Shown piece by piece: positions 1 to 64,000 of a stretch of DNA of 64,000 bases. Below the pieces are notes generated by a model. The model made no database searches and was not told the origin of the DNA. It saw nothing but the letters and a program-made list of their open reading frames with translations. The DNA comes from Alkalispirochaeta americana (GTDB taxonomy: Bacteria; Spirochaetota; Spirochaetia; DSM-27196; Alkalispirochaetaceae). Each line of letters opens with the position of its first letter. The first letter of the stretch is position 1. The position numbers were made by a program, and so were the translations under genes. The stretch covers positions 62,001 to 126,000 of the forward strand of contig NZ_FTMS01000001.1 in NCBI RefSeq assembly GCF_900156105.1, given 5' to 3'.

Positions 1-792
1 CGGTATTTCCAGGAGCGGTTTGGATTTTCGCAGGATTGTATTGTAAACGCCGGAAGTGGCGATAACCCCCAGTCCAAGGTGATGATCCGGGGAGATTTGC
101 TCTCTTTGGGAACCAGTTTCGTCTATATGGTCGATACAGGAACACCCCTGGTGGACCGCAGTGGCTACGCCAACAGTATGTACGACGGTCTGGGAAACCC
201 CTTCGTCTTTGCCTGCCGAACCAACGGGGCCATGGTCTGGGACCGGCTCAGAGGTATCTACGGAGCTGACCTTGCCCGGGCAGAGGCAGCTCTGGAGAAG
301 GTCCGGCCCGGGGCGGAAACGATAGTATGGCAACCCTACGCCGAAAGTTATCCCCAGGTTCCCCCGATCGATCTGGAAGAGGCCCGTTCGGGAGGGGGCG
401 ATTTTTCCCGCCTCTACAGCGGGATTGTCGATTCATCGCTGGTTCTGACCAGGCATTACGCAGGAACTTTCGAGGTGAGTCGGGAACCGCTGGCGCTCAC
501 GGGGGGGCCCTCGGCGAGCCTTGCCATCAGGCAACGGGTTGCTGCCATCTTCGAGCGTCCTGTGATCGTTCTGGAGAGTTCCGGGGCTGCCCTGGGGAGC
601 GCCCTGGCAGCATGGCAGACCCTGTGCAACGCCCGGGGGCACAAAGCTGAACTGGATCGTCTGCGGCAGGACCTGGTTCCTTCGGGAGAGATGGTCTATC
701 CCGATTCAACCATGGCCTCGGCCTACCGGGAGCTGGCCTCGCGACTGATCAGGCGCGCCCCTTTCGCGAGCTCTCCGTCAGCGTCTGGATAA
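1..792 (+). CDS. FGGY-family carbohydrate kinase, C-terminal part (5' end outside window)
   Basis: The frame is open from base 1, so the N-terminal half is missing; 263 codons and the stop are visible. FGGY kinases phosphorylate sugars such as xylulose, ribulose or glycerol with ATP. The family is recognised by the NAGSGDN segment, the phosphate-binding LSLGTSFVYM segment near residue 35, and the C-terminal LTGGPSAS...RQRVAAIFERPV...GAALGSALAAW pattern, which matches the adenosine-binding end of xylulokinase-like proteins. The substrate cannot be told from this half. The last 44 bases overlap the 3' end of the convergent antiporter gene. An apparent internal start at 79 is not the real one, because the upstream codons already encode family sequence. 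Confidence 0.85.
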   Translation, partial: RYFQERFGFSQDCIVNAGSGDNPQSKVMIRGDLLSLGTSFVYMVDTGTPLVDRSGYANSMYDGLGNPFVFACRTNGAMVWDRLRGIYGADLARAEAALEKVRPGAETIVWQPYAESYPQVPPIDLEEARSGGGDFSRLYSGIVDSSLVLTRHYAGTFEVSREPLALTGGPSASLAIRQRVAAIFERPVIVLESSGAALGSALAAWQTLCNARGHKAELDRLRQDLVPSGEMVYPDSTMASAYRELASRLIRRAPFASSPSASG

Positions 793-2824
793 CCTCACCG
801 GCGCTGCGTGAGGCCAGAAGCTTTTCCCGGGCCTCTGCCTTGTGGAGTGCCCCGGATATTGCTGCCAGGACCTGCAGATGGGGACTCGCCTCGTGATCGG
901 GGCTCACCAGGAGAAAAAAGATCGTGCTGGGCTTCCCGTCCAGGGCCTGAAAGTCCACCCCCTCCGGGGCCAGCCCCAGGGCAAGACGAAGCCGGGAGGT
1001 GCCACCGGTCCGGGCATGGGGGATAGCAACCCCCTCCTGCATGCCGGTGCTCATGACAGATTCCCGGGAAAACACGTCTTTTTCGGCGATCCTTCTGTCA
1101 TCCAGGGGATGTTCCCGTTCCATAATATCCAGTAACTCCCGGATGATCCCGTCCTTGGTGGTCGCCGTGAGGCTCAGGGAGATCGCCGGAATCGCAAGGT
1201 ACCGGTTCCAGTCAAAGGTCATGCGTGATATCTCCTCCACCCGGTTTGCCTGCAATTCCGGGGGCGCGGAAAAGTTTTTGAGCCTGGTCACAGTATACTG
1301 CAGATTCACGATGGATTCGTAGACCAGGTTATTGATAAAGGTAACGTCCTTCTTCTGGCTGGTGAAGTGAATCCCCCGGGAGACAGCCTGAAGGACGATG
1401 AAGACCGAGTCCTTGCGGATCTGGTACATCTGCTCGCGGTGGTTTCCCAGGTGAATGAAAAAGCCTTCGTTCCCCAGGGCCGTGAGAACTTCCGAGGTCA
1501 GCATGGTGCTGATCCGGTTGGAGCCAAAGTCAAAACGGGTTATCACCGAATCGTCCCGGGGTGCCTCGAAGGTGGTTCCCCGGGCGGGGTGTTTCAGGGC
1601 TTTTTCCAGGAGCGGAGGCGCCGCAATGGTGGAGACCAGGGTCATGAGCACGGCCACGCCGAAAAGCTCTTGCGAGAGAATGCCACTGCCGATCCCGATA
1701 CCGGCGATGATCAGGACCACCTCTCCCCGGGGGACCATGCCCAGACCGATCCGGAGGCTTCCCAGGTTGGTAAAGCCCAGCAGTCGTGCCGGAAGGGCGC
1801 TGCCCAGAAGTTTTCCTGCCACGCCCCCTGCCAGAGCGTAGACCAGGCCAAAGCCGATTACCTGGGGTGACGAGAAGGCCCGGAGATCCACGAGCATTCC
1901 CATGACCACAAAAAAGATGGGAACAAAAAATCTCTGGAGGGGTTCCATCTGCTCCTGGAGCAGATAATTGATATCGGTGTTGGAGAGGGAAAGGCCCATC
2001 ACGTAGGCCCCGATAATCATGGCCAGCCCGGCGGCTTCGAAAATCCCCGCCAGAAGAAGGGCGAGGCCGAAAGCAAGAACAGCAATCTGGCTGGGAGCCT
2101 TCACCAGCTTGAGGATGCGGCTGATCTGACGGGCCATGAGAAGCCCCGCCAGGGTGAAGCCGATCCACATCCCAAAGGCCTGGAGGGCGATGGTGGAGAC
2201 GGTTTTCCATTGAAAGGCCTCTGCCCCCGGGGCGGCGAGAACTCCGGCCAGTCCCACGATGACTGCCACCAGAATGATTCCCAGGACGTCGTCGATAACG
2301 GCAGCAGCCAGGATGGTGACCCCCTCGGGAGAGTCAAGCTTCCGGTGCTCCGAAAGAACCCGGGCGGTGATCCCCACCGAAGTGGGAACGCAGAGAAGCC
2401 CCAGAAATAGCGCCTGCGGAGAGAGCCAGGCTCCTCCCAGCCAGATTGCTGTCAGGGCATAGCCCGCACCAAAGGCGATCATCATCCCCCCCAGCCCCAC
2501 CAGAGAGCCTTTCAGGGCGAAGCGAAGGAACATCTTGATATCCGTCTCGAGGCCGCTGAGAAAGAGCAGGATAATCGAGGCTATTGTGGCGAGGCCGTAG
2601 AGCTCGGGCGATACCGGTATCTCTCCAGGATGAAGAGGAAAGAGCCCCCGGGGCAGCAAGGGAAGCGGGAGTGATCCCAGCAGGTAGGGGCCAAGGAGAA
2701 CTCCTGCCCCGATCTCTCCCATCACACCAGGAAGATTGTATCGGCGGGCCAGGTGTCCTGCTCCATGGGCAGCAAAAAGAATAAGGGCAAGTTCCACCAC
2801 CAGGTAGGTCATTCGGTGTGTCAT
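749..2824 (-). CDS. CPA2-type cation:proton antiporter fused to a PTS EIIA domain
   Basis: The first ~400 of 691 residues form about 12 hydrophobic segments typical of KefB/NhaP-like monovalent cation/proton antiporters, including ARRYNLPGVMGEIGAGVLLG near the N terminus, and should sit in the inner membrane. A linker of ~120 residues follows, then a cytoplasmic domain (about 540-691) of the fructose/nitrogen-type PTS EIIA fold, with the phosphorylatable histidine in GVAIPHART (about His603). No RCK/TrkA-N domain is seen, so the EIIA module replaces the usual nucleotide-binding gate. Inference: transport is tuned by phosphotransferase status. The start at 2824 lacks a strong ribosome-binding site; a second ATG lies four codons later. 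An 18-bp AT-rich repeat lies directly upstream. Confidence 0.9.
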   Translation of the reverse strand: MTHRMTYLVVELALILFAAHGAGHLARRYNLPGVMGEIGAGVLLGPYLLGSLPLPLLPRGLFPLHPGEIPVSPELYGLATIASIILLFLSGLETDIKMFLRFALKGSLVGLGGMMIAFGAGYALTAIWLGGAWLSPQALFLGLLCVPTSVGITARVLSEHRKLDSPEGVTILAAAVIDDVLGIILVAVIVGLAGVLAAPGAEAFQWKTVSTIALQAFGMWIGFTLAGLLMARQISRILKLVKAPSQIAVLAFGLALLLAGIFEAAGLAMIIGAYVMGLSLSNTDINYLLQEQMEPLQRFFVPIFFVVMGMLVDLRAFSSPQVIGFGLVYALAGGVAGKLLGSALPARLLGFTNLGSLRIGLGMVPRGEVVLIIAGIGIGSGILSQELFGVAVLMTLVSTIAAPPLLEKALKHPARGTTFEAPRDDSVITRFDFGSNRISTMLTSEVLTALGNEGFFIHLGNHREQMYQIRKDSVFIVLQAVSRGIHFTSQKKDVTFINNLVYESIVNLQYTVTRLKNFSAPPELQANRVEEISRMTFDWNRYLAIPAISLSLTATTKDGIIRELLDIMEREHPLDDRRIAEKDVFSRESVMSTGMQEGVAIPHARTGGTSRLRLALGLAPEGVDFQALDGKPSTIFFLLVSPDHEASPHLQVLAAISGALHKAEAREKLLASRSAGEVIQTLTESSRKGRA

Positions 2825-2861
2825 AAGGCGAATGATACTTCTCTTTCGTGTTTCAGAGAAG

Positions 2862-2919
2862 ATTCAGATTTGAGAAAAGATTTTTATTTGAGAAAAAATT
2901 CTGATTTGAGAAAAGATTC
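2862..2919. repeat. 18-bp AT-rich tandem repeat, about 3 copies
   Basis: Three units start at 2862, 2880 and 2898, each an imperfect copy of ATTnnnATTTGAGAAAAn, followed by a partial fourth. The array is much richer in A+T than its surroundings and lies 38 bp upstream of the antiporter start, where its promoter would be expected. A short minus-strand frame across it (2864-3109) only reflects the repeat and is not annotated. The role, whether binding sites, curved promoter DNA or slippage tract, is not known. Confidence 0.85.
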
Positions 2920-3002
2920 GGGAGACGGGATGGCTTCCGGGAGAAGAATTTCTTGTTTTTGAAAATCTCCGGCCTTTCTTCGGATGCCCTGTGCCCTGTG
3001 CC

Positions 3003-3827
3003 TTATGGCGGGAGGATTCCGGGGGATTGGTCGAGGTAGTTTTCTGCGATCTGCCGGATCTCGCCGCTGGCGCGCATTTCTTCAAGAATGGATCCAAAGG
3101 TGGAAACAAAGTCCTCCTTGAAGACGTACCGGTCTCCTCCTTCCCTGGTGATTCCCAGGTGACCTGCTTCGGAGCCCAGAAGGGGACCTTCCCGAAATTC
3201 GGGCAAAGGAATACCGCAGGCTTCTATCTCTGCGATTGCGGCTTGTATTGACAGGCGGTCGTTGGCGTAGCCGTCAATTCGTTGCTGTGCAAGTTTCAGT
3301 ATACCCGATCTGGTATTGCGCGATTGATCGATAGTGAATATCCCCCGGTCTCTCCAGGGCTCCAGGGCCATGAAACCATCGTTGGTGCCCAGGACTGTTC
3401 CCCGGAAATCCTCGGGCCAGGAAGAGTCTCGGGTGAAGAGGCTCTCTGCCCGGACGAGGAGTATCAGTTCTTCATCAAGCATTTTCAGGGAATAATCCAT
3501 AAAGGGGCGTTCCCGGGGGCGCTCGTAGGGAGGGAATAGGGCAAAGCCCTCACCGGTTTCCATGTAGAGCACACCGCGCCTCCAGGGAACTGGCTCAATT
3601 GTAATCACATAGGAGGGCATCCTCTCCGTTACAGCCCGCACGATCTCTGTGTATATTCCCCGGGGCTGTCCCTTTTCACTGTACGAATAGGGGGGATACC
3701 CATCATCGCAATAGATCGTTACCTCCCAGGGCGGACCACCCCCGGGTGCGCTTTCTCCAGGCTGACCCGGGAGAAAGGGGGGCGTGAGGAGGAGAACCAT
3801 ACAACAAGCGATACCTCGTGGGATCAC
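3003..3827 (-). CDS. Family-3 periplasmic solute-binding protein (orphan)
   Basis: A protein of 274 residues with a hydrophobic N-terminal export signal (about 1-25) and the pattern of family-3 (amino-acid type, COG0834-like) binding proteins: YCDDGYPPYSYSEKGQPRGIYTEIV in lobe 1 and the PWRRGVLYMETGEG turn, shared with its neighbours. It should bind a small polar ligand in the periplasm. No permease or ATPase gene is adjacent, so a sensing role is as likely as transport. The start used is a GTG; an ATG a few codons later would give a shorter signal peptide. It is the second gene of a minus-strand pair with the related gene at 3884-4654, 56 bp apart. The ligand is unknown. Confidence 0.85.
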   Translation of the reverse strand: MIPRGIACCMVLLLTPPFLPGQPGESAPGGGPPWEVTIYCDDGYPPYSYSEKGQPRGIYTEIVRAVTERMPSYVITIEPVPWRRGVLYMETGEGFALFPPYERPRERPFMDYSLKMLDEELILLVRAESLFTRDSSWPEDFRGTVLGTNDGFMALEPWRDRGIFTIDQSRNTRSGILKLAQQRIDGYANDRLSIQAAIAEIEACGIPLPEFREGPLLGSEAGHLGITREGGDRYVFKEDFVSTFGSILEEMRASGEIRQIAENYLDQSPGILPP

Positions 3828-3883
3828 AAGAGACTCTCTCTTTCTTCCCTGCCTCTCCCGCAGGCCCGGTTCTTCGGGATGCT

Positions 3884-4654
3884 CTATTGATAGTTCCTCA
3901 TGATGTTATCAATGGTGCCGTCGCGTTTCATTTCATTTATCACCGTAACAAAGGTTGCGGTGAAATCTCGCCTGAAGGGAAACGCAGCGTCCGCAGTATT
4001 GGCGATTCCCAAATAGCCCTGCTCTGTGCTTATGAGTAAAATCTTTTGCAGGGATTCCAGGGGTCCCCGTAAGGAGCGATCACTCTCCCGCAGCTGACTG
4101 GCGGACCAGCGGATGGAGTTCGGGTCGTTGATAAAGTAGTCGATGCGGCCAGCCACCAGTTTTCGCAGATTGACTTCATTGTTCTCTGCCTCATCGAGGA
4201 TGATACCATAGTCATCCCGGGCTTTTTCTCTGTCCGGTACGGAGAATCCTGCGTTTATACCAACCCGTTTTCCCGCAAAGTCTTCGGGCCAGCGGGTTCC
4301 GGTATCCGGGCTCAGTGCAAACAGGGCATACCCTTCGTCGAGTATCGCAACGGGATAGTCCATGTACGGTCGGTCCTCCGGTCTGTAATACGGAGGTAGC
4401 AGACCAAAAGCCCGTCCTGCTTCCACGAGCTGAAGTCCTCTTCTCCAGGGAACCCCGGTTAACCGGAGGGTGTATCGATCCATGCGGTCGATGGCCTCCC
4501 TGATAACGTCGATGTAGATCCCCTTTGCCTCTCCGCCCGCAGCTTCCCAGGTGTATGGCGCATAGTCGTCGTCATAGAGGATTTCCACCTCCTGAGCCCC
4601 TGCCAGGGAAATCATGAACCCTGCACAGATCAATCCACAGGTCAGTATCTTCAT
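3884..4654 (-). CDS. Family-3 periplasmic solute-binding protein (orphan)
   Basis: A paralogue of the 3003-3827 gene. The preferred start gives 256 residues beginning MKILTCGL, with a GGAGGG ribosome-binding site 7 bases upstream; a start seven codons earlier would put that site inside the coding sequence. A signal peptide ends near SLAGAQ, then the binding domain follows with LYDDDYAPYTWEAAGG and GVPWRRGLQLVEAG. The conserved Trp-x-Arg turn is shared with the other family-3 proteins in the island. It is transcribed away from another paralogue at 4944. No membrane transport partner is present nearby. The ligand is unknown. Confidence 0.85.
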   Translation of the reverse strand: MKILTCGLICAGFMISLAGAQEVEILYDDDYAPYTWEAAGGEAKGIYIDVIREAIDRMDRYTLRLTGVPWRRGLQLVEAGRAFGLLPPYYRPEDRPYMDYPVAILDEGYALFALSPDTGTRWPEDFAGKRVGINAGFSVPDREKARDDYGIILDEAENNEVNLRKLVAGRIDYFINDPNSIRWSASQLRESDRSLRGPLESLQKILLISTEQGYLGIANTADAAFPFRRDFTATFVTVINEMKRDGTIDNIMRNYQ

Positions 4655-4943
4655 TGTAAGGCCCTCCTCCATCACGTGCTAAGACATAATGAAATTCTCG
4701 TTCATTGGGGTGTGGGTGTGCAAACCTGGTTTCCCAGGGATTTAGAGCCCGATGTTCGATCGCTTTGCATACGATTTGCTCATGCATTATGGTTTTTGCA
4801 TCAGGCCTAGAGCCTGAAGGGGGATTCGCGCATTCTGTTCCCTCTGATTTTGATAGGCAGGTGGTTGGCCGGTTTTTTATGAATTTTGTGGTAAACTATC
4901 GAATTCAGGAAAAGGCAGCAAAGAATGCGAAAGGAGCCCGACG

Positions 4944-5666
4944 ATGATGAAGAAAGCTATCTTGTTGATGATTGCATTGATTGTGATAACAGGAGTTGCC
5001 CATGCCCGGCGGGGGGTCACCGTGGCCAGCGGAGACTGGGCACCCTACCAGGGAGATACCCTTCCCGGCGGGGGGCCTGCCGGGGTGATCGTGGCCGAAG
5101 CCTTTGCCTCCCAGGGGTGGGAGGTGACCTTCGAGTACCTTCCCTGGGCACGGGGATTAACCCTGGCGCAGCAGGCCCGGAACGATGGAACCTTCCTCTA
5201 CGGCTACAGCGAGGAGCGGGACGAGACCTTCCTCTACAGCGATCCCATCATTACCCTGGATACGGTTATCTTCTACCGGAAGGATCGGCCCATAGATTGG
5301 ACCACCCCGGAAGATCTGAAGCGCTACACCCTGGGGGCTGTGCTGGAATACAACTACGGCTTCATCCGCGAGAGCGACGGCTTCACACTGGACAGAATCT
5401 CTGACCCGGTGGGCAACTTCCGCAAGCTTGCCGGCGGACGGGTCGACGGGGTTCTGGAAGAGCTCCTGGTGGGGTGGGATCTGGCAGAACGGGCAGGTGT
5501 GGCCGACAGAATCGCCTATCATCCCAAAGCGATCGATTCGGAACCTTTCCACTTCATTGTCTCCCGAAGCCATCCCGATGCAGAGCGGATCATCAGCACC
5601 TTTAATGAAGGTCTTTCTGCGCTTCGTGCCTCGGGACGACTTGAAGAGGTGCTTTCCAGGAATTAG
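4944..5666 (+). CDS. Family-3 periplasmic solute-binding protein (orphan)
   Basis: A protein of 240 residues with a signal peptide (MMKKAILLMIALIVITGVAHA) and a compact family-3 binding domain: VASGDWAPYQGDTLPGGG, then YLPWARGLTLAQQAR and YSDPIITLDTVIFYRK. An AAAGGAG ribosome-binding site precedes the two tandem ATGs. It lies between a divergent paralogue and the chemoreceptor at 5757, 90 bp downstream on the same strand, which suggests a shared transcript and ligand presentation to the receptor; that link is inference. A GC-rich hairpin around 5675-5700 follows the stop but has no T-tract. Confidence 0.86.
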   Translation: MMKKAILLMIALIVITGVAHARRGVTVASGDWAPYQGDTLPGGGPAGVIVAEAFASQGWEVTFEYLPWARGLTLAQQARNDGTFLYGYSEERDETFLYSDPIITLDTVIFYRKDRPIDWTTPEDLKRYTLGAVLEYNYGFIRESDGFTLDRISDPVGNFRKLAGGRVDGVLEELLVGWDLAERAGVADRIAYHPKAIDSEPFHFIVSRSHPDAERIISTFNEGLSALRASGRLEEVLSRN

Positions 5667-5756
5667 AATCAATATGACGGGCCCCGGGCGTGGGCCGTCC
5701 GGGGTGGCAGGGGCCGGGAAAAGCGGCTCTAATTGGTGATACAACGGGGGATATGG

Positions 5757-7529
5757 ATGAAGAACGGGAGAAGCGGATCGCTGCTGAGAAAGATCGTCCT
5801 GGTTCAGGTGGCCTGTGTTTTTTTGATCATGGCCGCCGTGGGGTTCCGGGACTATCGCGTGCGGGCCGTACAAACTCGCCGGCAGATGGAAGAGAACGCA
5901 GGGTACGTTGTGGAGCGAGCGGCCAACAGTCTGGGGCCGCACATGTGGAACTACGCTCACGACGCAGCCGCTGTGCAGCTTGCTGCCGAGCTGGGTGCCT
6001 GGGACGTCCTGGGTTTTGTGGTGAACGAGGGCGATTCCCTCTGGCTGGCCGTCGCCCAGGACGGGGCAGGCGAATTGATCCGCCTCGAAGCAGAGCAGGA
6101 TATAGCCGCCCTCCAGGGCCGGGCCTCCCTGGAGAGGGTGAGTGCGGTCCATCATAACGAGCAGGAGCTGGGGTCTGTGCAGGCCCTCTTCACTGATGAG
6201 CCCCTGCGGGCGGAACTCGCGGGGCAGCGGCGGCGCGCGATCCTGAATACCCTGATGATCGGTTTCGTCTTGTCGGTCTCTCTCAGCCTCGCCTTGAGAA
6301 GCATGGTGGTCAAACCCCTTCGGAGCATTGTCTTTCGGCTTCGGGACATCGCCGAAGGTGAGGCCGATTTGACGCAGCAGTTGATGATCCGCAGCAAGGA
6401 CGAGGTCGGGGAGTTTGCCTCGCTCTTCAACCGCTTTGTTGAGACCATCCGTGAACTGGCGGCCAGTATCAAGTTTTCGGTCAACCAGACCGCTGCCACA
6501 TCAAGCCAGGTGGAGGAGCAGTCCCGCCTGGCCTACGGGGCAACCGAGAATATATCTTCCGGAGTCGGAGAGATCCAGAACTCCTTCGAGGGGCTCAGCG
6601 GCAATATCGACGAGGCCACTGCTGCGGTGGAGCAGATTCTCGGGAATATCCACGAGCTGCGCAACACCATACAAAGCGAGACGGCGGCGGTCACCGAGTC
6701 TTCGGCATCGATTGAAGAGCTTCTCTCGTCCATCAGGACCATCTCCTCCAGTACCGACCGCAAGGCGGAATTGGCCAAGGTTGTCCAGAGCCGCACCGAC
6801 GAGGGGGACGGGCGTATCAGCGACACCACGGCCGTGGTTCAGGAAATTGGTGCCGATGTTGGCCAAATGACTGAAATTGTCGATGTGATCAACAATATTA
6901 CGGCCCAAACCAACCTGCTCGCCATGAACGCGGCGATCGAGGCGGCCCACGCGGGTGAGAGCGGTCGGGGCTTTGCCGTTGTTGCCGAGGAGATTCGCAA
7001 GCTCGCCGAATCGACCAGCGAAAACTCCAAAGTGATAACCGAGACGTTGCGCAAGGTGGTGGAGCGTATCCGCCGGCTGGAGGAGACGTCGGAGCACACC
7101 GCCGAGGTCTTTCAGGAAATCCGCTCGGGCGTCCAGGAGGTCTTCCTCTCTTTCAGTGAGATATCTTCGGCCATGTCCGAGATGAAGGACGGCACCGACA
7201 GCATTAACGAGGCCATGGTGTTGTTAAACAACATGAGCCATCAGGTCCAGGGTGGAGCCGATGAGATGCAACGCGGTGCCGAGACGATCAATGCATCGAT
7301 GCAAAAGATCAGTTCCGTCAGCGGTGACGTGGGAGATCGCATCGCCACGGTGAAAGGCGAGAGTCAGTCCATATTTGGTGCCATGGAGTCGATCCTGTCG
7401 CTGGTAGACGATAACCAGAAGCGGGTTCGCCTTCTCAAGGATGAGACCGCCCGATTCAAGACCGATTCTGATTCCGGGGCATCTGATTCCGGGGCAGAAG
7501 GAGAAGAAGGGCAGGGCTCGAAGCAATAA
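5757..7529 (+). CDS. Methyl-accepting chemotaxis protein
   Basis: A chemoreceptor of 590 residues. Transmembrane segment 1 is at about 10-28, a periplasmic region of ~135 residues follows, transmembrane segment 2 is at about 165-185, then a HAMP domain ([23 protein letters not shown]) and a long coiled-coil signalling domain. The kinase-contact hairpin tip is clear: [20 protein letters not shown], then [20 protein letters not shown]. The ATG at 5757 has CGGGGG upstream; earlier TTG and GTG codons (5733, 5736) would add nine residues without a better ribosome-binding site. No C-terminal CheR-tethering pentapeptide is seen; the tail is Ser/Glu/Gly-rich. It lies inside the binding-protein cluster, so one of those proteins may be its ligand carrier. 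Confidence 0.93.
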
Positions 7530-7540
7530 CGGCAGGTGAT

Positions 7541-7574
7541 CCGGACTGTGGATACCAACGTGCCCACAGTCCGG
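7541..7574. terminator. Hairpin between convergent genes
   Basis: A perfect 10-bp inverted repeat (CCGGACTGTG / CACAGTCCGG) with a 14-base loop lies 12 bp after the chemoreceptor stop and before the convergent binding-protein gene. There is no strong T-tract on either side, so termination is likely but not certain. Confidence 0.55.
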
Positions 7575-7611
7575 CTTGCCGCCACCGTTCCGGCCCCTCC
7601 GGGAAGGATCT

Positions 7612-8346
7612 TTACCGAGGGGCGTATTTTCTGATTATTGCGTCGTACCTTCCGTTGGCCCTGATCTCTGCCAGGCCCTCGTTGAAATCCCGCATATGCT
7701 GCTCGTTGACAAAGGCAACCCGGTAGGGAGTTTCGGGGAACACGGCAAACTCCTCTGTGGCAACGCCGGTATCCACACCCGTTTCGGGGTCGTGAATGAA
7801 GTGCTGGAGTATCCTGGATTCACCCACGGCCACGTCGACCCTGTCTCCAAAAAGCATCCGGATCTGGACTCGCTGGTCGGCAACCTCGGAATATCCCGGG
7901 CTGTTGCGGGCCGCCGATGCGAAGTCGGAACCCAGGACGATCGTGGCCCGCTGGAAGGAAACCATCCGCAGGTTGCCCAGGTCCGATATACTGCTGACAT
8001 CAAGGTTTCTGTTCCGCAGTCCCACGGCAACGTTGTTAAACACCAGATAGACGTCGGAGAGGTGCCGCCCCGTGTCGTGGGCCTCCAGGATTCTTGCCCC
8101 AGCCTGGGTGTTGCCCTGACGGACAGTCTCGATAACGCGGGCAAGCGGAAACAGTTGTGGCCGCAGGGTGTGCCCCCTGGCTGCCAGGGCTTCCTTGATG
8201 ATCTCGTACTCCAGCCCGCTCAGGGAGCCGTCGCTGGCTTCCATTACATAGGGAGGAACGGGAGCAAAGCCCATTGTTATCTCCGCAGCCGATACCGCAC
8301 CCGCCCAGAAAGCGACAAGAACAGCGAAACATGCAATCTTTTTCAT
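7612..8346 (-). CDS. Family-3 periplasmic solute-binding protein (orphan)
   Basis: Using the ATG at 8346, which has an AGGAG site eight bases upstream, the product is 244 residues: a signal peptide MKKIACFAVLVAFWAGAVSA, then a family-3 binding domain (TMGFAPVPPYVMEASDG, GLEYEIIKEAL, LFPLARVIETVRQG). Upstream in-frame ATGs at 8421 and 8376 would place a charged stretch before the signal peptide and are disfavoured. It diverges more from the other paralogues: the Trp of the PW-x-R turn is replaced by Leu. It has its own promoter with an overlapping dyad (8401-8438), so it is probably regulated separately. No transporter partner is nearby. Confidence 0.87.
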   Translation of the reverse strand: MKKIACFAVLVAFWAGAVSAAEITMGFAPVPPYVMEASDGSLSGLEYEIIKEALAARGHTLRPQLFPLARVIETVRQGNTQAGARILEAHDTGRHLSDVYLVFNNVAVGLRNRNLDVSSISDLGNLRMVSFQRATIVLGSDFASAARNSPGYSEVADQRVQIRMLFGDRVDVAVGESRILQHFIHDPETGVDTGVATEEFAVFPETPYRVAFVNEQHMRDFNEGLAEIRANGRYDAIIRKYAPR

Positions 8347-8400
8347 GGAATCTCCTTTTTTTTGTGACTCAATCTCCATTGAACCGTTACGCCTGAGGAA

Positions 8401-8438
8401 ATTGTATTTTGATTTTCCCAAAAGTCAAGTAATACAAT
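8401..8438 (-). promoter_or_regulatory. Sigma-70-type promoter framed by an 8-bp dyad
   Basis: On the minus strand, TTGACT, 16 bases, TACAAT (plus-strand 8428 down to 8401) form a good -35/-10 pair about 48 bases upstream of the 8346 start. The -10 lies in one arm of a perfect inverted repeat (ATTGTATT at 8401-8408 and AATACAAT at 8431-8438, offset 30 bp, near three helical turns). This geometry would suit a dimeric repressor or a pair of sites; the regulator is unknown. Confidence 0.6.
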
Positions 8439-8549
8439 GGAATGATTTTTTTGGAGTATTGATAATTCAGTCTCTGATTGACCGGGTTTTTGAAGCACTT
8501 TTTTCCAGATCTGCCGGATTCAGGTGCATCATGAGCTATACTCATTCCC

Positions 8550-9959
8550 ATGGTGGTGAGACTCCGTTGCATTCTTCCTGTCCTGGTTGTGGCCAGGCTC
8601 CTCTTCTCCTCTGTGCCGTCGCTCCTGTCTCAGGAATCCTCCGGGGGGATGCTCTTCGGAATCTCTCCGGGAGACCGAATGACGATTGTCACTCGCAGTA
8701 ATCTTCGAATATCCCGGGACGGCCGGTATCTGGGGTTTCGTTTTGGCGAGGAGCGGGTAATCCTCGATGAAGACCAGGGGGTATCGCTCGAGGAACGACG
8801 GGGGCTCCCTCCAGGAACCTTCTACCGGGGCACTGCCTTCAGACTCTCCTCGACCGTGCGGGACCAGCGTTTGCTGGCGCGTTCCCTCGATGAGGTCATC
8901 CCCCTGAGCGTCCACGTGAGTTACGATGGAACCTACAGCGTCTCCTCGCCGGGCCAGGCCCTGGCGGTTCGCTCCATTCCCTCCTTTCCTGATGGGGAAC
9001 TCTTTCCCGGGGATGTCTGGGAAGCCTTTGGCGAAGTGGTGGTCGATCCTTTTGAGGACAGTCTGCCCACCCGCGTGAGGGTCTATATCGCCTATCGCTT
9101 TGAGGGGCCTGCCGAATATCAGGGTCAGGAGGCCCTCCTCGTATCGGCCCAGTACGCTCTGCGCTACCGCAGCGGCGACGATCGGGCCGGGGACCCCGAT
9201 CTTTTGCAGGCTCAGGGGCGGCACCGTCTTCAGATATATATGAGCGCCGACGGCAGGAACCCCCTTTTTATCAGGGATACCCTGGAGGATCAATTTCTCT
9301 ACCGCGATGGCACCCGTCTGGATATGAGCGGCTTTCGCCTCACCTTTTTTGATACTCCCCGGCCGCGGACCGCAGGGATTCTGCGGGAGCGTCTTCAGGA
9401 GATTCTGCCGGGGATCGCCCAATCTCCCGGCGACCATCCCCCTCTGGAGAGGCCTGTCGTTCCGGGAGATCAGCCCCTTGCGGAAGAATCCCCTCTCCCT
9501 GAGGATCCTCTTCGCCCTGAGGCCCCCCTTCTCCCCGGGGACCAGCTCCTTCCAGAGGACCAGGCCGTTCCGGAAGAGAGGATAACCCTGGAAGAGACAG
9601 ACCTGGGGCTGCGATTCACCCTGCCAGCGATCCGCTTTGTGGCAAATCAGGCGGTGATTCTCCCCGAGGAAGGTGATCGTCTGCAGCAGCTTGCCCAGGC
9701 TCTGGAGGAGGCCTGGAAACTGAGCCCCCAGGGAACCTTTCTGGTGGTGGGCCATACCGCCGATGTGGGCACCCCCGAGGGGCAGCAACGCCTCTCTGTC
9801 GAACGAGCCCAGGCGATTGTCCGGGAACTGACGCGGCGGGGCCTGGCCGAGGACCGCTTTCTTTACCAGGGCCGGGGAGCTTCGGAACCCCGGGCAGACA
9901 ACGCGACCGCCCAGGGGCGAGCCGTGAACCGGCGGGTTGAGGTCTATCTGCTGGAATAG
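8550..9959 (+). CDS. OmpA-family outer-membrane/peptidoglycan-binding protein
   Basis: A protein of 469 residues with a signal peptide (about 1-27), a ~270-residue N-terminal region of unknown fold rich in beta-type sequence, a Pro/Asp/Glu-rich linker (about 295-350) built from imperfect repeats such as VPGDQPLAEE, LPGDQLLPED and LPEDPLRPE, and a C-terminal OmpA domain (about 355-469). The OmpA domain shows the usual NQAVILPEEGDRLQQLAQAL, VVGHTADVGTPEGQQRLSVERA and GRGASEP...NRRVEV pattern used to bind peptidoglycan. It probably anchors the outer membrane to the cell wall. No good ribosome-binding site is visible. It is flanked by sensory genes but has no obvious link to them. Confidence 0.85.
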   Translation: MVVRLRCILPVLVVARLLFSSVPSLLSQESSGGMLFGISPGDRMTIVTRSNLRISRDGRYLGFRFGEERVILDEDQGVSLEERRGLPPGTFYRGTAFRLSSTVRDQRLLARSLDEVIPLSVHVSYDGTYSVSSPGQALAVRSIPSFPDGELFPGDVWEAFGEVVVDPFEDSLPTRVRVYIAYRFEGPAEYQGQEALLVSAQYALRYRSGDDRAGDPDLLQAQGRHRLQIYMSADGRNPLFIRDTLEDQFLYRDGTRLDMSGFRLTFFDTPRPRTAGILRERLQEILPGIAQSPGDHPPLERPVVPGDQPLAEESPLPEDPLRPEAPLLPGDQLLPEDQAVPEERITLEETDLGLRFTLPAIRFVANQAVILPEEGDRLQQLAQALEEAWKLSPQGTFLVVGHTADVGTPEGQQRLSVERAQAIVRELTRRGLAEDRFLYQGRGASEPRADNATAQGRAVNRRVEVYLLE

Positions 9960-9983
9960 AGCTGGAATAGAGCTGGAATAGAA
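9951..9983. repeat. 11-bp tandem repeat over a stop codon
   Basis: Three copies of CTGGAATAGAG (last base varies) start at 9951, 9962 and 9973; a fourth partial copy is at about 10060-10068. The stop codon of the OmpA-like gene is the TAG in the first copy, so copy-number change would not alter that protein. No function is evident. Confidence 0.85.
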
Positions 9984-10083
9984 AGGACGCCTGGCAGAGC
10001 CTGACGGTCCAGACGAAAGAGGCATCCCGAGGGTTGCATCCACCGGGGATTGCATTAGACTGGAATAGCAGAGGGTATGGTCT

Positions 10084-11259
10084 ATGGTTTTGCCACAGTT
10101 TCATCGTCTGCTGGTCCTCTGTGGGGCCCTGTTCTTCCTGATATCTGCTGCGCCGGGTGAGGTCGCCTCTGCAGAGACAGATTGTGGGAGTTCCTTTCTG
10201 GCGGTCTTCACTCCCACTACCGAGGGAAACACCTATTGGCCCGAGGTCCACCGCGCCATGGCGGCGGCAGCCGATGACCTGGGAATCGGGATACGGTTTT
10301 TCGAGTTCCCCGTGGACGATCGGTTTGCCAAATCCCTTGAGGGAGTTCGCCTTTTGCAGGAAGACCCAACCCCGGCGGCAGCCATTTTCTCCGTAGCTTT
10401 CGGGCAGGCTCAACCCCTGGCTGTCGCAGCGCACCAAAGAGGTATACCCTTTCTTATCCAGGGTCCTCTTTTCCCCGGCGATCGTGAAGCTCTGGGCGGA
10501 GGCCCCGGGCAGGATATCTCCTCCTGGATTGGCACCTTTCAGGAGGACGAGGAGGCAAAAGGATTCTTCCTGGGGCAGGCGTTGATCGAGGCTGCTGAAG
10601 CCCGGGGCCGGTATGACAGGGACGGCTTCATCCAGGTGGTGGGAGTAGGTGGTGATACTTCCTGGTTTGGCTCCCGTCTTCGGGAAGAGGGGTTGCGTCG
10701 AGCCGTGGAAGATCATCCCCGGGCCAGACTTCTTCAGACTGTGCCCACGCGGTGGACCCCCGAGGAGGGGCGGCTCATGACGGTTCGTCTCCTCCAGCGT
10801 TATCCCCAGGTCTCGGTGATCTGGGCCGCCAGTGACCAGCTGGCCCTGGGCGTGCTCCAGGGGATACGGTCGATGGAGGGAGTTCCCGGCGAGACTCATT
10901 TCACCGGAGGGCTCGATCTCTCCCGGGTCGGGCTTCAGGCGGTTCTGTCGGGGGAGTTCACCGCCACGGTGGCGAGCTCCAGTTATTCCTACGCAGAAAT
11001 GGTGGTGTACCTCTACGATTACCTCCAGGGAATCGAATTTTTCCGTGATACCGGCCGTGAGTTCTCCCCCCGGCCCTACGGTGCCACCCGTGATAACGCC
11101 GAACAGATCCTGGCGCTCCAGGATGTATACCGGGACGTGGACTATCGCCTTTTTTCAAAGCACTATAACCCTGAAATGACCCGCTATGATTTTGCTCTCT
11201 CCCGAATCCCCGATCTGGTCGGGGAGGATGCCGAAGCCACGAAGGAGAAACATCAGTGA
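10084..11259 (+). CDS. Sugar-type periplasmic binding protein (RbsB/LuxP/TorT-like)
   Basis: An exported protein of 391 residues (signal peptide about 1-31) of the periplasmic-binding-protein family that includes RbsB, TorT and LuxP: FLAVFTPTTEGNTYWPEVHRAMAAAA, then VGVGGDTSWFGSRLREEGLRRAV and VIWAASDQLALGVLQGI. It is the first gene of a tightly coupled set: its TGA stop overlaps the GTG start of the histidine kinase (GTGA). In known systems such as LuxP-LuxQ and TorT-TorS, this protein type passes ligand occupancy to the kinase. The same role is inferred here. No ABC permease or ATPase is adjacent. The ligand is unknown. Confidence 0.87.
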   Translation: MVLPQFHRLLVLCGALFFLISAAPGEVASAETDCGSSFLAVFTPTTEGNTYWPEVHRAMAAAADDLGIGIRFFEFPVDDRFAKSLEGVRLLQEDPTPAAAIFSVAFGQAQPLAVAAHQRGIPFLIQGPLFPGDREALGGGPGQDISSWIGTFQEDEEAKGFFLGQALIEAAEARGRYDRDGFIQVVGVGGDTSWFGSRLREEGLRRAVEDHPRARLLQTVPTRWTPEEGRLMTVRLLQRYPQVSVIWAASDQLALGVLQGIRSMEGVPGETHFTGGLDLSRVGLQAVLSGEFTATVASSSYSYAEMVVYLYDYLQGIEFFRDTGREFSPRPYGATRDNAEQILALQDVYRDVDYRLFSKHYNPEMTRYDFALSRIPDLVGEDAEATKEKHQ

Positions 11260-12632
11260 AGGCGTATCCCCTGAGTCTCTCTCTCCAGTACCTGCTGGTT
11301 GTGGCCGTGGCCAGTGTTTTCTTTTCGGGGGCAGTCATGGCGTATCAGGTGAGAACGTATTATCAGCGGGGACTGGCCGACCGTGAAGCCCTTCTTGAGA
11401 CGATCGGGAAAAGTTATCTTCCCCTGATCTCGTCACGTCTCTTCTATTTTGATGAAGAAGAGCTGGAGCTTCTTCTTCAGGGGCTGGTTCTTTTGCCCCA
11501 CCTGGAGTACGGGGCCATTCTGGAAGCCCGGCAGGACGAAGCGTTCCTCCTTCTGGAGAAGGGCAGGGAACCCTCCCGGGGAGGGCGCAGGGATATCTTC
11601 CCCTTGGTGTACCGCTTCGGTCAGGAGGATCGTTTGATCGGAGAGCTCCAGGTAACAACCAGCCTGAAGGAGTTTCGTCAAATTCTTCTGCGTCAGACCT
11701 CAGCGATCGCCGCCGCCAGCGTGGTGCAGATCTTTGGATTTGCTCTGGTCGTATTTTTTGCTGCCCGGAGGCTTATCTTCGTGCCTCTCCGAAAAATTTC
11801 GGAATTTCTTCACACCCTTGATCCGGCCCGGCCTTCGGGAAAAAGACTGGATCTCTCTCGCAGCCCCTGGGAGGGCACCTTTCCCGATGAACTGGATGAG
11901 ATATCCCGGGCTCTGAACGCCATGCTTTCCCGCGCCGATCAGGCGATCCTGAGCCTGGAACAGACTCAGGACAATCTTCGTTCTACCCTGGAAGAGAAGC
12001 AGTCTCTGCTACAGGAACTCTATCACAGAACCAGAAATACCCTCCAATCGGTTCGGGCTATTCTCAAGCTTCGGGCTGCCCAGGCTCGGGATAACCGGGA
12101 GCTTCAGGAGACGGTGCGCGATGTGGATAACCAGATTCTTGCCATGGCTCTGGTGCAACAGGCGCTCTACGAATCGCAACACCTTTCCCGCATCGATATG
12201 GAACCGTACTTCCGAAAACTCCTGGAAGAGATCCTTCAGAGCTACGGGATGTCAGATTTCCGAAACCATGTTGTCATGAAGATCGATCCTGTGTCGTTCC
12301 TGATCGACACAGCCGTCCCCTGCGGCACGTTGCTGGTGGAACTTGTATCCAACGCCCTGAAACACGCCTTTCCCGAGGGGCGTGGCGGAATGATCTGGAT
12401 CATCCTGGAAGTGTTGGAGGGTTCGCTCTTTCGCCTCACCGTGGCCGATGATGGTGTCGGGGTTGGTGCCGATTTTGACTGGCGACGGGTGAGCACCATT
12501 GGTTTTCAGACCCTTCGGGCGATAGGAGAAAACCAGTTACAGGGGCAGGTGAGCTTTGCCGGGACCGGTGGTGTCCGCTGGGATATCGTCTTTTCCACCG
12601 AGGGTTACACCGAGAGAGTTTCTCATGGCTGA
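11256..12632 (+). CDS. Membrane sensor histidine kinase, HisKA_2 type
   Basis: A kinase of 458 residues starting at a GTG that overlaps the preceding stop by 4 bp. Transmembrane segment 1 is at about 9-28, a periplasmic region of ~120 residues follows, transmembrane segment 2 is at about 150-172, then a HAMP-like linker and coiled coil. The HisKA_2 phosphoacceptor box is ELYHRTRNTLQ with His257, and the ATPase domain has the N box ELVSNALKHAFPEG and a G1 box VADDGVGV. HisKA_2 kinases usually pass phosphate to a stand-alone receiver, and one follows directly (12625). The small periplasmic part fits indirect sensing through the upstream binding protein. Confidence 0.9.
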   Translation: MKAYPLSLSLQYLLVVAVASVFFSGAVMAYQVRTYYQRGLADREALLETIGKSYLPLISSRLFYFDEEELELLLQGLVLLPHLEYGAILEARQDEAFLLLEKGREPSRGGRRDIFPLVYRFGQEDRLIGELQVTTSLKEFRQILLRQTSAIAAASVVQIFGFALVVFFAARRLIFVPLRKISEFLHTLDPARPSGKRLDLSRSPWEGTFPDELDEISRALNAMLSRADQAILSLEQTQDNLRSTLEEKQSLLQELYHRTRNTLQSVRAILKLRAAQARDNRELQETVRDVDNQILAMALVQQALYESQHLSRIDMEPYFRKLLEEILQSYGMSDFRNHVVMKIDPVSFLIDTAVPCGTLLVELVSNALKHAFPEGRGGMIWIILEVLEGSLFRLTVADDGVGVGADFDWRRVSTIGFQTLRAIGENQLQGQVSFAGTGGVRWDIVFSTEGYTERVSHG

Positions 12633-13050
12633 GAGGTCGCTGGCAGTTCTTATTGTGGAGGACGAGGTCTTTATCGCTCTTCACCTTGCTCTGGAGCTGG
12701 AAGCGGAAGGCCATTGCGTGGTGGATCGGGTCGCTTCGGGGCAGGAAGCGCTCCGGTGCCTCCGGTCCCGGCCGGTGGATCTCGTTCTCATGGATATCGG
12801 CCTGGCTGGCCCCCTGGATGGGATACAAACCGCCGGGCAGATCAGGGATTTTTCCCGGGTCCCCATAGTGTTCATGACGGGCTATGCCGATCGGCTTCAT
12901 CAGGAGGCGGTGACAGCTGTAGATCCTCTGGGGTGCCTGGTCAAACCCGCGGGGGTCCGGGAGCTCAAACCCCTGCTGGAGAGAGCTTCTACCCCGCAAT
13001 CCAGCAGGACCATGTCAGACCGGAATGCATCGGAGGAACCCCTTGGATAA
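12625..13050 (+). CDS. Single-domain response regulator
   Basis: A 141-residue receiver starting at the ATG inside the end of the kinase gene (8-bp overlap), which implies translational coupling. The receiver hallmarks are VLIVEDEVF (acidic pocket), LVLMDIGLAGPLDG (phosphoacceptor Asp), FMTGYAD (Thr) and CLVKPAG (Lys). There is no output domain after residue ~125, only a polar tail, so it should act through protein contacts or relay phosphate onward. A longer in-frame start at 12556 lies wholly within the kinase gene and is disfavoured. Confidence 0.9.
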   Translation: MAERSLAVLIVEDEVFIALHLALELEAEGHCVVDRVASGQEALRCLRSRPVDLVLMDIGLAGPLDGIQTAGQIRDFSRVPIVFMTGYADRLHQEAVTAVDPLGCLVKPAGVRELKPLLERASTPQSSRTMSDRNASEEPLG

Positions 13051-13864
13051 AAGGAAAAGCCCGGTCCCGAGGCACGGAATGTTTTGTGCAATGCTTTTTT
13101 CGGGGCTTCTGGTGTGCCTTGCTCCCCTGGGAGCTATCCAGGAAGATTCTCGCCAGGTGATCCGTCTCGGGGTTGATGATTTCCCCCCTTACATCTCTCG
13201 GGACCAGCCGGGATACGGTGTTCTGGCCGAGATAATAACCGAGGTTTTCGCGCAGGCCGGCCTTGAGGTCCGCTATCTTTTCATGCCCTGGAACCGGGCT
13301 CTCCTGCATACAGAAGAAGGTGATCTTCTGGAGGGTACGCCCGGATGGTTTCGCACCCCCCAGCGAGAAGAGGTGTTTCTTGTCTCGGACCCGATCGTAT
13401 CTGACTGCCAGTCCTTTTTCCACCTGAAGGACCGTTCCATTTCCTGGAACACCGTGGAGGATCTGAAGGGGTTTGTTATTGGAGCTACCCGCGGCTACGA
13501 TTACGGGGCTGCTTTCATGAAGGCCCGGGAGGAGGGAACCCTGGATGTGGAGTGGGTTTCCCGTGATATCTATAACTTTCGCAAACTCTTGCTCGGCCGC
13601 ATCGACCTCTTTCCCATGAACACCCTGGCCGGTTACAGTCTTCTTGGGGAGCACTTCCCGCCAGAGGAGGCGGCCCGGGTGACACATCATGACACACTCC
13701 TGAGAAGCCAGGATCTCCATCTCCTGCTCTCACGAAACCCCGGGGAGAACCGAACCCGTCTGGAGCAGTTCAACCGGGGGCTTCAGGAATTGAGGCAGAG
13801 CGGCCGGCACGCCGAACTGCTTCAACAGGCGAATGTTCCCGTGAGTTGTCCCCACGCTGATTGA
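13043..13864 (+). CDS. Family-3 periplasmic solute-binding protein linked to a two-component system
   Basis: Binding protein of the family-3 type. I prefer the TTG at 13043, preceded by GGAGGAA at good spacing; it overlaps the response-regulator stop by 8 bp. An ATG at 13025 is the alternative. A signal sequence (FCAMLFSGLLVCLAPLGA) is followed by LGVDDFPPYISRDQPGYG, FMPWNRALLHTEEG and SDPIVSDCQSFFHLKDR. It carries the same PW-x-R turn as the paralogues at 3003, 3884 and 4944. It is the fourth gene of the binding-protein/kinase/regulator set, so it may be a second ligand input to the kinase at 11256. The ligand is unknown. Confidence 0.85.
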   Translation: MDKRKSPVPRHGMFCAMLFSGLLVCLAPLGAIQEDSRQVIRLGVDDFPPYISRDQPGYGVLAEIITEVFAQAGLEVRYLFMPWNRALLHTEEGDLLEGTPGWFRTPQREEVFLVSDPIVSDCQSFFHLKDRSISWNTVEDLKGFVIGATRGYDYGAAFMKAREEGTLDVEWVSRDIYNFRKLLLGRIDLFPMNTLAGYSLLGEHFPPEEAARVTHHDTLLRSQDLHLLLSRNPGENRTRLEQFNRGLQELRQSGRHAELLQQANVPVSCPHAD

Positions 13865-13885
13865 GAACTTCGATCCGGCCAAAGA

Positions 13886-16800
13886 TCAGGCGCTTTCGGC
13901 GTTGTGAGCAGCCTCTCGGGGCTCCTTCCGCTGGCGCAATCGCTCCAGAGCCCGATATTTGATGGTCAGCAGGGCCGGAACCACCACCAGGGTTGTTATC
14001 GTGGCAAAAGAGAGACCGTAGAGCATCGTCCAGGCGAAGGCCGTCCAGTACTCGCTGGATTCGCTGCCCACAATAACCCGGAACTCGTGAACACTGAAAC
14101 TTATCCCCAGCGCCATGGGAACCAGGGCCAGCACCGTGGTGAGAGCCGTCAGCAAGACCGGCCGCAGCCGGGTTCGCCCCGCCTCGACCACGGCAAGACG
14201 CCAGGCCATGCCCTGGGATATGAGCCTGTGGGTGTAATCCACCAGAACGATACAGTTATTCACGGCAACTCCTGCCAGGGCTATGGACCCAATGCCGGAC
14301 ATGATCACGATGAAGTTCTTCCCGCTCAGGGCAAATCCCCAAAAGACGCCTCCCAGGGAAAGGAAAACCGCGAAAAGGATAATAAACGGATCCATCACAC
14401 TGTTGAACTGCGCCACCAGGACAATAAAGATCAGAAATACCGCCACCAGAAAGGCCTGCATCAGAAACGTTGTAGATTCATCGCGGATATCGAATCCCGC
14501 TCCTGCGCCGATGGAGTAGCCCGGAGGGAGATCCTCCTGGATGGCTTGGATCTCCCCTTCCACCTCGGCGATCACCGCTCCCCTGTTTTCTACCTCCCGG
14601 TTGAAGTTCGCCCAGACGCTGACGGCCCGGTTCATGTTTCGCCGCTTGATGACGCTCACCGTGGAATGGGGTTCCACCGAGGCTACGGCGCTCAAAGGAA
14701 CACGCCGGCCATCGCGGGCCACAATCTGGACACCCCGGAGCGTGCGCAGGGAGTCCCGGGCATCGTCGCGGTAGCGCACATTGATATCGTATTCCTCGTC
14801 GTCGAACCGGAAGGTCCCGGCCCTGGTGCCGGTTACGGCGGAACGAATCGTCCCGGCTATTTCGGCGGTGCTGATCCCGAAATGGGCTGCCCGCGCTCTG
14901 TCAATGGTGATGCGGTACTCCGGCTGGTTGGCCTCGTGGTCGTTATCGAGGTTCCGGAAAAGATGATCCCGGGCCTGAAGGACCTCCATAACCCGGGAAG
15001 CGATTTCTCCCATAACCTGATAATCGTCACCACGAATCTCGTAGGAGATATCATCCCCCGTGGGAGGCCCTGAATCGTCTTCTGTTACCGTTACAACCGC
15101 TCCGGTGATCGCCTGCACCTTCCGGCGGAGCTCGTCCAGGGCGGTCCGTCCGGGGATCTCGCGCTGGGCGTAGGGGCTGAAGGTGAGATCCACCGTCCCC
15201 AGATGGCTTTCGGTATCGCCACCACTCCTGCCGGAGAGGGCTGAATAACTCTGGATCGACATGGCCGTTTCGGGAATCAGGGCCTCGATCTGACGGACCG
15301 TCTCGTCGGTTCGGGCCAGAGGCGTTCCCTGGGGAGCCTCCACCCGGATACGGCCCCGCTCCGGATCAAGATCGGGAAAAAAGAGAACCTCTGCCCCGAA
15401 GGTACCGTAGGCGGCAAAGCCGGCCAGAACCAGTACCGTTATGAGGGCCACGGTCTTTGCTGCATGCCGGGTTGCCCGTTGCAGAATCCAGGTATACCAG
15501 TTTTGAAATCGGAGGAACCCTCCGCCTCCCTCCTCCATGCGCCGGCGCTGCTTCTCGTTCAGCGAGAGAAAACGGGCGCAGAAGACGGGGTTTATGGCCA
15601 GCGCCACAAAGAGCGACGCCGAGAGGACCACGATCACCGTCATGGGAAGAAACCTCATAAAGTCCCCCATGACTCCCGGCATGAAGATGATCGGGAAAAA
15701 GGCCAGGAGGGTGGTGACCGTGCTGGCCGCGATGGGACCGGCCACTTCGCCGGCGCCGTCGATCGCGGCCTGGGCCGGTGTTTTCCCCTGGGCCTGGTGA
15801 CGGAAGATATTTTCCACCACCACGATCCCGTTGTCCACAAGCATCCCCAGGGCCAGAATCAGGCTGAAGAGAACAATGGAGTTGAGCGTTACCCCCATGA
15901 TCTGGAGCACAAAGAAGGAGAGAAGCATCGCCAGAGGAATAGCCAGTGCCACAAAGAGGGCGTTGCGTTTTCCCAGAAAGAGCACCGTCACCAGCAGGAC
16001 CAGGACAAAGCCTGTGGCCATGTTATTCTCCAGATCCATGAGCATATCCCGGATATAGACAGACATATCGTAGGAAATGGCCACCTCTGTTCCTGCCGGC
16101 AGATCAGCCGCCGCTTCCTCGATTCGGGCGGAGAGGGTATCCGCCAGGTTGATAATATTTGCACCCAGGCGTTTTTTGACGCTCAGCGTTATCGCCGGAG
16201 TGCTGTTGAAACGTGAGAGGGTCTGGTCGGGGGTATTCTGGAACGCCACATGAGCCACCGTTGAAAGGGGCACCCGTCGATCGCCCTGGGAGAGAATAAT
16301 CTGGCCGAAGTGGGCGGGGTCGGAGATCTCTCCCGTTACGGAGAGGGCGTAGTTTTTCTCCTGGCTCTCCAGGGAGCCTGCGGGAATTGTCACGTGCTCG
16401 CGCTGGATCGCTCCGGTGACATCGTCGATGGAAAATCCGTAGCTTTCCATGCGGAAGGGGTCCAGTTCAACCGCCACCTCTCGCAGGGGATGCCCGGCGC
16501 GTTCCACATCGAGTACGCCCGGAATCCGCTGAAGATCTTCCTGGAGGAGTCGCGATGCCTGATCAATCGCCTCCACGCCATCGGGGTGGGAGAGAACCGC
16601 CACAAAAACGGGCCAGTCGGAAAAACTGAACTCCCGCACGTTGGGGTGATCGGCGTCGTCGGGAAGTTCCGGTATGGCCAGATCCACCCGGTCCTTGGTT
16701 CTCCGCAAAGCCTCTTCCACGGACACATCGGAGGTGAACTCGGCAAAAATGAAGGAGACGTTCTGACGGCTCTGGCTGCTCAGTTCCTTCAGGCCGTTCA

Positions 16801-17014
16801 GGCCCTCCAGCTCCTGTTCGATCCTCTGAGTTACCAGAGTCTCGATATCATTGGCGGGAACCCCGGCGTAGGTGGTGGTGATGAAGATGTAGGGCTGTCG
16901 AACCTCGGGCGAGGATTCCCTGGGCAAGGTGATGTAGGCGATGACGCCCACAACGGCAATGAGGACCGTGAAGCAAAAAACGGCCATGTATTTTTCTATG
17001 CAGAGGCGTATCAT
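13886..17014 (-). CDS. RND-family efflux pump, inner-membrane permease (AcrB/HAE1-like)
   Basis: A full-length RND permease of 1042 residues: transmembrane 1 at about 10-30, a large periplasmic loop, a central membrane block at about 335-540, a second periplasmic loop and a final membrane block. The N-terminal PRESSPEV and TTTYAGVPANDIETLVTQ motifs are typical. The proton-relay segment reads GMLVDNGIVVVEN, with Asp-Asn where AcrB has Asp-Asp; this variant is common in other RND pumps. It should export amphipathic toxins or lipids with proton force. The gene follows the adaptor gene with a 9-bp gap and an AGGAG site, so the two form one operon. No outer-membrane TolC-like gene is present here. 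Confidence 0.94.
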   Translation of the reverse strand: MIRLCIEKYMAVFCFTVLIAVVGVIAYITLPRESSPEVRQPYIFITTTYAGVPANDIETLVTQRIEQELEGLNGLKELSSQSRQNVSFIFAEFTSDVSVEEALRRTKDRVDLAIPELPDDADHPNVREFSFSDWPVFVAVLSHPDGVEAIDQASRLLQEDLQRIPGVLDVERAGHPLREVAVELDPFRMESYGFSIDDVTGAIQREHVTIPAGSLESQEKNYALSVTGEISDPAHFGQIILSQGDRRVPLSTVAHVAFQNTPDQTLSRFNSTPAITLSVKKRLGANIINLADTLSARIEEAAADLPAGTEVAISYDMSVYIRDMLMDLENNMATGFVLVLLVTVLFLGKRNALFVALAIPLAMLLSFFVLQIMGVTLNSIVLFSLILALGMLVDNGIVVVENIFRHQAQGKTPAQAAIDGAGEVAGPIAASTVTTLLAFFPIIFMPGVMGDFMRFLPMTVIVVLSASLFVALAINPVFCARFLSLNEKQRRRMEEGGGGFLRFQNWYTWILQRATRHAAKTVALITVLVLAGFAAYGTFGAEVLFFPDLDPERGRIRVEAPQGTPLARTDETVRQIEALIPETAMSIQSYSALSGRSGGDTESHLGTVDLTFSPYAQREIPGRTALDELRRKVQAITGAVVTVTEDDSGPPTGDDISYEIRGDDYQVMGEIASRVMEVLQARDHLFRNLDNDHEANQPEYRITIDRARAAHFGISTAEIAGTIRSAVTGTRAGTFRFDDEEYDINVRYRDDARDSLRTLRGVQIVARDGRRVPLSAVASVEPHSTVSVIKRRNMNRAVSVWANFNREVENRGAVIAEVEGEIQAIQEDLPPGYSIGAGAGFDIRDESTTFLMQAFLVAVFLIFIVLVAQFNSVMDPFIILFAVFLSLGGVFWGFALSGKNFIVIMSGIGSIALAGVAVNNCIVLVDYTHRLISQGMAWRLAVVEAGRTRLRPVLLTALTTVLALVPMALGISFSVHEFRVIVGSESSEYWTAFAWTMLYGLSFATITTLVVVPALLTIKYRALERLRQRKEPREAAHNAESA

Positions 17015-17023
17015 GACGGGCTC

Positions 17024-18133
17024 CTAGTCTATTATGGCAACGCGGGTGCCGTGGCGCAGGCGGTTGAATCCCTCGGCGACCAACAGTTCGTCCCCGTTGA
17101 GCCCCTCGAGGACGACCGTTCCCGTTTTGTCGGAAGGACCCGGTTGAATCGGTTGTTCCCGGGAAACTCCCTCCTCCACGGTCATGACAAAGGACTGGTT
17201 GCCGCGGGTAAAGATCGCCCGGTTGGGGACAACGACAGCCTGGGGGTGGTTCCTGAGCTCCAGCTGCACCCGGGCGGTTTGTCCTTCCAGCAGAACTCCC
17301 CGGGGATTGTCGATCTCGATTTCCACACGGTAGGTCAGGGTGCGGTCGGACTTGCGGCGCGAGAAGGTTCGGGGAACACCCTCGAAGGAACCATCGGGGA
17401 TGCTCGAGAAGAAAACCTTTGCACGAGTCAGTTCGCGAAGGCCGGCGATGTCAGCTTCGGGCACTCCCACGGAAACGACCATCCGGGAGAGATCTGCCAC
17501 GTGGAAGGTCACGTCCCCCGGCTCAAGGTGGTCGTTCAGTTCGATATGTCGGGCCACCACCGTTCCCGAGATCGGTGTAATTGCCAGGGAATCTTCTCGC
17601 AGTCGGCGTGTGTCCAGGAGGCGGGATTGCGCCTGGAGCCATTCCAGACGGGCCTGATCAACCCGGACCTGAAAGGATGAACCCTGTTCCAGAAAGCGCT
17701 GCTCCCGGCGGTAGCTCTCCCGGGCCAGTTCCTCGGACAGCAGGGCCGTGCGGTAGCGCAGTTCGGCCTGTTCCGGATCGATCTCTGCCAGGGAATCACC
17801 TTTTTGGACCAGGTCTCCCTCCCGGGCGTGGAGGGCAACCACCCGGCCTGCTGTTCCGGCGCTGAGCGCGGCCTGGGCAATACCCCGGACTTCACCGAAG
17901 TATTCGCCGTATTCGGTAAAATCACGGCGCTCCGGTGCAATAACGCGAACCAGCCTGGGCTCGGCTTGTCCGTCCCGATCTGCCAGCGTTGATTTGTTCT
18001 CCTCCTGGGCCTCCAGGGGGGTCGATCGGGCGGAGCCGATGATGAAAACAGCAGCCCCCACAGCGGTGAGCGTTGCCATGCTCAGGAGCAACTTCCTCGA
18101 AATTCTCGGATGCTTCAGTGTTCGTTTCCTCAT
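17024..18133 (-). CDS. RND efflux periplasmic adaptor subunit (membrane fusion protein)
   Basis: A protein of 369 residues with one N-terminal membrane anchor (about 14-32), a lipoyl-like half motif GRVVALHAREGDLVQKGDSL, a short alpha-hairpin, the second half VVARHIELNDHLEPGDVTF, and a beta-barrel and membrane-proximal domain ending near LVAEGFNRLRHGTRVAI. This is the standard HlyD/AcrA-like order. It should bridge the RND permease at 13886 to an outer-membrane channel. It is the first gene of the two-gene efflux operon. The regulator at 18319 lies upstream on the same strand, but probably belongs to the sugar locus on its other side. Confidence 0.93.
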   Translation of the reverse strand: MRKRTLKHPRISRKLLLSMATLTAVGAAVFIIGSARSTPLEAQEENKSTLADRDGQAEPRLVRVIAPERRDFTEYGEYFGEVRGIAQAALSAGTAGRVVALHAREGDLVQKGDSLAEIDPEQAELRYRTALLSEELARESYRREQRFLEQGSSFQVRVDQARLEWLQAQSRLLDTRRLREDSLAITPISGTVVARHIELNDHLEPGDVTFHVADLSRMVVSVGVPEADIAGLRELTRAKVFFSSIPDGSFEGVPRTFSRRKSDRTLTYRVEIEIDNPRGVLLEGQTARVQLELRNHPQAVVVPNRAIFTRGNQSFVMTVEEGVSREQPIQPGPSDKTGTVVLEGLNGDELLVAEGFNRLRHGTRVAIID

Positions 18134-18281
18134 GGTTTCTGATCCTTGCCTTCGGGGTCTTGAGACCGGACAGGTTTTTCTTCCAGGTGCATTGTCCGGA
18201 AAATTCTGCGCTGCCGATGGGGAAAGGCATCCTCTAAAGCGAGGGAATGGGTGGCCGCATCGGTATCGTCCTGGAGAAGGC

Positions 18282-18299
18282 TATCGTGTTTTAACGATA
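18282..18299. promoter_or_regulatory. Short dyad upstream of the efflux operon
   Basis: TATCGT and ACGATA form a perfect 6-bp inverted repeat around a 6-base centre, in AT-rich DNA between the AraC-type regulator gene and the adaptor gene, both on the minus strand. It could be an operator for the efflux operon or the stem of a weak terminator after the regulator gene; no T-tract follows. Confidence 0.35.
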
Positions 18300-18318
18300 A
18301 AATCCACAAATATAAAAA

Positions 18319-19251
18319 TTATCCTGTGAATTTTTCAGACCGCTCCTGATCTCTCGGGGCGCCATCTCGAGGAGCTTGCCGTCGTTTTCGGTATGCCGAG
18401 GGATTTTCTCCGGCAAAATCCTTAAAGGCTCGGCTGAAGGTGTAGATACTCTCATAGCCGCAGCACTCGGCGATTGCTCCGATGGGAGTAGTTCCCTGGG
18501 AGAGCAGGCGCATCGCCTCGGTCATGCGAACCTCAATGATGAAACGCCCCAGGGTCTGCCCCATGGTTCTTTTAAAAAGCGTCCGGAGATAATTCTCGGA
18601 GTATCCCAGAGTGGCGGCAAGACCCCTCACGGTTCGCGTTTTCTCGTGGTACACCGTTTTCAATATTTCTCCCGTGAGCGTCTCGGTCTGGGCTCGCTGG
18701 TATACCTGGTGATCGGTCTCATCGAAGGATTCTGCGATATGGGAGAGCAGGAGTGCGGTGCAGTAGGGAAGCGTTCTGGCCTGGTTCAGAATAAAGGTCC
18801 GGGCAGTCTCTTCCAGCAGTAGAAGCGTCTCATCGCTGTAGGTGAAGGGGGTATAGCGCAACCCCTCAAAATAAATTGTCGGGGGAATTTCGAAGGTCAG
18901 AAAGGCCAGCGAGAGCCAGCCCTGACCCTCGCGTATGAAGCGATGGTACTGATAGGGGAGAATCAGCAACCCCTCTCCCTGGTGGAGATGAATTATAGAG
19001 CCGTCCAGAAAAATCCTGATGGGTCGGGCGAGATTAAACAGGAGAACGTGGCGGTAGTGAAAACTTGTTTCTGCTCCCAGGCTCTGGGGGTGAAATCGGT
19101 CCCGGTAAAAAAGAAGAATGTTTTCCGGCACGGGGAAGAGAACAGTTCCCTTCCCCTTGTAATAGTTGCCCGGGTTCTTGATACCCGACCAGAGAGATTC
19201 CACCGATTTGTGGAGACAGTGCGAAAGGGACGAAATCTCGGGATCGCTCAT
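18319..19251 (-). CDS. AraC-family transcriptional regulator
   Basis: A protein of 310 residues. The N-terminal ~170 residues look like an AraC-type sensing cupin (FLDGSIIHLHQGEGLLILPYQ). The C-terminal ~100 residues are the double helix-turn-helix: RGLAATLGYSENYLRTLFKR, then GAIAECCGYESIYTFSRAFK, with the family signature to about residue 292. Such proteins usually activate sugar-use genes when a sugar binds the cupin. It is divergent, with a 126-bp gap, from the Gfo/Idh-ABC transporter operon starting at 19378, its most likely target. The inducer is unknown. Confidence 0.9.
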   Translation of the reverse strand: MSDPEISSLSHCLHKSVESLWSGIKNPGNYYKGKGTVLFPVPENILLFYRDRFHPQSLGAETSFHYRHVLLFNLARPIRIFLDGSIIHLHQGEGLLILPYQYHRFIREGQGWLSLAFLTFEIPPTIYFEGLRYTPFTYSDETLLLLEETARTFILNQARTLPYCTALLLSHIAESFDETDHQVYQRAQTETLTGEILKTVYHEKTRTVRGLAATLGYSENYLRTLFKRTMGQTLGRFIIEVRMTEAMRLLSQGTTPIGAIAECCGYESIYTFSRAFKDFAGENPSAYRKRRQAPRDGAPRDQERSEKFTG

Positions 19252-19377
19252 GGTTCCAGTATATCATGCCTGCACCATCGGAAATGGTAAATAAACCTGC
19301 GTTTTTGCCATGGTTTTTCTTAAAAGGAGGTTCATACTGACCCTGTATAAAATCAACAACCAACGCGGGGGTTTTTC

Positions 19378-20646
19378 ATGGAACCAGTAACAGCAGTAGT
19401 AATCGGCGCCGGCAGCAGGGGCCGCGATGCCTATGCCTCCTACGCTTTGCGTCATCCCAACGAATTACAGATTGTGGGAGTGGCCGAGCCGGATGAGGCC
19501 CGACGGAACCAGCTCGTGCAGGAACAGCAAATTCCCGAGTCGGGGGCCTTTGAATCCTGGGAAGGCCTTCTGGAAAAAAAGAAGTTTGCCGACGCCGCCT
19601 TCATCTGCACCCAGGATCAGATGCATCTGGAGCCGGCTGTGGAGGCCATGAAGAAGGGCTATCATCTTCTTCTGGAAAAACCGATCGCCCCGACGCTGGA
19701 AGAGTGTCTGGAAATTCATGGAGCGTCCCGGAAATATGGCGTCAGCGTTGCTGTTGCCCATGTGTTGCGCTATTCGCCTTTCTTTATGGCCCTGAAACGG
19801 ATTATCGATCAGGGTGCGATCGGAGCCGTTCGGGGTATTCAGCATAACGAAAACATCGGGCATATTCACTATTCCCACAGTTTTGTGCGGGGCAACTGGC
19901 GAAGCCGGGCCGATTCCTCGCCCATGATTCTGGCCAAAAGTTGCCACGATCTGGACATTCTCTCCTATCTTGTCGACGGCGAGGGCATTTCCCTGGCATC
20001 GATGGGGACGAGGGGCACTTTCTCTGGCCAAAACGCCCCTGCTGGTGCTCCCCGGCGCTGTCTGGAAGGCTGTCCTCAGCAAGTACCCTGTCCCTACTAT
20101 GCCCCGAAGGTCTATCGCCAGGGAGAAACGGGGTGGCCCGTGAACGTGATCACCACCGATCTTTCTCCCGAGGGTATCCTGCGGGCCCTGAGAGAGGGGC
20201 CCTACGGGCGATGCGTCTACGCCTGTGACAATGACATGGTCGAACACCAGGTGGTATCCCTGGAGTTTTCCCGGGGTATCACGGCGGCCTTTACCATGAG
20301 CGCCTTTACCCACGATACCAGTCGCACCCTCAAGGTTATGGGAGAAACGGGCGAGATTCGCGGTCACATGGAGCGGGAAGTCCTGGAGGTGCACGATTTT
20401 CGAACCGGCGAAGTTCAGACGATCTCGCTTGGGGGGTGTCATAACGGCACCCGCCACGGTGGAGGCGACGAGGGTATTGTGCGGGACCTGGTCCTCCACC
20501 TTCGGAGCGATCGGAAGACTCCTCTGAAGACAACCCTGGATCTGGCCATGGAGAGCCATGTCATGGCTTTTGCAGCCGAAGAGTCCATGCAGACCGGCAA
20601 GACGATCGATCTGGGGGTCTACAAGAAAGAACATGGAGTTTTGTGA
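19378..20646 (+). CDS. Gfo/Idh/MocA-family NAD(P)-dependent oxidoreductase
   Basis: A protein of 422 residues. The Rossmann nucleotide-binding start is AVVIGAGSRGRDAYA, and the family EKP motif is in HLLLEKPIAPTLEE near residue 102. The mid-region has HVLRYSPFFMALK and the catalytic-type SCHDLDILSYL. Such enzymes oxidise or epimerise sugars, sugar acids or inositols. A cysteine group (RCLEGCPQQVPCPYY) in the C-terminal half suggests a bound metal or structural disulfide and is not universal in the family. It is the first gene of a carbohydrate operon with the ABC importer that follows, so the imported compound is probably its substrate source. A GGGGG site lies just before the ATG. Confidence 0.9.
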   Translation: MEPVTAVVIGAGSRGRDAYASYALRHPNELQIVGVAEPDEARRNQLVQEQQIPESGAFESWEGLLEKKKFADAAFICTQDQMHLEPAVEAMKKGYHLLLEKPIAPTLEECLEIHGASRKYGVSVAVAHVLRYSPFFMALKRIIDQGAIGAVRGIQHNENIGHIHYSHSFVRGNWRSRADSSPMILAKSCHDLDILSYLVDGEGISLASMGTRGTFSGQNAPAGAPRRCLEGCPQQVPCPYYAPKVYRQGETGWPVNVITTDLSPEGILRALREGPYGRCVYACDNDMVEHQVVSLEFSRGITAAFTMSAFTHDTSRTLKVMGETGEIRGHMEREVLEVHDFRTGEVQTISLGGCHNGTRHGGGDEGIVRDLVLHLRSDRKTPLKTTLDLAMESHVMAFAAEESMQTGKTIDLGVYKKEHGVL

Positions 20647-20754
20647 TGGCCCAGGGCGGGATCTGATGCCGGGGACATCCCCCTTCAGAGGACCCTGTTG
20701 AGGAGCCTCAGCAAAAAGAACCAAACCAGCAGAACCAATCAAGGAGGATCTGGC

Positions 20755-22023
20755 ATGAAAAAGAAACTGGTTGTGTCGGGAGCCGTTATGGCAGGAATGG
20801 TCCTGGCTTTTTCAATCATGAGTTGCAACTCCGGCGATGATCGCCCGGTGACATTGCAGATCATGTACTGGGACAATGTGCAGAAACCCGTAATCGATGC
20901 GGCCATAGCGGAATTTCAGGAAATTCACCCTGCCATCCGTGTTACTTCAACTATTGTGCCCTGGGGGCAGTATTGGCAACGGTTGCAGACTACCATGGTG
21001 GGGGGGACGGCTCCTGACGTATTCTGGATGAACGTACCCAACTTTCCCCGCTATGCAGAAAACGGGCACCTTTTGAATCTTCAGCCCTACCTTGATGCAG
21101 CCGGGATAGATCCCTCGGTGTATCCGCAGGATCTGATCGATCGATATCGCCTGGATGGGGAAATTCACGTCATACCCGAGCAATTCGATACGATCGCCTT
21201 GGCCTACAATCGGCGACTCTTCGATGAAGCTGGTCTGTCGTATCCCGATGAGACCTGGGACTGGAACACCTTGCGGGAAAAAGCGTTGCTTCTGACAAAG
21301 GATCGCTCTTCGGGAAGACAATACGGGTTTATAGCAAACTCCGACAGTCAGGCCGGCTATTACAACTTCATGGTCATGAACGGAGGACGGATCATCTCGG
21401 AGGATCGAAAAACATCAGGTTTCCGGGATACCGGGAGCATTGAGGCGATTCAGTTTCTGGTTGATCTGATGTACAAGGATCGGTCGGCACCGCCAGGACA
21501 GGAGCTTTACGAGCTGAACAATCCGCTGGATCTCTTCGTTTCCGGCAGCGCAGCCATGGCAACGATCGGTGCCTGGTCTGTCCCGGTTGTGTACGGGGCA
21601 TTGGGCGAGGATGTAAATGTTGCGCCTCTTCCCAAGAGTCCCTCCACGGGGGAACGACGCTCCATTATCCACGGCCTTGGCTGGGCTGGATCGGCTCGCA
21701 CGAAATATCCCGATGAGACATGGCTGCTGCTGGAACACCTGATCTCTCCGGAATTTTCTGCCCGGCTGGCTGAGGAGGGGGTCACCATTCCCAGTTACGA
21801 AGGGATGGCTGATGACTGGGTACAAGCGATTCCTTCAATGGATTTGCAGGTCTTCATCGACGCCCAGGGCTACTCCTGGCCCTATCCTGTCTCCCGAAAC
21901 ACCTCGGAGTGGATGAGTATCGAGATGCGGGAAATGCGTGACGTCTGGCTGGGAGCCTCGGAGGTTTCCGAGGCTATGGAAGCCATAGCCGAAGGAATGG
22001 ACCAGGTTCTGGCTGCAGAATAA
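20755..22023 (+). CDS. Carbohydrate ABC transporter, lipoprotein substrate-binding subunit
   Basis: A family-1 solute-binding protein of 422 residues. The ATG at 20755 has an AAGGAGG site nine bases before it; an ATG at 20698 would bury this site. The signal peptide ends in a lipobox-like FSIMSC with Cys24, so the protein is probably lipid-anchored. The binding domain shows LQIMYWDN, VPWGQYWQRLQTTMVGGTAPDVFWMN and DETWDWNTLREKA, typical of oligosaccharide or glycerol-phosphate binders. Two permease genes follow. A hairpin at 22041-22069 lies between this gene and the permeases, a common arrangement for making more binding protein than permease. Confidence 0.92.
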   Translation: MKKKLVVSGAVMAGMVLAFSIMSCNSGDDRPVTLQIMYWDNVQKPVIDAAIAEFQEIHPAIRVTSTIVPWGQYWQRLQTTMVGGTAPDVFWMNVPNFPRYAENGHLLNLQPYLDAAGIDPSVYPQDLIDRYRLDGEIHVIPEQFDTIALAYNRRLFDEAGLSYPDETWDWNTLREKALLLTKDRSSGRQYGFIANSDSQAGYYNFMVMNGGRIISEDRKTSGFRDTGSIEAIQFLVDLMYKDRSAPPGQELYELNNPLDLFVSGSAAMATIGAWSVPVVYGALGEDVNVAPLPKSPSTGERRSIIHGLGWAGSARTKYPDETWLLLEHLISPEFSARLAEEGVTIPSYEGMADDWVQAIPSMDLQVFIDAQGYSWPYPVSRNTSEWMSIEMREMRDVWLGASEVSEAMEAIAEGMDQVLAAE

Positions 22024-22040
22024 CCACTATTCAGGTTATA

Positions 22041-22069
22041 CGGCGCGTCGGGGTTAACCGGCCGCGCCG
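22041..22069 (+). other. Intercistronic hairpin
   Basis: Perfect arms CGGCGCG (22041-22047) and CGCGCCG (22063-22069) enclose a smaller CGG/CCG stem. It lies between the binding-protein stop and the first permease start and may protect the upstream mRNA or reduce read-through. No T-tract follows. Confidence 0.5.
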
Positions 22070-22091
22070 GATGTATGAAAAAGGGGATGCG

Positions 22092-23012
22092 ATGAAGGGT
22101 GTGCCAAAAGATCGGAACTGGCTTCGGTGGATCGAGAAGGAATCAACCCAGGGGTATTTGATGATCGCCCCGAACTCGATAGGACTTCTGGTGTTCTACA
22201 TAATACCGATTTTGTGGTCGGTGCTCCTGGCCTTTCACCAATGGGACGGACTCTCTGCCATGGAGTGGGCGGGGATAAACAACTTTCGCGTTCTTGTGGA
22301 GGATGTGAATTTTCTGTCAGCCCTTCGTAATACCGCCGTCTATACGGCTCTGGTTGTTCCTGCGATTCTTCTCCTGGTTCTCTCTTTTGGAATGCTTCTG
22401 GCTCATGATGTCCTTGCGGTAACCAGGCATCTGAGGACCCTCTATTTCCTTCCTCTTATGACGATGCCCGTGGCCGCCGCCCTTGTCTGGAAGTGGTTGT
22501 TGAATATGCGATTCGGACTGGTCAACAGGGTTCTGGCAGGTCTGGGCATAGACCCCGTTCCCTGGCTCTCCTCCTCTTCGTATGTGCTTTATTCCATTGT
22601 TTTCATAGGGATCTGGCTTGGAGTGGCATACAACCTCATCGTCATCATCGCGGGGATCCGAGGTATTCCCCGCGGCTATTATGAGGCTGCCGAGATTGAT
22701 GGAGCGTCCGGGTTGGATCGCTTCTTTCGCATTACCCTCCCTCTTTTGACACCCTCCATTTTCTTTATCCTGGTCACGCAGCTGATCACCTGTTTTCAGG
22801 TTTTTGACACTGCCTTTGTTATTTTGGGGTCCGACCCTCCCGGTTCTCTGCATCGGGCTGGAAGCACTGTCGTCATGAGCATCTACGAACAGGGTTTTGT
22901 GTTCTTCAACATGGGGTATTCGTCAGCTCAGGCGGTAGTGCTCTTTGCGGTTGTCCTTTCCATCACGATCGGGCAATTTTCTTTCCAGAAAAGGTGGGTT
23001 CATTATGGGTAA
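22092..23012 (+). CDS. Carbohydrate ABC transporter permease 1
   Basis: An inner-membrane permease of 306 residues with six predicted membrane segments (first at about 25-45). The cytoplasmic EAA loop, which docks the ATPase, is EAAEIDGASGLDRFFRITLP. The ATG at 22092 is preceded by AAAGGGGATGC; an upstream ATG at 22071 is possible. It pairs with the permease at 23005, overlapping by 8 bp. No ATP-binding subunit is encoded in this operon, so a shared MsmK/UgpC-type ATPase elsewhere is expected. Confidence 0.93.
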   Translation: MKGVPKDRNWLRWIEKESTQGYLMIAPNSIGLLVFYIIPILWSVLLAFHQWDGLSAMEWAGINNFRVLVEDVNFLSALRNTAVYTALVVPAILLLVLSFGMLLAHDVLAVTRHLRTLYFLPLMTMPVAAALVWKWLLNMRFGLVNRVLAGLGIDPVPWLSSSSYVLYSIVFIGIWLGVAYNLIVIIAGIRGIPRGYYEAAEIDGASGLDRFFRITLPLLTPSIFFILVTQLITCFQVFDTAFVILGSDPPGSLHRAGSTVVMSIYEQGFVFFNMGYSSAQAVVLFAVVLSITIGQFSFQKRWVHYG

Positions 23013-23850
23013 TCGAATAAATCGGCAAAAAGGTGATGTTGCAAGAAAAGTCATCTATGGAATTGTCGTTCTGGGAGGCGGAATCCTGATGGCCCTCCCT
23101 TTCATCTGGATGACTTTGTCCTCCCTGAAAACCGAGGCGGAGCTGATGATGACGCCTCCTTCGTTTTTCCCCCGCAACCCCGTTACAGAAAACTATGCCC
23201 TGGTAATGCGGGATCTTCCTTTTCTGCTGTTCTATCGAAATACCATCATGGTAACGGTCCTGCGCTCTGTCTCACAGATTCTGTGTTGTTCCATGGCGGC
23301 TTTCGCCTTTGCAAAGATTCGATTTCCCGGAAGAAACATGATTTTTCTGGGCCTTCTGGCAGTTCTGATGGTGCCCCATCAGATGATCCTGGTTCCCAAT
23401 TACATTATCATGAGGTTTCTGGGGTTATCGAATACCCTTCTGGCTGTGGCCCTGCCGGGAATGTTCAGCGCCTTCGGTATGTTCCTGTTGCGGCAGTTTT
23501 ACCTTACCTTGCCCGATGAGTTCCTCGACTCGGGTAAAATTGATGGATGCACCCACTTCGGGATCTTTGCGAAGCTCTACTTTCCCCTCACCCAGACGGC
23601 TGTAATGGCGCTGCTGATTTTCACGGTGATGTACTCCTGGAACGATTTTATCTGGCCTCTTATTATCAGCTCTTCCGACAGAACCCGGGTCCTCTCCGTG
23701 GGAATCGCTTTGCTCCAGGGGCAAAGCCGGATTTTTTATAACCAGATCATGGCAGGGGCGGTGATGGCCACGTTGCCGGTGATCGCGCTGTTTGTCTCGC
23801 TTCAACGATATTTCGTGCAGGGAATTGCTCTCACGGGAGTCAAGGGATAA
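23005..23850 (+). CDS. Carbohydrate ABC transporter permease 2
   Basis: A second permease of the MalG type, 281 residues with six membrane segments. The N-terminal cytoplasmic-periplasmic pattern LPFIWMTLSSLKTEAELMM and the EAA loop DSGKIDGCTHFGIFAKLYFP are typical. The start at 23005 lies inside the end of permease 1 with an AGGTGG site; an earlier frame start at 22945 would overlap deeply and is disfavoured. The gene ends the transport operon. Confidence 0.93.
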   Translation: MGNRINRQKGDVARKVIYGIVVLGGGILMALPFIWMTLSSLKTEAELMMTPPSFFPRNPVTENYALVMRDLPFLLFYRNTIMVTVLRSVSQILCCSMAAFAFAKIRFPGRNMIFLGLLAVLMVPHQMILVPNYIIMRFLGLSNTLLAVALPGMFSAFGMFLLRQFYLTLPDEFLDSGKIDGCTHFGIFAKLYFPLTQTAVMALLIFTVMYSWNDFIWPLIISSSDRTRVLSVGIALLQGQSRIFYNQIMAGAVMATLPVIALFVSLQRYFVQGIALTGVKG

Positions 23851-23888
23851 GACTGGCCCCTTTCTCTCTGGTTGATTACACTAGAGGC

Positions 23889-24401
23889 ATGACTGTACAG
23901 GAAGCAATCAGAACACGGAAAAGCGTGCGGGCCTTCTCGGATCAGCCCGTGGAACACAGCAAGATAGAGGCCGTCCTGGAAGCGGCGCGCCTGGCACCCT
24001 CGGCGAGAAATCGCCAGGAATGGCGTCTGGTGGTGGTCACCGGGGAAGAGACCCGGAAGCAGCTCATGCACGCCGCAGGAAATCAGCCCTTTGTGGGCGA
24101 AGCCCCGGTGGTGATCGTCTGCTGCGCCGAAACGGCCAGGGAGAAGATGACCTGTGGCCTTGAGAGCTACCCCATTGATGTGGCGATCGCCATCGATCAT
24201 ATGACCCTGGCGGCCGTGGAGCTGGGTCTGGGCACGTGCTGGATCGGAAAGTTCGATCCTTCGGCGGTTCGGGAGATCTGCGGAATCCCCCGGGAGATCG
24301 AAGTGGTGGAGCTGCTCCCCCTGGGATACCCCAAAGATCCCCAGGTGACGGAAAAACCGCGTCTGGCCCTGGACGAGATCGTCCGGTGGGAGCGCTGGTA
24401 A
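23889..24401 (+). CDS. Nitroreductase-family protein
   Basis: A protein of 170 residues with the FMN-binding nitroreductase pattern: AIRTRKSVRAFSDQPV at the N terminus (phosphate-binding Arg and Ser), ARLAPSARNRQEWRLVVV, and LAAVELGLGTCWIG. Members reduce nitro compounds, flavins or quinones with NAD(P)H, usually as dimers. It follows the ABC operon by 38 bp on the same strand but has no clear functional tie. The substrate is not predictable. Confidence 0.9.
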   Translation: MTVQEAIRTRKSVRAFSDQPVEHSKIEAVLEAARLAPSARNRQEWRLVVVTGEETRKQLMHAAGNQPFVGEAPVVIVCCAETAREKMTCGLESYPIDVAIAIDHMTLAAVELGLGTCWIGKFDPSAVREICGIPREIEVVELLPLGYPKDPQVTEKPRLALDEIVRWERW

Positions 24402-24426
24402 AAGGCCGAGAGGATACAGCCGTTTC

Positions 24427-25482
24427 ATGGGTCGGCACAAGCGGGGTGGTCCACGCCATAACCTGCGTCACACCAAAGAGCTGGAACAAGCCTTTCTCGG
24501 ATTCCTTGAGGTGTACCTGACCGAACGGAATATGGACGGGATAATACCCTTCCTGAGTCCCCACATGACGGGGTTTGGAACGGCTTTAAACGAGCGGGGC
24601 GATTCCCTGGAGCAGTCCCTGGAACTCTTTGCCCGGGATCTGGAGCAGGCCCCCGATCCGATTCCTCACGAACTGCTCTTTCTTGAGGCCCTTCCCCTTG
24701 GCCGTGATTCAGGCTTTGTCCGCGCCGAGGCCGATCTTCATGCGTCTGTTCTGGGTCAACGGGTGGATCTTCTCAACTGTCGGTTCACGGCTGTTTTTCG
24801 GGACTGCCCCAACCGGGGGATGTGGTGCATTGAGCATTTCCACATCTCTCTTCCCTCGGTGGGTGAGGGAGATTACGAATCCTATCCCGTGGCAAAACTG
24901 GAGGAGCAGGCAACTCTTTTGGAGCGGCTGGTCCAGGAGCGAACCAAAGAGCTCCGGCAGGCCCGGGATCGGCTGGAGGTGGTGGCTGCCACAGATACGC
25001 TTACGGGTATTTCCAACCGTCTCAAAGCTGGTGAAGTGTTGCACCGGGAGCTGGCCCGGTTGCAACGGTACGGAGGGGTTTTCTCGGTTGTTCTTCTGGA
25101 TATCGATTTTTTCAAGACCGTCAACGATCGCTTTGGTCATCACGGGGGTGATCAGGTCTTGCGGGAGACGGCAAGGCTCTTGCGGGAGGGGGTTCGTGAT
25201 ACCGATACGGTAGCGCGCTGGGGTGGAGAGGAGTTTCTTCTGCTCTGTCCGGAGAACTCCGTCGGGGAGGCCGCTGCCTTGGCGGAGCGGCTCCGGGGAA
25301 CCTGTGCTACCCATGATTTTGAGATACCCCGTCGCGTAACGGCAAGCTTTGGGGTGGCTCAGGCCGTTCCCGGCGATTCGCCTGAATCGCTGGTGGAGCG
25401 GGCCGACCGGGCGCTCTACCGGGCCAAGGAAGGCGGAAGAAACCGGGTGGAGGCCGACGAAGGGCCTTCTCATCCTGGCTAG
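24427..25482 (+). CDS. NTF2/SnoaL-like domain fused to a GGDEF diguanylate cyclase
   Basis: A soluble protein of 351 residues. Residues about 15-150 resemble a SnoaL/NTF2-like fold (ELEQAFLGFLEVYLTERN, then TAVFRDCPNRGMWCIEHFHIS), a small-ligand sensor. A coiled coil (about 155-185, EEQATLLERLVQERTKEL) leads to a GGDEF domain from about 190. The catalytic motif is GGEEF in TVARWGGEEFLLL, with DTLTGISNR and DIDFFKTVNDRFGHHGGD intact, so c-di-GMP synthesis is expected. No RxxD inhibitory site is seen before GGEEF. It starts 25 bp after the nitroreductase stop. The N-terminal ligand is unknown. Confidence 0.85.
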   Translation: MGRHKRGGPRHNLRHTKELEQAFLGFLEVYLTERNMDGIIPFLSPHMTGFGTALNERGDSLEQSLELFARDLEQAPDPIPHELLFLEALPLGRDSGFVRAEADLHASVLGQRVDLLNCRFTAVFRDCPNRGMWCIEHFHISLPSVGEGDYESYPVAKLEEQATLLERLVQERTKELRQARDRLEVVAATDTLTGISNRLKAGEVLHRELARLQRYGGVFSVVLLDIDFFKTVNDRFGHHGGDQVLRETARLLREGVRDTDTVARWGGEEFLLLCPENSVGEAAALAERLRGTCATHDFEIPRRVTASFGVAQAVPGDSPESLVERADRALYRAKEGGRNRVEADEGPSHPG

Positions 25483-25514
25483 TCCCGGGGTGGCCTGGAG
25501 AGGAGCCCCGAAGT

Positions 25515-26666
25515 TCAGGGTCGAGCCCTTCTCCAGAGCGCAGTAAAAAGTGCCGTGGCGACGACGATCACCAGGCTTCCTCCCATAAAGAGCGCCTTCA
25601 GCCCCCACCCCTGGCTCACCGGTCCTGCTGCCAGGAGCAGGACCAAACCGAGAACCTCGGCAATCAGCGATACCAGCGAGGAGACTGTCGCCCTGCCTTC
25701 GGAGCTGATTCGTTCCTGGATCCATCCCTGGTAGATAACCTCGGCGGCCGCCATCATGAGATAAAAACCGAAGTAGAGGGGCAAGAGGAGGCGGTGCCCG
25801 GTGATCACGCCCATCCATAGCGCCGCCGCTGCCAGTGCGATCCACCAGGCCAGCCGGAGTGGATTATCCAGCCTGAATCTGCGTTGCAGGGGGGCCGCCA
25901 GTCCGGAGCCCAGGGCCTCCAGAAAGAACCGGGTTCCTCCCCAGAGACCGATCGCTGCCAGGGGAACGCCCAGGGTGTGGCCAAAGAGAAAATCGTACTC
26001 ATCCAGGACCCCCCAGACAACAGTGGCAAGGCTTCCGTAGAGAACGAACTTGATGAGCCCCGGGATGGCCATGGCCAGAGACACCTCCTCTTTCAGGGAG
26101 AAGGGGGGCTTGTCGGGGGATGCCAGGCAGGATCTCTCTTCCGGGAGTGTCGCCGCGCAGAGCGCCGCCGCTGCCATGGCCAGAGATGAGAGAAGCATCA
26201 CCGCCGACGGGCTATGTGCAAAGAGCAATCCTCCCCCCAGGAGAGAGAGTAATATGGCCCCCCGGGCTGCGGCGGCTCCCCAGCCTGCTATTTCAACAAA
26301 GCGCGCCTCCCTGTTTCGGGATTTCAGGGCATCGTAGAGAAGTGCCTCGGTTGTTCCGGTATTGATCGCCTCTTGCAGTCCCCAGAAGATAAACCCCAGG
26401 GCAAAGCCGGGAAAGTCCGGGCGGATATGCCAGACCAGAAATCCTGTTCCTTTCAGGGCCATACCGATCACCAGAGACCACTTCCTGCTCCACCGGTCGG
26501 CGATCATTCCCGAAGGAACCTCAAGGAGGATTACGGGGACGCTCCAGATTGCCAGGAGCCACGATACCTGCAGGTAATCAAGACCCGATTCCCGGAAAAG
26601 GATCACGTAGACGGGATAGACCAGAACAAGGTCCTGAAAAAAACGAAAGAGAATGTAGCGGATCAT
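25515..26666 (-). CDS. MFS transporter
   Basis: A major-facilitator protein of 383 residues with about 12 membrane segments. The loop between segments 2 and 3 carries the family motif PSGMIADRWSRKWSLVIG. The start at 26666 overlaps the YaaA stop as ATGA, so the two are translationally coupled; an earlier start at 26741 would lie inside yaaA. The region KRASLF-type loops and the first helix (YILFRFFQDLVLVYPVYV) are ordinary for the family. The substrate is unknown. Confidence 0.88.
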   Translation of the reverse strand: MIRYILFRFFQDLVLVYPVYVILFRESGLDYLQVSWLLAIWSVPVILLEVPSGMIADRWSRKWSLVIGMALKGTGFLVWHIRPDFPGFALGFIFWGLQEAINTGTTEALLYDALKSRNREARFVEIAGWGAAAARGAILLSLLGGGLLFAHSPSAVMLLSSLAMAAAALCAATLPEERSCLASPDKPPFSLKEEVSLAMAIPGLIKFVLYGSLATVVWGVLDEYDFLFGHTLGVPLAAIGLWGGTRFFLEALGSGLAAPLQRRFRLDNPLRLAWWIALAAAALWMGVITGHRLLLPLYFGFYLMMAAAEVIYQGWIQERISSEGRATVSSLVSLIAEVLGLVLLLAAGPVSQGWGLKALFMGGSLVIVVATALFTALWRRARP

Positions 26667-27418
26667 CCCGGCACGGTCCGGACGAAGACCGGCTGGTCCG
26701 GCTTCGAGAGATCCTGCCGGTACCGATAGCCGTCGGCGCAAAAGCTCTGCAGATCTTCAACCCCCTGGGGCCGATTGGTGACTATCCACCGGGCCATCTT
26801 CCCCCGGGCCCGCTTTGCATGGATGGCGATCGTCTTGCAGGTGTCTCCCCGGTCCTCCTTGAAGAGGGGGGTGATAAAGCTCCCCTGGAGCATCGCCGGG
26901 ACGATGATGCGGGAATACTCCTGGGAAGCCAGGTTGATAACGGGAGCTCCTTCGTCTCCCAGGGCCGGGGTTATTTTTTCTCTCCAGTAGTGGTAGAGGT
27001 TTTTCTTCTCTCCCACGGCGAGGGGAGTGGCCATTTCCAGGCGGTAGGGGCTGATCGAATCCAGGGGCCGCAGGAGGCCGTAGAGCCCTGAGAGGATGCG
27101 CAGATGGTTCTGGGCGTAGAGGATATCGGCTTCGGATATGCTCGGAGCGTCCAGCGCCCGGTAGACCTCGCCGGTGTAGGCATAGATCGCCTGGAGGCGG
27201 GGGGCCCGTTCCTCCTTCCAGAGGCGGAACGCCTCGGCTGTCTCCCCGGACAAGCGATCGCTTGTTTTCATCAGGCGGGCCAGCTCCCGGGGAGATAAGG
27301 CCTGAAGACAGCGGGCAATTTCCCGAGCTTCCCTGTCAAAGCGTGGTTCCGAGGATTCTTTCACGGACGGGTGATACTGGAAGTTCTGGGTCTTGGCGGG
27401 TGAGAGCAGGACAATCAT
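26663..27418 (-). CDS. yaaA: Peroxide stress protein YaaA (UPF0246)
   Basis: A protein of 251 residues with the family's N-terminal LLSPAKTQNF, the central YTGEVYRALDA, LRILSGLYGLLRPLDSISPYRLEM, and the C-terminal KRARGKMARWIV. E. coli YaaA lowers free iron and protects DNA and proteins during peroxide stress and binds DNA. The gene is at the head of a two-gene unit with the MFS transporter. The length matches the usual ~255 residues. Confidence 0.94.
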   Translation of the reverse strand: MIVLLSPAKTQNFQYHPSVKESSEPRFDREAREIARCLQALSPRELARLMKTSDRLSGETAEAFRLWKEERAPRLQAIYAYTGEVYRALDAPSISEADILYAQNHLRILSGLYGLLRPLDSISPYRLEMATPLAVGEKKNLYHYWREKITPALGDEGAPVINLASQEYSRIIVPAMLQGSFITPLFKEDRGDTCKTIAIHAKRARGKMARWIVTNRPQGVEDLQSFCADGYRYRQDLSKPDQPVFVRTVPG

Positions 27419-27515
27419 GGCAGGGAAGGTACAATTTTTTTAGGGTTTTGGCACGTGGGGCCGAAGGTCCCCTGCAACGCTTGCGGGGTTTTTCCGGAAC
27501 GGATAGGCTGGTGCG

Positions 27516-28478
27516 ATGAAAGAGACTTCTCCTTTGCAGAACGATACCAGGGAGTATCGCTATATTGACTCGGACCCGCTCTTTGCTTCCTACCGGGATA
27601 GTCTTGCGCAACGGCGTGTCGGAATTGTGGCCCTTGATCTGGAAGCGGAGTTTAATCTTCACGTCTACGGGGAGCATTTCTGTCTGCTCCAGATCTTCGA
27701 TGGCCACGAGGCCGTCCTGGTAGATCCCCGGAGGGTTTCCATGGACCCGCTTCGGGCGTTTCTGGAGGATCGGGACCTGCTCAAGATCACCTATGATTCG
27801 GCAAGCGACCGGGCCTTGCTCTTCCGGACCCAGAACATACGTATGCGGGGGCTTCTTGATCTGCGTCCCGCCGTGGAGCTTCTGGAGTTTGAAAAGCGTG
27901 GTCTTTCGGCGGTCCTCGAGGCGACTCTTGGCATTGCCCCGGTGGGAGGAAAGAAAAAATATCAGCAGTACAACTGGATGCGCCGCCCTCTTGATCCCGG
28001 GGCTATCGTCTATGCTCTGGAAGACGTGCTTCACCTCTTCGAGCTTCAAAAGCATCTCTTTGCCCTTCTTCAGGAGAAGGGCCTCCTGGAGCGGTATATC
28101 CTGGAGAACCTGAAAGTTCAGGATCTGGATCCCCAGGTAGGGCGCAGGCCCGGCTTTCTTCGCACACGGCGGTTCTACAGCCTTTCCTCCCGGAAACAGG
28201 CCCTTCTGGAGGCCCTGTACCAGGTTCGGGAGGGCTATGCCCAGGGAGAAAACGTGCCCCCCGACAGGGTGCTCCCCAACCGAACGCTCCTCGACATAGT
28301 GGATGAAAAGGTCCGTCTGGAAGACCTCCGGCCGGGGCGCGGGATCACGCGTGGTGTCTTCTCTTCCATGATATCCGAGATGATCCAGGCGCGGGACGGA
28401 GAGGCCTTGCCTCGGGAGACGTCCTCTTCCCGGCCAGTGATCCCCGGTCAGAAAGATTCTGCCGGGGTATCCCCCTAA
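27516..28478 (+). CDS. RNase D-like 3'-5' exonuclease
   Basis: A protein of 320 residues. DEDD exonuclease motifs are visible: LDLEAEFNLH (Asp-x-Glu, about residue 41), KITYDSASDRALL (second Asp) and YALEDVLHLFEL (third Asp). This fits the RNase D group acting on tRNA 3' ends and other structured RNAs. The C-terminal ~120 residues resemble an HRDC-like helical domain (LPNRTLLDIVDEKV). The 3' end overlaps the convergent nrdG by 4 bp. The ribosome-binding site is weak. Confidence 0.88.
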   Translation: MKETSPLQNDTREYRYIDSDPLFASYRDSLAQRRVGIVALDLEAEFNLHVYGEHFCLLQIFDGHEAVLVDPRRVSMDPLRAFLEDRDLLKITYDSASDRALLFRTQNIRMRGLLDLRPAVELLEFEKRGLSAVLEATLGIAPVGGKKKYQQYNWMRRPLDPGAIVYALEDVLHLFELQKHLFALLQEKGLLERYILENLKVQDLDPQVGRRPGFLRTRRFYSLSSRKQALLEALYQVREGYAQGENVPPDRVLPNRTLLDIVDEKVRLEDLRPGRGITRGVFSSMISEMIQARDGEALPRETSSSRPVIPGQKDSAGVSP

Positions 28479-29053
28479 TCTCTCAGGGGCTGGTGGTTCC
28501 ACTCCTCGCCGGGGAGCACCAGGTTTTCCAGGCAGGCAAGATCCTGGTCTGTCACCACCTGGGGGGCCAGGGTGGTTCGAAGCAGATAGCGCCCGCCCCA
28601 GGAGCGCAGAACCTCCAGTGACTGGAGTATCGCTTCGCCGCTGCCTCCCACTCGGTGGTACTGGCCGGGTGCCGTCTTGAGATCCAGAGCGACCAGATCG
28701 ATAGGGTGATTCCCGAGTATCTCCTGAAGGCGCTCCGGAAAAGCTCCCGAGGTATCCAGTTTTACTGCCAGTCCCAGGGAGGCGATCTCCTCCACCAGGT
28801 CGCCCAGGTCCTGGTGGAGCAGGGGTTCTCCCCCGGTGATGACCACCCCTTGCAGGAGATGCTTCCGGCGCTCCAGGATTTCGAAAATCTCTCCCCGGGG
28901 AATGAATGAATCCGGTTCGGGGCCGGTGATTAACTCCGGGTTGTGGCAGTAGGGACAGCGCAGGGGGCACCCGTGGGTAAACAGCACCGCCGCCACGCGC
29001 CCCGGATAATCAAGGAGCGTTGTTTTCTGTATCCCCAGTCTCTCAAGAGGCAT
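28475..29053 (-). CDS. nrdG: Anaerobic ribonucleotide reductase activating protein (radical SAM)
   Basis: A protein of 192 residues from the ATG at 29053, which lies 11 bp inside the end of nrdD. The radical-SAM cluster motif is CPLRCPYC, followed by the SAM-binding GGEPLLHQ. It should generate the glycyl radical on NrdD by cleaving S-adenosylmethionine. A longer start at 29101 would extend further into nrdD and is not favoured. Location directly after nrdD supports the role. Confidence 0.93.
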   Translation of the reverse strand: MPLERLGIQKTTLLDYPGRVAAVLFTHGCPLRCPYCHNPELITGPEPDSFIPRGEIFEILERRKHLLQGVVITGGEPLLHQDLGDLVEEIASLGLAVKLDTSGAFPERLQEILGNHPIDLVALDLKTAPGQYHRVGGSGEAILQSLEVLRSWGGRYLLRTTLAPQVVTDQDLACLENLVLPGEEWNHQPLRD

Positions 29054-31169
29054 GGGGTTCCAGGGCGGTGCGCTCTCCCTTCTTGATCTGGTAGGTCTCA
29101 CGCTCCGAGAACTCGGCCCGTTTCCCCTTGTTCCAGTTTTTCAACGAGCGATAGTACCCCACGATGCGGGAATAGACCTCGGCTTCCTCACCGCAATGGG
29201 GACAGGTGTGATGCTCGCCACTCAGGTATCCGTGACTCGGGCACACCGAGAAGGTGGGGGAGATGGTGAAGTAGGGTACGTGGTAGTTCTGGGCGATTAT
29301 CCGCACCAGCGAGGCACAGGCCTGCCAGTCCTCGATGGCCTCACCCAGAAAGGCGTGAAACACCGTGCCCCCTGTGTATTTTGTCTGGAGCTCGTCCTGA
29401 ATATCCAGGGCATCGAAGAGATCCCGGGTGTGCTCCACGGGCAGATGCGAGGAGTTTGTATAATAGGGGGTGTCGTCTCCGGCGGTGATGATCGTGGGAT
29501 ACCGCTCCGTGTCGTGTTTTGCCAGACGGTAACTGGTTCCCTCGGCGGGAGTTGCCTCCAGGTTGAAAAGATCTCCCGTCTCCTCCTGGTATTTCACCAG
29601 GCGCTCGCGCATGTGGTCCAGGATTTTTCCGGCAAAGGATCGGGCCTCGGGATCGCTGATGTCCTTATCCATGAAATTGCGCAGGGCCTCGTTCATCCCT
29701 ACCAGGCCAATGGTGGAGAAATGATTGTTCAGGTGTCGCAGGTACCGGCGCGTATAGGGAAAGAGCCCGCTCTCCATGAGCTGGTTTACCACCTTTCGCT
29801 TCATGGTGAGGCTCTCTGCGGCCAGGTCCATCAGGTGATCCAGGCGCTGGAAAAACTCCGTTTCTGATCGGGCCAGAAAGCCGATGCGGGGCAGGTTGAT
29901 GGTAACCACGCCGATGGATCCAGTGAACTCGTCGGATCCGAAGAGCCCGCCCCCCCGTTTCCGAAGTTCCCGCTTGTCCAGTTGCAACCGGCAGCACATG
30001 GACCGCACATCACAGGGGTCGAGGTTGCTGTTGAGGAAGTTCTGAAAATAGGGGGTGCCGTAGCGGGATGTCATCTCGAAGAGGAGCCGGGCGTTCCCTG
30101 TTTCCCATGCAAAATCCTGGGTGATATTGTAGGTGGGAATCGGATACTGAAAGCCCCTGCCGTTGGCGTCGCCCTCTATCATCTGCTCCAGAAAGGCTCT
30201 GTTGATAAGGTCCATCTCTTCCTGGCATTCGTTATAGGTGAAGTCAAGGACGCGGCCTCCCACCACGGCGGGCTGATCGCGCAAATCGGGGGGTACCGTC
30301 CAGTCCAGGGTAATATTGGTGAAGGGCGCCTGGCTTCCCCACCTGCTGGGTGTGTTCACGCCGAAGACAAAGCTTTGTATCGCCTGTTTCACCTCGTCGT
30401 ACCCAAGATTGTCTACCTTTACAAAGGGAGCCAGATAGGTGTCGAAGCTGGAAAAGGCCTGGGCTCCGGCCCACTCGTTCTGCATGACTCCCAGGAAGTT
30501 CACCATCTGCTGAACCAGCGTTCCCAGGTGTTTTGCCGGCTTGCTGGCGATTTTGTCCGATATGCCGCCAAGGCCTTCCCAGATGAGTTGCCGCAAGGAC
30601 CAGCCGGCGCAGTAGCCGCTGAACATGGAGAGATCGTGAATGTGGAAATCGGCGTTGCGATGCGCCTCGGCCACGGCTGGAGAATAGACGTTGCGCAACC
30701 AGTAGTTGGCGGTGATGGTTCCGGAATTGTGGAGGATAAGGCCGCCCAAACTGAAGTTCACGTTGGCGTTCTCGTTGACCCGCCAGTCCGAGCGGTCCAG
30801 ATAGCCGTCCATGGTATGCTCTATGTCCAGCATGAGTGAGCGGGTTGAGCGGATCGCTTCGTGGCGGGCCCGGTATATGATGTAGGCCTTGGCGACAGCC
30901 ACCTGGCCTGAGAGAATCAGGGTCTCTTCCACCACGTCCTGGATCTCTTCGATCGCGGGGGCTGAATTGGGGTGACGTCCCTCCAGGTGCCGGGCCAGCC
31001 GGTTTTCGGCATCCTCTACCATGCTATAGAGTTGTTCCCGGGAAATCGGTTCATTTTGTGCCTTGAAGGCTTTCTCGATGGCCAGGGCAATTTTATGATT
31101 GTCGTAGGGCTCCAATTGTCCGTTTCGTTTTACCACACTGCGGAACAGGTGAGTGGTGGTGGTCTCCAT
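29043..31169 (-). CDS. nrdD: Anaerobic ribonucleoside-triphosphate reductase (class III)
   Basis: Full length at 708 residues. An N-terminal ATP-cone (about 10-100, VVKRNGQLEPYDNHKIALAI) should give allosteric control. The C terminus has a zinc site (VCPSHGYLSGE, then TCPHCGEE) and the glycyl-radical segment RIVGYYRSLKNWNKGKRAEF, with the radical glycine at about residue 671. It makes deoxyribonucleotides without oxygen, so the organism grows anaerobically at least part of the time. GGGAGG precedes the ATG. Two probable NrdR boxes lie upstream (31194-31251), one over the -10 element. The activase gene nrdG overlaps its 3' end. Confidence 0.96.
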   Translation of the reverse strand: METTTTHLFRSVVKRNGQLEPYDNHKIALAIEKAFKAQNEPISREQLYSMVEDAENRLARHLEGRHPNSAPAIEEIQDVVEETLILSGQVAVAKAYIIYRARHEAIRSTRSLMLDIEHTMDGYLDRSDWRVNENANVNFSLGGLILHNSGTITANYWLRNVYSPAVAEAHRNADFHIHDLSMFSGYCAGWSLRQLIWEGLGGISDKIASKPAKHLGTLVQQMVNFLGVMQNEWAGAQAFSSFDTYLAPFVKVDNLGYDEVKQAIQSFVFGVNTPSRWGSQAPFTNITLDWTVPPDLRDQPAVVGGRVLDFTYNECQEEMDLINRAFLEQMIEGDANGRGFQYPIPTYNITQDFAWETGNARLLFEMTSRYGTPYFQNFLNSNLDPCDVRSMCCRLQLDKRELRKRGGGLFGSDEFTGSIGVVTINLPRIGFLARSETEFFQRLDHLMDLAAESLTMKRKVVNQLMESGLFPYTRRYLRHLNNHFSTIGLVGMNEALRNFMDKDISDPEARSFAGKILDHMRERLVKYQEETGDLFNLEATPAEGTSYRLAKHDTERYPTIITAGDDTPYYTNSSHLPVEHTRDLFDALDIQDELQTKYTGGTVFHAFLGEAIEDWQACASLVRIIAQNYHVPYFTISPTFSVCPSHGYLSGEHHTCPHCGEEAEVYSRIVGYYRSLKNWNKGKRAEFSERETYQIKKGERTALEPHAS

Positions 31170-31193
31170 GGGGTTCCTCCCGGAAAAATTGTT

Positions 31194-31251
31194 TTAGGCT
31201 ATATGGTGTCTGAAAGCTTGTTTTGAAACTTATACACACTGTATATGGTGT
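31194..31251 (-). promoter_or_regulatory. Two probable NrdR boxes upstream of nrdD
   Basis: The box at 31236-31251 reads, on the minus strand, ACACCATATACAGTGT, matching the NrdR consensus (ACAC, A/T-rich core, GTGT) at 14 of 16 positions as I recall it. A weaker half-conserved box at 31194-31209 shares the ACACCATATA half. They are 42 bp apart centre to centre, about four helical turns. NrdR represses ribonucleotide reductase genes when dATP/ATP is high. Confidence 0.7.
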
Positions 31252-31266
31252 TCATGTTGAGGTCAA
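31238..31266 (-). promoter_or_regulatory. Sigma-70-type promoter for nrdD
   Basis: On the minus strand, TTGACC (31266-31261), 17 bases, TACAGT (31243-31238). The -10 lies inside the strong NrdR-like box, as expected for repression. The predicted leader is about 60 bases. Confidence 0.55.
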
Positions 31267-31300
31267 GCGGAATGGTGGCGGATGTGATTACACCAGCTGT

Positions 31301-31333
31301 GACGATTTCCGGACGATTTCCGGACGATTTGCG
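31301..31333. repeat. 11-bp tandem repeat
   Basis: GACGATTTCCG occurs at 31301 and 31312, with a one-base variant at 31323. The period is near one helical turn, so the copies face the same side of the DNA. It lies about 130 bp upstream of nrdD, beyond the predicted promoter. Confidence 0.85.
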
Positions 31334-31463
31334 GTAGAGGCCTGATCAAGACAGGCCATTGCAAGGATAGCCGCTGGAACGGGGAAAGACAAGCACTCTG
31401 CGACAGGTCTCCGGGAGTATTGACGACGGTGGGCCGCCGGCGGGCCTGCCGGGATTCGGGGCA

Positions 31464-31503
31464 CAAAAAAAGAGCGACCCGGGCTGTGTGCCGGGCCGCT
31501 CCC
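31464..31503 (-). terminator. Rho-independent terminator
   Basis: On the minus strand a GC-rich stem (GAGCGGCCCGG pairing with CCCGGGTCGCTC) with a 7-base loop is followed at once by a run of T. It lies 22 bp after the stop of the membrane-protein gene at 31526. Confidence 0.88.
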
Positions 31504-31525
31504 GATGTAACCGGAAAGGAGTTTC

Positions 31526-32440
31526 TTAGAACACCAGAATTACAACGGTTGTCATGACGAAGATGGCGAAGGCCGGGGGATCAATGAAGGTGTCACCCCA
31601 AACCAGGAAGAACCGGGTGTGGAGTTCTGCCAGGAAGGCAGAGATAACACCGATCAGTCCTGCCGCCAGCACTGCCACCAGTACGGGAGCTCCGCCTCCG
31701 AAAACCGCCAGAGCGGCCAGGGCTGCGGGGAGAGCGATGTGGTGCGTTACCGGCATGGGTCCCTTGGTTTCAAGGAAGATCAGGGAGAATGCAGCGATAC
31801 CGAAACCGATGACTGCGCTTCCCGTGAGGATGGAAATCCATCCCGAGACCATACCAACACTGATACCAACCAGGAAGATGAGTTCGGGGCGGCTCATGAA
31901 GGGGAGCCATGCGTTCGAACGATCTTCTGCGAGAGCCATGCGGCTGGGGGAGACGCTTGCGTCGTGCTTGCCAAAAAGGCCGGTGTTTCCGAAGGCCAGA
32001 CGGGCGATAAGGGCACTTACCCAGACACCAACGGCGATCGTATCGGTGGGAGCCCCAACCGTGACGAGAGAAGCGTTGATGATGTGACCGATGATTCCGA
32101 AGATACCACCAACCACGAGGACCTGCCAGAAATCGCTCTTTACGCCGAAGGTCATCAGGGGAGTGGCGATGTCTTTTCCGTTGTCCAGCATGCCTTTTTT
32201 GGCCGCAAAAGCTGCCGCAGCCACACCACCACCGAAGGCGATGTTGGGTGCAAAGAACGTACCGAAGGCGATTCCGCCAGTTACCCAGTCAACCCCGCCG
32301 TTTATTGCCAGCATCTCACCGGCAATGACCATGATACCGGTAAAGATAAAGGCCGGCAGAGCGCCGATCGATGCACCGAACAGTCCTCCACCAAAAGCGG
32401 TGAGAAAAACTACAGGATCCCACAAACCAAATTCTACCAT
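31526..32440 (-). CDS. Polytopic membrane protein of unknown function
   Basis: A protein of 304 residues from the ATG at 32440, which has AAGGAG eight bases upstream. I do not recognise the family. It is almost all hydrophobic, with about nine membrane segments, many Gly/Ala pairs (TAFGGGLFGASIGALPAFIF, FGTFFAPNIAFGGGVAAAAF) and one short polar loop (GNTGLFGKHDASVSP) near the middle. The Gly-rich helices and half-length repeats suggest a channel or transporter core rather than an enzyme. It is a single-gene unit with a strong promoter (32502-32530) and a classic terminator, so it is probably well expressed. Confidence 0.8.
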   Translation of the reverse strand: MVEFGLWDPVVFLTAFGGGLFGASIGALPAFIFTGIMVIAGEMLAINGGVDWVTGGIAFGTFFAPNIAFGGGVAAAAFAAKKGMLDNGKDIATPLMTFGVKSDFWQVLVVGGIFGIIGHIINASLVTVGAPTDTIAVGVWVSALIARLAFGNTGLFGKHDASVSPSRMALAEDRSNAWLPFMSRPELIFLVGISVGMVSGWISILTGSAVIGFGIAAFSLIFLETKGPMPVTHHIALPAALAALAVFGGGAPVLVAVLAAGLIGVISAFLAELHTRFFLVWGDTFIDPPAFAIFVMTTVVILVF

Positions 32441-32501
32441 TTCCTGCTCCTTATTAAGTAGATGTAAACCACAGCACCGAAGAATTTCTTCGACCGTATG
32501 T

Positions 32502-32530
32502 ATTGTAGAGCTACCTGTAACAATCGTCAA
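32502..32530 (-). promoter_or_regulatory. Sigma-70-type promoter
   Basis: On the minus strand, TTGACG (32530-32525), exactly 17 bases, TACAAT (32507-32502). Five of six bases match consensus in each hexamer. It should drive the membrane-protein gene starting at 32440. Confidence 0.75.
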
Positions 32531-32684
32531 CAAAAAAGTTTCTTTTGAATCGCCAGTATGTGGTATGTCAAATTATGTCGTTTTCACGTTACGCCGGTAT
32601 CGTGGCCAAAGGTGAGGCCGGTGGCGCCAGTAAGATGCGGGAAAGCGAGAGGCGGGAAAAAATGATAAATGGGCGGATAAGGAT

Positions 32685-32732
32685 CGAGGGGTCCTGGCCC
32701 CGGGAGTTGCAGTCCGGGTGCTGGACCCCTCG
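32685..32732 (-). terminator. Long GC-rich hairpin after the flavodoxin gene
   Basis: Perfect 10-bp arms CGAGGGGTCC and GGACCCCTCG enclose a second CCCGG/CCGGG stem. It begins 36 bp after the flavodoxin stop. There is no clear T-tract, so it may be an mRNA-stabilising element or a factor-aided terminator. Confidence 0.55.
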
Positions 32733-32767
32733 AAAAGGTGAGCCGACACAAACAAACAAGCCGTGGA

Positions 32768-33274
32768 TTAGACGGCGGCTTTAATCGTGGAAATCCAGTT
32801 GGCTATTCTCTCCTCGGTGAGCTCCGCCTGGTTGTCCTGGTCTATGGCCAGCCCCAGGAAGAGACCGTTCCGCACCCCCCGGGATTCCTCGTGGGTGTAG
32901 CCTTCGGTTGAGGTCTGGCCGATGATTGTCGCTCCCGCCTGTTCTGCTGCCTCGGCCAGTATTCCCAGGGCGTCCACAAAAGAGTCGGGATAACTTTCCT
33001 GATCTCCCGTGCCAAAGAGGGCAACCTTTTTCCCCGCCAGGGGTGCCTGTTCCAGAAGGCCGAGCTTCACATGCCAGTCGTCCTGGAGATCGCCAATTCC
33101 CCAGGTGGAGGCTCCCAGCAGTATCAGGTCAAAGGACCCCAGCTCCTTCAGGGAGTCCTCATTCCAGTCGGTGACGTTCACAACGTCGGCGTTTTCCAGG
33201 GCTTGTGCGATCGACCGGGCCACATCCTCGGTGGCGCCCGTGGAGGAGCCGAATACAATCAATGTCTTTGCCAT
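32768..33274 (-). CDS. Flavodoxin (long-chain type)
   Basis: An electron-transfer protein of 168 residues. The FMN phosphate loop is FGSSTGATEDVA, and the flavin-flanking segments are LGASTWGIGDLQDDW and FGTGDQESYPDSFVDALG. The insertion around STEGYTHEESRGVRNGLFLGLAIDQ places it among long-chain flavodoxins. It may replace ferredoxin under iron limitation and feed radical enzymes such as NrdG, which lies 4 kb away. AAAGGAAACAGGT precedes the ATG. A possible promoter (TTGATT, 17 bases, TTAACT on the minus strand) lies about 30-60 bp upstream but its -10 is poor. Confidence 0.95.
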   Translation of the reverse strand: MAKTLIVFGSSTGATEDVARSIAQALENADVVNVTDWNEDSLKELGSFDLILLGASTWGIGDLQDDWHVKLGLLEQAPLAGKKVALFGTGDQESYPDSFVDALGILAEAAEQAGATIIGQTSTEGYTHEESRGVRNGLFLGLAIDQDNQAELTEERIANWISTIKAAV

Positions 33275-33432
33275 ACCTGTTTCCTTTCGTGCTCTAGTTA
33301 ATCATGCCTAACAAAATTAATCAATAGGAACTTCGTGGTTTTTTCGGCACCCCGGGGATCAGCGAGGAGATTTTTTTGTGCCGTTGGAGTATACTTTCCC
33401 GGACAGGTAGAACCCCACAGCGAGAGGTGCTT

Positions 33433-34674
33433 ATGCTCAGGATACTGCATATTGACAGAAGCGAGCTTTTCAGGAAGGTAATGCGGGAGCTGGTGACCCG
33501 GTGCGGCCATTCCGTGGTGAGCGTGCCCACCAAAGAGGACGCTCTCGAGACGATGGCTCAGGAAGAAATCGATCTGGTTGTCACGGCGCTGAAACTCGAC
33601 GATGGCGGAGCGGAATCACTTATCACCGCCATGGCCGGTACGCCAAGCCGGGATATTCCCGTCATTGTTGTTACATCGACCGATTCCCTGGAGCAGCGGG
33701 AGCGGCTCTTTTCGCTGGGTGTGGTGGAGTATATGCTCAAGAACGAGCTCTCGGAAGACCGCTTTATCCGGTATCTGGAGACGCTGGCCTCGGACGATGA
33801 GCTCTCCCGTTTCATGCGAACCCTCAAGATAGCCGTTGTGGACGACTCCCAGGTAACGCTCAAGATCGTATCGCGCATCCTCTCCATGAACGGGTTTTCC
33901 TCGGTGACCCTCTTCGATCACCCCGAAAAGCTCCTCCAGGAAAAGGATCCTTTCGATCTCTACATTTGCGATATCGTTCTTCCCGGCATCTCCGGGGATC
34001 ATCTGGTCTCGCTGATCCGCCAGGAGCATCAGGACGCGATCATTATCAGCATGTCCCAGTTCAGCGGAGAGCGGTCGCTCTCGAACATTCTGGGCGCCGG
34101 AGCCGACGACTACATCCACAAACCCTTCGATTCGGCGGGACTCATGGCCCGAATAAAGGTAAACGTCCGGTCCTACCAGCTCAAAAAACGGTTGGAGATG
34201 CTGGCCGTAACGGATGGCCTCACGGGGCTGTACAACCACCGCTATTCCTATGATCGGCTGGAGCAGGAGATTTCCAAGGCCAAGCGGTATCAGCGCGAGC
34301 TTTCGGTCGCCATGATCGATGTGGATGACTTCAAAGGCGTGAACGATACCCAGGGGCACCGAAAGGGCGATGAGGTCCTGGCGGGGATCGCCCGGCTTAT
34401 GGAGGAAAACCTCCGCAAGTGCGATATCGTGGGGCGTTACGGGGGGGAAGAGTTTCTGGCAATCTTCCCCGAAACCGATCTGGACGATGCCCGGGTGGTT
34501 GCGGACAAACTCCGGCGTGTCCTGGCCGATCATGACTTCCAGGGATCGGGAATCACCGTCTCCGCCGGCGTGGCCGCCTTTGACGGAAAGGAGAGCGCCC
34601 AGGTCCTGGTATCGCGGGCCGATGCGCTTCTGTACCGGGCAAAGCACCAGGGCAAGAACCGCATCGAGGGGTGA
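33433..34674 (+). CDS. PleD-like response regulator: two receiver domains and GGDEF
   Basis: A protein of 413 residues from the ATG at 33433. Receiver 1 (about 1-120) begins LRILHIDRSELFRKVM, but the phosphoacceptor site reads DLVVTALKLDDG, with no Asp at the usual place, so it is probably not phosphorylated. Receiver 2 (about 130-245) is intact: IAVVDDSQ, YICDIVLPGISG and DYIHKPFD. The GGDEF domain (about 255-413) has DGLTGLYNHR, DVDDFKGVNDTQGH and GRYGGEEFLAIFPE, so it should make c-di-GMP. The layout matches PleD, with receiver 1 as a dimerisation adaptor. It is a lone gene, convergent with the pseudo-kinase at 34707. Its cognate kinase is not evident. Confidence 0.93.
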   Translation: MLRILHIDRSELFRKVMRELVTRCGHSVVSVPTKEDALETMAQEEIDLVVTALKLDDGGAESLITAMAGTPSRDIPVIVVTSTDSLEQRERLFSLGVVEYMLKNELSEDRFIRYLETLASDDELSRFMRTLKIAVVDDSQVTLKIVSRILSMNGFSSVTLFDHPEKLLQEKDPFDLYICDIVLPGISGDHLVSLIRQEHQDAIIISMSQFSGERSLSNILGAGADDYIHKPFDSAGLMARIKVNVRSYQLKKRLEMLAVTDGLTGLYNHRYSYDRLEQEISKAKRYQRELSVAMIDVDDFKGVNDTQGHRKGDEVLAGIARLMEENLRKCDIVGRYGGEEFLAIFPETDLDDARVVADKLRRVLADHDFQGSGITVSAGVAAFDGKESAQVLVSRADALLYRAKHQGKNRIEG

Positions 34675-34706
34675 TCGCTGCCACAGGCTGGTCGGGCGCT
34701 TTGGGG

Positions 34707-35855
34707 CTACACCGGGAAAATCAGCCTGAAAACCTGCCCGGGACACTTCCGGGGGGCTTCCACCGCCCTAAGCCGCTCCCGCAGGGGGCGGAGCATAAGG
34801 AAGGCCATTCCGTCGGGGGCAAAGGTGTGGGAAGAGCCGGAGGGGGGCTCGTTGCGGGCAGACACGGCAAGTTCTCCCTGGTGATGGTTGTCCGTGAGGG
34901 CGATGCTCAGGGTCAGGCTTGCCCCGTCGATCTCCCTCGATCGCCCCAGGATGGCCAGGACCTCTGTTACCGTAAGGACCAGATCCAGGGCCCGGGCCAA
35001 GGGAAGGCAAAAGGCCTCGATCTCCAGCTCCAGAGGCGGCAGGGGAACTCCCAGGGCGACACTCTCGTCGCGAAGGGTCTCAAAAAAGGGTTGTATCGCT
35101 CCAAAGAGATCCTTCACCTCCACCTGGGGGGCCGGGGGGCGGGTGCTGAAGAAACGGTAGGCTTGAACCAGCGAACTGATTCGTGCGCAGGTGCGCTCGG
35201 CCAGTTCCTGCTCGGAAAAGCTGGAGAACATGGTGACGTGGATCTCCCGCATGCGTCCGATAAAGGCGATCAGCTCCATCGTCGCTGATTCGGAAGCGAG
35301 CAGTGTTGCTCCGGAAAAGACTCTGTCCAGGACGATGGTAAGTGAAAAAAGAAGATCTATCTCCGTCGCAGACCATTCCCGCTGGTCGGTGCAGTCATCG
35401 AAACCCACAAACCCCCAGAGTTTTCCCTCGGCAAAGATAGGAAGAATGAGGAGCGATTTGATCTTCTGCTCCTCCAGAATGGGACGCTCGGGAGCGGGAA
35501 AATCGCAGATATTTCCGAAGACGGGCTTGTTTTCAAGAAACAGATCAAGCCAGCGGCCGTAGCCGGATTCCCGCAGGGGCAGATCCTGGAGTGTCTCGTT
35601 GTCGATCTCGCGGGAGACCCCCGATGCTGCCCACTCAAAGCGATGGGACGTACAGACAACGCCCTCCGGGGAGGTGTGATTCTGGAACACGTAGACCCGG
35701 TCCACGTGAGCGGCTTCGCCCACTCTTCCCAGAGCTTCGCCGATTGCCCCCTCGGGCAGGGACTCCGACAAGAGTTCCTGATGGGCTTTCAGAACTTTTT
35801 CCAAAACAGCGCTCACCCTGTCGCTGGAGCAGGGACGAGATAGTGAAGATTCCAC
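34707..35855 (-). CDS. GAF-domain protein with a degenerate histidine-kinase-like C terminus
   Basis: A protein of 382 residues from a GTG with GGGAGG upstream. Residues about 15-185 form a GAF sensor domain (VGEAAHVDRVYVFQNH, then IKSLLILPIFAEGKLWGFVGFDDC). The rest follows the length and spacing of HisKA_2/ATPase modules (FIGRMREIHVTMFSSFSEQE and LARALDLVLTVTEVLAILGRS), but the N-box Asn and the glycine boxes are not seen, so catalysis is unlikely. It may act as a signal-dependent scaffold. It is convergent with the PleD-like gene and divergent from the chemoreceptor gene at 36131. Ligand unknown. Confidence 0.7.
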   Translation of the reverse strand: MESSLSRPCSSDRVSAVLEKVLKAHQELLSESLPEGAIGEALGRVGEAAHVDRVYVFQNHTSPEGVVCTSHRFEWAASGVSREIDNETLQDLPLRESGYGRWLDLFLENKPVFGNICDFPAPERPILEEQKIKSLLILPIFAEGKLWGFVGFDDCTDQREWSATEIDLLFSLTIVLDRVFSGATLLASESATMELIAFIGRMREIHVTMFSSFSEQELAERTCARISSLVQAYRFFSTRPPAPQVEVKDLFGAIQPFFETLRDESVALGVPLPPLELEIEAFCLPLARALDLVLTVTEVLAILGRSREIDGASLTLSIALTDNHHQGELAVSARNEPPSGSSHTFAPDGMAFLMLRPLRERLRAVEAPRKCPGQVFRLIFPV

Positions 35856-36032
35856 AGGCGGCCTCCCGGAGTGTTATTATTACATCATCTGCAGACCAGC
35901 CACGCCTGCAGACCTCCACCGTGCATGAACCCGGCGGATTCCAATATTATACCACGGGTTTCCCTGCACACAACGGCTTTCCCGCCACCACGATGCAAAG
36001 ATAGGGAACTTCGGGGGAGTTTCGTCCGGCCG

Positions 36033-36061
36033 TTGCGTTCAGGCCGGTCTTGTCTCATACT
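36033..36061 (+). promoter_or_regulatory. Possible promoter upstream of the chemoreceptor
   Basis: TTGCGT, 17 bases, CATACT gives a 4/6 match in each hexamer, about 65 bp before the chemoreceptor start. I saw no sigma-28 flagellar promoter. Confidence 0.35.
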
Positions 36062-36130
36062 TTTTACTGTGCACAAGATTTTTCAACACAGGATTACAAC
36101 ACAGGAATCAACAGAAAGGGTAAAGCTGTT

Positions 36131-38353
36131 ATGAGGGAAAAGGAAAAATATCGGGTATCCGGTCTGCAGACCTTGCGGGGCAGGATGATTTTTCTCTTCG
36201 GAGGCGTCTCGGCCCTGTTGCTCCTGCTTATGGGTGCTTTCCTGCTGTGGCAGGGAGGACGCGCCCAACGAAGAACGGTGGACGAACTGGTTCAGGAGAT
36301 TGTCCTTGCCCGCGCAGCCGAGGCGGGGCGATGGATCGAGGGAAACCGGGAGATCCTGCGCCAGGTCTCGGCGTCGCCCGAGTTTTTTCGGGGAGATTTT
36401 GAGGCAGTCACGGACACCCTGATAGCCCGGCATGACCGGCGGCCCGAAGAATACGAGGATTACTTTTTCCTGGATCTTCAGGGCGATTTTGTGGATAGCG
36501 CTGCCTACACAGGAAACCTCATGCACCGCGATTACGCCGAGGCCATCCTGAAGAGAGGCGCCTCGTTTTATGTCGACAACGGGCTGGTGAGCTCCACCAC
36601 GGGAAACGGTATCACCGTGATTGCCCAGGAGGTTCGCGATGATCGCGGTGTGCTCCAGGGCGCGCTGGCTGCGGCGGTCTCCCTGGACGCCATAGTGGAG
36701 ATGACCCGGGGAATGAACTTTGGAGAGGCTGGCCACGGTGTTATCGTCGATGGGGCCGGCCTGGTGATCGGCCATCCCGATCCGGCGCTGGTTATGAACC
36801 TGAATACGCTGGACGCACCGGACTGGCCGGGACTTGAGACGATTGGACGCCGGATTACCGAAGGATCTGCCGGTGCCGGGGATTTCCGGAATCCCCTGGG
36901 AGAACGGTATCACGGTATTTTTGCCCCCATCCCGGGTTCAAACAACTGGAGTGTTGCTTTTTTCCTGCCCTATTCCGATATCAACGCTCCCGTATATCGT
37001 CTGGCCTGGGTGATCGTTGGAGCGGTGATCCTTGCGCTGGCAGGTGTGGTGATAACCACGGTTCTTGTAGCAGGGCGTATCGCCGCGCCGATCAGAAGCG
37101 CTGCCCAAAGGCTGGAGGAGCTTGCCCAGGGCTCCCTTGATTCCGCCGGAGATCCGAAAGCGGCCAGCCGGCCCGACGAGATCGGTGTTCTGGCGCGTGG
37201 CCTTGATTCCCTTCAGGAGCGCCTGCGCCAGGTGGTCCTTCAGGTGAAGGGTTCAGCCCGGAAGGTTGCCCACGGAAGCAGCAGCCTTACGACTATCGGC
37301 AATCACACTGCCCACGGTGCAGGCGAGATGGCCAGTGCCGCCCAGCAGCTTTCCCAGGGGGCCTCGGAGCAGGCCGCTTCGGTGGAAGAGGTCTCGGCCT
37401 CGATAGAGCAGATGACCTCAAATATCCAGCAAAGCGCTGACAACGCCGAGGCAACAGAAAAGATTGCCACCCAGTCGGCGATAAACGCCGAGCAGAGCGG
37501 GGCTGCCGTGGGAGAAACGGTCCTGGCCATGAAGCAGATTGCTGAAAAAATCAGCATCATCGAGGATATTGCCCGGGAGACAAACATGCTCTCTCTGAAC
37601 GCCGCCATCGAGGCGGCCCGGGCGGGTGAACACGGAAAGGGCTTTGCTGTTGTCGCTACGCAGGTACGAAAACTGGCGGAAAACTCCGCTGAAGCGGCCA
37701 AGGAGATCAGTGAGCTGAGCATCTCCTCGGTGAAGGTTGCCGAAGGAGCCGGCCGTCTTCTGGAGGAGACCGTTCCCAATATCCGGAAAACCTCGGAGCT
37801 GGTGCAGGAGATAAGCGCCTCCAGTCGGGAGATGAGCGTCGGGGCAAAGCAGGTGAACCAGGCAATTCTCCAGCTGGACCAGGTAGTGCAGCAGACTGCA
37901 GCCTCTTCCGAGGAAGTTGCCTCGGCAAGCGAGGAGCAAACTTCCAGAACCGGGGAGTTGGCGGCTGCTTCGGAGGGGCTTTTGCAACAGGCCCGCGCGC
38001 TGGAGGCGGCGATCTCCTTTTTCAATACCGGTGCTGACGGTGACGACGGCCACGATACTGATACCGATGTCGGGCCGGCCGACAGGCCGGCAAAACCCGA
38101 CAGGTCCGGGAAAACCGGGATCGCCGAAAAAACAGAACCCCCGAGAACCACTCTCCCGAGACCGGGGGCGGCCGGAGAGAGTGCTTCCGGCAGGGCCTCG
38201 TCTTCTGGCCCACTGAGCCCGTCCGGGCCACAAGCTTCACCCCCGGCCGGAAATAAGTCCCGGGAGGTACCCCGGATCACGGGGATAACCCTTCCCCAGG
38301 ATACAGGCAAGGGGCTGCCCGACGATATCGATCTTGAGTTTGAGGATATGTAG
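36131..38353 (+). CDS. Methyl-accepting chemotaxis protein with dCache-type sensor
   Basis: A chemoreceptor of 740 residues from the ATG at 36131. Transmembrane segment 1 is at about 20-42, a ~250-residue periplasmic part follows with Cache features ([21 protein letters not shown], then [22 protein letters not shown]), transmembrane segment 2 is at about 295-318, then HAMP and the signalling coiled coil with the tip [22 protein letters not shown]. The last ~110 residues are a Pro/Ser/Gly-rich flexible tail ending in an acidic [10 protein letters not shown]; this is not the NWETF-type CheR tether. Ten bases later the STAS gene begins, then cheA, so receptor, STAS protein and kinase form one operon. 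Confidence 0.94.
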
Positions 38354-38362
38354 GGGTGTTAT

Positions 38363-38719
38363 ATGGCAAAGGTTGAAATGCAGGACCAGGATGGTCTTCG
38401 GACGGTTGTGGTTCAGGGCGGTGTGACAATCGGCGATGTGGACGAGCTCTACCAAATCCTTGGCGAAGCTCTGGATCAGAAAGAGGGCACGTTGCTCCGG
38501 GTAGATACCCGGGGCGTCACCTTTGCAGAGCTTCCCTTCGTCCAGCTCCTTCTTGCGCTGGTGCGGGAGGCCTCGGCCCGCTCGATCCCGCTCGACTTGA
38601 CCTCTGCGGCGGGAGCTGTCTTTGAGGAGGCTCTTCATGAGTTGGGGTGCACCCAGTTCTTCCGACCCGCCGGGGAAGGATCATCCCGGCCCGGCGGACA
38701 GAGAGAGGACAGAACATAA
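38363..38719 (+). CDS. STAS-domain protein in a chemotaxis operon
   Basis: A protein of 118 residues. The STAS fold is suggested by VVVQGGVTIGDVDELYQIL, LLRVDTRGVTFAELPFVQLLLALV and the final IPLDLTSAAGAVFEEALHELGC. In anti-sigma antagonists, the segment after the second strand holds a phosphorylatable Ser (D-S); here it reads AELP, so this protein is probably not controlled by Ser phosphorylation. Its TAA stop shares a base with the cheA ATG (TAATG), implying coupled translation and equal amounts. Inference: a scaffold or adaptor for the receptor/CheA complex. About ten residues at the end are polar and Gly/Arg-rich. Confidence 0.8.
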   Translation: MAKVEMQDQDGLRTVVVQGGVTIGDVDELYQILGEALDQKEGTLLRVDTRGVTFAELPFVQLLLALVREASARSIPLDLTSAAGAVFEEALHELGCTQFFRPAGEGSSRPGGQREDRT

Positions 38720-40866
38720 TGGATTTTTCCAGCGAACCCTTTTGTATCGAAACACGGGAGCTTCTGAAAAAGCTCGAGCAGGATCTGGTTACCCTTGAAG
38801 AGAATCCCCGGGACGAGGAATTGCTGAATCGGATTTTCCGCAACGTTCATACCATGAAGGGATCGGGGAGTATGTTCGGGTTTGAGAACATATCGGAACA
38901 GGCCCACGTCATGGAGAGCGTCTTCGATTCACTCCGCTCGGGGGCGCTCCAGGTAACAAAGGAGATCATCGACGCATCCTTTGAGGGGCTGGATCGGATA
39001 GAGGTCATGCTGGACGATCCGGATTGCAGGGCCGACACCGGAAGATGGAGGGATATTCTGGATCTCCTCCCCTCCAGGACAGAGGAGCAGCCCCCCCTGG
39101 CGGAGGCTGCCGGGGGATCGGCCTCGCCCGATTCTTCCCGGGGCGGGGCGTTGCAAGACGGGTCGGGCAGGCCCGGTCTGGAAAAGCAGGATCAACGAAA
39201 GAGGAAAAAGGGCCCGTTAACGGTCTTTCATATCCGCCTCCGGCCAAAGGAGTCGGCTCTCCAGAGCGGTAATAGCGTGATCCCGCTCTTTCGGGAACTG
39301 GCCGAGCTGGGCGAGCTATTGATCTTCGCCAACGATCGTCGTCTTCCTGCCTGGAAGGAGCTGAAACCGACCCACTGCTATATCGACTTCGATATACTCC
39401 TTTCCTCCACGGCGGTGAAGGAAACCGTGGAGGAGGTGTTCATCTTTATTGCGGCCCACAGCGCCGTGGAGGTGACGCCCGTGGCCTTTGTGGAGGAAGG
39501 GGATGACCCGCCACGGCTGGGTGAGATTCTCCAGAGACGGTGCAATCTCTCGGAAGAGCACGTGGAAAAACTTCTGGAAGAACAGAAAAAAAACAAGCGC
39601 CTGGGAGAGCTGGCAATAGAGAAGGGTTACGCACGGGAAAGCGATGTGGCCGTTTCCCTGGAGGCTCAGAACTTTTTCAAGGATCAGCACAAGAAACATC
39701 AACAGAAGGTGCAGTCCTCGTCCCTGATGGTTCCCGATCACAAAATAAACAGCGCCGTTAATCTGGTGGGTGAGCTGGTAACGCTCAAGGAACGGCTTCT
39801 TCGCCGGGCCTCGGAGCTGAAAGATCCCGCTTTGAACACTATCGCGGAGAACCTGAACTTCCTCACGGGAGATCTCCGCGAGGGGATTATGGAGATGCGT
39901 CTGGTGCCGCTCCAGGACACCTTTGTAAGCTTTCGGCGACTGGTGCGGGATATCTCCCAGGATATGGGTAAAAAAGTGGATCTCCAGGTAGAAGGGGGCG
40001 ACACGGAGCTGGACAAGAATGTGATCGATGTTCTCAAGTCGTCGCTGGTGCACATGATCCGCAATAGTGTCGATCATGGGATTGAATCTCCCGAGGAACG
40101 GGTTGCTGCAGGAAAGTCTCCTGTGGGAGAGATCCTGCTCCGGGCCCAGTACGTAGGGTCCCAGGTGCAGATAGAGGTTTGCGACGATGGTCGGGGGATC
40201 AATCTGGAGAAGGTTCGGAAAAAAGCTGTCGAGCGGGGTGTTCTTCCTCCCGAGGCGGAGTTGAAAATGGAGGAGGTTCTCTCGATCCTGGCTGCTCCCG
40301 GGTTTTCTACGGCCGATCAGGTCTCCTCGGTATCGGGCCGGGGAGTTGGAACCGACGCAGTTCTCACCGAAGTGGAGCGTTTGTCGGGGCAACTGTTCCT
40401 GGAGTCCGAGCAGGGCCGGGGGTCTACCTTCACAATCCGTCTGCCCCTCACCCTTGCCATCATTGACAGCCTCCTGGTTCGTCTGGACCGGAAGTTTTTC
40501 ACCATCCACCTGAACGATGTGAAGGAATGTTTTATCCTTCGCGATGCCCCGGCCCTGCTGGGTCAGGGACAGCAGGTTATAAACCACGAGGGACATCCCT
40601 TGCCGCTGGTGAACTTGCGCAGACACATGAAGATGGGAGGAGATGTTCCCGACATCGCCAATGTGGTGGTGGTTGATTCGGGATCACAACGGGCGGGAAT
40701 CGTGGTTGACCAGATCATGGGGCAAAGTCAGGTGGTGATAAAGCCCCTGAACGGGGCGGTCCGCACCGTTCCCGAGATCAGCGGGTCCACCATCCTGGGA
40801 GACGGCAGTATCTCCTTTATTCTGGACGTGCCCCGGATGATCACGGGGCTCTATGCACCCCGGTGA
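38719..40866 (+). CDS. cheA: Chemotaxis histidine kinase CheA with an MshEN-like insert
   Basis: A protein of 715 residues. P1 (about 1-110) has the phosphoacceptor in NVHTMKGSGSM (His44). The dimerisation helices are at about 340-400 (INSAVNLVGELVTLKERLL). The ATPase has HMIRNSVDHGIESPEER, CDDGRGIN and VSGRGVGTDAV. A CheW-like P5 ends the protein (LTLAIIDSLLVRLDRKFFTI to ILDVPRMI). Between P1 and P3, in place of a plain P2 CheY-binding domain, lie a ~90-residue module (about 170-260) and two back-to-back 24-residue motifs (266-289 and 294-317), each starting RLG and ending in Q. These resemble the c-di-GMP-binding MshEN repeat. No CheW, CheR, CheB or CheY gene is beside it. Confidence 0.95.
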   Translation: MDFSSEPFCIETRELLKKLEQDLVTLEENPRDEELLNRIFRNVHTMKGSGSMFGFENISEQAHVMESVFDSLRSGALQVTKEIIDASFEGLDRIEVMLDDPDCRADTGRWRDILDLLPSRTEEQPPLAEAAGGSASPDSSRGGALQDGSGRPGLEKQDQRKRKKGPLTVFHIRLRPKESALQSGNSVIPLFRELAELGELLIFANDRRLPAWKELKPTHCYIDFDILLSSTAVKETVEEVFIFIAAHSAVEVTPVAFVEEGDDPPRLGEILQRRCNLSEEHVEKLLEEQKKNKRLGELAIEKGYARESDVAVSLEAQNFFKDQHKKHQQKVQSSSLMVPDHKINSAVNLVGELVTLKERLLRRASELKDPALNTIAENLNFLTGDLREGIMEMRLVPLQDTFVSFRRLVRDISQDMGKKVDLQVEGGDTELDKNVIDVLKSSLVHMIRNSVDHGIESPEERVAAGKSPVGEILLRAQYVGSQVQIEVCDDGRGINLEKVRKKAVERGVLPPEAELKMEEVLSILAAPGFSTADQVSSVSGRGVGTDAVLTEVERLSGQLFLESEQGRGSTFTIRLPLTLAIIDSLLVRLDRKFFTIHLNDVKECFILRDAPALLGQGQQVINHEGHPLPLVNLRRHMKMGGDVPDIANVVVVDSGSQRAGIVVDQIMGQSQVVIKPLNGAVRTVPEISGSTILGDGSISFILDVPRMITGLYAPR
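39514..39669 (+). other. MshEN-like tandem motif inside cheA
   Basis: Residues 266-289 (RLGEILQRRCNLSE...LLEEQ) and 294-317 (RLGELAIEKGYARE...SLEAQ) of CheA both fit the published MshEN pattern RLG-x2-hydrophobic...L-x2-Q over 24 residues. The linker is four residues against five usually, and the first motif has Cys where Gly is common at position 10. MshEN domains of type II secretion and pilus ATPases bind c-di-GMP with high affinity. Confidence 0.6.
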
Positions 40867-40937
40867 GGTCTGCCGAGCCTGACGAAGGGGGACCGCTGGT
40901 GCGGGCTCCTATCCCGGGAGGATCCAGGTTTTCAGGA

Positions 40938-40960
40938 AGCGCTCTTTCAGGAAGAGCGCT
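40938..40960. terminator. Hairpin between convergent cheA and GGDEF genes
   Basis: A perfect 9-bp stem (AGCGCTCTT / AAGAGCGCT) with a 5-base loop overlaps the stop codon of the minus-strand GGDEF gene and lies 71 bp after cheA. It could serve both directions; no strong T-tract is seen. Confidence 0.55.
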
Positions 40961-42023
40961 CGCTGGAGCAGGCCTCGTCCATAAACTCGATGATGTGCTC
41001 GCTCAATTCGTCCAGGCTCGTTTCCCGTTTCCGGTCTTTCTCGCTGTAGAGGTGGATATCGGCTCCCTGGAAGAGTTCTTCCGGTGACGCCGGGGTTCCG
41101 GAGTAGACGCCAATGCTGACGCTGTAGGGAACGGGGGCCTGCCCCTTTCCCCGTTCCAGGGCCTCTTCCAGCCGCCTTCTGGCCTCGGCTGCTCCTGACT
41201 GATCGGTCTCGGGCATGACCACGATGAACTCATCCCCTCCATAGCGCGATACAAAGTCTGTTTCACGGACCGATTCTTTCAGAATTGAGGCCAGGTGCTG
41301 CAGGACCATGTCGCCGGCAGCGTGCCCCCAGGAATCGTTGATAGCCTTGAACTGATCCAGATCGATCAGGAGGGCCGCCAGGGGAGCCCCTGTTCGCGTG
41401 CATCGCCGGATCTCCCGCTCCAGGGTGCGCCCCAGGCTCCGGCGGTTCTGAAGCCCCGTGAGGCAATCCTCCAGGGCAGCCCGGCGGAGGGCTCTGAAAT
41501 AATAGGCCTTCTCGATTGCGATTGCGGCAAAATCGGCGATTGTGCAGAGCACCTTCATATCCAGGGCGGTGAAGGCCTCGCCGTTGACCTTGTTGATCAG
41601 TTCAATTACCCCAAAGACCCGATTCCGCGCAATCAGCGGCACCCCGATGATGCTCTTTGTCTTGAACTTGGTGAGTTCGTCGATGGACGGATCGAAACGG
41701 GCATCCCGGGAGACATCCTCGATTATCAGAGGTTGACGGTTATCAGCAATCCAGCCCACGATCCCCGTTCCCGGGGGAAGCCGCTTTCCCCGAAGGGCAG
41801 CGACGTTTTCGCCGCCGATCGCTACGGCGAAGACCATCTCCCCGGTTTGATTGTCTTTCAGCAGGAGCGACCAGTTGCGGGGGGCAAAGACGTTGCCAAT
41901 ATGCTTCATTACCTGCTGGAGCGTTGCCTCCAGAGTGGTAGCGGCAGCGATATCCCGGGCCATGTCGGTGAAGAAGCTCAGACGAATGAGGTCTTCCGTG
42001 GCGGTATTCTGTGCAGAGACCAT
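40947..42023 (-). CDS. GAF-GGDEF diguanylate cyclase
   Basis: A soluble protein of 358 residues. The GAF domain (about 15-170) includes LPPGTGIVGWIADNRQPLII and IIGVPLIARNRVFGVIELINK. The GGDEF domain (about 185-340) has DCLTGLQNRRSLG, DLDQFKAINDSWGHAAGD and the intact active site SRYGGDEFIVVMPE. It should make c-di-GMP in response to a small ligand bound by GAF. It converges on cheA, whose MshEN-like insert may bind c-di-GMP. The final ~20 residues are acidic. The start at 42023 has a weak ribosome-binding site. Confidence 0.93.
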   Translation of the reverse strand: MVSAQNTATEDLIRLSFFTDMARDIAAATTLEATLQQVMKHIGNVFAPRNWSLLLKDNQTGEMVFAVAIGGENVAALRGKRLPPGTGIVGWIADNRQPLIIEDVSRDARFDPSIDELTKFKTKSIIGVPLIARNRVFGVIELINKVNGEAFTALDMKVLCTIADFAAIAIEKAYYFRALRRAALEDCLTGLQNRRSLGRTLEREIRRCTRTGAPLAALLIDLDQFKAINDSWGHAAGDMVLQHLASILKESVRETDFVSRYGGDEFIVVMPETDQSGAAEARRRLEEALERGKGQAPVPYSVSIGVYSGTPASPEELFQGADIHLYSEKDRKRETSLDELSEHIIEFMDEACSSERSS

Positions 42024-42118
42024 GGTTCCTAACTATACCCCCTTTGACGTGTCTGTCCAGAGTAATCCTGTAAAAGAGGAAAAGAATTCAGGAAAATAAT
42101 TTTATGGGCGATATCCCC

Positions 42119-42154
42119 GTGGCCCTCGTGGCCCTCGTGGCCCTCGTAGCCCCC
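42119..42154. repeat. 9-bp tandem repeat
   Basis: GTGGCCCTC occurs three times in a row from 42119, then a degenerate fourth copy. It lies about 80 bp before the first MutS-like gene, in its likely leader or promoter region. Confidence 0.85.
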
Positions 42155-42235
42155 TGGGCTTACCGGGCCTTCCCGTGGCCGGTTTGATGAAAGATGATTC
42201 TTCCGTTATCCTCGCACCCGAGGAGTCCCTACTGT

Positions 42236-43882
42236 ATGAGTTCAATTCTCCGGGCTGAAAACGAAGCGGACCAAAAGACCGGGGCCGAAGCCTTGTCGCA
42301 CCAGACCCTGGTTGACCTGAACCTTCACCGGGCGGTGGCCGATATCACAGCCGGCAAAACAGAATACTGCCTGGAACCTCTCTACGCGCTTCCCCTGACC
42401 ACTCCCGACGAAGTGCTTTTCCGACAGGAGGTATTCCGGGATCTGGAGAACCCCCGGTTGTCCCAGGGACTCAACGCCTTTGCGCGGCAGCTGTGGGCGG
42501 TGCGGCGCAACCAGGCCCTGGGCCGGGCGGCCTCGTATCCAAAAGAGCAGCACCGTTGGTACCTGGATTCGGTCACGGACTATTGCGAGGCCCTGAAGGG
42601 GCTTGCCCGGACCCTGGCGGAGGCTCCCCTCGTGTCGGCTGGTCTGAAGGGGTTCCGCGACTGGCTTGGTTCGTACCGCGAGAGCGAACCCTTCAGGCAG
42701 TTGTCGGCCCGTCAGGAAGCCCTGCAGCAGGAACTGGGAGCTATCAGGTTTTGTATTCTTCTGGACCCTCCCGATATCCAGGTTCGTCCCTGGCAGGAAG
42801 AGGAAGAGCTGGAAGGGCCGGTGTACAACCTGTTTGAAAAGTTTCGCCAGGGGACCTCCCGAAACTATCTGAAAGACTATCAGGGTTCGGGAGCGATGAA
42901 CCACCTGGAAGCGCAGATTCTGGACCGGGTCGCTCTGATGCACCCCGAAACCTTCTCCCGCCTGGAATCGTTTTGTGCATCCGCTCAGGATTGCATCGAT
43001 CCCGGAATAAAGACCTTCGATCGGGAAATCCAGTTCTATTTGGCCTATCAGGACTATCTGGCCCCCCTGCGGCAGGCGGGGCTTCCCCTCTGTTATCCCC
43101 TGGTGTATCCCCTGGTGTATCCCCTGGCGTATCCCCTGGCCGGTGAACCCTCCTCATCCTGCCGGCAGCAGGCCAGTCTGCAAGGGGACCACCAGGCCGG
43201 CGACCTGCCCCGGAGCAAGCCGGAAGAGCCGCCACGGATCATCTGTCGGGGTCTCTACGACCCGGTCCTGGCCCGGGAGCTGATCGATCAGGGCATGAAA
43301 CCCGTGGAAAACGACCTCTCCCTCTCCCCGGAGGAGCAGGTTCTGGTCGTCACCGGTCCGAACCAGGGAGGCAAGACCACCTTTGCCCGGGCCCTGGGAC
43401 AGCAGTTCCACCTGGCCGCGCTGGGGTGCCCTGTCCCCGGTCGGGAAGCCCGCTTTCCCCTCAGCCCCCGGGTTCTTACCCATTTCGGAAAGGAAGAGAA
43501 CCTCCAGGAACTTCGCAGCGCCCTGGAGGACGACCTTCACCGTCTGGAAGAGATCCTGGATCAAACACAACCCGGCTCGGTTGTGGTTTTGAACGAGATC
43601 TTTTCCTCCACAACTCTGGAAGACGCCCTGGAATTATCGCGCCATGTTCTGGAAGAGCTCCGTGCCCGGCGAGCCCTGACGGTGATGGTCACCTTCCTGG
43701 ACGATCTGGCAGAGGAGACCCCCGGTCTGGTGAGCCTGGTGGCGGGAATTGATCCTTCCGATCAAGGAAGTCGCACCTTTCGAGTCATCCGTGCCCCCGC
43801 AGACGGTCGCTCCTACGCCGCCGCCGTGGCCGCCCGGTACGGACTAACCTACGAGCAACTATGCCAAAGGATAGGATCATGA
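42236..43882 (+). CDS. MutS-like ATPase, first of a pair
   Basis: A protein of 548 residues from the ATG at 42236 (GAGGAG site upstream). The N-terminal ~360 residues are helical, like the MutS core and lever (domain III), and begin with the LVDLNLHRAVADITAGKTEYCLEPLY pattern of MutS-related proteins. The C-terminal ATPase has Walker A GPNQGGKTT (residues 374-382) and a Walker-B-like segment SVVVLNEIFSSTTLEDALEL, with Asn where Asp is usual. There is no mismatch-recognition domain, connector, Smr domain or KOW domain, so it is neither MutS1 nor MutS2. A repeat of Tyr-Pro-Leu-Val/Ala interrupts the protein before the ATPase. It overlaps the second gene by 4 bp (ATGA). Confidence 0.85.
   Translation: MSSILRAENEADQKTGAEALSHQTLVDLNLHRAVADITAGKTEYCLEPLYALPLTTPDEVLFRQEVFRDLENPRLSQGLNAFARQLWAVRRNQALGRAASYPKEQHRWYLDSVTDYCEALKGLARTLAEAPLVSAGLKGFRDWLGSYRESEPFRQLSARQEALQQELGAIRFCILLDPPDIQVRPWQEEEELEGPVYNLFEKFRQGTSRNYLKDYQGSGAMNHLEAQILDRVALMHPETFSRLESFCASAQDCIDPGIKTFDREIQFYLAYQDYLAPLRQAGLPLCYPLVYPLVYPLAYPLAGEPSSSCRQQASLQGDHQAGDLPRSKPEEPPRIICRGLYDPVLARELIDQGMKPVENDLSLSPEEQVLVVTGPNQGGKTTFARALGQQFHLAALGCPVPGREARFPLSPRVLTHFGKEENLQELRSALEDDLHRLEEILDQTQPGSVVVLNEIFSSTTLEDALELSRHVLEELRARRALTVMVTFLDDLAEETPGLVSLVAGIDPSDQGSRTFRVIRAPADGRSYAAAVAARYGLTYEQLCQRIGS
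43094..43141 (+). repeat. 12-bp tandem repeat coding for YPLV/YPLA
   Basis: Four units of TATCCCCTGGYG/C start at 43094, 43106, 43118 and 43130. They code for YPLV-YPLV-YPLA-YPLA in the first MutS-like protein. The period is a multiple of three, so copy-number change would keep the frame. Confidence 0.92.
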
Positions 43883-45609
43883 GAGTCTTTCTCCTTCACA
43901 GCCCCCATGACACGCCCACCCCGGCTACCCCGGCTACCTCGGCTACCTCGGCTACCTCGACCACTTCGGCTACCTCGGCCACCCCGGCTACTTCGGCCGC
44001 TTTAACTACCTCGGTCACTGCCGGCGGCAGTGCGCCTCCGGGCCACGATGGGCCGGGCCAGACACCCCGGCAGGAAGCACCAAAGCCTCAGAACCTCCGC
44101 ACGGATGACCTCATGAGCGATCTGGAACTGGAACCGCTCTTGCAGCACATGGCCCAGGGAGATCCCCTCATCCGAAAAACCATGGAGAACCAGCTCCTTC
44201 AGAACACCCTCACCCTTGAAACGATCCACTATCGCCAGCAGGTGATGCGCGACACCCTGGAGAACCCCCAGGTGGTCCGCGCCCTCTATGAACAGATCGG
44301 AGCAGTGATGGAAGAAGAGGGGCGGCTCTATCAAGGAATCTTCTCCACCCAGCCAGCCTCGGTCCTGCAAAACGCCCTGATGCCCATGGAAGCCTTCACA
44401 AACCTGCTGGAAGAACTCTGCCGGACAGCCCGGACCGAGCAGGACCACTTCCGGTCGGAAGGGTTTCGGCACCTCTTCGGAATGCTCCAGGAGGAGCTGC
44501 CCCGGGAATACCTGGAAGAGATCCGGTCCATGCTCAAAATCCTGCGGCTGGATCAGGGAACCCTCCTGGGAGCAACCCTGGGGCCGGGAAACAGGTGCAC
44601 CCGATTCTCCCTCCTGCGGCCCCGGCGGGAACGACGATGGAAAGGGTGGCTTCGCAAGAAAATCCCCTCGCCCTATACATTCTCCCTGGCCGAAGGAGAC
44701 GAAATAGGCTATCGCATCATCGAAGAAATCAAGAACCGGGGACTCAACAAAGCCTCTCACATTCTCCTGCAATCGGCTGACCATCTCGTGGGATTCCTGG
44801 GTCGCCTCCGGGAAGAACTCTCCTTTTATGTGGGAGCCCTGAACCTGCGAGACGCCCTGGAAGCTGGTGGAAACCCCCTCTGCATGCCCCTCTGCGAACC
44901 CTGCTCCATACCCCCTGGAAGCGACCCTCCCAAACCGCGGGAACACCGTTTCTCGGGGCTCTACGACCCCGCCCTGGCGGTGCAACTTGCGGAACCTCTG
45001 GCGGGAAACGACGCGATCCTCGACGGATCAACCCTGGTAATCGTAACCGGCGCAAATAAGGGGGGGAAATCCACCTTTCTCCGGAGCATTGGCACGGCCC
45101 AGCTCATGATGCAATCGGGAATGTTTGTCCCGGCCCAAACCTTCCGGGGCTCTCTCTGTCGCGGCCTGTTTACCCACTACCGGCGGGGAGAGGCCCACAC
45201 CATGAACAGCGGAAAACTTGACGAAGAACTCCGTCGCATGAGCGAGATCGCCGACGCCCTGGTCCCGGGATCCCTGGTCCTCCTGAACGAAACCTTTGCC
45301 GCCACCAACGAGGGGGAAGGTTCCGAGATAGCCCGGGGCGTTGTTCAGGCTCTGGTAGACAGGAACATTACTCTCTTCTTTGTGACGCACCTCTATGGAT
45401 TGGCAAAAAGCCTTCACGACCAGAACCGACCGGACTGGGTCTTTCTTCGGGCTCACCGGGACGATCAGGGAGGACGAACCTACCAGGTCACACCGGGAGA
45501 ACCCCTCTCGACCAGCTTCGGAAAAGACCTCTGGCACAACCGCTACCGGGAGCCATCGCCACCCCAGCCGGCAAACCAGCCGGCAAACCAGCCGGCACCC
45601 CGGCCCTAG
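43879..45609 (+). CDS. MutS-like ATPase, second of a pair
   Basis: A protein of 576 residues, the ATG overlapping the first gene's TGA. Residues about 12-65 are a Pro/Ala/Thr/Ser tract coded by 9-bp DNA repeats. A helical core follows (MSDLELEPLLQHMAQGDPLI, then ENQLLQNTLTLETIHYRQQV), then the ATPase with Walker A GANKGGKST (391-399) and SLVLLNETFAATNEGEGSEI, again Asn in place of the Walker B Asp. The composite site pattern and co-translation suggest a heterodimer with the first protein. The C terminus is a PANQ repeat. Like its partner, it lacks the mismatch-recognition domain. A start at 43861 is possible but lies inside the first gene. Confidence 0.85.
   Translation: MRVFLLHSPHDTPTPATPATSATSATSTTSATSATPATSAALTTSVTAGGSAPPGHDGPGQTPRQEAPKPQNLRTDDLMSDLELEPLLQHMAQGDPLIRKTMENQLLQNTLTLETIHYRQQVMRDTLENPQVVRALYEQIGAVMEEEGRLYQGIFSTQPASVLQNALMPMEAFTNLLEELCRTARTEQDHFRSEGFRHLFGMLQEELPREYLEEIRSMLKILRLDQGTLLGATLGPGNRCTRFSLLRPRRERRWKGWLRKKIPSPYTFSLAEGDEIGYRIIEEIKNRGLNKASHILLQSADHLVGFLGRLREELSFYVGALNLRDALEAGGNPLCMPLCEPCSIPPGSDPPKPREHRFSGLYDPALAVQLAEPLAGNDAILDGSTLVIVTGANKGGKSTFLRSIGTAQLMMQSGMFVPAQTFRGSLCRGLFTHYRRGEAHTMNSGKLDEELRRMSEIADALVPGSLVLLNETFAATNEGEGSEIARGVVQALVDRNITLFFVTHLYGLAKSLHDQNRPDWVFLRAHRDDQGGRTYQVTPGEPLSTSFGKDLWHNRYREPSPPQPANQPANQPAPRP
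43921..44019 (+). repeat. 9-bp degenerate tandem repeat coding for Ala-Thr-Ser/Pro
   Basis: Eleven 9-bp units based on YCGGCTACC run from 43921 to 44019, giving an N-terminal ATP/ATS tract. Unit sequence varies by a few bases; the frame is kept. No spacers occur, so this is not a CRISPR array. Confidence 0.9.
45565..45600 (+). repeat. 12-bp tandem repeat coding for a C-terminal PANQ tract
   Basis: CAGCCGGCAAAC occurs at 45565 and 45577, and CAGCCGGCACCC at 45589, just before the stop of the second MutS-like gene. Confidence 0.88.
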
Positions 45610-46613
45610 GACTCGCCTTTAGCGCAGGACTCTCCTCCGGGACAGAACTCCTCTCCAAAGACAAAAACCTCCTGGGAATTCCTGCGCCCCTTCAAGTGAA
45701 GCGTTGTGGCACGGCCCGTACGGCGCGTCCGCATCTTCCCGTGAGCCTCGCCGGACACAAAAATGCAGCCCCCCGGACAGGAAGCCGATAACCGCGACGC
45801 CGTGTTCACCACATCACCCATCACCGTCCAGTCCAGGGAATCGCGGCCCCCCACAGCCCCCACCACACCCGTGCCATGGTGAAGGCCAATACCAAGAGAA
45901 AGAACCTCTTCGCGGCCACTATTGAAAACCCCCATCCTTTTCTGGATCTCCCAGGCAGCTCGAAAAGCCTGACCCGGGTTCGGAAAAACCGCCATCACCG
46001 CATCGCCCACAAACTTGTCGATATCCCCGTCGAACCGCTGAATCTGATCAACCTGGATATTGAAAATCTCGTTCACCGTGGTAACAACATCAAAGGAATC
46101 GCTCTGCTCGGCGTAGCGCGTGAACCCCCGGATATCGGAGAAAAAAATGGACACCTCCTGGCGGTGCGGAGCCGTGGAAAACTCCCCCGTCTTGAGACTC
46201 TCCACCATCTGGGCCGTGGACCTGGACACATACTTCTCCACAGCAATCTTCTTGCGAAAAATCCTCACCATCTGGTTAAACCGGTTCCCCAGATGCTCCC
46301 ACTGGCGACTCCCGCCCAGACGCACCTTGGTGGCATAATCACCCTGGATCACCTGCTCTATGGCCCGGGCGATCCTCCCCACAGGATGAAAATGAAGAAA
46401 ACTCACCACCCCCGACCAGCAGACAAAAAAAAGCACCCCCGCGCCCGGAGCCAGAACCCGTCCGGGAAACCCCTCACGGAACCCTGGAAAAAAGAAATCA
46501 ACCCCCGCCGCCACAGCCCCGGCCAGGACGAACCCCGCCAGAACCCACACCCAATGCACCAGGGCAAAAGTAGCACGCCGCCCCGTCTCGCTCGTCCCGG
46601 GCAGAAACTTCAT
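45606..46613 (-). CDS. Class III adenylate cyclase, membrane-bound
   Basis: A protein of 335 residues from an ATG with GAGGAGG upstream. Two membrane helices (about 15-37 and 53-73) are joined by a short loop, followed by a HAMP-like segment (HPVGRIARAIEQVIQGDYATKV) and the catalytic domain (about 150-310). Metal-binding Asps are in FFSDIRGFTRY and KFVGDAVMAVF; the Lys before the second motif suggests ATP as substrate. Transition-state residues are in GDVVNTASRLS. It should make cAMP. The 3' end overlaps the second MutS-like gene by 4 bp. A cNMP-binding protein gene is at 57865. Confidence 0.92.
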   Translation of the reverse strand: MKFLPGTSETGRRATFALVHWVWVLAGFVLAGAVAAGVDFFFPGFREGFPGRVLAPGAGVLFFVCWSGVVSFLHFHPVGRIARAIEQVIQGDYATKVRLGGSRQWEHLGNRFNQMVRIFRKKIAVEKYVSRSTAQMVESLKTGEFSTAPHRQEVSIFFSDIRGFTRYAEQSDSFDVVTTVNEIFNIQVDQIQRFDGDIDKFVGDAVMAVFPNPGQAFRAAWEIQKRMGVFNSGREEVLSLGIGLHHGTGVVGAVGGRDSLDWTVMGDVVNTASRLSASCPGGCIFVSGEAHGKMRTRRTGRATTLHLKGRRNSQEVFVFGEEFCPGGESCAKGES

Positions 46614-46700
46614 GACCCCTCCTCACGAAGATCAAGTCTATCCCCGGGAAGGTGAAAAAACAAAAAATCACCGCACATCGGCATATTCACAAAGCAAACC

Positions 46701-46783
46701 CCGGGCCTCTCCCGGGCGTGCCCCCGGCCCTTCGGCCGGGGTCGCGTGCTTCGGGGGTCCCGTACGGCCCCTCATCGGGGCCG
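46701..46783. repeat. GC-rich multi-hairpin element (REP-like)
   Basis: Three close hairpins: CCCGGG around 46701-46716; CCCCGGCC-CTTC-GGCCGGGG (46722-46741); and CGGCCCC-TCATC-GGGGCCG (46765-46783). Further small GC dyads extend to about 46800. It lies between the lipoprotein gene and the adenylate cyclase gene, both on the minus strand. It has the look of a dispersed intergenic repeat, but only a genome-wide count could prove it. Confidence 0.55.
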
Positions 46784-46842
46784 CACCGCCTGCGGCGCCC
46801 CTGCGCCCGCTCACGCATCCCTCCAGGGATGGCCTCTGTCAA

Positions 46843-47958
46843 TCAGTCGCCCATGATCCCCATATCTTCCAGGAACCTGCCAAAACGGAACAACTTCTCG
46901 GCATCATATTTTCTGGTGTCGGTGATGACCCACCCCGTGGCTTCTCCCGGTATAGCATCTTCCTTGAGGTCGCCCAGGACTAACCCTCCTGCGCCTTCGG
47001 CGCCAAAGCCGATATAGCCCAGGGAGTGGCCCTGGATAGTCAAGGCTCCATCAAGTTCAATCGTCTCCCAGTCTCCATTGTCTTTCGTCGTAATAGTCAT
47101 GTCAAAACGTCCCCGGAGTGTTACCCCGTCCCCCGGCCGGAACCCGTCCAGATGAATCGCCAGCTTCCCCTCTTCCCGGTTCAGCCACTCCACCAGGACA
47201 GCGGAATCCTTTGTTACACTCTCCTTGGAGGGATCTTCCATGAGAGCCTGCGCGCGCTTCACCAGGATGCCTTCGATAAGGTTTCCCGTGCTGCTTACTG
47301 CGCGAAGGGCATCGACAATTCCTGACATTTCGTGCCAGGTCCCGTCTTTTCCAAATCGCACCTGTCCCGATCCTCCGCGCGGTTCCTCGCCGTGACCATC
47401 CAAAGGAAGTTTGGTGAAAATCAGTTGTGCATCATCAAAAGAGAGGTGCGATATATCACCCTCCAGTCCGGTCTCCAGGGGCGTGCTTGTGGACAGGGTA
47501 AGGGATTGCTCTTCATCCGCGATGGAAACCTCCACGGTGATCGTTCCATCCAGTTTAAGGCCCTTCAGGTCTGGAGGAAATCCCTCATCAGGGGTAGTTG
47601 GTTTGAACTGGTTAAACTCTATGCTGACGGTGCCTCCATTCTTCAGAATCGTCTTTAGTTCCTCGCCATCGGGGTCCACCGTCACAGACCCTGTGTGCTG
47701 TGACATCTCCTCATCCAGCGCCTCGATTACAAAGTGAATCACCCCGATCGTCCCGCCTGCCTTGATATCGGAGATCAGAGACGCCTCTTCAACCCCTTCC
47801 GGTGGCGCCGGAACCTCCTGGCGTCGCGGTCCCGAGCTCGAACTGGTTCCCGTATCGCAGGCAACCGCTGTTATCATGGCCGCCAGCACCACTCCCATCA
47901 CGGCCGCATTTCTGAGGCGCCCCGTCACGCGCCAACCCCTCTTTGTTACCTGGTTCAT
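46843..47958 (-). CDS. Putative lipoprotein of unknown function
   Basis: A protein of 371 residues from the ATG at 47958, with a strong AGGAGGG site. A signal peptide of about 35 residues ends in ITAVAC, a lipobox, followed by a Ser-rich linker (DTGTSSSSGPRR). The rest alternates short hydrophobic and polar strands (GGTVSIEFNQFKP, LKLDGTITVEVSIADEEQSL), suggesting a beta-sandwich or barrel-like surface protein. Two ~150-residue halves look alike in style, each with a LDGTI/LDGAL strand, but I cannot prove duplication. No enzyme motif is seen. It is a single gene. Confidence 0.7.
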   Translation of the reverse strand: MNQVTKRGWRVTGRLRNAAVMGVVLAAMITAVACDTGTSSSSGPRRQEVPAPPEGVEEASLISDIKAGGTIGVIHFVIEALDEEMSQHTGSVTVDPDGEELKTILKNGGTVSIEFNQFKPTTPDEGFPPDLKGLKLDGTITVEVSIADEEQSLTLSTSTPLETGLEGDISHLSFDDAQLIFTKLPLDGHGEEPRGGSGQVRFGKDGTWHEMSGIVDALRAVSSTGNLIEGILVKRAQALMEDPSKESVTKDSAVLVEWLNREEGKLAIHLDGFRPGDGVTLRGRFDMTITTKDNGDWETIELDGALTIQGHSLGYIGFGAEGAGGLVLGDLKEDAIPGEATGWVITDTRKYDAEKLFRFGRFLEDMGIMGD

Positions 47959-48033
47959 GACAAACCCTCCTGATATGTATTGGTTCATACACAAAGCCTA
48001 GCCCCGGAAAAGCAAAGAGGCGTGCCAAAAACG

Positions 48034-48055
48034 TAATTGGGACATAATTGGGACC
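48034..48055. repeat. 11-bp direct repeat, two copies
   Basis: TAATTGGGACA (48034) and TAATTGGGACC (48045) are adjacent, about 80-95 bp upstream of the lipoprotein start, in its probable promoter region. Confidence 0.8.
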
Positions 48056-48177
48056 TCTAACGCGCTGAATCGGCCATGATCTGTAGCTGGAAGAGGATCG
48101 TCATGACAGGCCTGGGGGGAAGAGGAACGCCGCGCCCGCCCGGAGAAGGGCACGCGCGGTCTCGAGAAAGGGAATCC

Positions 48178-48477
48178 TCAGGATTGAGGTTTCTTCATCT
48201 CCTTGATCTTGATACCCAGGAACGCTACCAGAATAAGCAGGATACCCACGTGGGTAAAGACCATGATGGGCATATACTCCAGGTGGTGATGAATCCGGTG
48301 AAGCTCCCGACGAATCTCCCAGGTTCTCCACTCGTCAAGACGCTCCACGGCTGTGATGAGCGCCTCTTCTCCGGTCTGGGGGGGCTGCACCGTTTCGGCA
48401 AAGGCAATTCCCGAAGAGAGCAGGACCAGCAAGAGCACAAGAGCTCCAACAAACAGGGTTCGGTTTTTTCCAGGCAT
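48178..48477 (-). CDS. Small exported/membrane protein with a His-rich segment
   Basis: A protein of 99 residues from the ATG at 48477, with AAGGAGG ten bases before it. A signal peptide or first helix (LFVGALVLLLVLLSSGIAFA) is followed by a helical charged segment containing RRELHRIHHHLEYM, then a C-terminal membrane helix (VFTHVGILLILVAFLGIKI) and a Lys-rich end. The clustered histidines may bind metal. I do not recognise the family. A dyad at 48541-48581 lies 64 bp upstream and may regulate it. Confidence 0.65.
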   Translation of the reverse strand: MPGKNRTLFVGALVLLLVLLSSGIAFAETVQPPQTGEEALITAVERLDEWRTWEIRRELHRIHHHLEYMPIMVFTHVGILLILVAFLGIKIKEMKKPQS

Positions 48478-48540
48478 AAGGTCGTCCTCCTTGTGACGTT
48501 TCCGCATAACGGTAATTGATGTGTCGCAAGCCAATATAGT

Positions 48541-48581
48541 TCGGCTTAACTAACAATAGTTGTGTACCCTAACTAAGCCGA
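48541..48581. promoter_or_regulatory. Dyad with internal TAACTAA repeats
   Basis: TCGGCTTA (48541-48548) and TAAGCCGA (48574-48581) are perfect inverted arms, offset 33 bp. TAACTAA occurs twice, at 48547 and 48570. It is upstream of the small His-rich protein gene, so a repressor site is plausible; its regulator is unknown. Confidence 0.45.
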
Positions 48582-48611
48582 CCCTGTCAAGCCTCGGGGC
48601 GAAACATTTTT

Positions 48612-48674
48612 CCAGACTCCGGGCTCCAGACTCCAGACTCCAGACTCCAGACTCCAGACTCCAGACTCCGGGCT
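48612..48674. repeat. 7-bp tandem repeat, nine units
   Basis: Units are CCAGACT, one CCGGGCT, six CCAGACT and one CCGGGCT. The array is intergenic, upstream of the ASCH gene at 48833. A 7-bp period is not a multiple of three, so copy changes could alter spacing or frame. Confidence 0.93.
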
Positions 48675-48832
48675 CGGCAGCAGGTGGTGACGACCGATAT
48701 ATTTCCCGCAGGTAAACCCTGACCCGCCTGACTCCCTATCGGTGAATCCCGATTTTGTTTTTGCCCCCCCCCAGGGCCTGCCTGAGATGGTACAGACGGG
48801 CCCGTTCCTGATAAACTGTTAGGGAGGTGTAC

Positions 48833-49306
48833 ATGGAAGAGCGAAGCCAGGCCTGTTTGGAAAAATATCTCGAATCGTTACCCCCGGAAGATGCGAAAAG
48901 GTATACTTCCTTCTGTGCCGACTGTTTTTGTTCGGATGAGTACAACGCAAATTTGTGCGCTGATCTGATTCTTCGCGGAGAAAAGCGGGCAACCTGCTCC
49001 ATGGACTACTGGTACACCCATGCAGGCGAAGCGTTGCCGGAAGTTGGGAGCCTTCAGGTAGTTACCAATTGGGACGGCGAGCCCCGCTGCATCATAGAGA
49101 TCACCTCCGTATCGAAGTGTCGATACAACGAAGTTACTGCCGATTTTGCCGAAGAGGAGGGCGAGGGCGATAAAACCCTGGCCTGGTGGAAAAAAGCTCA
49201 TTGGGATGCTTTTTCGCTTGAATGCAAAGAGGTGGGAATACAGCCCGATGAAGGGATGATGCTCGTTTTGGAACGCTTCAAGGTGGTCTTCCCGGAGCCC
49301 CGCTGA
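48833..49306 (+). CDS. ASCH-domain protein
   Basis: A protein of 157 residues from the ATG at 48833, with GGGAGG seven bases upstream; a GTG two codons earlier abuts that site. The ASCH pattern (RNA-binding-like beta-barrel) is seen in LCADLILRGEKRATCSMDYWY and IIEITSVSKCRYNEVTADFAEEEGEGDKTLAWWKKAHW, close to the COG4405 group. Members are proposed to bind RNA or modified nucleosides; some hydrolyse N4-acetylcytidine. The exact role is not shown by sequence. Single gene after the 7-bp repeat array. Confidence 0.85.
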   Translation: MEERSQACLEKYLESLPPEDAKRYTSFCADCFCSDEYNANLCADLILRGEKRATCSMDYWYTHAGEALPEVGSLQVVTNWDGEPRCIIEITSVSKCRYNEVTADFAEEEGEGDKTLAWWKKAHWDAFSLECKEVGIQPDEGMMLVLERFKVVFPEPR

Positions 49307-49387
49307 CCGAGGGGGCATCCCGAAAAAGTCCCGGGATATCGCCAGGTCCGCCTGGTTGTACCGTTAAAACCACCCGGTAAACCCACC

Positions 49388-50116
49388 TTATTCCGACAGG
49401 ATTCCCACCATTTTTCGAACCTCTTCCTCGTCCGCAACGTAGACATCGCCGTAATCGAGAACCTGGGTGTTGATGTAGCGCAGCGGATTGGGCGCAACCG
49501 TGCGCGTCGAGGCGTGGTATTCCACGGCACCGGTCCTTCGGCGCAGTTCCGCAAGGTTGTTGCTCTTGAGGCCAGCCCCGGGCATTACGCAGATGCGATC
49601 CCGCGCGTTCTCCACCAACCGGGCGAGGATGTCTGCCGCATCGGGGGCGCTGCTTTTCCCGCCGGAGGTAAGGATCCGTTCACACCCGCACTGAACGAGG
49701 TCTTCCAGGGCTTTAAACAGATCCGGTGTGCCGTCGAAGGCCCGGTTGCAGGTGACCCCCAGGGGATATGCCCACTCAACGATGCGCTTCATCTGCTCTG
49801 TATCTATTTCCGCATCGATCGTGGCAACTCCAACAGAGATACCATCGCAACCAAGATCCTTGCAGGCCTCTATATCCTGCCTGATAATCTCGAACTCGTC
49901 GTCGTTATAATAGTAATTCCCCGAGCGTGGCCGGATAATGGGATAGAGCTGGATATCAAGGTGTTCCCGGGCTTGCCTGATGGTGCCATAGCTTGGCGTG
50001 GTCCCGCCTTCCACGGGGTTATCGCAGAGCTCTATCCGCGCTGCTCCGGCCCGTTGGGCAATTCGACAGGATTCAACGTTAAAAGCACATATCTCAAGCA
50101 GGTTGGTAGCAGGCAT
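49388..50116 (-). CDS. cutC: CutC-family protein
   Basis: A protein of 242 residues with the TIM-barrel CutC pattern: LEICAFNVESCRIAQRAGAARIELCDN at the N terminus, then YPIIRPRSGNYYYNDDEFEII and TSGGKSSAPDAADILARLV. CutC was linked to copper tolerance in E. coli, though this role has been questioned. The length matches the family. CGAGGAGAC precedes the ATG. A single gene, divergent from the tRNA-Gly gene. Confidence 0.93.
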   Translation of the reverse strand: MPATNLLEICAFNVESCRIAQRAGAARIELCDNPVEGGTTPSYGTIRQAREHLDIQLYPIIRPRSGNYYYNDDEFEIIRQDIEACKDLGCDGISVGVATIDAEIDTEQMKRIVEWAYPLGVTCNRAFDGTPDLFKALEDLVQCGCERILTSGGKSSAPDAADILARLVENARDRICVMPGAGLKSNNLAELRRRTGAVEYHASTRTVAPNPLRYINTQVLDYGDVYVADEEEVRKMVGILSE

Positions 50117-50231
50117 GGTGTCTCCTCGGTTTCGTTTTGGCCGGACCCGTCAGGGCATGGATCTTCCGGTAGTTCGGGCCAATCATAGGAGTAGCGTGAT
50201 CAAGGTCAAGAGTCAACGAGTCAAGGGGATT

Positions 50232-50260
50232 TCTTGACGACCCCCGATCGGCGTGATAAT
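50232..50260 (+). promoter_or_regulatory. Promoter of tRNA-Gly
   Basis: TCTTGA (50232-50237), 17 bases, GATAAT (50255-50260). The start would be about ten bases before the mature tRNA 5' end. Confidence 0.55.
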
Positions 50261-50277
50261 CTTTGTGTCGGTATCGT

Positions 50278-50349
50278 GCGAGCGTCGTATAGTGGTTATT
50301 ACCTCGGCTTCCCATGCCGAAGACGTGGGTTCGATTCCCATCGCTCGCT
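50278..50349 (+). tRNA. tRNA-Gly (anticodon CCC)
   Basis: A 72-nt cloverleaf. The acceptor stem GCGAGCG pairs with CGCTCGC; the anticodon arm is TCGGC-TTCCCAT-GCCGA with anticodon CCC; the T arm is GTGGG-TTCGATT-CCCAT. The discriminator base is T and the CCA end is not encoded. CCC reads the codon GGG. Confidence 0.95.
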
Positions 50350-50518
50350 CTTCCCGGGGATCACGCCTCGGGCCTTCCGCGATCATTCACTTTTCTGGTT
50401 CTTTTTCTCCTGGTTCTCCTCCTTCCGGTCTGCATGCCGCACAAGACACCTGCTCGTTGCAGGGGTATCTCCGGGATAGTTTCTCCGGGATCAAAGCGGC
50501 AGGTTCGGAAAACCGGTC

Positions 50519-52060
50519 TTGCAGGTCGTGCGATCACGACACCCGATAGTTCAGCGGTGGTGCCGCCTGGCGATCTTCCTCTTTCTTGCTTCCCTGACGG
50601 GCCCGGGAGGGCATGCCCGGGAACAGCAGCAGAGTGTCCCTCGAAGCGGTGAAGTCCGGTTGCGCCTGGATCAGGAAGGGCTCATCCAGGGGCGTTTCGA
50701 TTGGACCTGGGGGCCGGTTCGCTGGTTCGGTCTTGGCAGTTCGGAGATCATGCTCCAGCAGGAGGAGGCTGCTCCTGCGGGGTATCAGCAAAAGTCGGTA
50801 TCCCTGCGCTCGCCCCTGGAGGACCTCTCCTGGACCATGGGGGTCCAGGCTGGCCCGCTTCTTCTGGGACCGATCAGGGGCAGGGGAATATACCACCGTT
50901 TTCTTGATCCCACAGCGGGGGGCGTCCGCTGGGGAGCGCTTTCCGAGGATTCCCGGTTCGTTCCAGCCCTTCATGAGGGGGCTCAGGATCGCCTTGGTGC
51001 GGCTCTCTCTTTTGGAGGGGGGGCTGTTCCTCTGGGGCTTGATATCTGGTATCTGGCCCGGGAGGATCGGTACCAGACGGAGGGTCTCCGGGGGTGGTTT
51101 GATCTGTGGCCTGGAGGATCGGCAGGGCGTGTGGGGGTTCTTCTGTCGCGGGTCACCCTGGATGAGCAGCGTCTTCGGCCTCTGGTGGAGGAGGGGTGGC
51201 TCTTTCCCTCGCCGCCCCTGAGGGAGCCTCAGGGCGAACGCCAGGCGATCACCTGGGAGCTGGATCGCCGGCGAAGACCGGGCGACGATGGGCTGTGGGC
51301 ACGGTCTCTGGGACCCCGGGCACTGATCGAGATGTGGCGCTATCAGGGCGGAGGCACGGTTGTTCCCCGCCTGGCAGGAACCGCTTCGGCCTCGGCGGGG
51401 CCACCGGTCTTGCGCTGGTCCGGCCGGGTCTCGGCCGCCGAGAGGGGGTTTCGGACTGTCGAGGGCGGGAGGCCCCGCTACTCCCGGTTCTCTTCCCTTG
51501 AGGCCGCTCATCGGAGTATCCATCGCGCAACGATTCTGGAAGGCCATGTGCGGTGGGCCGAGACCCGGGGGTGGCAGGAGGAGCAGCCGGGGCCGCAACG
51601 GCAGGAGCTGGACGGGCTGGTCTCGGCGGGCAGACTTCGCCTTGCCGGGGCTCCCTTTCTGGATCGGGTCGCTCTGGCGGGCACGGTCCGGCAGTATCCC
51701 CGGGAGGAAATCGCTACCCTCTACCGGGGCGAGGCCCGGCTTCATCTGCGTTCGCCCGGCGGGGGCGTCCGGTTCCGGGTGTCGGGCGGAGGTGATAGCC
51801 GCGATCAGCGCAGCCTGGCGGGAGTTTTCTCTCTCCTGGCTCCTTTGGGCGCGCGCCGACGGTCTCTCTCGGTGAGCGCCGCAGGACGGGTTCAGTGGGA
51901 TTCCCGGGAAGGACCAGCCCACTGGTACGGTTCCCTTGATGCGGGAGTTCCTCTGGGAAAGGGATGGCGGTTTATACCGCGTGTGCGGGTGGACCAGGAT
52001 GTTCGCCGCGACGATCCCCGGGAGCTGACCGGATCGATCACCCTGGAAGGGCGTTTTTAG
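50519..52060 (+). CDS. Predicted outer-membrane beta-barrel protein
   Basis: A protein of up to 513 residues; the start is uncertain (TTG at 50519 or GTG at 50528). A signal peptide ends near residue 33 (IFLFLASLTGPGGHA). The body is made of alternating amphipathic strands rich in Arg, Gly and Trp (VRLRLDQEGLIQGRFDWTWG, then RLHLRSPGGGVRFRVSGGGD) and ends in a C-terminal phenylalanine (ITLEGRF), the usual signal for barrel assembly. The family is not recognised. It may form a pore or porin of about 16-20 strands, an estimate only. Confidence 0.75.
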   Translation: MQVVRSRHPIVQRWCRLAIFLFLASLTGPGGHAREQQQSVPRSGEVRLRLDQEGLIQGRFDWTWGPVRWFGLGSSEIMLQQEEAAPAGYQQKSVSLRSPLEDLSWTMGVQAGPLLLGPIRGRGIYHRFLDPTAGGVRWGALSEDSRFVPALHEGAQDRLGAALSFGGGAVPLGLDIWYLAREDRYQTEGLRGWFDLWPGGSAGRVGVLLSRVTLDEQRLRPLVEEGWLFPSPPLREPQGERQAITWELDRRRRPGDDGLWARSLGPRALIEMWRYQGGGTVVPRLAGTASASAGPPVLRWSGRVSAAERGFRTVEGGRPRYSRFSSLEAAHRSIHRATILEGHVRWAETRGWQEEQPGPQRQELDGLVSAGRLRLAGAPFLDRVALAGTVRQYPREEIATLYRGEARLHLRSPGGGVRFRVSGGGDSRDQRSLAGVFSLLAPLGARRRSLSVSAAGRVQWDSREGPAHWYGSLDAGVPLGKGWRFIPRVRVDQDVRRDDPRELTGSITLEGRF

Positions 52061-52084
52061 GAGATGGAGGGTGTTCCCGGGAGA

Positions 52085-53005
52085 TCAGTCCCCCAGGAAA
52101 AGTACTTCCGGCTCCAGAAGAATGCCTCGTGCCTGATGGACCCGGCTTTGTACCTCCAGGACCAGGTCTCGGATCTCCCGGGCCCGGGCGTTGCCAGTGT
52201 TGATAATGATGTTGCCGTGGCGGGGACTGACGAGGGCTCCTCCTCGCTGGAGGCCGCGCAACCCGACCTCGTCGATGATCTGCCCGCTGGGAGCCCCGAA
52301 GTCGCGGTTGTTCTTGAAGATGGATCCTGCACAGGGGGCCTCGAAATGACCCTTGGCGCGGCGGTCTTCCTCGTTGCGGCGCATCTCTTCCCACAGGGGT
52401 GAGCGCTCTCCCCGGTGCAGCGCAAAGGTTGCTCCCGTGATGAGGCGGCTCCCCTCCTGAAAGGGAGATCGCTTGTAGGAGAAATCCTCGGGCCGGGAGG
52501 TGTAGACCCCGGGAGTGCCGGCCTGGCTTCCCGTAAGAGCCAGATAGGAGACCTCTTTCAGGACATGAGATATTTCCCCTCCGTAGCACCGGGCGTTCAT
52601 CCACACGGCGCCTCCCACACTGCCCGGCATGCCGTAGATGAAAGCCAGCCCTGCCAGGTTTCGGTCTGCTGCAGCGGCGGCCAGGGTGCTCACGGAGGTT
52701 CCCGTTTCTGCCCGGAGAAGGTCGCCCTCCTGGCTGATACGGTTGAGTCGACCCGTGTGAAGGACGATTCCGCGCAGACCCCTGTCGCTGATCACCACGT
52801 TGGCACCGCCTCCCAGGACGGTGAGGGGCACCTTCAGTTCCTGGCTGATGCGGATAAGTTGCGCAGCTTCCTCTTCCGAAGAGGGCTGCGCCAGCACCTC
52901 GGCGGGGCCGCCTACACGAAAAGTGGTATACGGTGCCAGAGGTTCTTGGGAGGAGAAGGGTATGGCGAGGTTGCATTTTTCCAGTTCTCGCTGTAGGTTG
53001 GCCAT
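52085..53005 (-). CDS. murB: UDP-N-acetylenolpyruvoylglucosamine reductase
   Basis: A protein of 306 residues. The FAD-binding N-terminal half has TTFRVGGPAEVL, LGGGANVVISDRGLRGIVL and GLAFIYGMPGSVGGAVWMNA. The C-terminal substrate domain has SYKRSPF and the catalytic Ser region PCAGSIFKN, then the final AREIRDLVLEVQSRV with Glu in LLEPEVLFLG. It reduces the enolpyruvyl group in UDP-MurNAc synthesis with NADPH. Short length, with SYKRSPF in place of the longer loop, suggests the type II form. It is divergent from the ECF sigma gene. Confidence 0.96.
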   Translation of the reverse strand: MANLQRELEKCNLAIPFSSQEPLAPYTTFRVGGPAEVLAQPSSEEEAAQLIRISQELKVPLTVLGGGANVVISDRGLRGIVLHTGRLNRISQEGDLLRAETGTSVSTLAAAAADRNLAGLAFIYGMPGSVGGAVWMNARCYGGEISHVLKEVSYLALTGSQAGTPGVYTSRPEDFSYKRSPFQEGSRLITGATFALHRGERSPLWEEMRRNEEDRRAKGHFEAPCAGSIFKNNRDFGAPSGQIIDEVGLRGLQRGGALVSPRHGNIIINTGNARAREIRDLVLEVQSRVHQARGILLEPEVLFLGD

Positions 53006-53047
53006 TATCAGAGGATACTATGTAACCTTTGCCGGGGTCCATGTGTT

Positions 53048-53578
53048 ATGAATACCAGCAGGGATGAGCAACGTTTTTTCAATCAGGTCTACGCATCGTC
53101 CTTCCCCGTGGTCTTTCGGGTGGTACTCCGGATCGTTGGTGATCAGGAGTCGGCAGAGGAGATATGTCACGACGCCTTCATCAAGTTTTTTCAGCACAGC
53201 CTCTCCCTTCCCGACGAAAATCAGGCGCGGTACTGGGTTATCCGGGTTGCCAAGAACCTGGCCTTCAACCTGGCAAAGCGCAGGGGTCGGGAACGTACAG
53301 CCTTTGAGAAAGCCTTTTTCGAGCCGCAGCGGCCGTCACGTTCCGCCGATTCCGACACGCTTGAGAGCGAGTCCCAGATGCTGATTCGGCAGACCGTGAA
53401 TCGGTTGCCCAAGAGTCTTCGGGACGTGATTGTGCTGAAGGAGTACGGGGACCTTCCCTACGCGGAGATTTCCCAGGTTCTGGGCATCACCGTGAGCAAT
53501 GTGAAGGTCCGGGTATATCGGGCGCGGGAGCGCCTGGCGTCGATGCTGGAGGAGAAGGATGTTCATATTCCAGAGTAG
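53048..53578 (+). CDS. ECF sigma factor
   Basis: A protein of 176 residues. Region 2 is at about 10-80 (DQESAEEICHDAFIKFFQHSLSLPD, then YWVIRVAKNLAFNLAKRR) and region 4 at about 110-170 (LPKSLRDVIVLKEYGDLPYAEISQVLGITVSNVKVRVYRARERL). No region 3 is present, as for ECF sigma factors. It heads a four-gene operon: anti-sigma, exported protein and TIG/transglutaminase-like protein, with overlaps of 20, 4 and 4 bp. Release on an envelope signal is inferred. A clear autoregulated promoter was not found in the 42 bp to murB. Confidence 0.95.
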   Translation: MNTSRDEQRFFNQVYASSFPVVFRVVLRIVGDQESAEEICHDAFIKFFQHSLSLPDENQARYWVIRVAKNLAFNLAKRRGRERTAFEKAFFEPQRPSRSADSDTLESESQMLIRQTVNRLPKSLRDVIVLKEYGDLPYAEISQVLGITVSNVKVRVYRARERLASMLEEKDVHIPE

Positions 53579-54233
53579 ATTGGCCCGGCAGGAAGAGGTT
53601 ATCTCTGCCCTGGTGGATGGGGAACTCCCCCCTGAAGAGGAGGAACTGCTCCGCAGGGATCTTCCTCGGAAAGAAGGCCTGGAGGAACGGATGATACGAC
53701 ATCGGGCGCTTCAAAGGGCTCTTTCCGGTACCCCTCCCGAAAGCGATCTCTGCGATGAGGCGCAAAAACGGGTTCACGAGCAGGTGTTTCGCACGCTTCG
53801 GGTGCGTCCCTTCCGGACTCCCTGGTGGCAACAGTCCCTTTCGGTTCCCCTGCCTGTGGCCTCTGCGGCCGTGGCGGTATTCCTTCTTGCGGGGCTTCTG
53901 GCAACGGGGTTGTTTCAGGGGGCCTCTGTTCCGGGTCAGGACGGGTCTGCGCGGCAGGGGCTGGCGGGACTCTCCCTGGAGGATCGGAATATTCATGTCC
54001 AGGTCAACGTGGACGCAACCCAGACAGAACAGTTTCTGCAGTGGCTGAACGACCAGGGTCAGGCGCAACAACTCACCATTCAGCTGCCCGAGCAGGCCCG
54101 GTTCCAGTTCCGGGGTGATCCGGTCATGGTGCGCCGGGATCCCGTTCATGATCTGGAAATTCTGCCTCTTGACGAATACACCCATGGGGAGCATCAGCTT
54201 CAGGAGCTCCAGACCGGGGAGTTCCCGGAATGA
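53559..54233 (+). CDS. Membrane anti-sigma factor
   Basis: A protein of 224 residues overlapping the sigma gene by 20 bp, with GGAGGAGAAGG upstream of the ATG. The N-terminal ~50 residues (EEVISALVDGELPPEEEELLRRDL) are like the cytoplasmic anti-sigma domain. It lacks the zinc-binding His/Cys motif of ZAS proteins. A single membrane helix is at about 95-117 (VASAAVAVFLLAGLLATGLF). The periplasmic part (118-224) is polar with no clear family. It should hold the sigma factor inactive and release it after proteolysis or a signal. Confidence 0.85.
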   Translation: MFIFQSRLARQEEVISALVDGELPPEEEELLRRDLPRKEGLEERMIRHRALQRALSGTPPESDLCDEAQKRVHEQVFRTLRVRPFRTPWWQQSLSVPLPVASAAVAVFLLAGLLATGLFQGASVPGQDGSARQGLAGLSLEDRNIHVQVNVDATQTEQFLQWLNDQGQAQQLTIQLPEQARFQFRGDPVMVRRDPVHDLEILPLDEYTHGEHQLQELQTGEFPE

Positions 54234-54760
54234 TTGTGCCTTCCGCCAAGCCTGTGCCGATCGTTCTTCTGACGGCCCTTCTTTTGCTGGGCGGTGCCGC
54301 CGAAGCGCGGGCGATATCGGCGGATGATCTGGCGGAGTCCATTGACGCCTTTGTCCAGGGTGCGTTGCGCCTCCACATTAACGCACGCCTGGTATCGCCC
54401 GATCAGGAGGAGGCCGTCTGGTCCATGGACCTTACCCGGGCAACCATCGGGGGGCGGTCTGTGCGGGTCCGACTGGACGGCACGGGAATTGTGGTGGTGG
54501 CCGACTTTACTCCCTACTGGGAGAGTGAGAACGAATTGCTCCTGGTTGCCCAGGGGCAGACCTGGATATCCGATTCCCGGGACGGGGGGGAGACCACCTA
54601 TCGGACCTCATTCATTACCTTGCCTATCCGTTTGGGGGAACCCATCATCTTTTTACCCCTGGGAGCCGGTACAGCCGGGGCCGACGAGGGGATTGACACG
54701 GACCTGGCCGATCATCTCAATATCGAGCTTGAGGTCTCTGTGGAGCGGTATCAATCCTGA
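54230..54760 (+). CDS. Exported protein of unknown function in the sigma operon
   Basis: A protein of 176 residues overlapping the anti-sigma gene by ATGA. A signal peptide ends near RAISAD (residue ~28). The mature part is beta-rich (HINARLVSPDQEEAVWSMDL, RVRLDGTGIVVVADFTPYWE, TYRTSFITLPIRLGEPIIFL). It is not recognised. Its place between anti-sigma and the TIG protein suggests it helps sense or respond to envelope stress. Its stop overlaps the CTG start of the next gene. Confidence 0.8.
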   Translation: MIVPSAKPVPIVLLTALLLLGGAAEARAISADDLAESIDAFVQGALRLHINARLVSPDQEEAVWSMDLTRATIGGRSVRVRLDGTGIVVVADFTPYWESENELLLVAQGQTWISDSRDGGETTYRTSFITLPIRLGEPIIFLPLGAGTAGADEGIDTDLADHLNIELEVSVERYQS

Positions 54761-56466
54761 AACGGTCAAAGACATTTCCCATTCTCCCGATTCTCCTCTT
54801 TCTCGTCTTGCTTGGTGGTGCTATGGCCCTGCTCTGGAACGCCCGGCGACCGCCCCTTCTGGAGGAGCTTCGCCCCAACCAGGTTCGCGAGGGAGATCGT
54901 GTCACCCTCACGGGACGGTATCTGGGCGACGAGGGACGCCTTGAGGTAGATGGCGTTGCCCTGGACAGGACGGCTTTGACGGAGTGGAGTCCCTCCCGAA
55001 TCGTCTTCACCATGCCCCCGGATTTTCCCAGCGGAATGGTGCGGGTGCGGACCGACGGGGGGCTGAGCAACGCCCTCTTTCTGACCAGTCAGCACGACAT
55101 CCCGCAGCTTGTCCGGCAGAACCGTCTGCGCGTTGCCCTGCTCACTCCTCCGCAAGCAGGCCGGGGGGATCTAGTCACCATCCAGGGGGACGGCTTTGGT
55201 CCCCGAACGGCTCAGGCTCGTCTGGAGTTTCGCCCCCCTTCGGAGAAGGGGATGCAACCGGGAGAGCCTGTCTCCTTTGGAGGAGATCAGTGGTGGATCG
55301 TCTCCTGGTCGGACCGGGTGATCCGCTTTGCGGTGCCCCAGGAGCTGCCCCCGGGAGAGCTGGAACTGTTTATAAACGGCCAGCCCGGAGAGGTCTCCCT
55401 GGAGGTGACAGCTCCAGGAGCTCTTCTGGAAGAGGGGCTTCCCCGGGAGTATCTCCTGAGGCAGCGTGTTGATTTTCCGGCCCCTCCCGACGCGACAGTT
55501 GTGTTGCTTCCCCGTATTCCCCGGACTTCCGGCCAGATTCCGGGAGGTGCTGTTTCTCTCCTTGGGGATGACGAGGGGGGGCACTCCCCTGGTGCCTGGG
55601 CGTACCGGCCCGTCCCCAGGCCTGTGCGGCAGGATGAGGATAAGGCCGAATCCCGGGATGAGGAGCACCCCCGGGATCAGGGGAAGAGCGAAGATCAGCC
55701 GGAAAAACCCCGGCCCGAGGTGGTGGAACGGATTGATCGGGTGGAGCGGCGCTCCCAGCGCTGGGAGATCACGGCAAACCCCGGGCGTGCTCTTCTGGAA
55801 GATGACGGGTTTCGTCGGGCCTTCCGCCTCTTTCTTGCCGACCAGGAGGATTTGCCCGTCTCGGCGGCGGCGATCCAGCAGATACGCAGCCGGGTGATCA
55901 ACCTTCGAAACCCTCCCCTGCCCAATGCGCGCAGAATTCACCAGGAAGTTTTGCGCCGCCTCACGCCCGATCCAGAGGGGACCCACTCCTGGGAGGAGGC
56001 TCTCGAGGGCGAAGGGGCTGCCCCGGGAGCATACGCCGATCTCACGGCGGCGCTCCTGCGCGCTGCCGGTATCCCCGCCCGCCGGCTCTGGGGAGTGCTT
56101 CTGAAGGATAGCGGAGAGACCGTGGATCATGCCTGGGTGGAGGCCTTCATTCCCCGGGTTGGCTGGATCCCCCTTGATACCGCCTTGGGTTCGGGAATGT
56201 ACAGTAACGATTCCCGGGAAAGCGAGTTCTCCCGGGTTCTCTCATTTTACAAGGAGCCCCTGGAGAGCGATACCTTTGGCGCCCTCGATGACCGGCGTAT
56301 TGCCCTGCGAGTAGAGGGGGTCTCTGACCCCCGGCGTTTTCCCCAGGGGGCTCTGGTGGAGGGGCCTCACGGGTTCTCCGGGGGAACCTTGCGGCTCGAG
56401 GCAGCGCCAGGCCGTGTCATCGACGCAGACACTCCTCTGTGGCACCGCCCGGACCTTCAGAATTGA
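54757..56466 (+). CDS. TIG-domain protein with a Cys-less transglutaminase-like domain
   Basis: Up to 569 residues if it begins at the CTG at 54757, which overlaps the previous TGA as CTGA; this keeps a good signal sequence (KRSKTFPILPILLFLVLLGG). TTG at 54808 or ATG at 54823 would cut it short. Two IPT/TIG-like beta-domains are at about 35-125 and 130-235 (LRPNQVREGDRVTLTGRYLG; GDLVTIQGDGFG). A charged linker (about 280-325) leads to a transglutaminase-like domain with LTAALLRAAGIPARRLWGV, DHAWVEAFIPRVGWIPLD. His and Asp are present, but the catalytic Cys position, ten residues before LLR, is Pro. It is probably a non-catalytic surface or periplasmic binder. Confidence 0.78.
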   Translation: MKRSKTFPILPILLFLVLLGGAMALLWNARRPPLLEELRPNQVREGDRVTLTGRYLGDEGRLEVDGVALDRTALTEWSPSRIVFTMPPDFPSGMVRVRTDGGLSNALFLTSQHDIPQLVRQNRLRVALLTPPQAGRGDLVTIQGDGFGPRTAQARLEFRPPSEKGMQPGEPVSFGGDQWWIVSWSDRVIRFAVPQELPPGELELFINGQPGEVSLEVTAPGALLEEGLPREYLLRQRVDFPAPPDATVVLLPRIPRTSGQIPGGAVSLLGDDEGGHSPGAWAYRPVPRPVRQDEDKAESRDEEHPRDQGKSEDQPEKPRPEVVERIDRVERRSQRWEITANPGRALLEDDGFRRAFRLFLADQEDLPVSAAAIQQIRSRVINLRNPPLPNARRIHQEVLRRLTPDPEGTHSWEEALEGEGAAPGAYADLTAALLRAAGIPARRLWGVLLKDSGETVDHAWVEAFIPRVGWIPLDTALGSGMYSNDSRESEFSRVLSFYKEPLESDTFGALDDRRIALRVEGVSDPRRFPQGALVEGPHGFSGGTLRLEAAPGRVIDADTPLWHRPDLQN

Positions 56467-56487
56467 CAGAGGAGGCGCTTTGTTTCT

Positions 56488-57786
56488 ATGCTGTCGATTA
56501 TGGAAACATTACGCCACCGGGACTCCGAACTGTACGATGCAATTTGTCGCGAAGCCGAGCGCCAGAAGACCAAGCTGGAACTGATCGCCAGCGAGAACTT
56601 CACCAGTGATGCTGTCCTGGAGGCAGCGGGAACGGTTCTGACCAACAAATACGCCGAGGGGTACCCTGGTGCGCGCTACTACGGTGGCTGCGAACACGTG
56701 GACGTGGTGGAAAACCTTGCCCGGGATCGGGCTTGCGCCCTCTTTGAAGCCGAGCACAGTAATGTTCAGCCCCACTCGGGAAGTCAGGCAAATATGGCTG
56801 TCTACCTGACGTTGCTGAAACCGGGTGATACTATTCTGGGTATGGATCTTGCTCATGGGGGGCACCTGACCCATGGTGCTGCGGTAAATATTTCGGGCAA
56901 GCTCTACAACGTGGTGAGCTACGGTGTGGATCGCGAGACCGAGTTGATCGACTACGATAATGTGGCGGCCCTGGCCCGCGAACACCGACCACGCCTGATT
57001 ATCGCCGGAGCATCGGCGTATCCCCGCCAGATCGATTTTGCCCGCTTTCGCCAGATAGCTGACGAGGTGGGGGCCTTCTTTGTTACCGATATGGCCCACA
57101 TTGCAGGACTGGTGGCAACGGGGGAGCATCCCTCGCCGGTTCCCCACGCTCATTTTACCACCACCACCACCCACAAGACCCTGCGCGGCCCCCGGGGAGG
57201 GCTTGTGCTCATCGGAAAGGACGCCGAGAACACGATAGGAGCGGTCGCTGCCAAGTCGGGGCGGGTGAAACGATGGTCGGAGTTGCTCGATTCCGCAGTG
57301 ATGCCGGGAATTCAGGGAGGGCCGCTCATGCATGTGATCGCAGCCAAGGCCGTGGCGTTCTACGAGGCGCTGCAACCGGGGTTTGCGCTCTACCAGCGGC
57401 AGGTGATCTTGAACGCCCAGGCTCTGGCAAAATACCTGACCGAGGGTGGCCTTCGCCTGGTTTCGGGGGGCACCGATAATCATCTTCTCCTGGTGGATCT
57501 CTCATCCTGGGAGGTTTCCGGCAAGGAGGCCGAGCAGATGCTGGACCGGGCGAACATCACCTGCAACAAGAACGGCATTCCCTTCGATACCCGAAGCCCT
57601 CTGGTTACCTCGGGAATTCGTCTGGGGACGCCGGCTCTTACGACCCGGGGCATGAAGGAAGACGACATGGCCTTTGTGGCTCAGGCGATTCTGGATGTGC
57701 TGAGAAGCAAGGGGACCGAGTCAACAATCAAAACCGTGGCGGATCGTGTGGACGCCTTCTGCTCGGATTTTCCGCTTCATGTGTGA
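56488..57786 (+). CDS. glyA: Serine hydroxymethyltransferase
   Basis: A protein of 432 residues, usual for the family. The N-terminal substrate part has [37 protein letters not shown], the PLP Lys is in [14 protein letters not shown], and [20 protein letters not shown] follows. It converts serine to glycine and feeds one-carbon units to folate. AGGAGG lies 14 bases before the ATG; the second ATG four codons on is also possible. Nothing unusual. Confidence 0.97.
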
Positions 57787-57811
57787 ACGCAGAAAAGATC
57801 GAAAAGAAAAA

Positions 57812-57840
57812 TTGACATCTTTCCTGGAGGTGACTATGCT
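57812..57840 (+). promoter_or_regulatory. Strong sigma-70-type promoter
   Basis: TTGACA, exactly 17 bases, TATGCT. It lies 24 bp before the cNMP-binding protein gene, after glyA. Confidence 0.78.
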
Positions 57841-57864
57841 GATGGGCGGTAGGAACATGAGATA

Positions 57865-59091
57865 ATGCCCACGCCACTGCAACTGAAGATAGTCAATTTC
57901 ACGAAAGATGCCTATATCGTCGTCGAGGGCAAGCAGAACGCGGACCACTTCTATATTCTTCGCAGTGGCAAGGTCCGCGTCAGTAAAGAGGTGGAGGTTG
58001 TCCAGGAAGAGGGGGGCAACGTTCTGGGGCCGGGTGATTTCTTTGGCGTTGTTGCTGCCATGTCGGGGCACAGCCATATCGAGACTGCCCAGGCACTTAC
58101 GGACTGCTCCGCGATTTCGGTAAACAAGGAAAACTTCGGGGATCTGATCGTTCAGAATACCCCCGTGGCAATGAAGATCATCCAGGGGTTCAGCCGGCGC
58201 ATGCGCTATCTCGATGAGGCCCTGGCGAGGATCACCCTGCAGCAGAGTTCCGAGCCCGACATTGGACACCTCTTTTTTGTGGCCGAGTTCTATGCAAAGC
58301 AGAGCCAGTTCAATCAGGCCCACTATGCCTACCATCAGTATCTGCGCTATTGCCCGAACGGGCCCCATGCGGAACGGGCCCGGCAGCGTCTTGAGAAGAT
58401 CCAGCCCTATTCCCAGGCGGTGTATCTCGACGGTAGCGAGACGGAGTTTACCCGGATATACAAAAAGAACACCATGATCTTTTCCGAGATGATGCCCGGG
58501 GGCGAGCTGTATATCATCCAGAAGGGGTCGGTGAAGATCACCAAGATCGTGAACGACAACGAGGTGCTTCTGGCGGTGCTCAAACAGGGTGATATTTTCG
58601 GGGAAATGTCCCTGATCGAGAACAAACCTCGCTCGGCCAGCGCGATTGCCTTTGAGGATACCCAGCTTCTGGCGGTGAACCGCGAGAACTTCGCCCGCAT
58701 GGTCTCTTCCCAGCCCCAGATCATTACTCGTCTCACCCAGCTTCTGGCGGAGCGCATCTGGTTCATCTACAAGCAGCTGGCCAACACGCTCCTGAAAGAC
58801 AAGGTGGGGCGCCTCTTCGACGGTCTCCTGATCCAGCTGGAGCGCAATCGGGTGCCTCTGCGCCAGGGCGAGGCCTATACCTTCGAGTTCGGGCCCAAGG
58901 AGCTTATCAACATGGTGGGGCTTCCCATGGCCGAAGGGCGTGAGGCGATGCGGGAGCTGCTCAAGAACTCCCGCATCAAGGTTCTGGAGGACCGGATCGT
59001 CATCTCCGACAGGGCCGAGATCGAGAAGCAGGCCAAGTACTATCGAAAAATGCAGAAGATAGAACGGGCCCGGCGCCAGAGCCGTCTGTAA
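57865..59091 (+). CDS. Double cyclic-nucleotide-binding-domain protein with TPR-like linker
   Basis: A protein of 408 residues. CNB domain 1 is at about 10-125 (FYILRSGKVRVSKEVEVV, GPGDFFGVVAAMSG). A short TPR-like helical hairpin is at about 135-180 (FVAEFYAKQSQFNQAHYAYHQYLRY). CNB domain 2 is at about 185-300 (LYIIQKGSVKITKIV, GDIFGEMSLIENKPRSASAIA). The phosphate-binding cassette in domain 2 has the Gly-Glu and Arg-Ser-Ala pattern used for cAMP; domain 1 lacks it. The C-terminal ~100 residues look like a Crp-type winged helix (LINMVGLPMAEGREAMRELLKNS). It may regulate transcription through cAMP from the cyclase at 45606. A strong promoter precedes it. Confidence 0.88.
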   Translation: MPTPLQLKIVNFTKDAYIVVEGKQNADHFYILRSGKVRVSKEVEVVQEEGGNVLGPGDFFGVVAAMSGHSHIETAQALTDCSAISVNKENFGDLIVQNTPVAMKIIQGFSRRMRYLDEALARITLQQSSEPDIGHLFFVAEFYAKQSQFNQAHYAYHQYLRYCPNGPHAERARQRLEKIQPYSQAVYLDGSETEFTRIYKKNTMIFSEMMPGGELYIIQKGSVKITKIVNDNEVLLAVLKQGDIFGEMSLIENKPRSASAIAFEDTQLLAVNRENFARMVSSQPQIITRLTQLLAERIWFIYKQLANTLLKDKVGRLFDGLLIQLERNRVPLRQGEAYTFEFGPKELINMVGLPMAEGREAMRELLKNSRIKVLEDRIVISDRAEIEKQAKYYRKMQKIERARRQSRL

Positions 59092-59116
59092 AATCCGCAA
59101 GGAGCCATAACTCCCA

Positions 59117-60025
59117 ATGAAATCACGACTTTTTTTCAACGATACCTTGCTCCTTCTGACAGCGGCGATCTGGGGCTTCGCCTTTGTGGCGCAACGCCTG
59201 GGCATGGATCACGTGGGCCCTTTTTTCTTCACGGGGGTCCGGTTTCTCTTGGGGGCGCTGGTTCTGCTACCGGTGGCTCTCCTTCGGGCTCGGCCTTCCC
59301 GGAGGGTTCTGGTCTTGCTTGTGCCGGGGGCGGCCCTGACGGGGCTGGTCCTGTTTGCAGGATCGGCCTTGCAGCAGATCGGGTTGGTGTATACCACCGC
59401 CGGGAACGCCGGTTTTATTACCGGCCTCTATGTCGTGATGGTTCCCGTGCTGGGCGTCTTTCGGCGCCAGACTGTGGGCGGGTTGCGCTGGGGGGCGGTG
59501 GGGCTTGCCGTGGTGGGCCTCTACCTTCTGAGCGTTCAGCGGGGGGTCTCGGTGAATCCCGGTGATCTCCTCGTCATGGGTAGCGCGTTCTTCTTTGCCC
59601 TGCACGTGCAGCTCATTGATCACCTCTCCCGGCGTTACCCGGTGCTCTGGATCTCGCTGGTTCAGTATGGTGTGGTTGCCCTGGTCAGCCTTGCGGTGGC
59701 GGCAGTGCTGGAGCCTGTTAATCCGGCGGGGTTGCGAGGGGCTGCTATTCCCATTCTCTACGGGGGAGTGGGGTCCATCGCCATCGCGTACACCCTTCAG
59801 ACCGTGGCACAGCGCCGGGCAACCCCTTCCCACGCAGCAATCCTTCTGAGCCTGGAGGGGTCCTTCGCGGCTCTGGGCGGGTGGCTGATTCTCTCGGAGG
59901 TTCTTTCCGTGCGGGCTGCTTTGGGGTGCGGACTGTTGCTCTCGGGAATGGTTCTCTCCCAGGTAGCGGGGTTCCGGCGAGGGGCTCTTCCCCGGCAGGA
60001 GACGCTTCCTTCGGCGGCTTCCTGA
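59117..60025 (+). CDS. DMT/EamA-family transporter
   Basis: An inner-membrane protein of 302 residues with about ten membrane segments in two EamA repeats (LLLTAAIWGFAFVAQRLGMDHVGPFFFTGVRFLLGAL in the first; YTLQTVAQRRATPSHAAILLSLEGSFAALGGWL in the second). Family members export amino acids, metabolites or drugs. The final 15 residues are polar. AAGGAG lies 12 bases upstream. The substrate is unknown. Confidence 0.9.
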   Translation: MKSRLFFNDTLLLLTAAIWGFAFVAQRLGMDHVGPFFFTGVRFLLGALVLLPVALLRARPSRRVLVLLVPGAALTGLVLFAGSALQQIGLVYTTAGNAGFITGLYVVMVPVLGVFRRQTVGGLRWGAVGLAVVGLYLLSVQRGVSVNPGDLLVMGSAFFFALHVQLIDHLSRRYPVLWISLVQYGVVALVSLAVAAVLEPVNPAGLRGAAIPILYGGVGSIAIAYTLQTVAQRRATPSHAAILLSLEGSFAALGGWLILSEVLSVRAALGCGLLLSGMVLSQVAGFRRGALPRQETLPSAAS

Positions 60026-60072
60026 CGTCGCAGACCTCCTGATGTCGCCTGTCTTCCCGATACACCTCGCCA

Positions 60073-60110
60073 GGGCTATCGGAAGATTCTTTCCCCGGCT
60101 ATGATAGCCC
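60073..60110. promoter_or_regulatory. 8-bp dyad directly before the MFS-HEAT gene
   Basis: GGGCTATC (60073-60080) and GATAGCCC (60103-60110) are perfect inverted arms, offset 30 bp, ending one base before the ATG at 60112. The start has no ribosome-binding site, so the arms may act as an operator or as RNA structure at the start codon. Confidence 0.45.
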
Positions 60111-60111
60111 C

Positions 60112-62313
60112 ATGAGCAGTCGCACAGCCGTACTCTCCGCTGCCGAGCGGGAACGGGGGTTCTCCTCCTTCTCCAGGCATATCAGCTGGAACGGTCTGGG
60201 GGTCTTCCTGCTGAACGACACCATTGTATCTCTCATGGCGATCCACTTCGGGGCAAGCAACCTCGAGCTGGGCTATATCAACGCAGCCTTCCACGTGACG
60301 GGGGTCGTGTCGCTGGTGGTGCCGCGCCTCTTCAAGGGGTGCAAAATCACCCGCCTCTTCGGCATGGCCTGGATGATCCGAGGCTTTGTGGTGATTCTCT
60401 ACGGGGTGCTCTTTTTCCTCAGCGGCTATGCGGCCCGGGTGGCGATCATCACGATCTTCACCGTTTTCTGCATCACCCGGGCCATGGGGGTTTCCGTGGC
60501 CCATGCGGTGCAACGCGATGTCATGCGGGATCGCGAGATGGGAGGCGCCATGGTGCGCCTCAATATTCGCCTGGCCTATTCGCAGTTTGCCTCGCAGCTC
60601 TTCGGTTTTTTCCTCCTTTCCCTTGCTTTTTTTGAGGGCTTGGGCGGGTTGATCACCATCGTGTATATCGGGGCGGTGATGAACACCGTGGCATCCTTGT
60701 ATCTCCTGAAAATCCCCGGCCGATCCGTGGTGGAACACCCCGGGTCGGGGGCGCTTTTACGGACGGCCAGGCGAATCCTTCGCCACCGCCACCACGTGGT
60801 GCCCCTCCTGGTTCACGCCCTGGGTATGGGGTTGCATGTGCTCTTTGCCTTCCAGGTAGCGTTTCTGCGGCGCGTTCTGGAGATGCCCGATAATATTGCA
60901 ATTCTTTTTACCCTGGTGGGGGCCGCAGCGTCCATTCTGGCCAACAACTGGCTGAAACCCTTTGCCGATACCCTGGGTGAAAAACCTCTTCTGATAATCA
61001 TGAATGTGGGGCTGGCTACCATGGCCCTGGTTTGGGCCTATATTCCGGCATCCCTGCCTGTGGCGGTATACTTTCTGGTGGGGTTCTTCACGTTCTTTTT
61101 CCTGCGCAGCCTGCTCACCCTGAAAAGCGCTGCCCTGGTCCGATCCATCCCCGAGCGCGATCGCGTTCCCTACACGTCCATGGCAAACATGCTTCTGGGA
61201 GTTGTGGCGCTCTCCCTGGGGTTGGCCGGGGGAATCCTGGCTGATGTCTCGGCCCGGGTTCCCTTTGTGGTTCACGAGTACAGCCTCACCTTTTTCTTTA
61301 CTTTTCTGGTGGCTCTCGCCACGGCGGTACTGAGCTTTTTCCTTCCCGACGGGAGAAGTCTCTCTCTGCGCGAGACCGCCGAGATTGTTCTTTCCATCAG
61401 GAACCTGCGGGCCTTTCTGGACGCAAACCAGCTTGATTTCGCGGGAGATCCCTCCCGCCGGGAGAGCTTGCTCCTCTCGCTGGAGCGCAGCCCCACCCCC
61501 ATTGCGGCGTCTCGCCTGCGGGATCGCCTGCGGGGGCCTTCGGTGGCCGAGAGAGAGCGGGTTCTGCGCATACTCTTCCGTTCGCCCCGCCCGGAGCTCC
61601 TGGAGGATATTCTGGCGGAGGCCGCTGACCGGGGCAGTTACACCCGCAGGGACGCGCTTTTCTGTCTGGGAGCCTATCCGGGCACCCGAAGCGAGGAAAT
61701 GCTGAAAGAAATCGCCCGTCGGGAAGAGGGCCGCGAAGAGGGGGCGATCGCTCTGAAAAGCCTTGCCCGGCTGGATTGCCGCGAAGTGCTCCCGCAGATC
61801 CGGCGGTTGATGGCAGGTTCCCTTTCGCCCCGAATGGAGCTGGATCTGGCCGTGGCCGAGGCGATCCTCGACCCCCAGGGGCCTCACCTGGAAGAGCTTT
61901 TCAGCCGGGCCTTTCGTCGGGGAAGCCGGAGCTTTGCCGAAACACGTTTTTCCATCGCCCTGGGGCAACTGGGATTCTCTCCGGGCTTCCAGGAATACCT
62001 CCGCTCCGAGACGATGGCCCCGGGCAGGGGAATGCTGGAGCTGATCGAAGACGCCAGCGAGTTTTCCCTGATTCTGAAGCATCGAGAAGAAATGCGTGAT
62101 CACCTTCGGGAGGGAGACTGGAAAAAACTCTGGGAGATGGTACAGGCCTTCTCCCGGGCGGAACTGGAAGGACTCCCCCAGGCCCCTCCCTGGGTCACAG
62201 GGCTTGCCCGGTCCATCGGCGAAGCCCACCCTCCGGACATCCTGGCGCCGGCGGGAACTCTGGCAGGATTGTATGTGTTTCATCATTGTCTCGACGCCAT
62301 CGTCCAGTCCTGA
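60112..62313 (+). CDS. MFS-like transporter fused to a HEAT-like helical domain
   Basis: A protein of 733 residues. Residues about 20-425 form ~12 membrane segments of an MFS-like transporter (WNGLGVFLLNDTIVSLMAIHF, MLLGVVALSLGLAGGILAD). From about 430 to the end is a soluble part of alpha-helical repeats about 30 residues long (LSLERSPTPIAASRLRDRLRG, LEDILAEAADRGSYTRRDALFCLGAYPG, LKEIARREEGREEGAIALKSLARL), like HEAT repeats. This ~300-residue C-terminal part is far longer than in standard MFS proteins. It may bind a partner or regulate transport. It starts without a clear ribosome-binding site. Substrate unknown. Confidence 0.85.
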   Translation: MSSRTAVLSAAERERGFSSFSRHISWNGLGVFLLNDTIVSLMAIHFGASNLELGYINAAFHVTGVVSLVVPRLFKGCKITRLFGMAWMIRGFVVILYGVLFFLSGYAARVAIITIFTVFCITRAMGVSVAHAVQRDVMRDREMGGAMVRLNIRLAYSQFASQLFGFFLLSLAFFEGLGGLITIVYIGAVMNTVASLYLLKIPGRSVVEHPGSGALLRTARRILRHRHHVVPLLVHALGMGLHVLFAFQVAFLRRVLEMPDNIAILFTLVGAAASILANNWLKPFADTLGEKPLLIIMNVGLATMALVWAYIPASLPVAVYFLVGFFTFFFLRSLLTLKSAALVRSIPERDRVPYTSMANMLLGVVALSLGLAGGILADVSARVPFVVHEYSLTFFFTFLVALATAVLSFFLPDGRSLSLRETAEIVLSIRNLRAFLDANQLDFAGDPSRRESLLLSLERSPTPIAASRLRDRLRGPSVAERERVLRILFRSPRPELLEDILAEAADRGSYTRRDALFCLGAYPGTRSEEMLKEIARREEGREEGAIALKSLARLDCREVLPQIRRLMAGSLSPRMELDLAVAEAILDPQGPHLEELFSRAFRRGSRSFAETRFSIALGQLGFSPGFQEYLRSETMAPGRGMLELIEDASEFSLILKHREEMRDHLREGDWKKLWEMVQAFSRAELEGLPQAPPWVTGLARSIGEAHPPDILAPAGTLAGLYVFHHCLDAIVQS

Positions 62314-62460
62314 GCCTGGCCGTTTTGGTGCGGTATGAATCCCGGGGTGCACAGGATCAGATGTTGCACCGGACTGACCTGCCCATGGGGGGGGGTGGCT
62401 TGCGCAGGGTGATCAGGATCGGTACCATGGCGAGTCCAGTTTTTTGGGAGGTTGCAGAGG

Positions 62461-63126
62461 GTGCCCACGAGCACGGTTGAGCAGTATATCAAGACAATCT
62501 ACCAGCAGGAGGAGCAGCTTCCCGGAACGCTTGTCCCCATGAAGGACCTCTCGGCGGCCATGGAAGTAACTCCCGGCACGGCCACCACCATGGTTAAGCA
62601 CCTGGCAGGGCTTTGCCTGGTCTTGTATGTCCCTCGCAAAGGTGTTTCTCTCACTCCCGAGGGGCGCAAGCTGGCGCTCACCATGGTACGTCGCCACCGG
62701 CTGATCGAGACCTTTCTGGAGAAGGTCCTGGGGTACGATTGGGCCGAGGTCCATGACGATGCCGAAGATCTGGAACACGCCGTTTCGGACCGCTTTGTGG
62801 AGCGCATAGACGCCTACTTGGGATACCCCGCAACGGATCCTCACGGGGCACCTATCCCCTCCGAAGAGGGGCTGGTGAAGAACTCCCGGGCGATCCCCCT
62901 GGACCAGTGCGAAGAGGGGCAGCGGTTTCGCATCTCCCGGGTGGGGGACACCCAGGAGGAGTTTCTCTCTTTCCTGAAAGCCCACCGGCTTACGCCGGGG
63001 GAGGAGTTTATCCTGGAGACCCGAAGCGCTCTGGCCGGCACCATAACGGTTCGTCACGCCCTCTCGAAGGAGTGCCTTACCTTGGGGTCTGATCAGGGTG
63101 CGCGTATCGCAGTTGCGCCCCAGTAG
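62461..63126 (+). CDS. DtxR/MntR-family metal-dependent regulator
   Basis: A protein of 221 residues from the GTG at 62461, which has GGGAGG ten bases upstream; a TTG at 62452 directly abuts that site. The winged helix is at about 1-65 (STVEQYIKTIYQ, LSAAMEVTPGTATTMVKHLAGLCLVLYVPRKGVSLT). The metal-binding and dimer part follows with RRHRLIETFLEKVLGYDWAEVHDDAEDLEHAVSDRFVERID (His, Glu and Asp ligands). A C-terminal SH3/FeoA-like domain is at about 145-220. It should sense Mn2+ or Fe2+. The next gene is a CDF transporter with operator-like sites, a likely target. Confidence 0.9.
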   Translation: MPTSTVEQYIKTIYQQEEQLPGTLVPMKDLSAAMEVTPGTATTMVKHLAGLCLVLYVPRKGVSLTPEGRKLALTMVRRHRLIETFLEKVLGYDWAEVHDDAEDLEHAVSDRFVERIDAYLGYPATDPHGAPIPSEEGLVKNSRAIPLDQCEEGQRFRISRVGDTQEEFLSFLKAHRLTPGEEFILETRSALAGTITVRHALSKECLTLGSDQGARIAVAPQ

Positions 63127-63223
63127 TCCCTTCCCGTATATTTTACATCAGTAATTTTGTGTCGGCCCTTTTGGTCAGTCCTTGGGGCAGAGGTTCAGCT
63201 CGTTGGACATTGCGCCTGGCGTG

Positions 63224-63266
63224 CATCAAGATGTAGCGGACATCTCGATGTGCAGACATCCAGATA
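63224..63266. promoter_or_regulatory. Three tandem palindromic half-sites before the CDF gene
   Basis: CATCAAGATG (63224), CATCTCGATG (63241) and a degenerate CATCCAGATA (63257) are spaced 17 and 16 bp, just before the CDF transporter start at 63282. The first two are perfect 4-bp-arm palindromes with a 2-bp centre. They are candidate operators, for example for the DtxR/MntR-type regulator upstream. Confidence 0.55.
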
Positions 63267-63281
63267 CAAAGAGGTGAGAAT

Positions 63282-64000
63282 ATGGCAGTGACCAGTCAAT
63301 TCAAATCCGAACGCCTGGCGTTGCGGATATCGCTGGTCGGTACGATGGTGATGGCGGGATCTGACCTGGTAGTGGGCAGTCTTGTCAATTCGAACGCGAT
63401 TCTTCTGGACGGAGTCTTCTCGCTCCTGAGTATGGGCATGACCGGCCTGAGCCTGTATACGGCCTTTCTGATTTCCAAGCCCGACGACGATTATTTCCAG
63501 TTCGGCTATGCCCACCTGGAACCCCTGATCAACGTGGTGAACGGGGTGTTTATCCTTTCGGCATGTCTTTTTGCCTTTGTTCAGGGCCTGCGAACGCTCT
63601 TTATGGGAGGCCGGGAGATCGCTCTGGAGTTCGCTCTGGCCTACACCGTTTTTACAACCCTCTTCTGTTTCGGCATTTTCTTCATCGAGCGTCATATCGC
63701 CCGGGTGGCAAACTCCGAGATCGTCCGGGTTGATACCCAGGAATGGCTTGTAGACGGGATCCTGAGCGGCACGATCCTGGTAGGGTTCTCGGTAGCTCTG
63801 ATCCTCTCGTTTCGGGGATACGCTCACCTGAGCCCCTATGTGGACCCCGTGCTGGTAACGGGGATGTCCCTGGCAGCGTCGATCCTTCCCTTCAAGGTGC
63901 TTCGACGAAACTTTGCCGAGGTTCTTCTGGTGGCTCCCGAGGACAAGTATCAGGAATCTGTGGAGCAGCTGATAAAAGAACTCTGCAAGAAATACAAGTT
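63282..64000 (+). CDS. Cation diffusion facilitator transporter, N-terminal part (3' end outside window)
   Basis: The ATG at 63282 (GAGGTGA upstream) opens a frame that continues past the window end; 239 codons are visible. The hydrophobic segments and the CDF pattern SNAILLDGVFSLLSMGMTGLS, then FQFGYAHLEPLINVVNG, show metal-site residues: the Asp in LLDG and the D/H in helix 5 (VRVDTQEWLVDGILSG). Six helices are expected in the first ~200 residues, then a cytoplasmic metal-binding domain begins (VLLVAPEDKYQESVEQLIKEL). It should export Zn2+, Mn2+, Fe2+ or similar with proton antiport. Its promoter region has operator-like sites. Confidence 0.9.
   Translation, partial: MAVTSQFKSERLALRISLVGTMVMAGSDLVVGSLVNSNAILLDGVFSLLSMGMTGLSLYTAFLISKPDDDYFQFGYAHLEPLINVVNGVFILSACLFAFVQGLRTLFMGGREIALEFALAYTVFTTLFCFGIFFIERHIARVANSEIVRVDTQEWLVDGILSGTILVGFSVALILSFRGYAHLSPYVDPVLVTGMSLAASILPFKVLRRNFAEVLLVAPEDKYQESVEQLIKELCKKYK

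Follow-up and report, generated by a model that had tools for sequence, protein, structure and literature searches.

The chemotaxis histidine kinase CheA of Alkalispirochaeta americana has, between its P2-like and P3 domains, an additional module that is a genuine homologue of the N-terminal four-helix subdomain (MshEN_N) of the MshEN/GSPII domains. Sequence, profile, genome-wide and fold comparisons agree on this relationship, confirming the kinship with MshEN that a preliminary description of the DNA had proposed. From the features set out below we infer, as a reasonable reading, that c-di-GMP could act directly on the chemotaxis kinase. The gene lies in a window of 64,000 nucleotides, the whole stretch of DNA that was analysed.

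Domain organization of CheA

The cheA gene (38719..40866, + strand) encodes a protein of 715 residues, arranged as P1, P2-like domain, MshEN_N-like module, P3, P4 and P5; the translation of the + strand and the Pfam domains bear out the earlier reading of this frame as CheA. Pfam places Hpt/P1 at residues 8-94, H-kinase_dim at 334-393, HATPase_c/P4 at 442-578 and CheW/P5 at 585-709; the P3 dimerisation domain (39718..39897, + strand, residues 334-393) corresponds to PF02895. The catalytic motifs are intact, with the phospho-His at residue 44 in HTMKG, the N-box RNSVDHG at 448, DDGRG at 489 and GRGVGTD at 540. The protein has the make-up of a CheA histidine kinase, with a phospho-His P1, a P3, a P4 with its N and G boxes and a P5. 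These domains and motifs are common to it and to the classical five-domain CheAs of T. maritima and E. coli (P1-P2-P3-P4-P5), from which it differs by an extra module of about 60 residues between P2 and P3.

The P2-like domain is encoded at 39220..39486 (+ strand, residues ~168-256). In a model of residues 166-345, built with 24 relatives, the P2 part has the order strand-helix-strand-strand-helix-strand and is followed by four helices. The best Foldseek match of the P2-like domain is the P2 domain of T. maritima CheA (1U0S_A, prob 1.00, TMt 0.62), which VIA-align superimposes with a Z of 6.3 and an rmsd of 2.5 over 73 residues, a score that other ferredoxin-like folds equal. The CheA orthologue in another genus (L083) has a Pfam P2 match at the same place (E 3e-4, just under the family cut-off). 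A ferredoxin-like P2 fold is present between P1 and P3. The preliminary description had located the repeat where P2 normally lies, and this has to be corrected: since the P2-like domain occupies residues ~168-256, the module is an insertion between P2 and P3. Replacement of P2 by the repeat is rejected on the model, the Foldseek result and the Pfam match of the orthologue.

The two RLG…Q segments previously noted at 266-289 and 294-317, four residues apart, are found exactly there. Motif I (39514..39585, + strand, residues 266-289, RLGEILQRRCNLSEEHVEKLLEEQ) forms helices 1-2, and motif II (39598..39669, + strand, residues 294-317, RLGELAIEKGYARESDVAVSLEAQ) forms helices 3-4, with helix 4 extending towards P3. 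The spacer between them (39586..39597, + strand, residues 290-293, KKNK) has four residues where the canonical number is five. Both motifs start with RLG, in keeping with an (R/K/L)LG start, and end with VEKLLEEQ (I) and VAVSLEAQ (II), which follow the LxxxLxxQ pattern with Val replacing the first Leu in both. The glycine at position 10 with hydrophobic residues at 7, 11 and 12 is found in motif II, while motif I has Gln at 7, Cys at the turn glycine (10) and Asn at 11, so that the pattern does not hold for both motifs. The spacer of five is likewise replaced by four here and by one or two in most relatives of the class. In the solved PilB structure (5TSG) Asn replaces the turn glycine (position 10) and the spacer is seven residues long, so neither the turn glycine nor the spacer length is strictly fixed in this fold. 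The alpha/beta subdomain MshEN_C is absent; P3, as assigned by Pfam, comes immediately after the module, and a full MshEN domain is not present.

Relationship to the MshEN/GSPII domains

When an 80-residue fragment of the CheA was compared with PDB sequences by phmmer, 12 of the 14 matches were MshEN/GSPII proteins, with T. thermophilus PilF the best (7.6e-7) and PilB (0.017) and MshE (0.24) also among them. The module aligns with five solved MshEN_N sequences at 98.6% and an E of 8.2e-16 in hhalign. A profile built from these five sequences alone was also run against the complete genome (3.3 Mb), translated in all six frames. Its top match is residues 266-317 of the CheA at 38719-40866 (E 3.5e-6), matches 2-7 fall in three CheA paralogues, and besides the CheAs nothing in the six frames scores below an E of 0.4. 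A comparison with MshEN profiles had been suggested as a check on the original reading, and with the solved MshEN_N sequences both hhalign (98.6%) and the genome search (E 3.5e-6) come out in its favour.

The Pfam family named for that check behaves differently. Pfam MshEN (PF05157) matches neither the CheA protein, nor its fragment, nor anything in the whole genome, and its curated cut-off is not reached; across 61 relatives it finds mostly GspE-type ATPases and weak noise and does not bring up CheA. However, PF05157 equally fails to match residues 9-69 of V. cholerae MshE, the very segment that binds c-di-GMP there. Since the family is blind to this segment, its silence on the CheA carries no information, and the profile comparison has to be judged by the MshEN_N profile. 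The suggested check thus failed in its Pfam form and succeeded with the profile of solved sequences. Because PF05157 misses the c-di-GMP-binding half of MshEN, MshEN receptors have probably been under-counted; few spirochaetes of the class have MshEN proteins that Pfam recognises.

The predicted fold leads to the same family. A fold search with the 180-residue model was dominated by the P2 fold and uninformative on the module, and the module was therefore modelled by itself. The resulting model (pLDDT 82) is a four-helix bundle with helices at 11-19, 23-33, 39-45 and 51-73, and both Foldseek and VIA match it best to MshEN/GSPII domains. Four PilF GSPII-B entries and MshE fill the first five Foldseek places (prob 0.85-0.99); all of them are c-di-GMP-bound structures and stand above an unrelated background of fumarases. 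VIA-align gives a Z of 8.6 for 8PDK (rmsd 4.0 over 66) and of 8.4 for 5HTL (rmsd 2.1 over 59 residues), with fumarases reaching 6.4. Taken alone, such a VIA Z would be modest given how small the helical bundle is; the relationship rests on sequence and fold pointing the same way. The modelled fold, which had also been put forward as a check, accordingly has the four helices and the MshEN/GSPII matches expected of it.

Conservation of the putative c-di-GMP site

According to the MshE study (PMC5013675), each guanine of c-di-GMP is held in MshE by the Arg, the Gly backbone, the LxxxL and the Gln of one motif; the ligand is favoured selectively over other nucleotides; and MshEN_N in isolation binds it at 0.35 uM. 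Since the isolated subdomain binds, the missing MshEN_C is no obstacle for the CheA module. Work on PilF has widened the consensus at position 1 to R, K or L at little cost, and GSPII-B tolerates R/K/L at position 1 and a motif II of reduced length, with binding still at nanomolar concentrations (PMC11731258). In the same body of work, motif II may be one residue short, large aliphatic residues can stand in for Leu (Ile for Leu costs only 2.4-fold), Gly at position 3 matters, the set (R/K/L)-L-G plus hydrophobic17-L21-Q24 is sufficient, and a perfect motif in GSPII-A still failed to bind in the full domain (PMC11731258, PMC12002112).

Measured against these limits, the CheAs with a spacer of four are complete at the contact positions. 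In all five, each of the 12 ligand-contact positions has a residue within the experimentally tolerated range, and both motifs keep (R/K/L)-L-G and hydrophobic17-L21-Q24, with V, I, L or M at 17. As a clade, though, they have no turn glycine in motif I. The non-binder XpsE is listed in the MshE study as having lost G11, I19, L29, R38, G40, L54, L58 and Q61 (PMC5013675); the Alkalispirochaeta CheA keeps these positions except for I19, which is Asn, and has Val for L54.

Among 30 non-redundant CheAs of the class, the 12 contact positions have a mean entropy of 1.04 bits, whereas the mean over all positions is 1.77 bits (resampling, p 0.0014). No variation is seen in this set at G3 of either motif or at Q24 of motif II. 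The motif finder behind the conservation table takes the final Gln as its anchor and accepts only sequences with Gly in the third position; a MAFFT alignment made without it has the same invariant columns. The contact leucines also pack the helices against one another, so their conservation is not purely evidence for a ligand. Variation does occur in the same 30 sequences at Q24 of motif I and at the first position of motif II. Among the CheAs with a spacer of one, Q24 of motif I is retained in only 70%, and motif II opens with R/K/L in 73%. Pocket I is less complete in the short-spacer CheAs, while pocket II is better kept. Judged from these residues, part of the CheA family, with its short spacer, weaker motif I Q24 and weaker motif II start, may have lost the site.

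Distribution in the class

The module recurs, likewise between P2 and P3, in CheAs of many families in the class. Of 47 CheA rows, taken as whole-protein similarity matches among relatives, 44 have both motifs. The three exceptions are two CheAs of other types without the module and one sequence (L043) whose module was overlooked by the motif script owing to its longer spacer. In the 44 CheAs the spacer has one residue (33 sequences), two (6) or four (5), so that a spacer of four is the longest of those tabulated and near-canonical. The five spacer-4 sequences form one group with full support in a tree that was rooted at its midpoint and has long branches; A. americana and A. alkalica contribute two each, and the fifth comes from a different genus of the order. 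The orthologue in A. alkalica DSM 8900, the closest named relative, is 86% identical. Within the genome of A. americana, the closest paralogue (G000:C5:76400-82812, L082) is 56-59% identical and has the same module; paralogues with the module include a spacer-1 form at G000:C13 and an L-start form at G000:C5. The module is absent from the nearest CheAs found outside the spirochaetes, which belong to the Bacteroidota.

A second type of CheA (L042, L044-L048) has more than one Hpt-like region and a module with a two-residue spacer, in which A, P, E or T replaces Arg at the start of motif I.

In a search of 148 genomes of the class with the profile of solved MshEN_N sequences, 45 had matches at an E of 1e-4 or better, and among the loci read these were mainly CheAs and short stand-alone MshEN_N-like ORFs. 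The latter (frames of ~65-150 aa) have a single module of the form EKIGEGLVRIGAMTKEQVETVLKRQK...RLFGEIAVALGFVD... with a spacer of ~5-6, and occur in other genomes of the class at L091, L095, L096, L099, L101, L103, L106, L107, L109 and L115. They are possible one-domain binders of c-di-GMP.

Gene neighbourhood

Upstream of cheA are a dCache-HAMP-MCP chemoreceptor (36050..38353, + strand, from Pfam) and a STAS-domain protein (38363..38719, + strand, Pfam STAS_2 4e-9) whose stop overlaps the start of cheA (TAATG). Convergent with cheA is a GAF-GGDEF diguanylate cyclase (40947..42023, - strand, from Pfam and the GGDEF motif), the one neighbour of this kind given previously. A. alkalica keeps the order MCP, STAS, cheA and convergent GAF-GGDEF, with the cyclase at L066:6192-7271. 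The three GGDEF proteins earlier counted in the window (24427, 33433 and 40947) are all recovered, with the motifs GGEEF, GGEEF and GGDEF. The second of them, a REC-REC-GGDEF (PleD-like) protein upstream of cheA (33433..34674, + strand, from Pfam), is possibly an output or a source of the messenger. The whole genome has 21 GGDEF, 5 EAL and at least 3 PilZ matches, and c-di-GMP is therefore very likely made; with 21 GGDEF genes in the genome, proximity of one to cheA is weak evidence.

Two further CheAs in the genome likewise have a STAS gene ahead of them. The gene of the closest paralogue is followed by cheW and adjoins MCP genes, and a GGDEF-EAL gene lies ~3 kb off. Further along the window, the genes at 42194-43882 and 43861-45609 stand in tandem with a slight overlap. 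Both have a C-terminal domain like that of MutS, assigned from Pfam MutS_V in the former and by resemblance in the latter, and both contain low-complexity stretches (PLVYPLVYPLAYPLA; TPATPATSATSATSTTSATS).

Proposed function and its alternatives

The proposal is that the module is a diverged MshEN_N that binds c-di-GMP across both motifs and tunes CheA, and we regard it as evenly balanced. The ligand would bridge the two RLG...LxxxLxxQ motifs, with one guanine held by each. Helix 4 would lead towards P3, so that the ligand would shift how P1 and P2 are held relative to P3-P5; in the model this helix continues towards P3, and binding would for that reason change the coupling of P1/P2 to P3-P5. 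The altered coupling would tune autophosphorylation or phosphotransfer, with a sign that is not predictable. The two parts of the proposal differ in strength: that the CheA copy still binds c-di-GMP is slightly more probable than not, while that binding alters the kinase output is plausible but somewhat less probable than not. An extension to the whole class, in which an MshEN_N-type receptor between P2 and P3 would let c-di-GMP act on CheA itself and not via PilZ or CheY-like adaptors, and short-spacer variants would be tuned to a different affinity or ligand, is tentative and on balance improbable.

A quite different origin of the repeat, as a chance or low-complexity resemblance unrelated to MshEN, could appeal to the complete silence of PF05157, but the same Pfam library misses VcMshE 9-69, and this reading is rejected as very nearly negligible in view of the agreeing sequence, profile and fold comparisons and the first rank of this CheA in the genome-wide MshEN_N search. 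Much closer to the proposal is the possibility, which we hold to be real though lesser, that the module descends from MshEN but has lost c-di-GMP binding and now acts as a helical linker, governing how far P1/P2 stand from the P3-P5 core and how they are oriented to it. The spacer of one or two in most relatives is hard to fit to the geometry of MshE and pocket I is weaker; motif I of the CheA lacks the turn glycine; helix 4 extends towards P3 in the model; and non-binding GSPII domains exist in XpsE and in PilF GSPII-A. Yet a linker needs neither the invariant G3 of both motifs nor the invariant Q24 of motif II in the 30 non-redundant CheAs, and would be expected to drift, as XpsE did, whereas the Alkalispirochaeta clade keeps 12 of 12 contact positions and a near-canonical spacer.

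In our judgement the module is unlikely to be a place where a partner protein docks, the STAS protein or CheW for instance, or to bind a nucleotide other than c-di-GMP or only half of the dinucleotide. Docking would suit the overlap of the STAS gene with cheA and the STAS genes that adjoin two other CheAs, and the MshEN-type N-domain of Xanthomonas PilB does contact PilZ (7LKM); however, the closest paralogue, with the same module, adjoins CheW and not STAS. The better preservation of pocket II over pocket I in short-spacer CheAs could reflect either docking or a different ligand, while the selectivity of MshEN for c-di-GMP (PMC5013675) argues against another nucleotide.

Comparison with known systems

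The CheA module shows the tandem RLG...LxxxLxxQ motifs, the four-helix bundle and the contact positions in common with the MshEN of V. cholerae MshE (5HTL). It differs from 5HTL in its spacer of four rather than five, the Cys that replaces the turn glycine in motif I, and the lack of MshEN_C, and it sits inside a histidine kinase, whereas that of MshE is at the N-terminus of a pilus ATPase. T. thermophilus PilF GSPII-B (8PDK, 8PKZ) is the top structural match to the module model, and its departures from the consensus (R/K/L at position 1, a short motif II) also occur in relatives of the CheA. PilF GSPII-B has a five-residue spacer, a C-terminal subdomain that aids binding and a binding that has been measured, whereas the CheA module is a putative binder. 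XpsE, a GspE of Xanthomonas, and PilF GSPII-A have an MshEN-type fold with degenerate motifs: XpsE has lost both motif glycines and the second Gln, and GSPII-A has A41 at the second glycine and His and Arg at the Gln positions. In the Alkalispirochaeta CheA, unlike in these two, each motif still has its glycine and its glutamine.

MshEN-CheA fusions are already listed in the main text of Wang et al. 2016 (PMC5013675), and the fusion itself is therefore not new; that main text gives the CheA fusions without position, conservation or binding. The text of a survey of CheA architectures (PMC10782961) names no MshEN among the auxiliary domains. A search of a collection of papers found none that shows or tests binding of c-di-GMP to CheA. 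The present analysis adds the place between P2 and P3, the spread through the class, the variants with a shortened spacer and the near-canonical Alkalispirochaeta clade.

A histidine kinase under direct control by c-di-GMP is CckA, whose site lies in its PAS and catalytic domains and which is not a chemotaxis kinase. Even though CckA and the present CheA are both histidine kinases, their binding sites are unrelated, and control of CheA by c-di-GMP is a proposal. The response of Caulobacter CckA to c-di-GMP has been described (PMC4853435), and c-di-GMP is known to reach chemotaxis via adaptors and chemoreceptors, such as the PilZ chemoreceptor Cbp1 (PMC6454048).

Alkalispirochaeta is a free-living spirochaete. 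Many relatives of its CheA carry the module at the equivalent position, and c-di-GMP may be a direct regulator of the kinase. If the module binds c-di-GMP, one of the best-studied kinases would gain a direct second-messenger input, and the spirochaete class would gain a candidate receptor in each module-bearing CheA.
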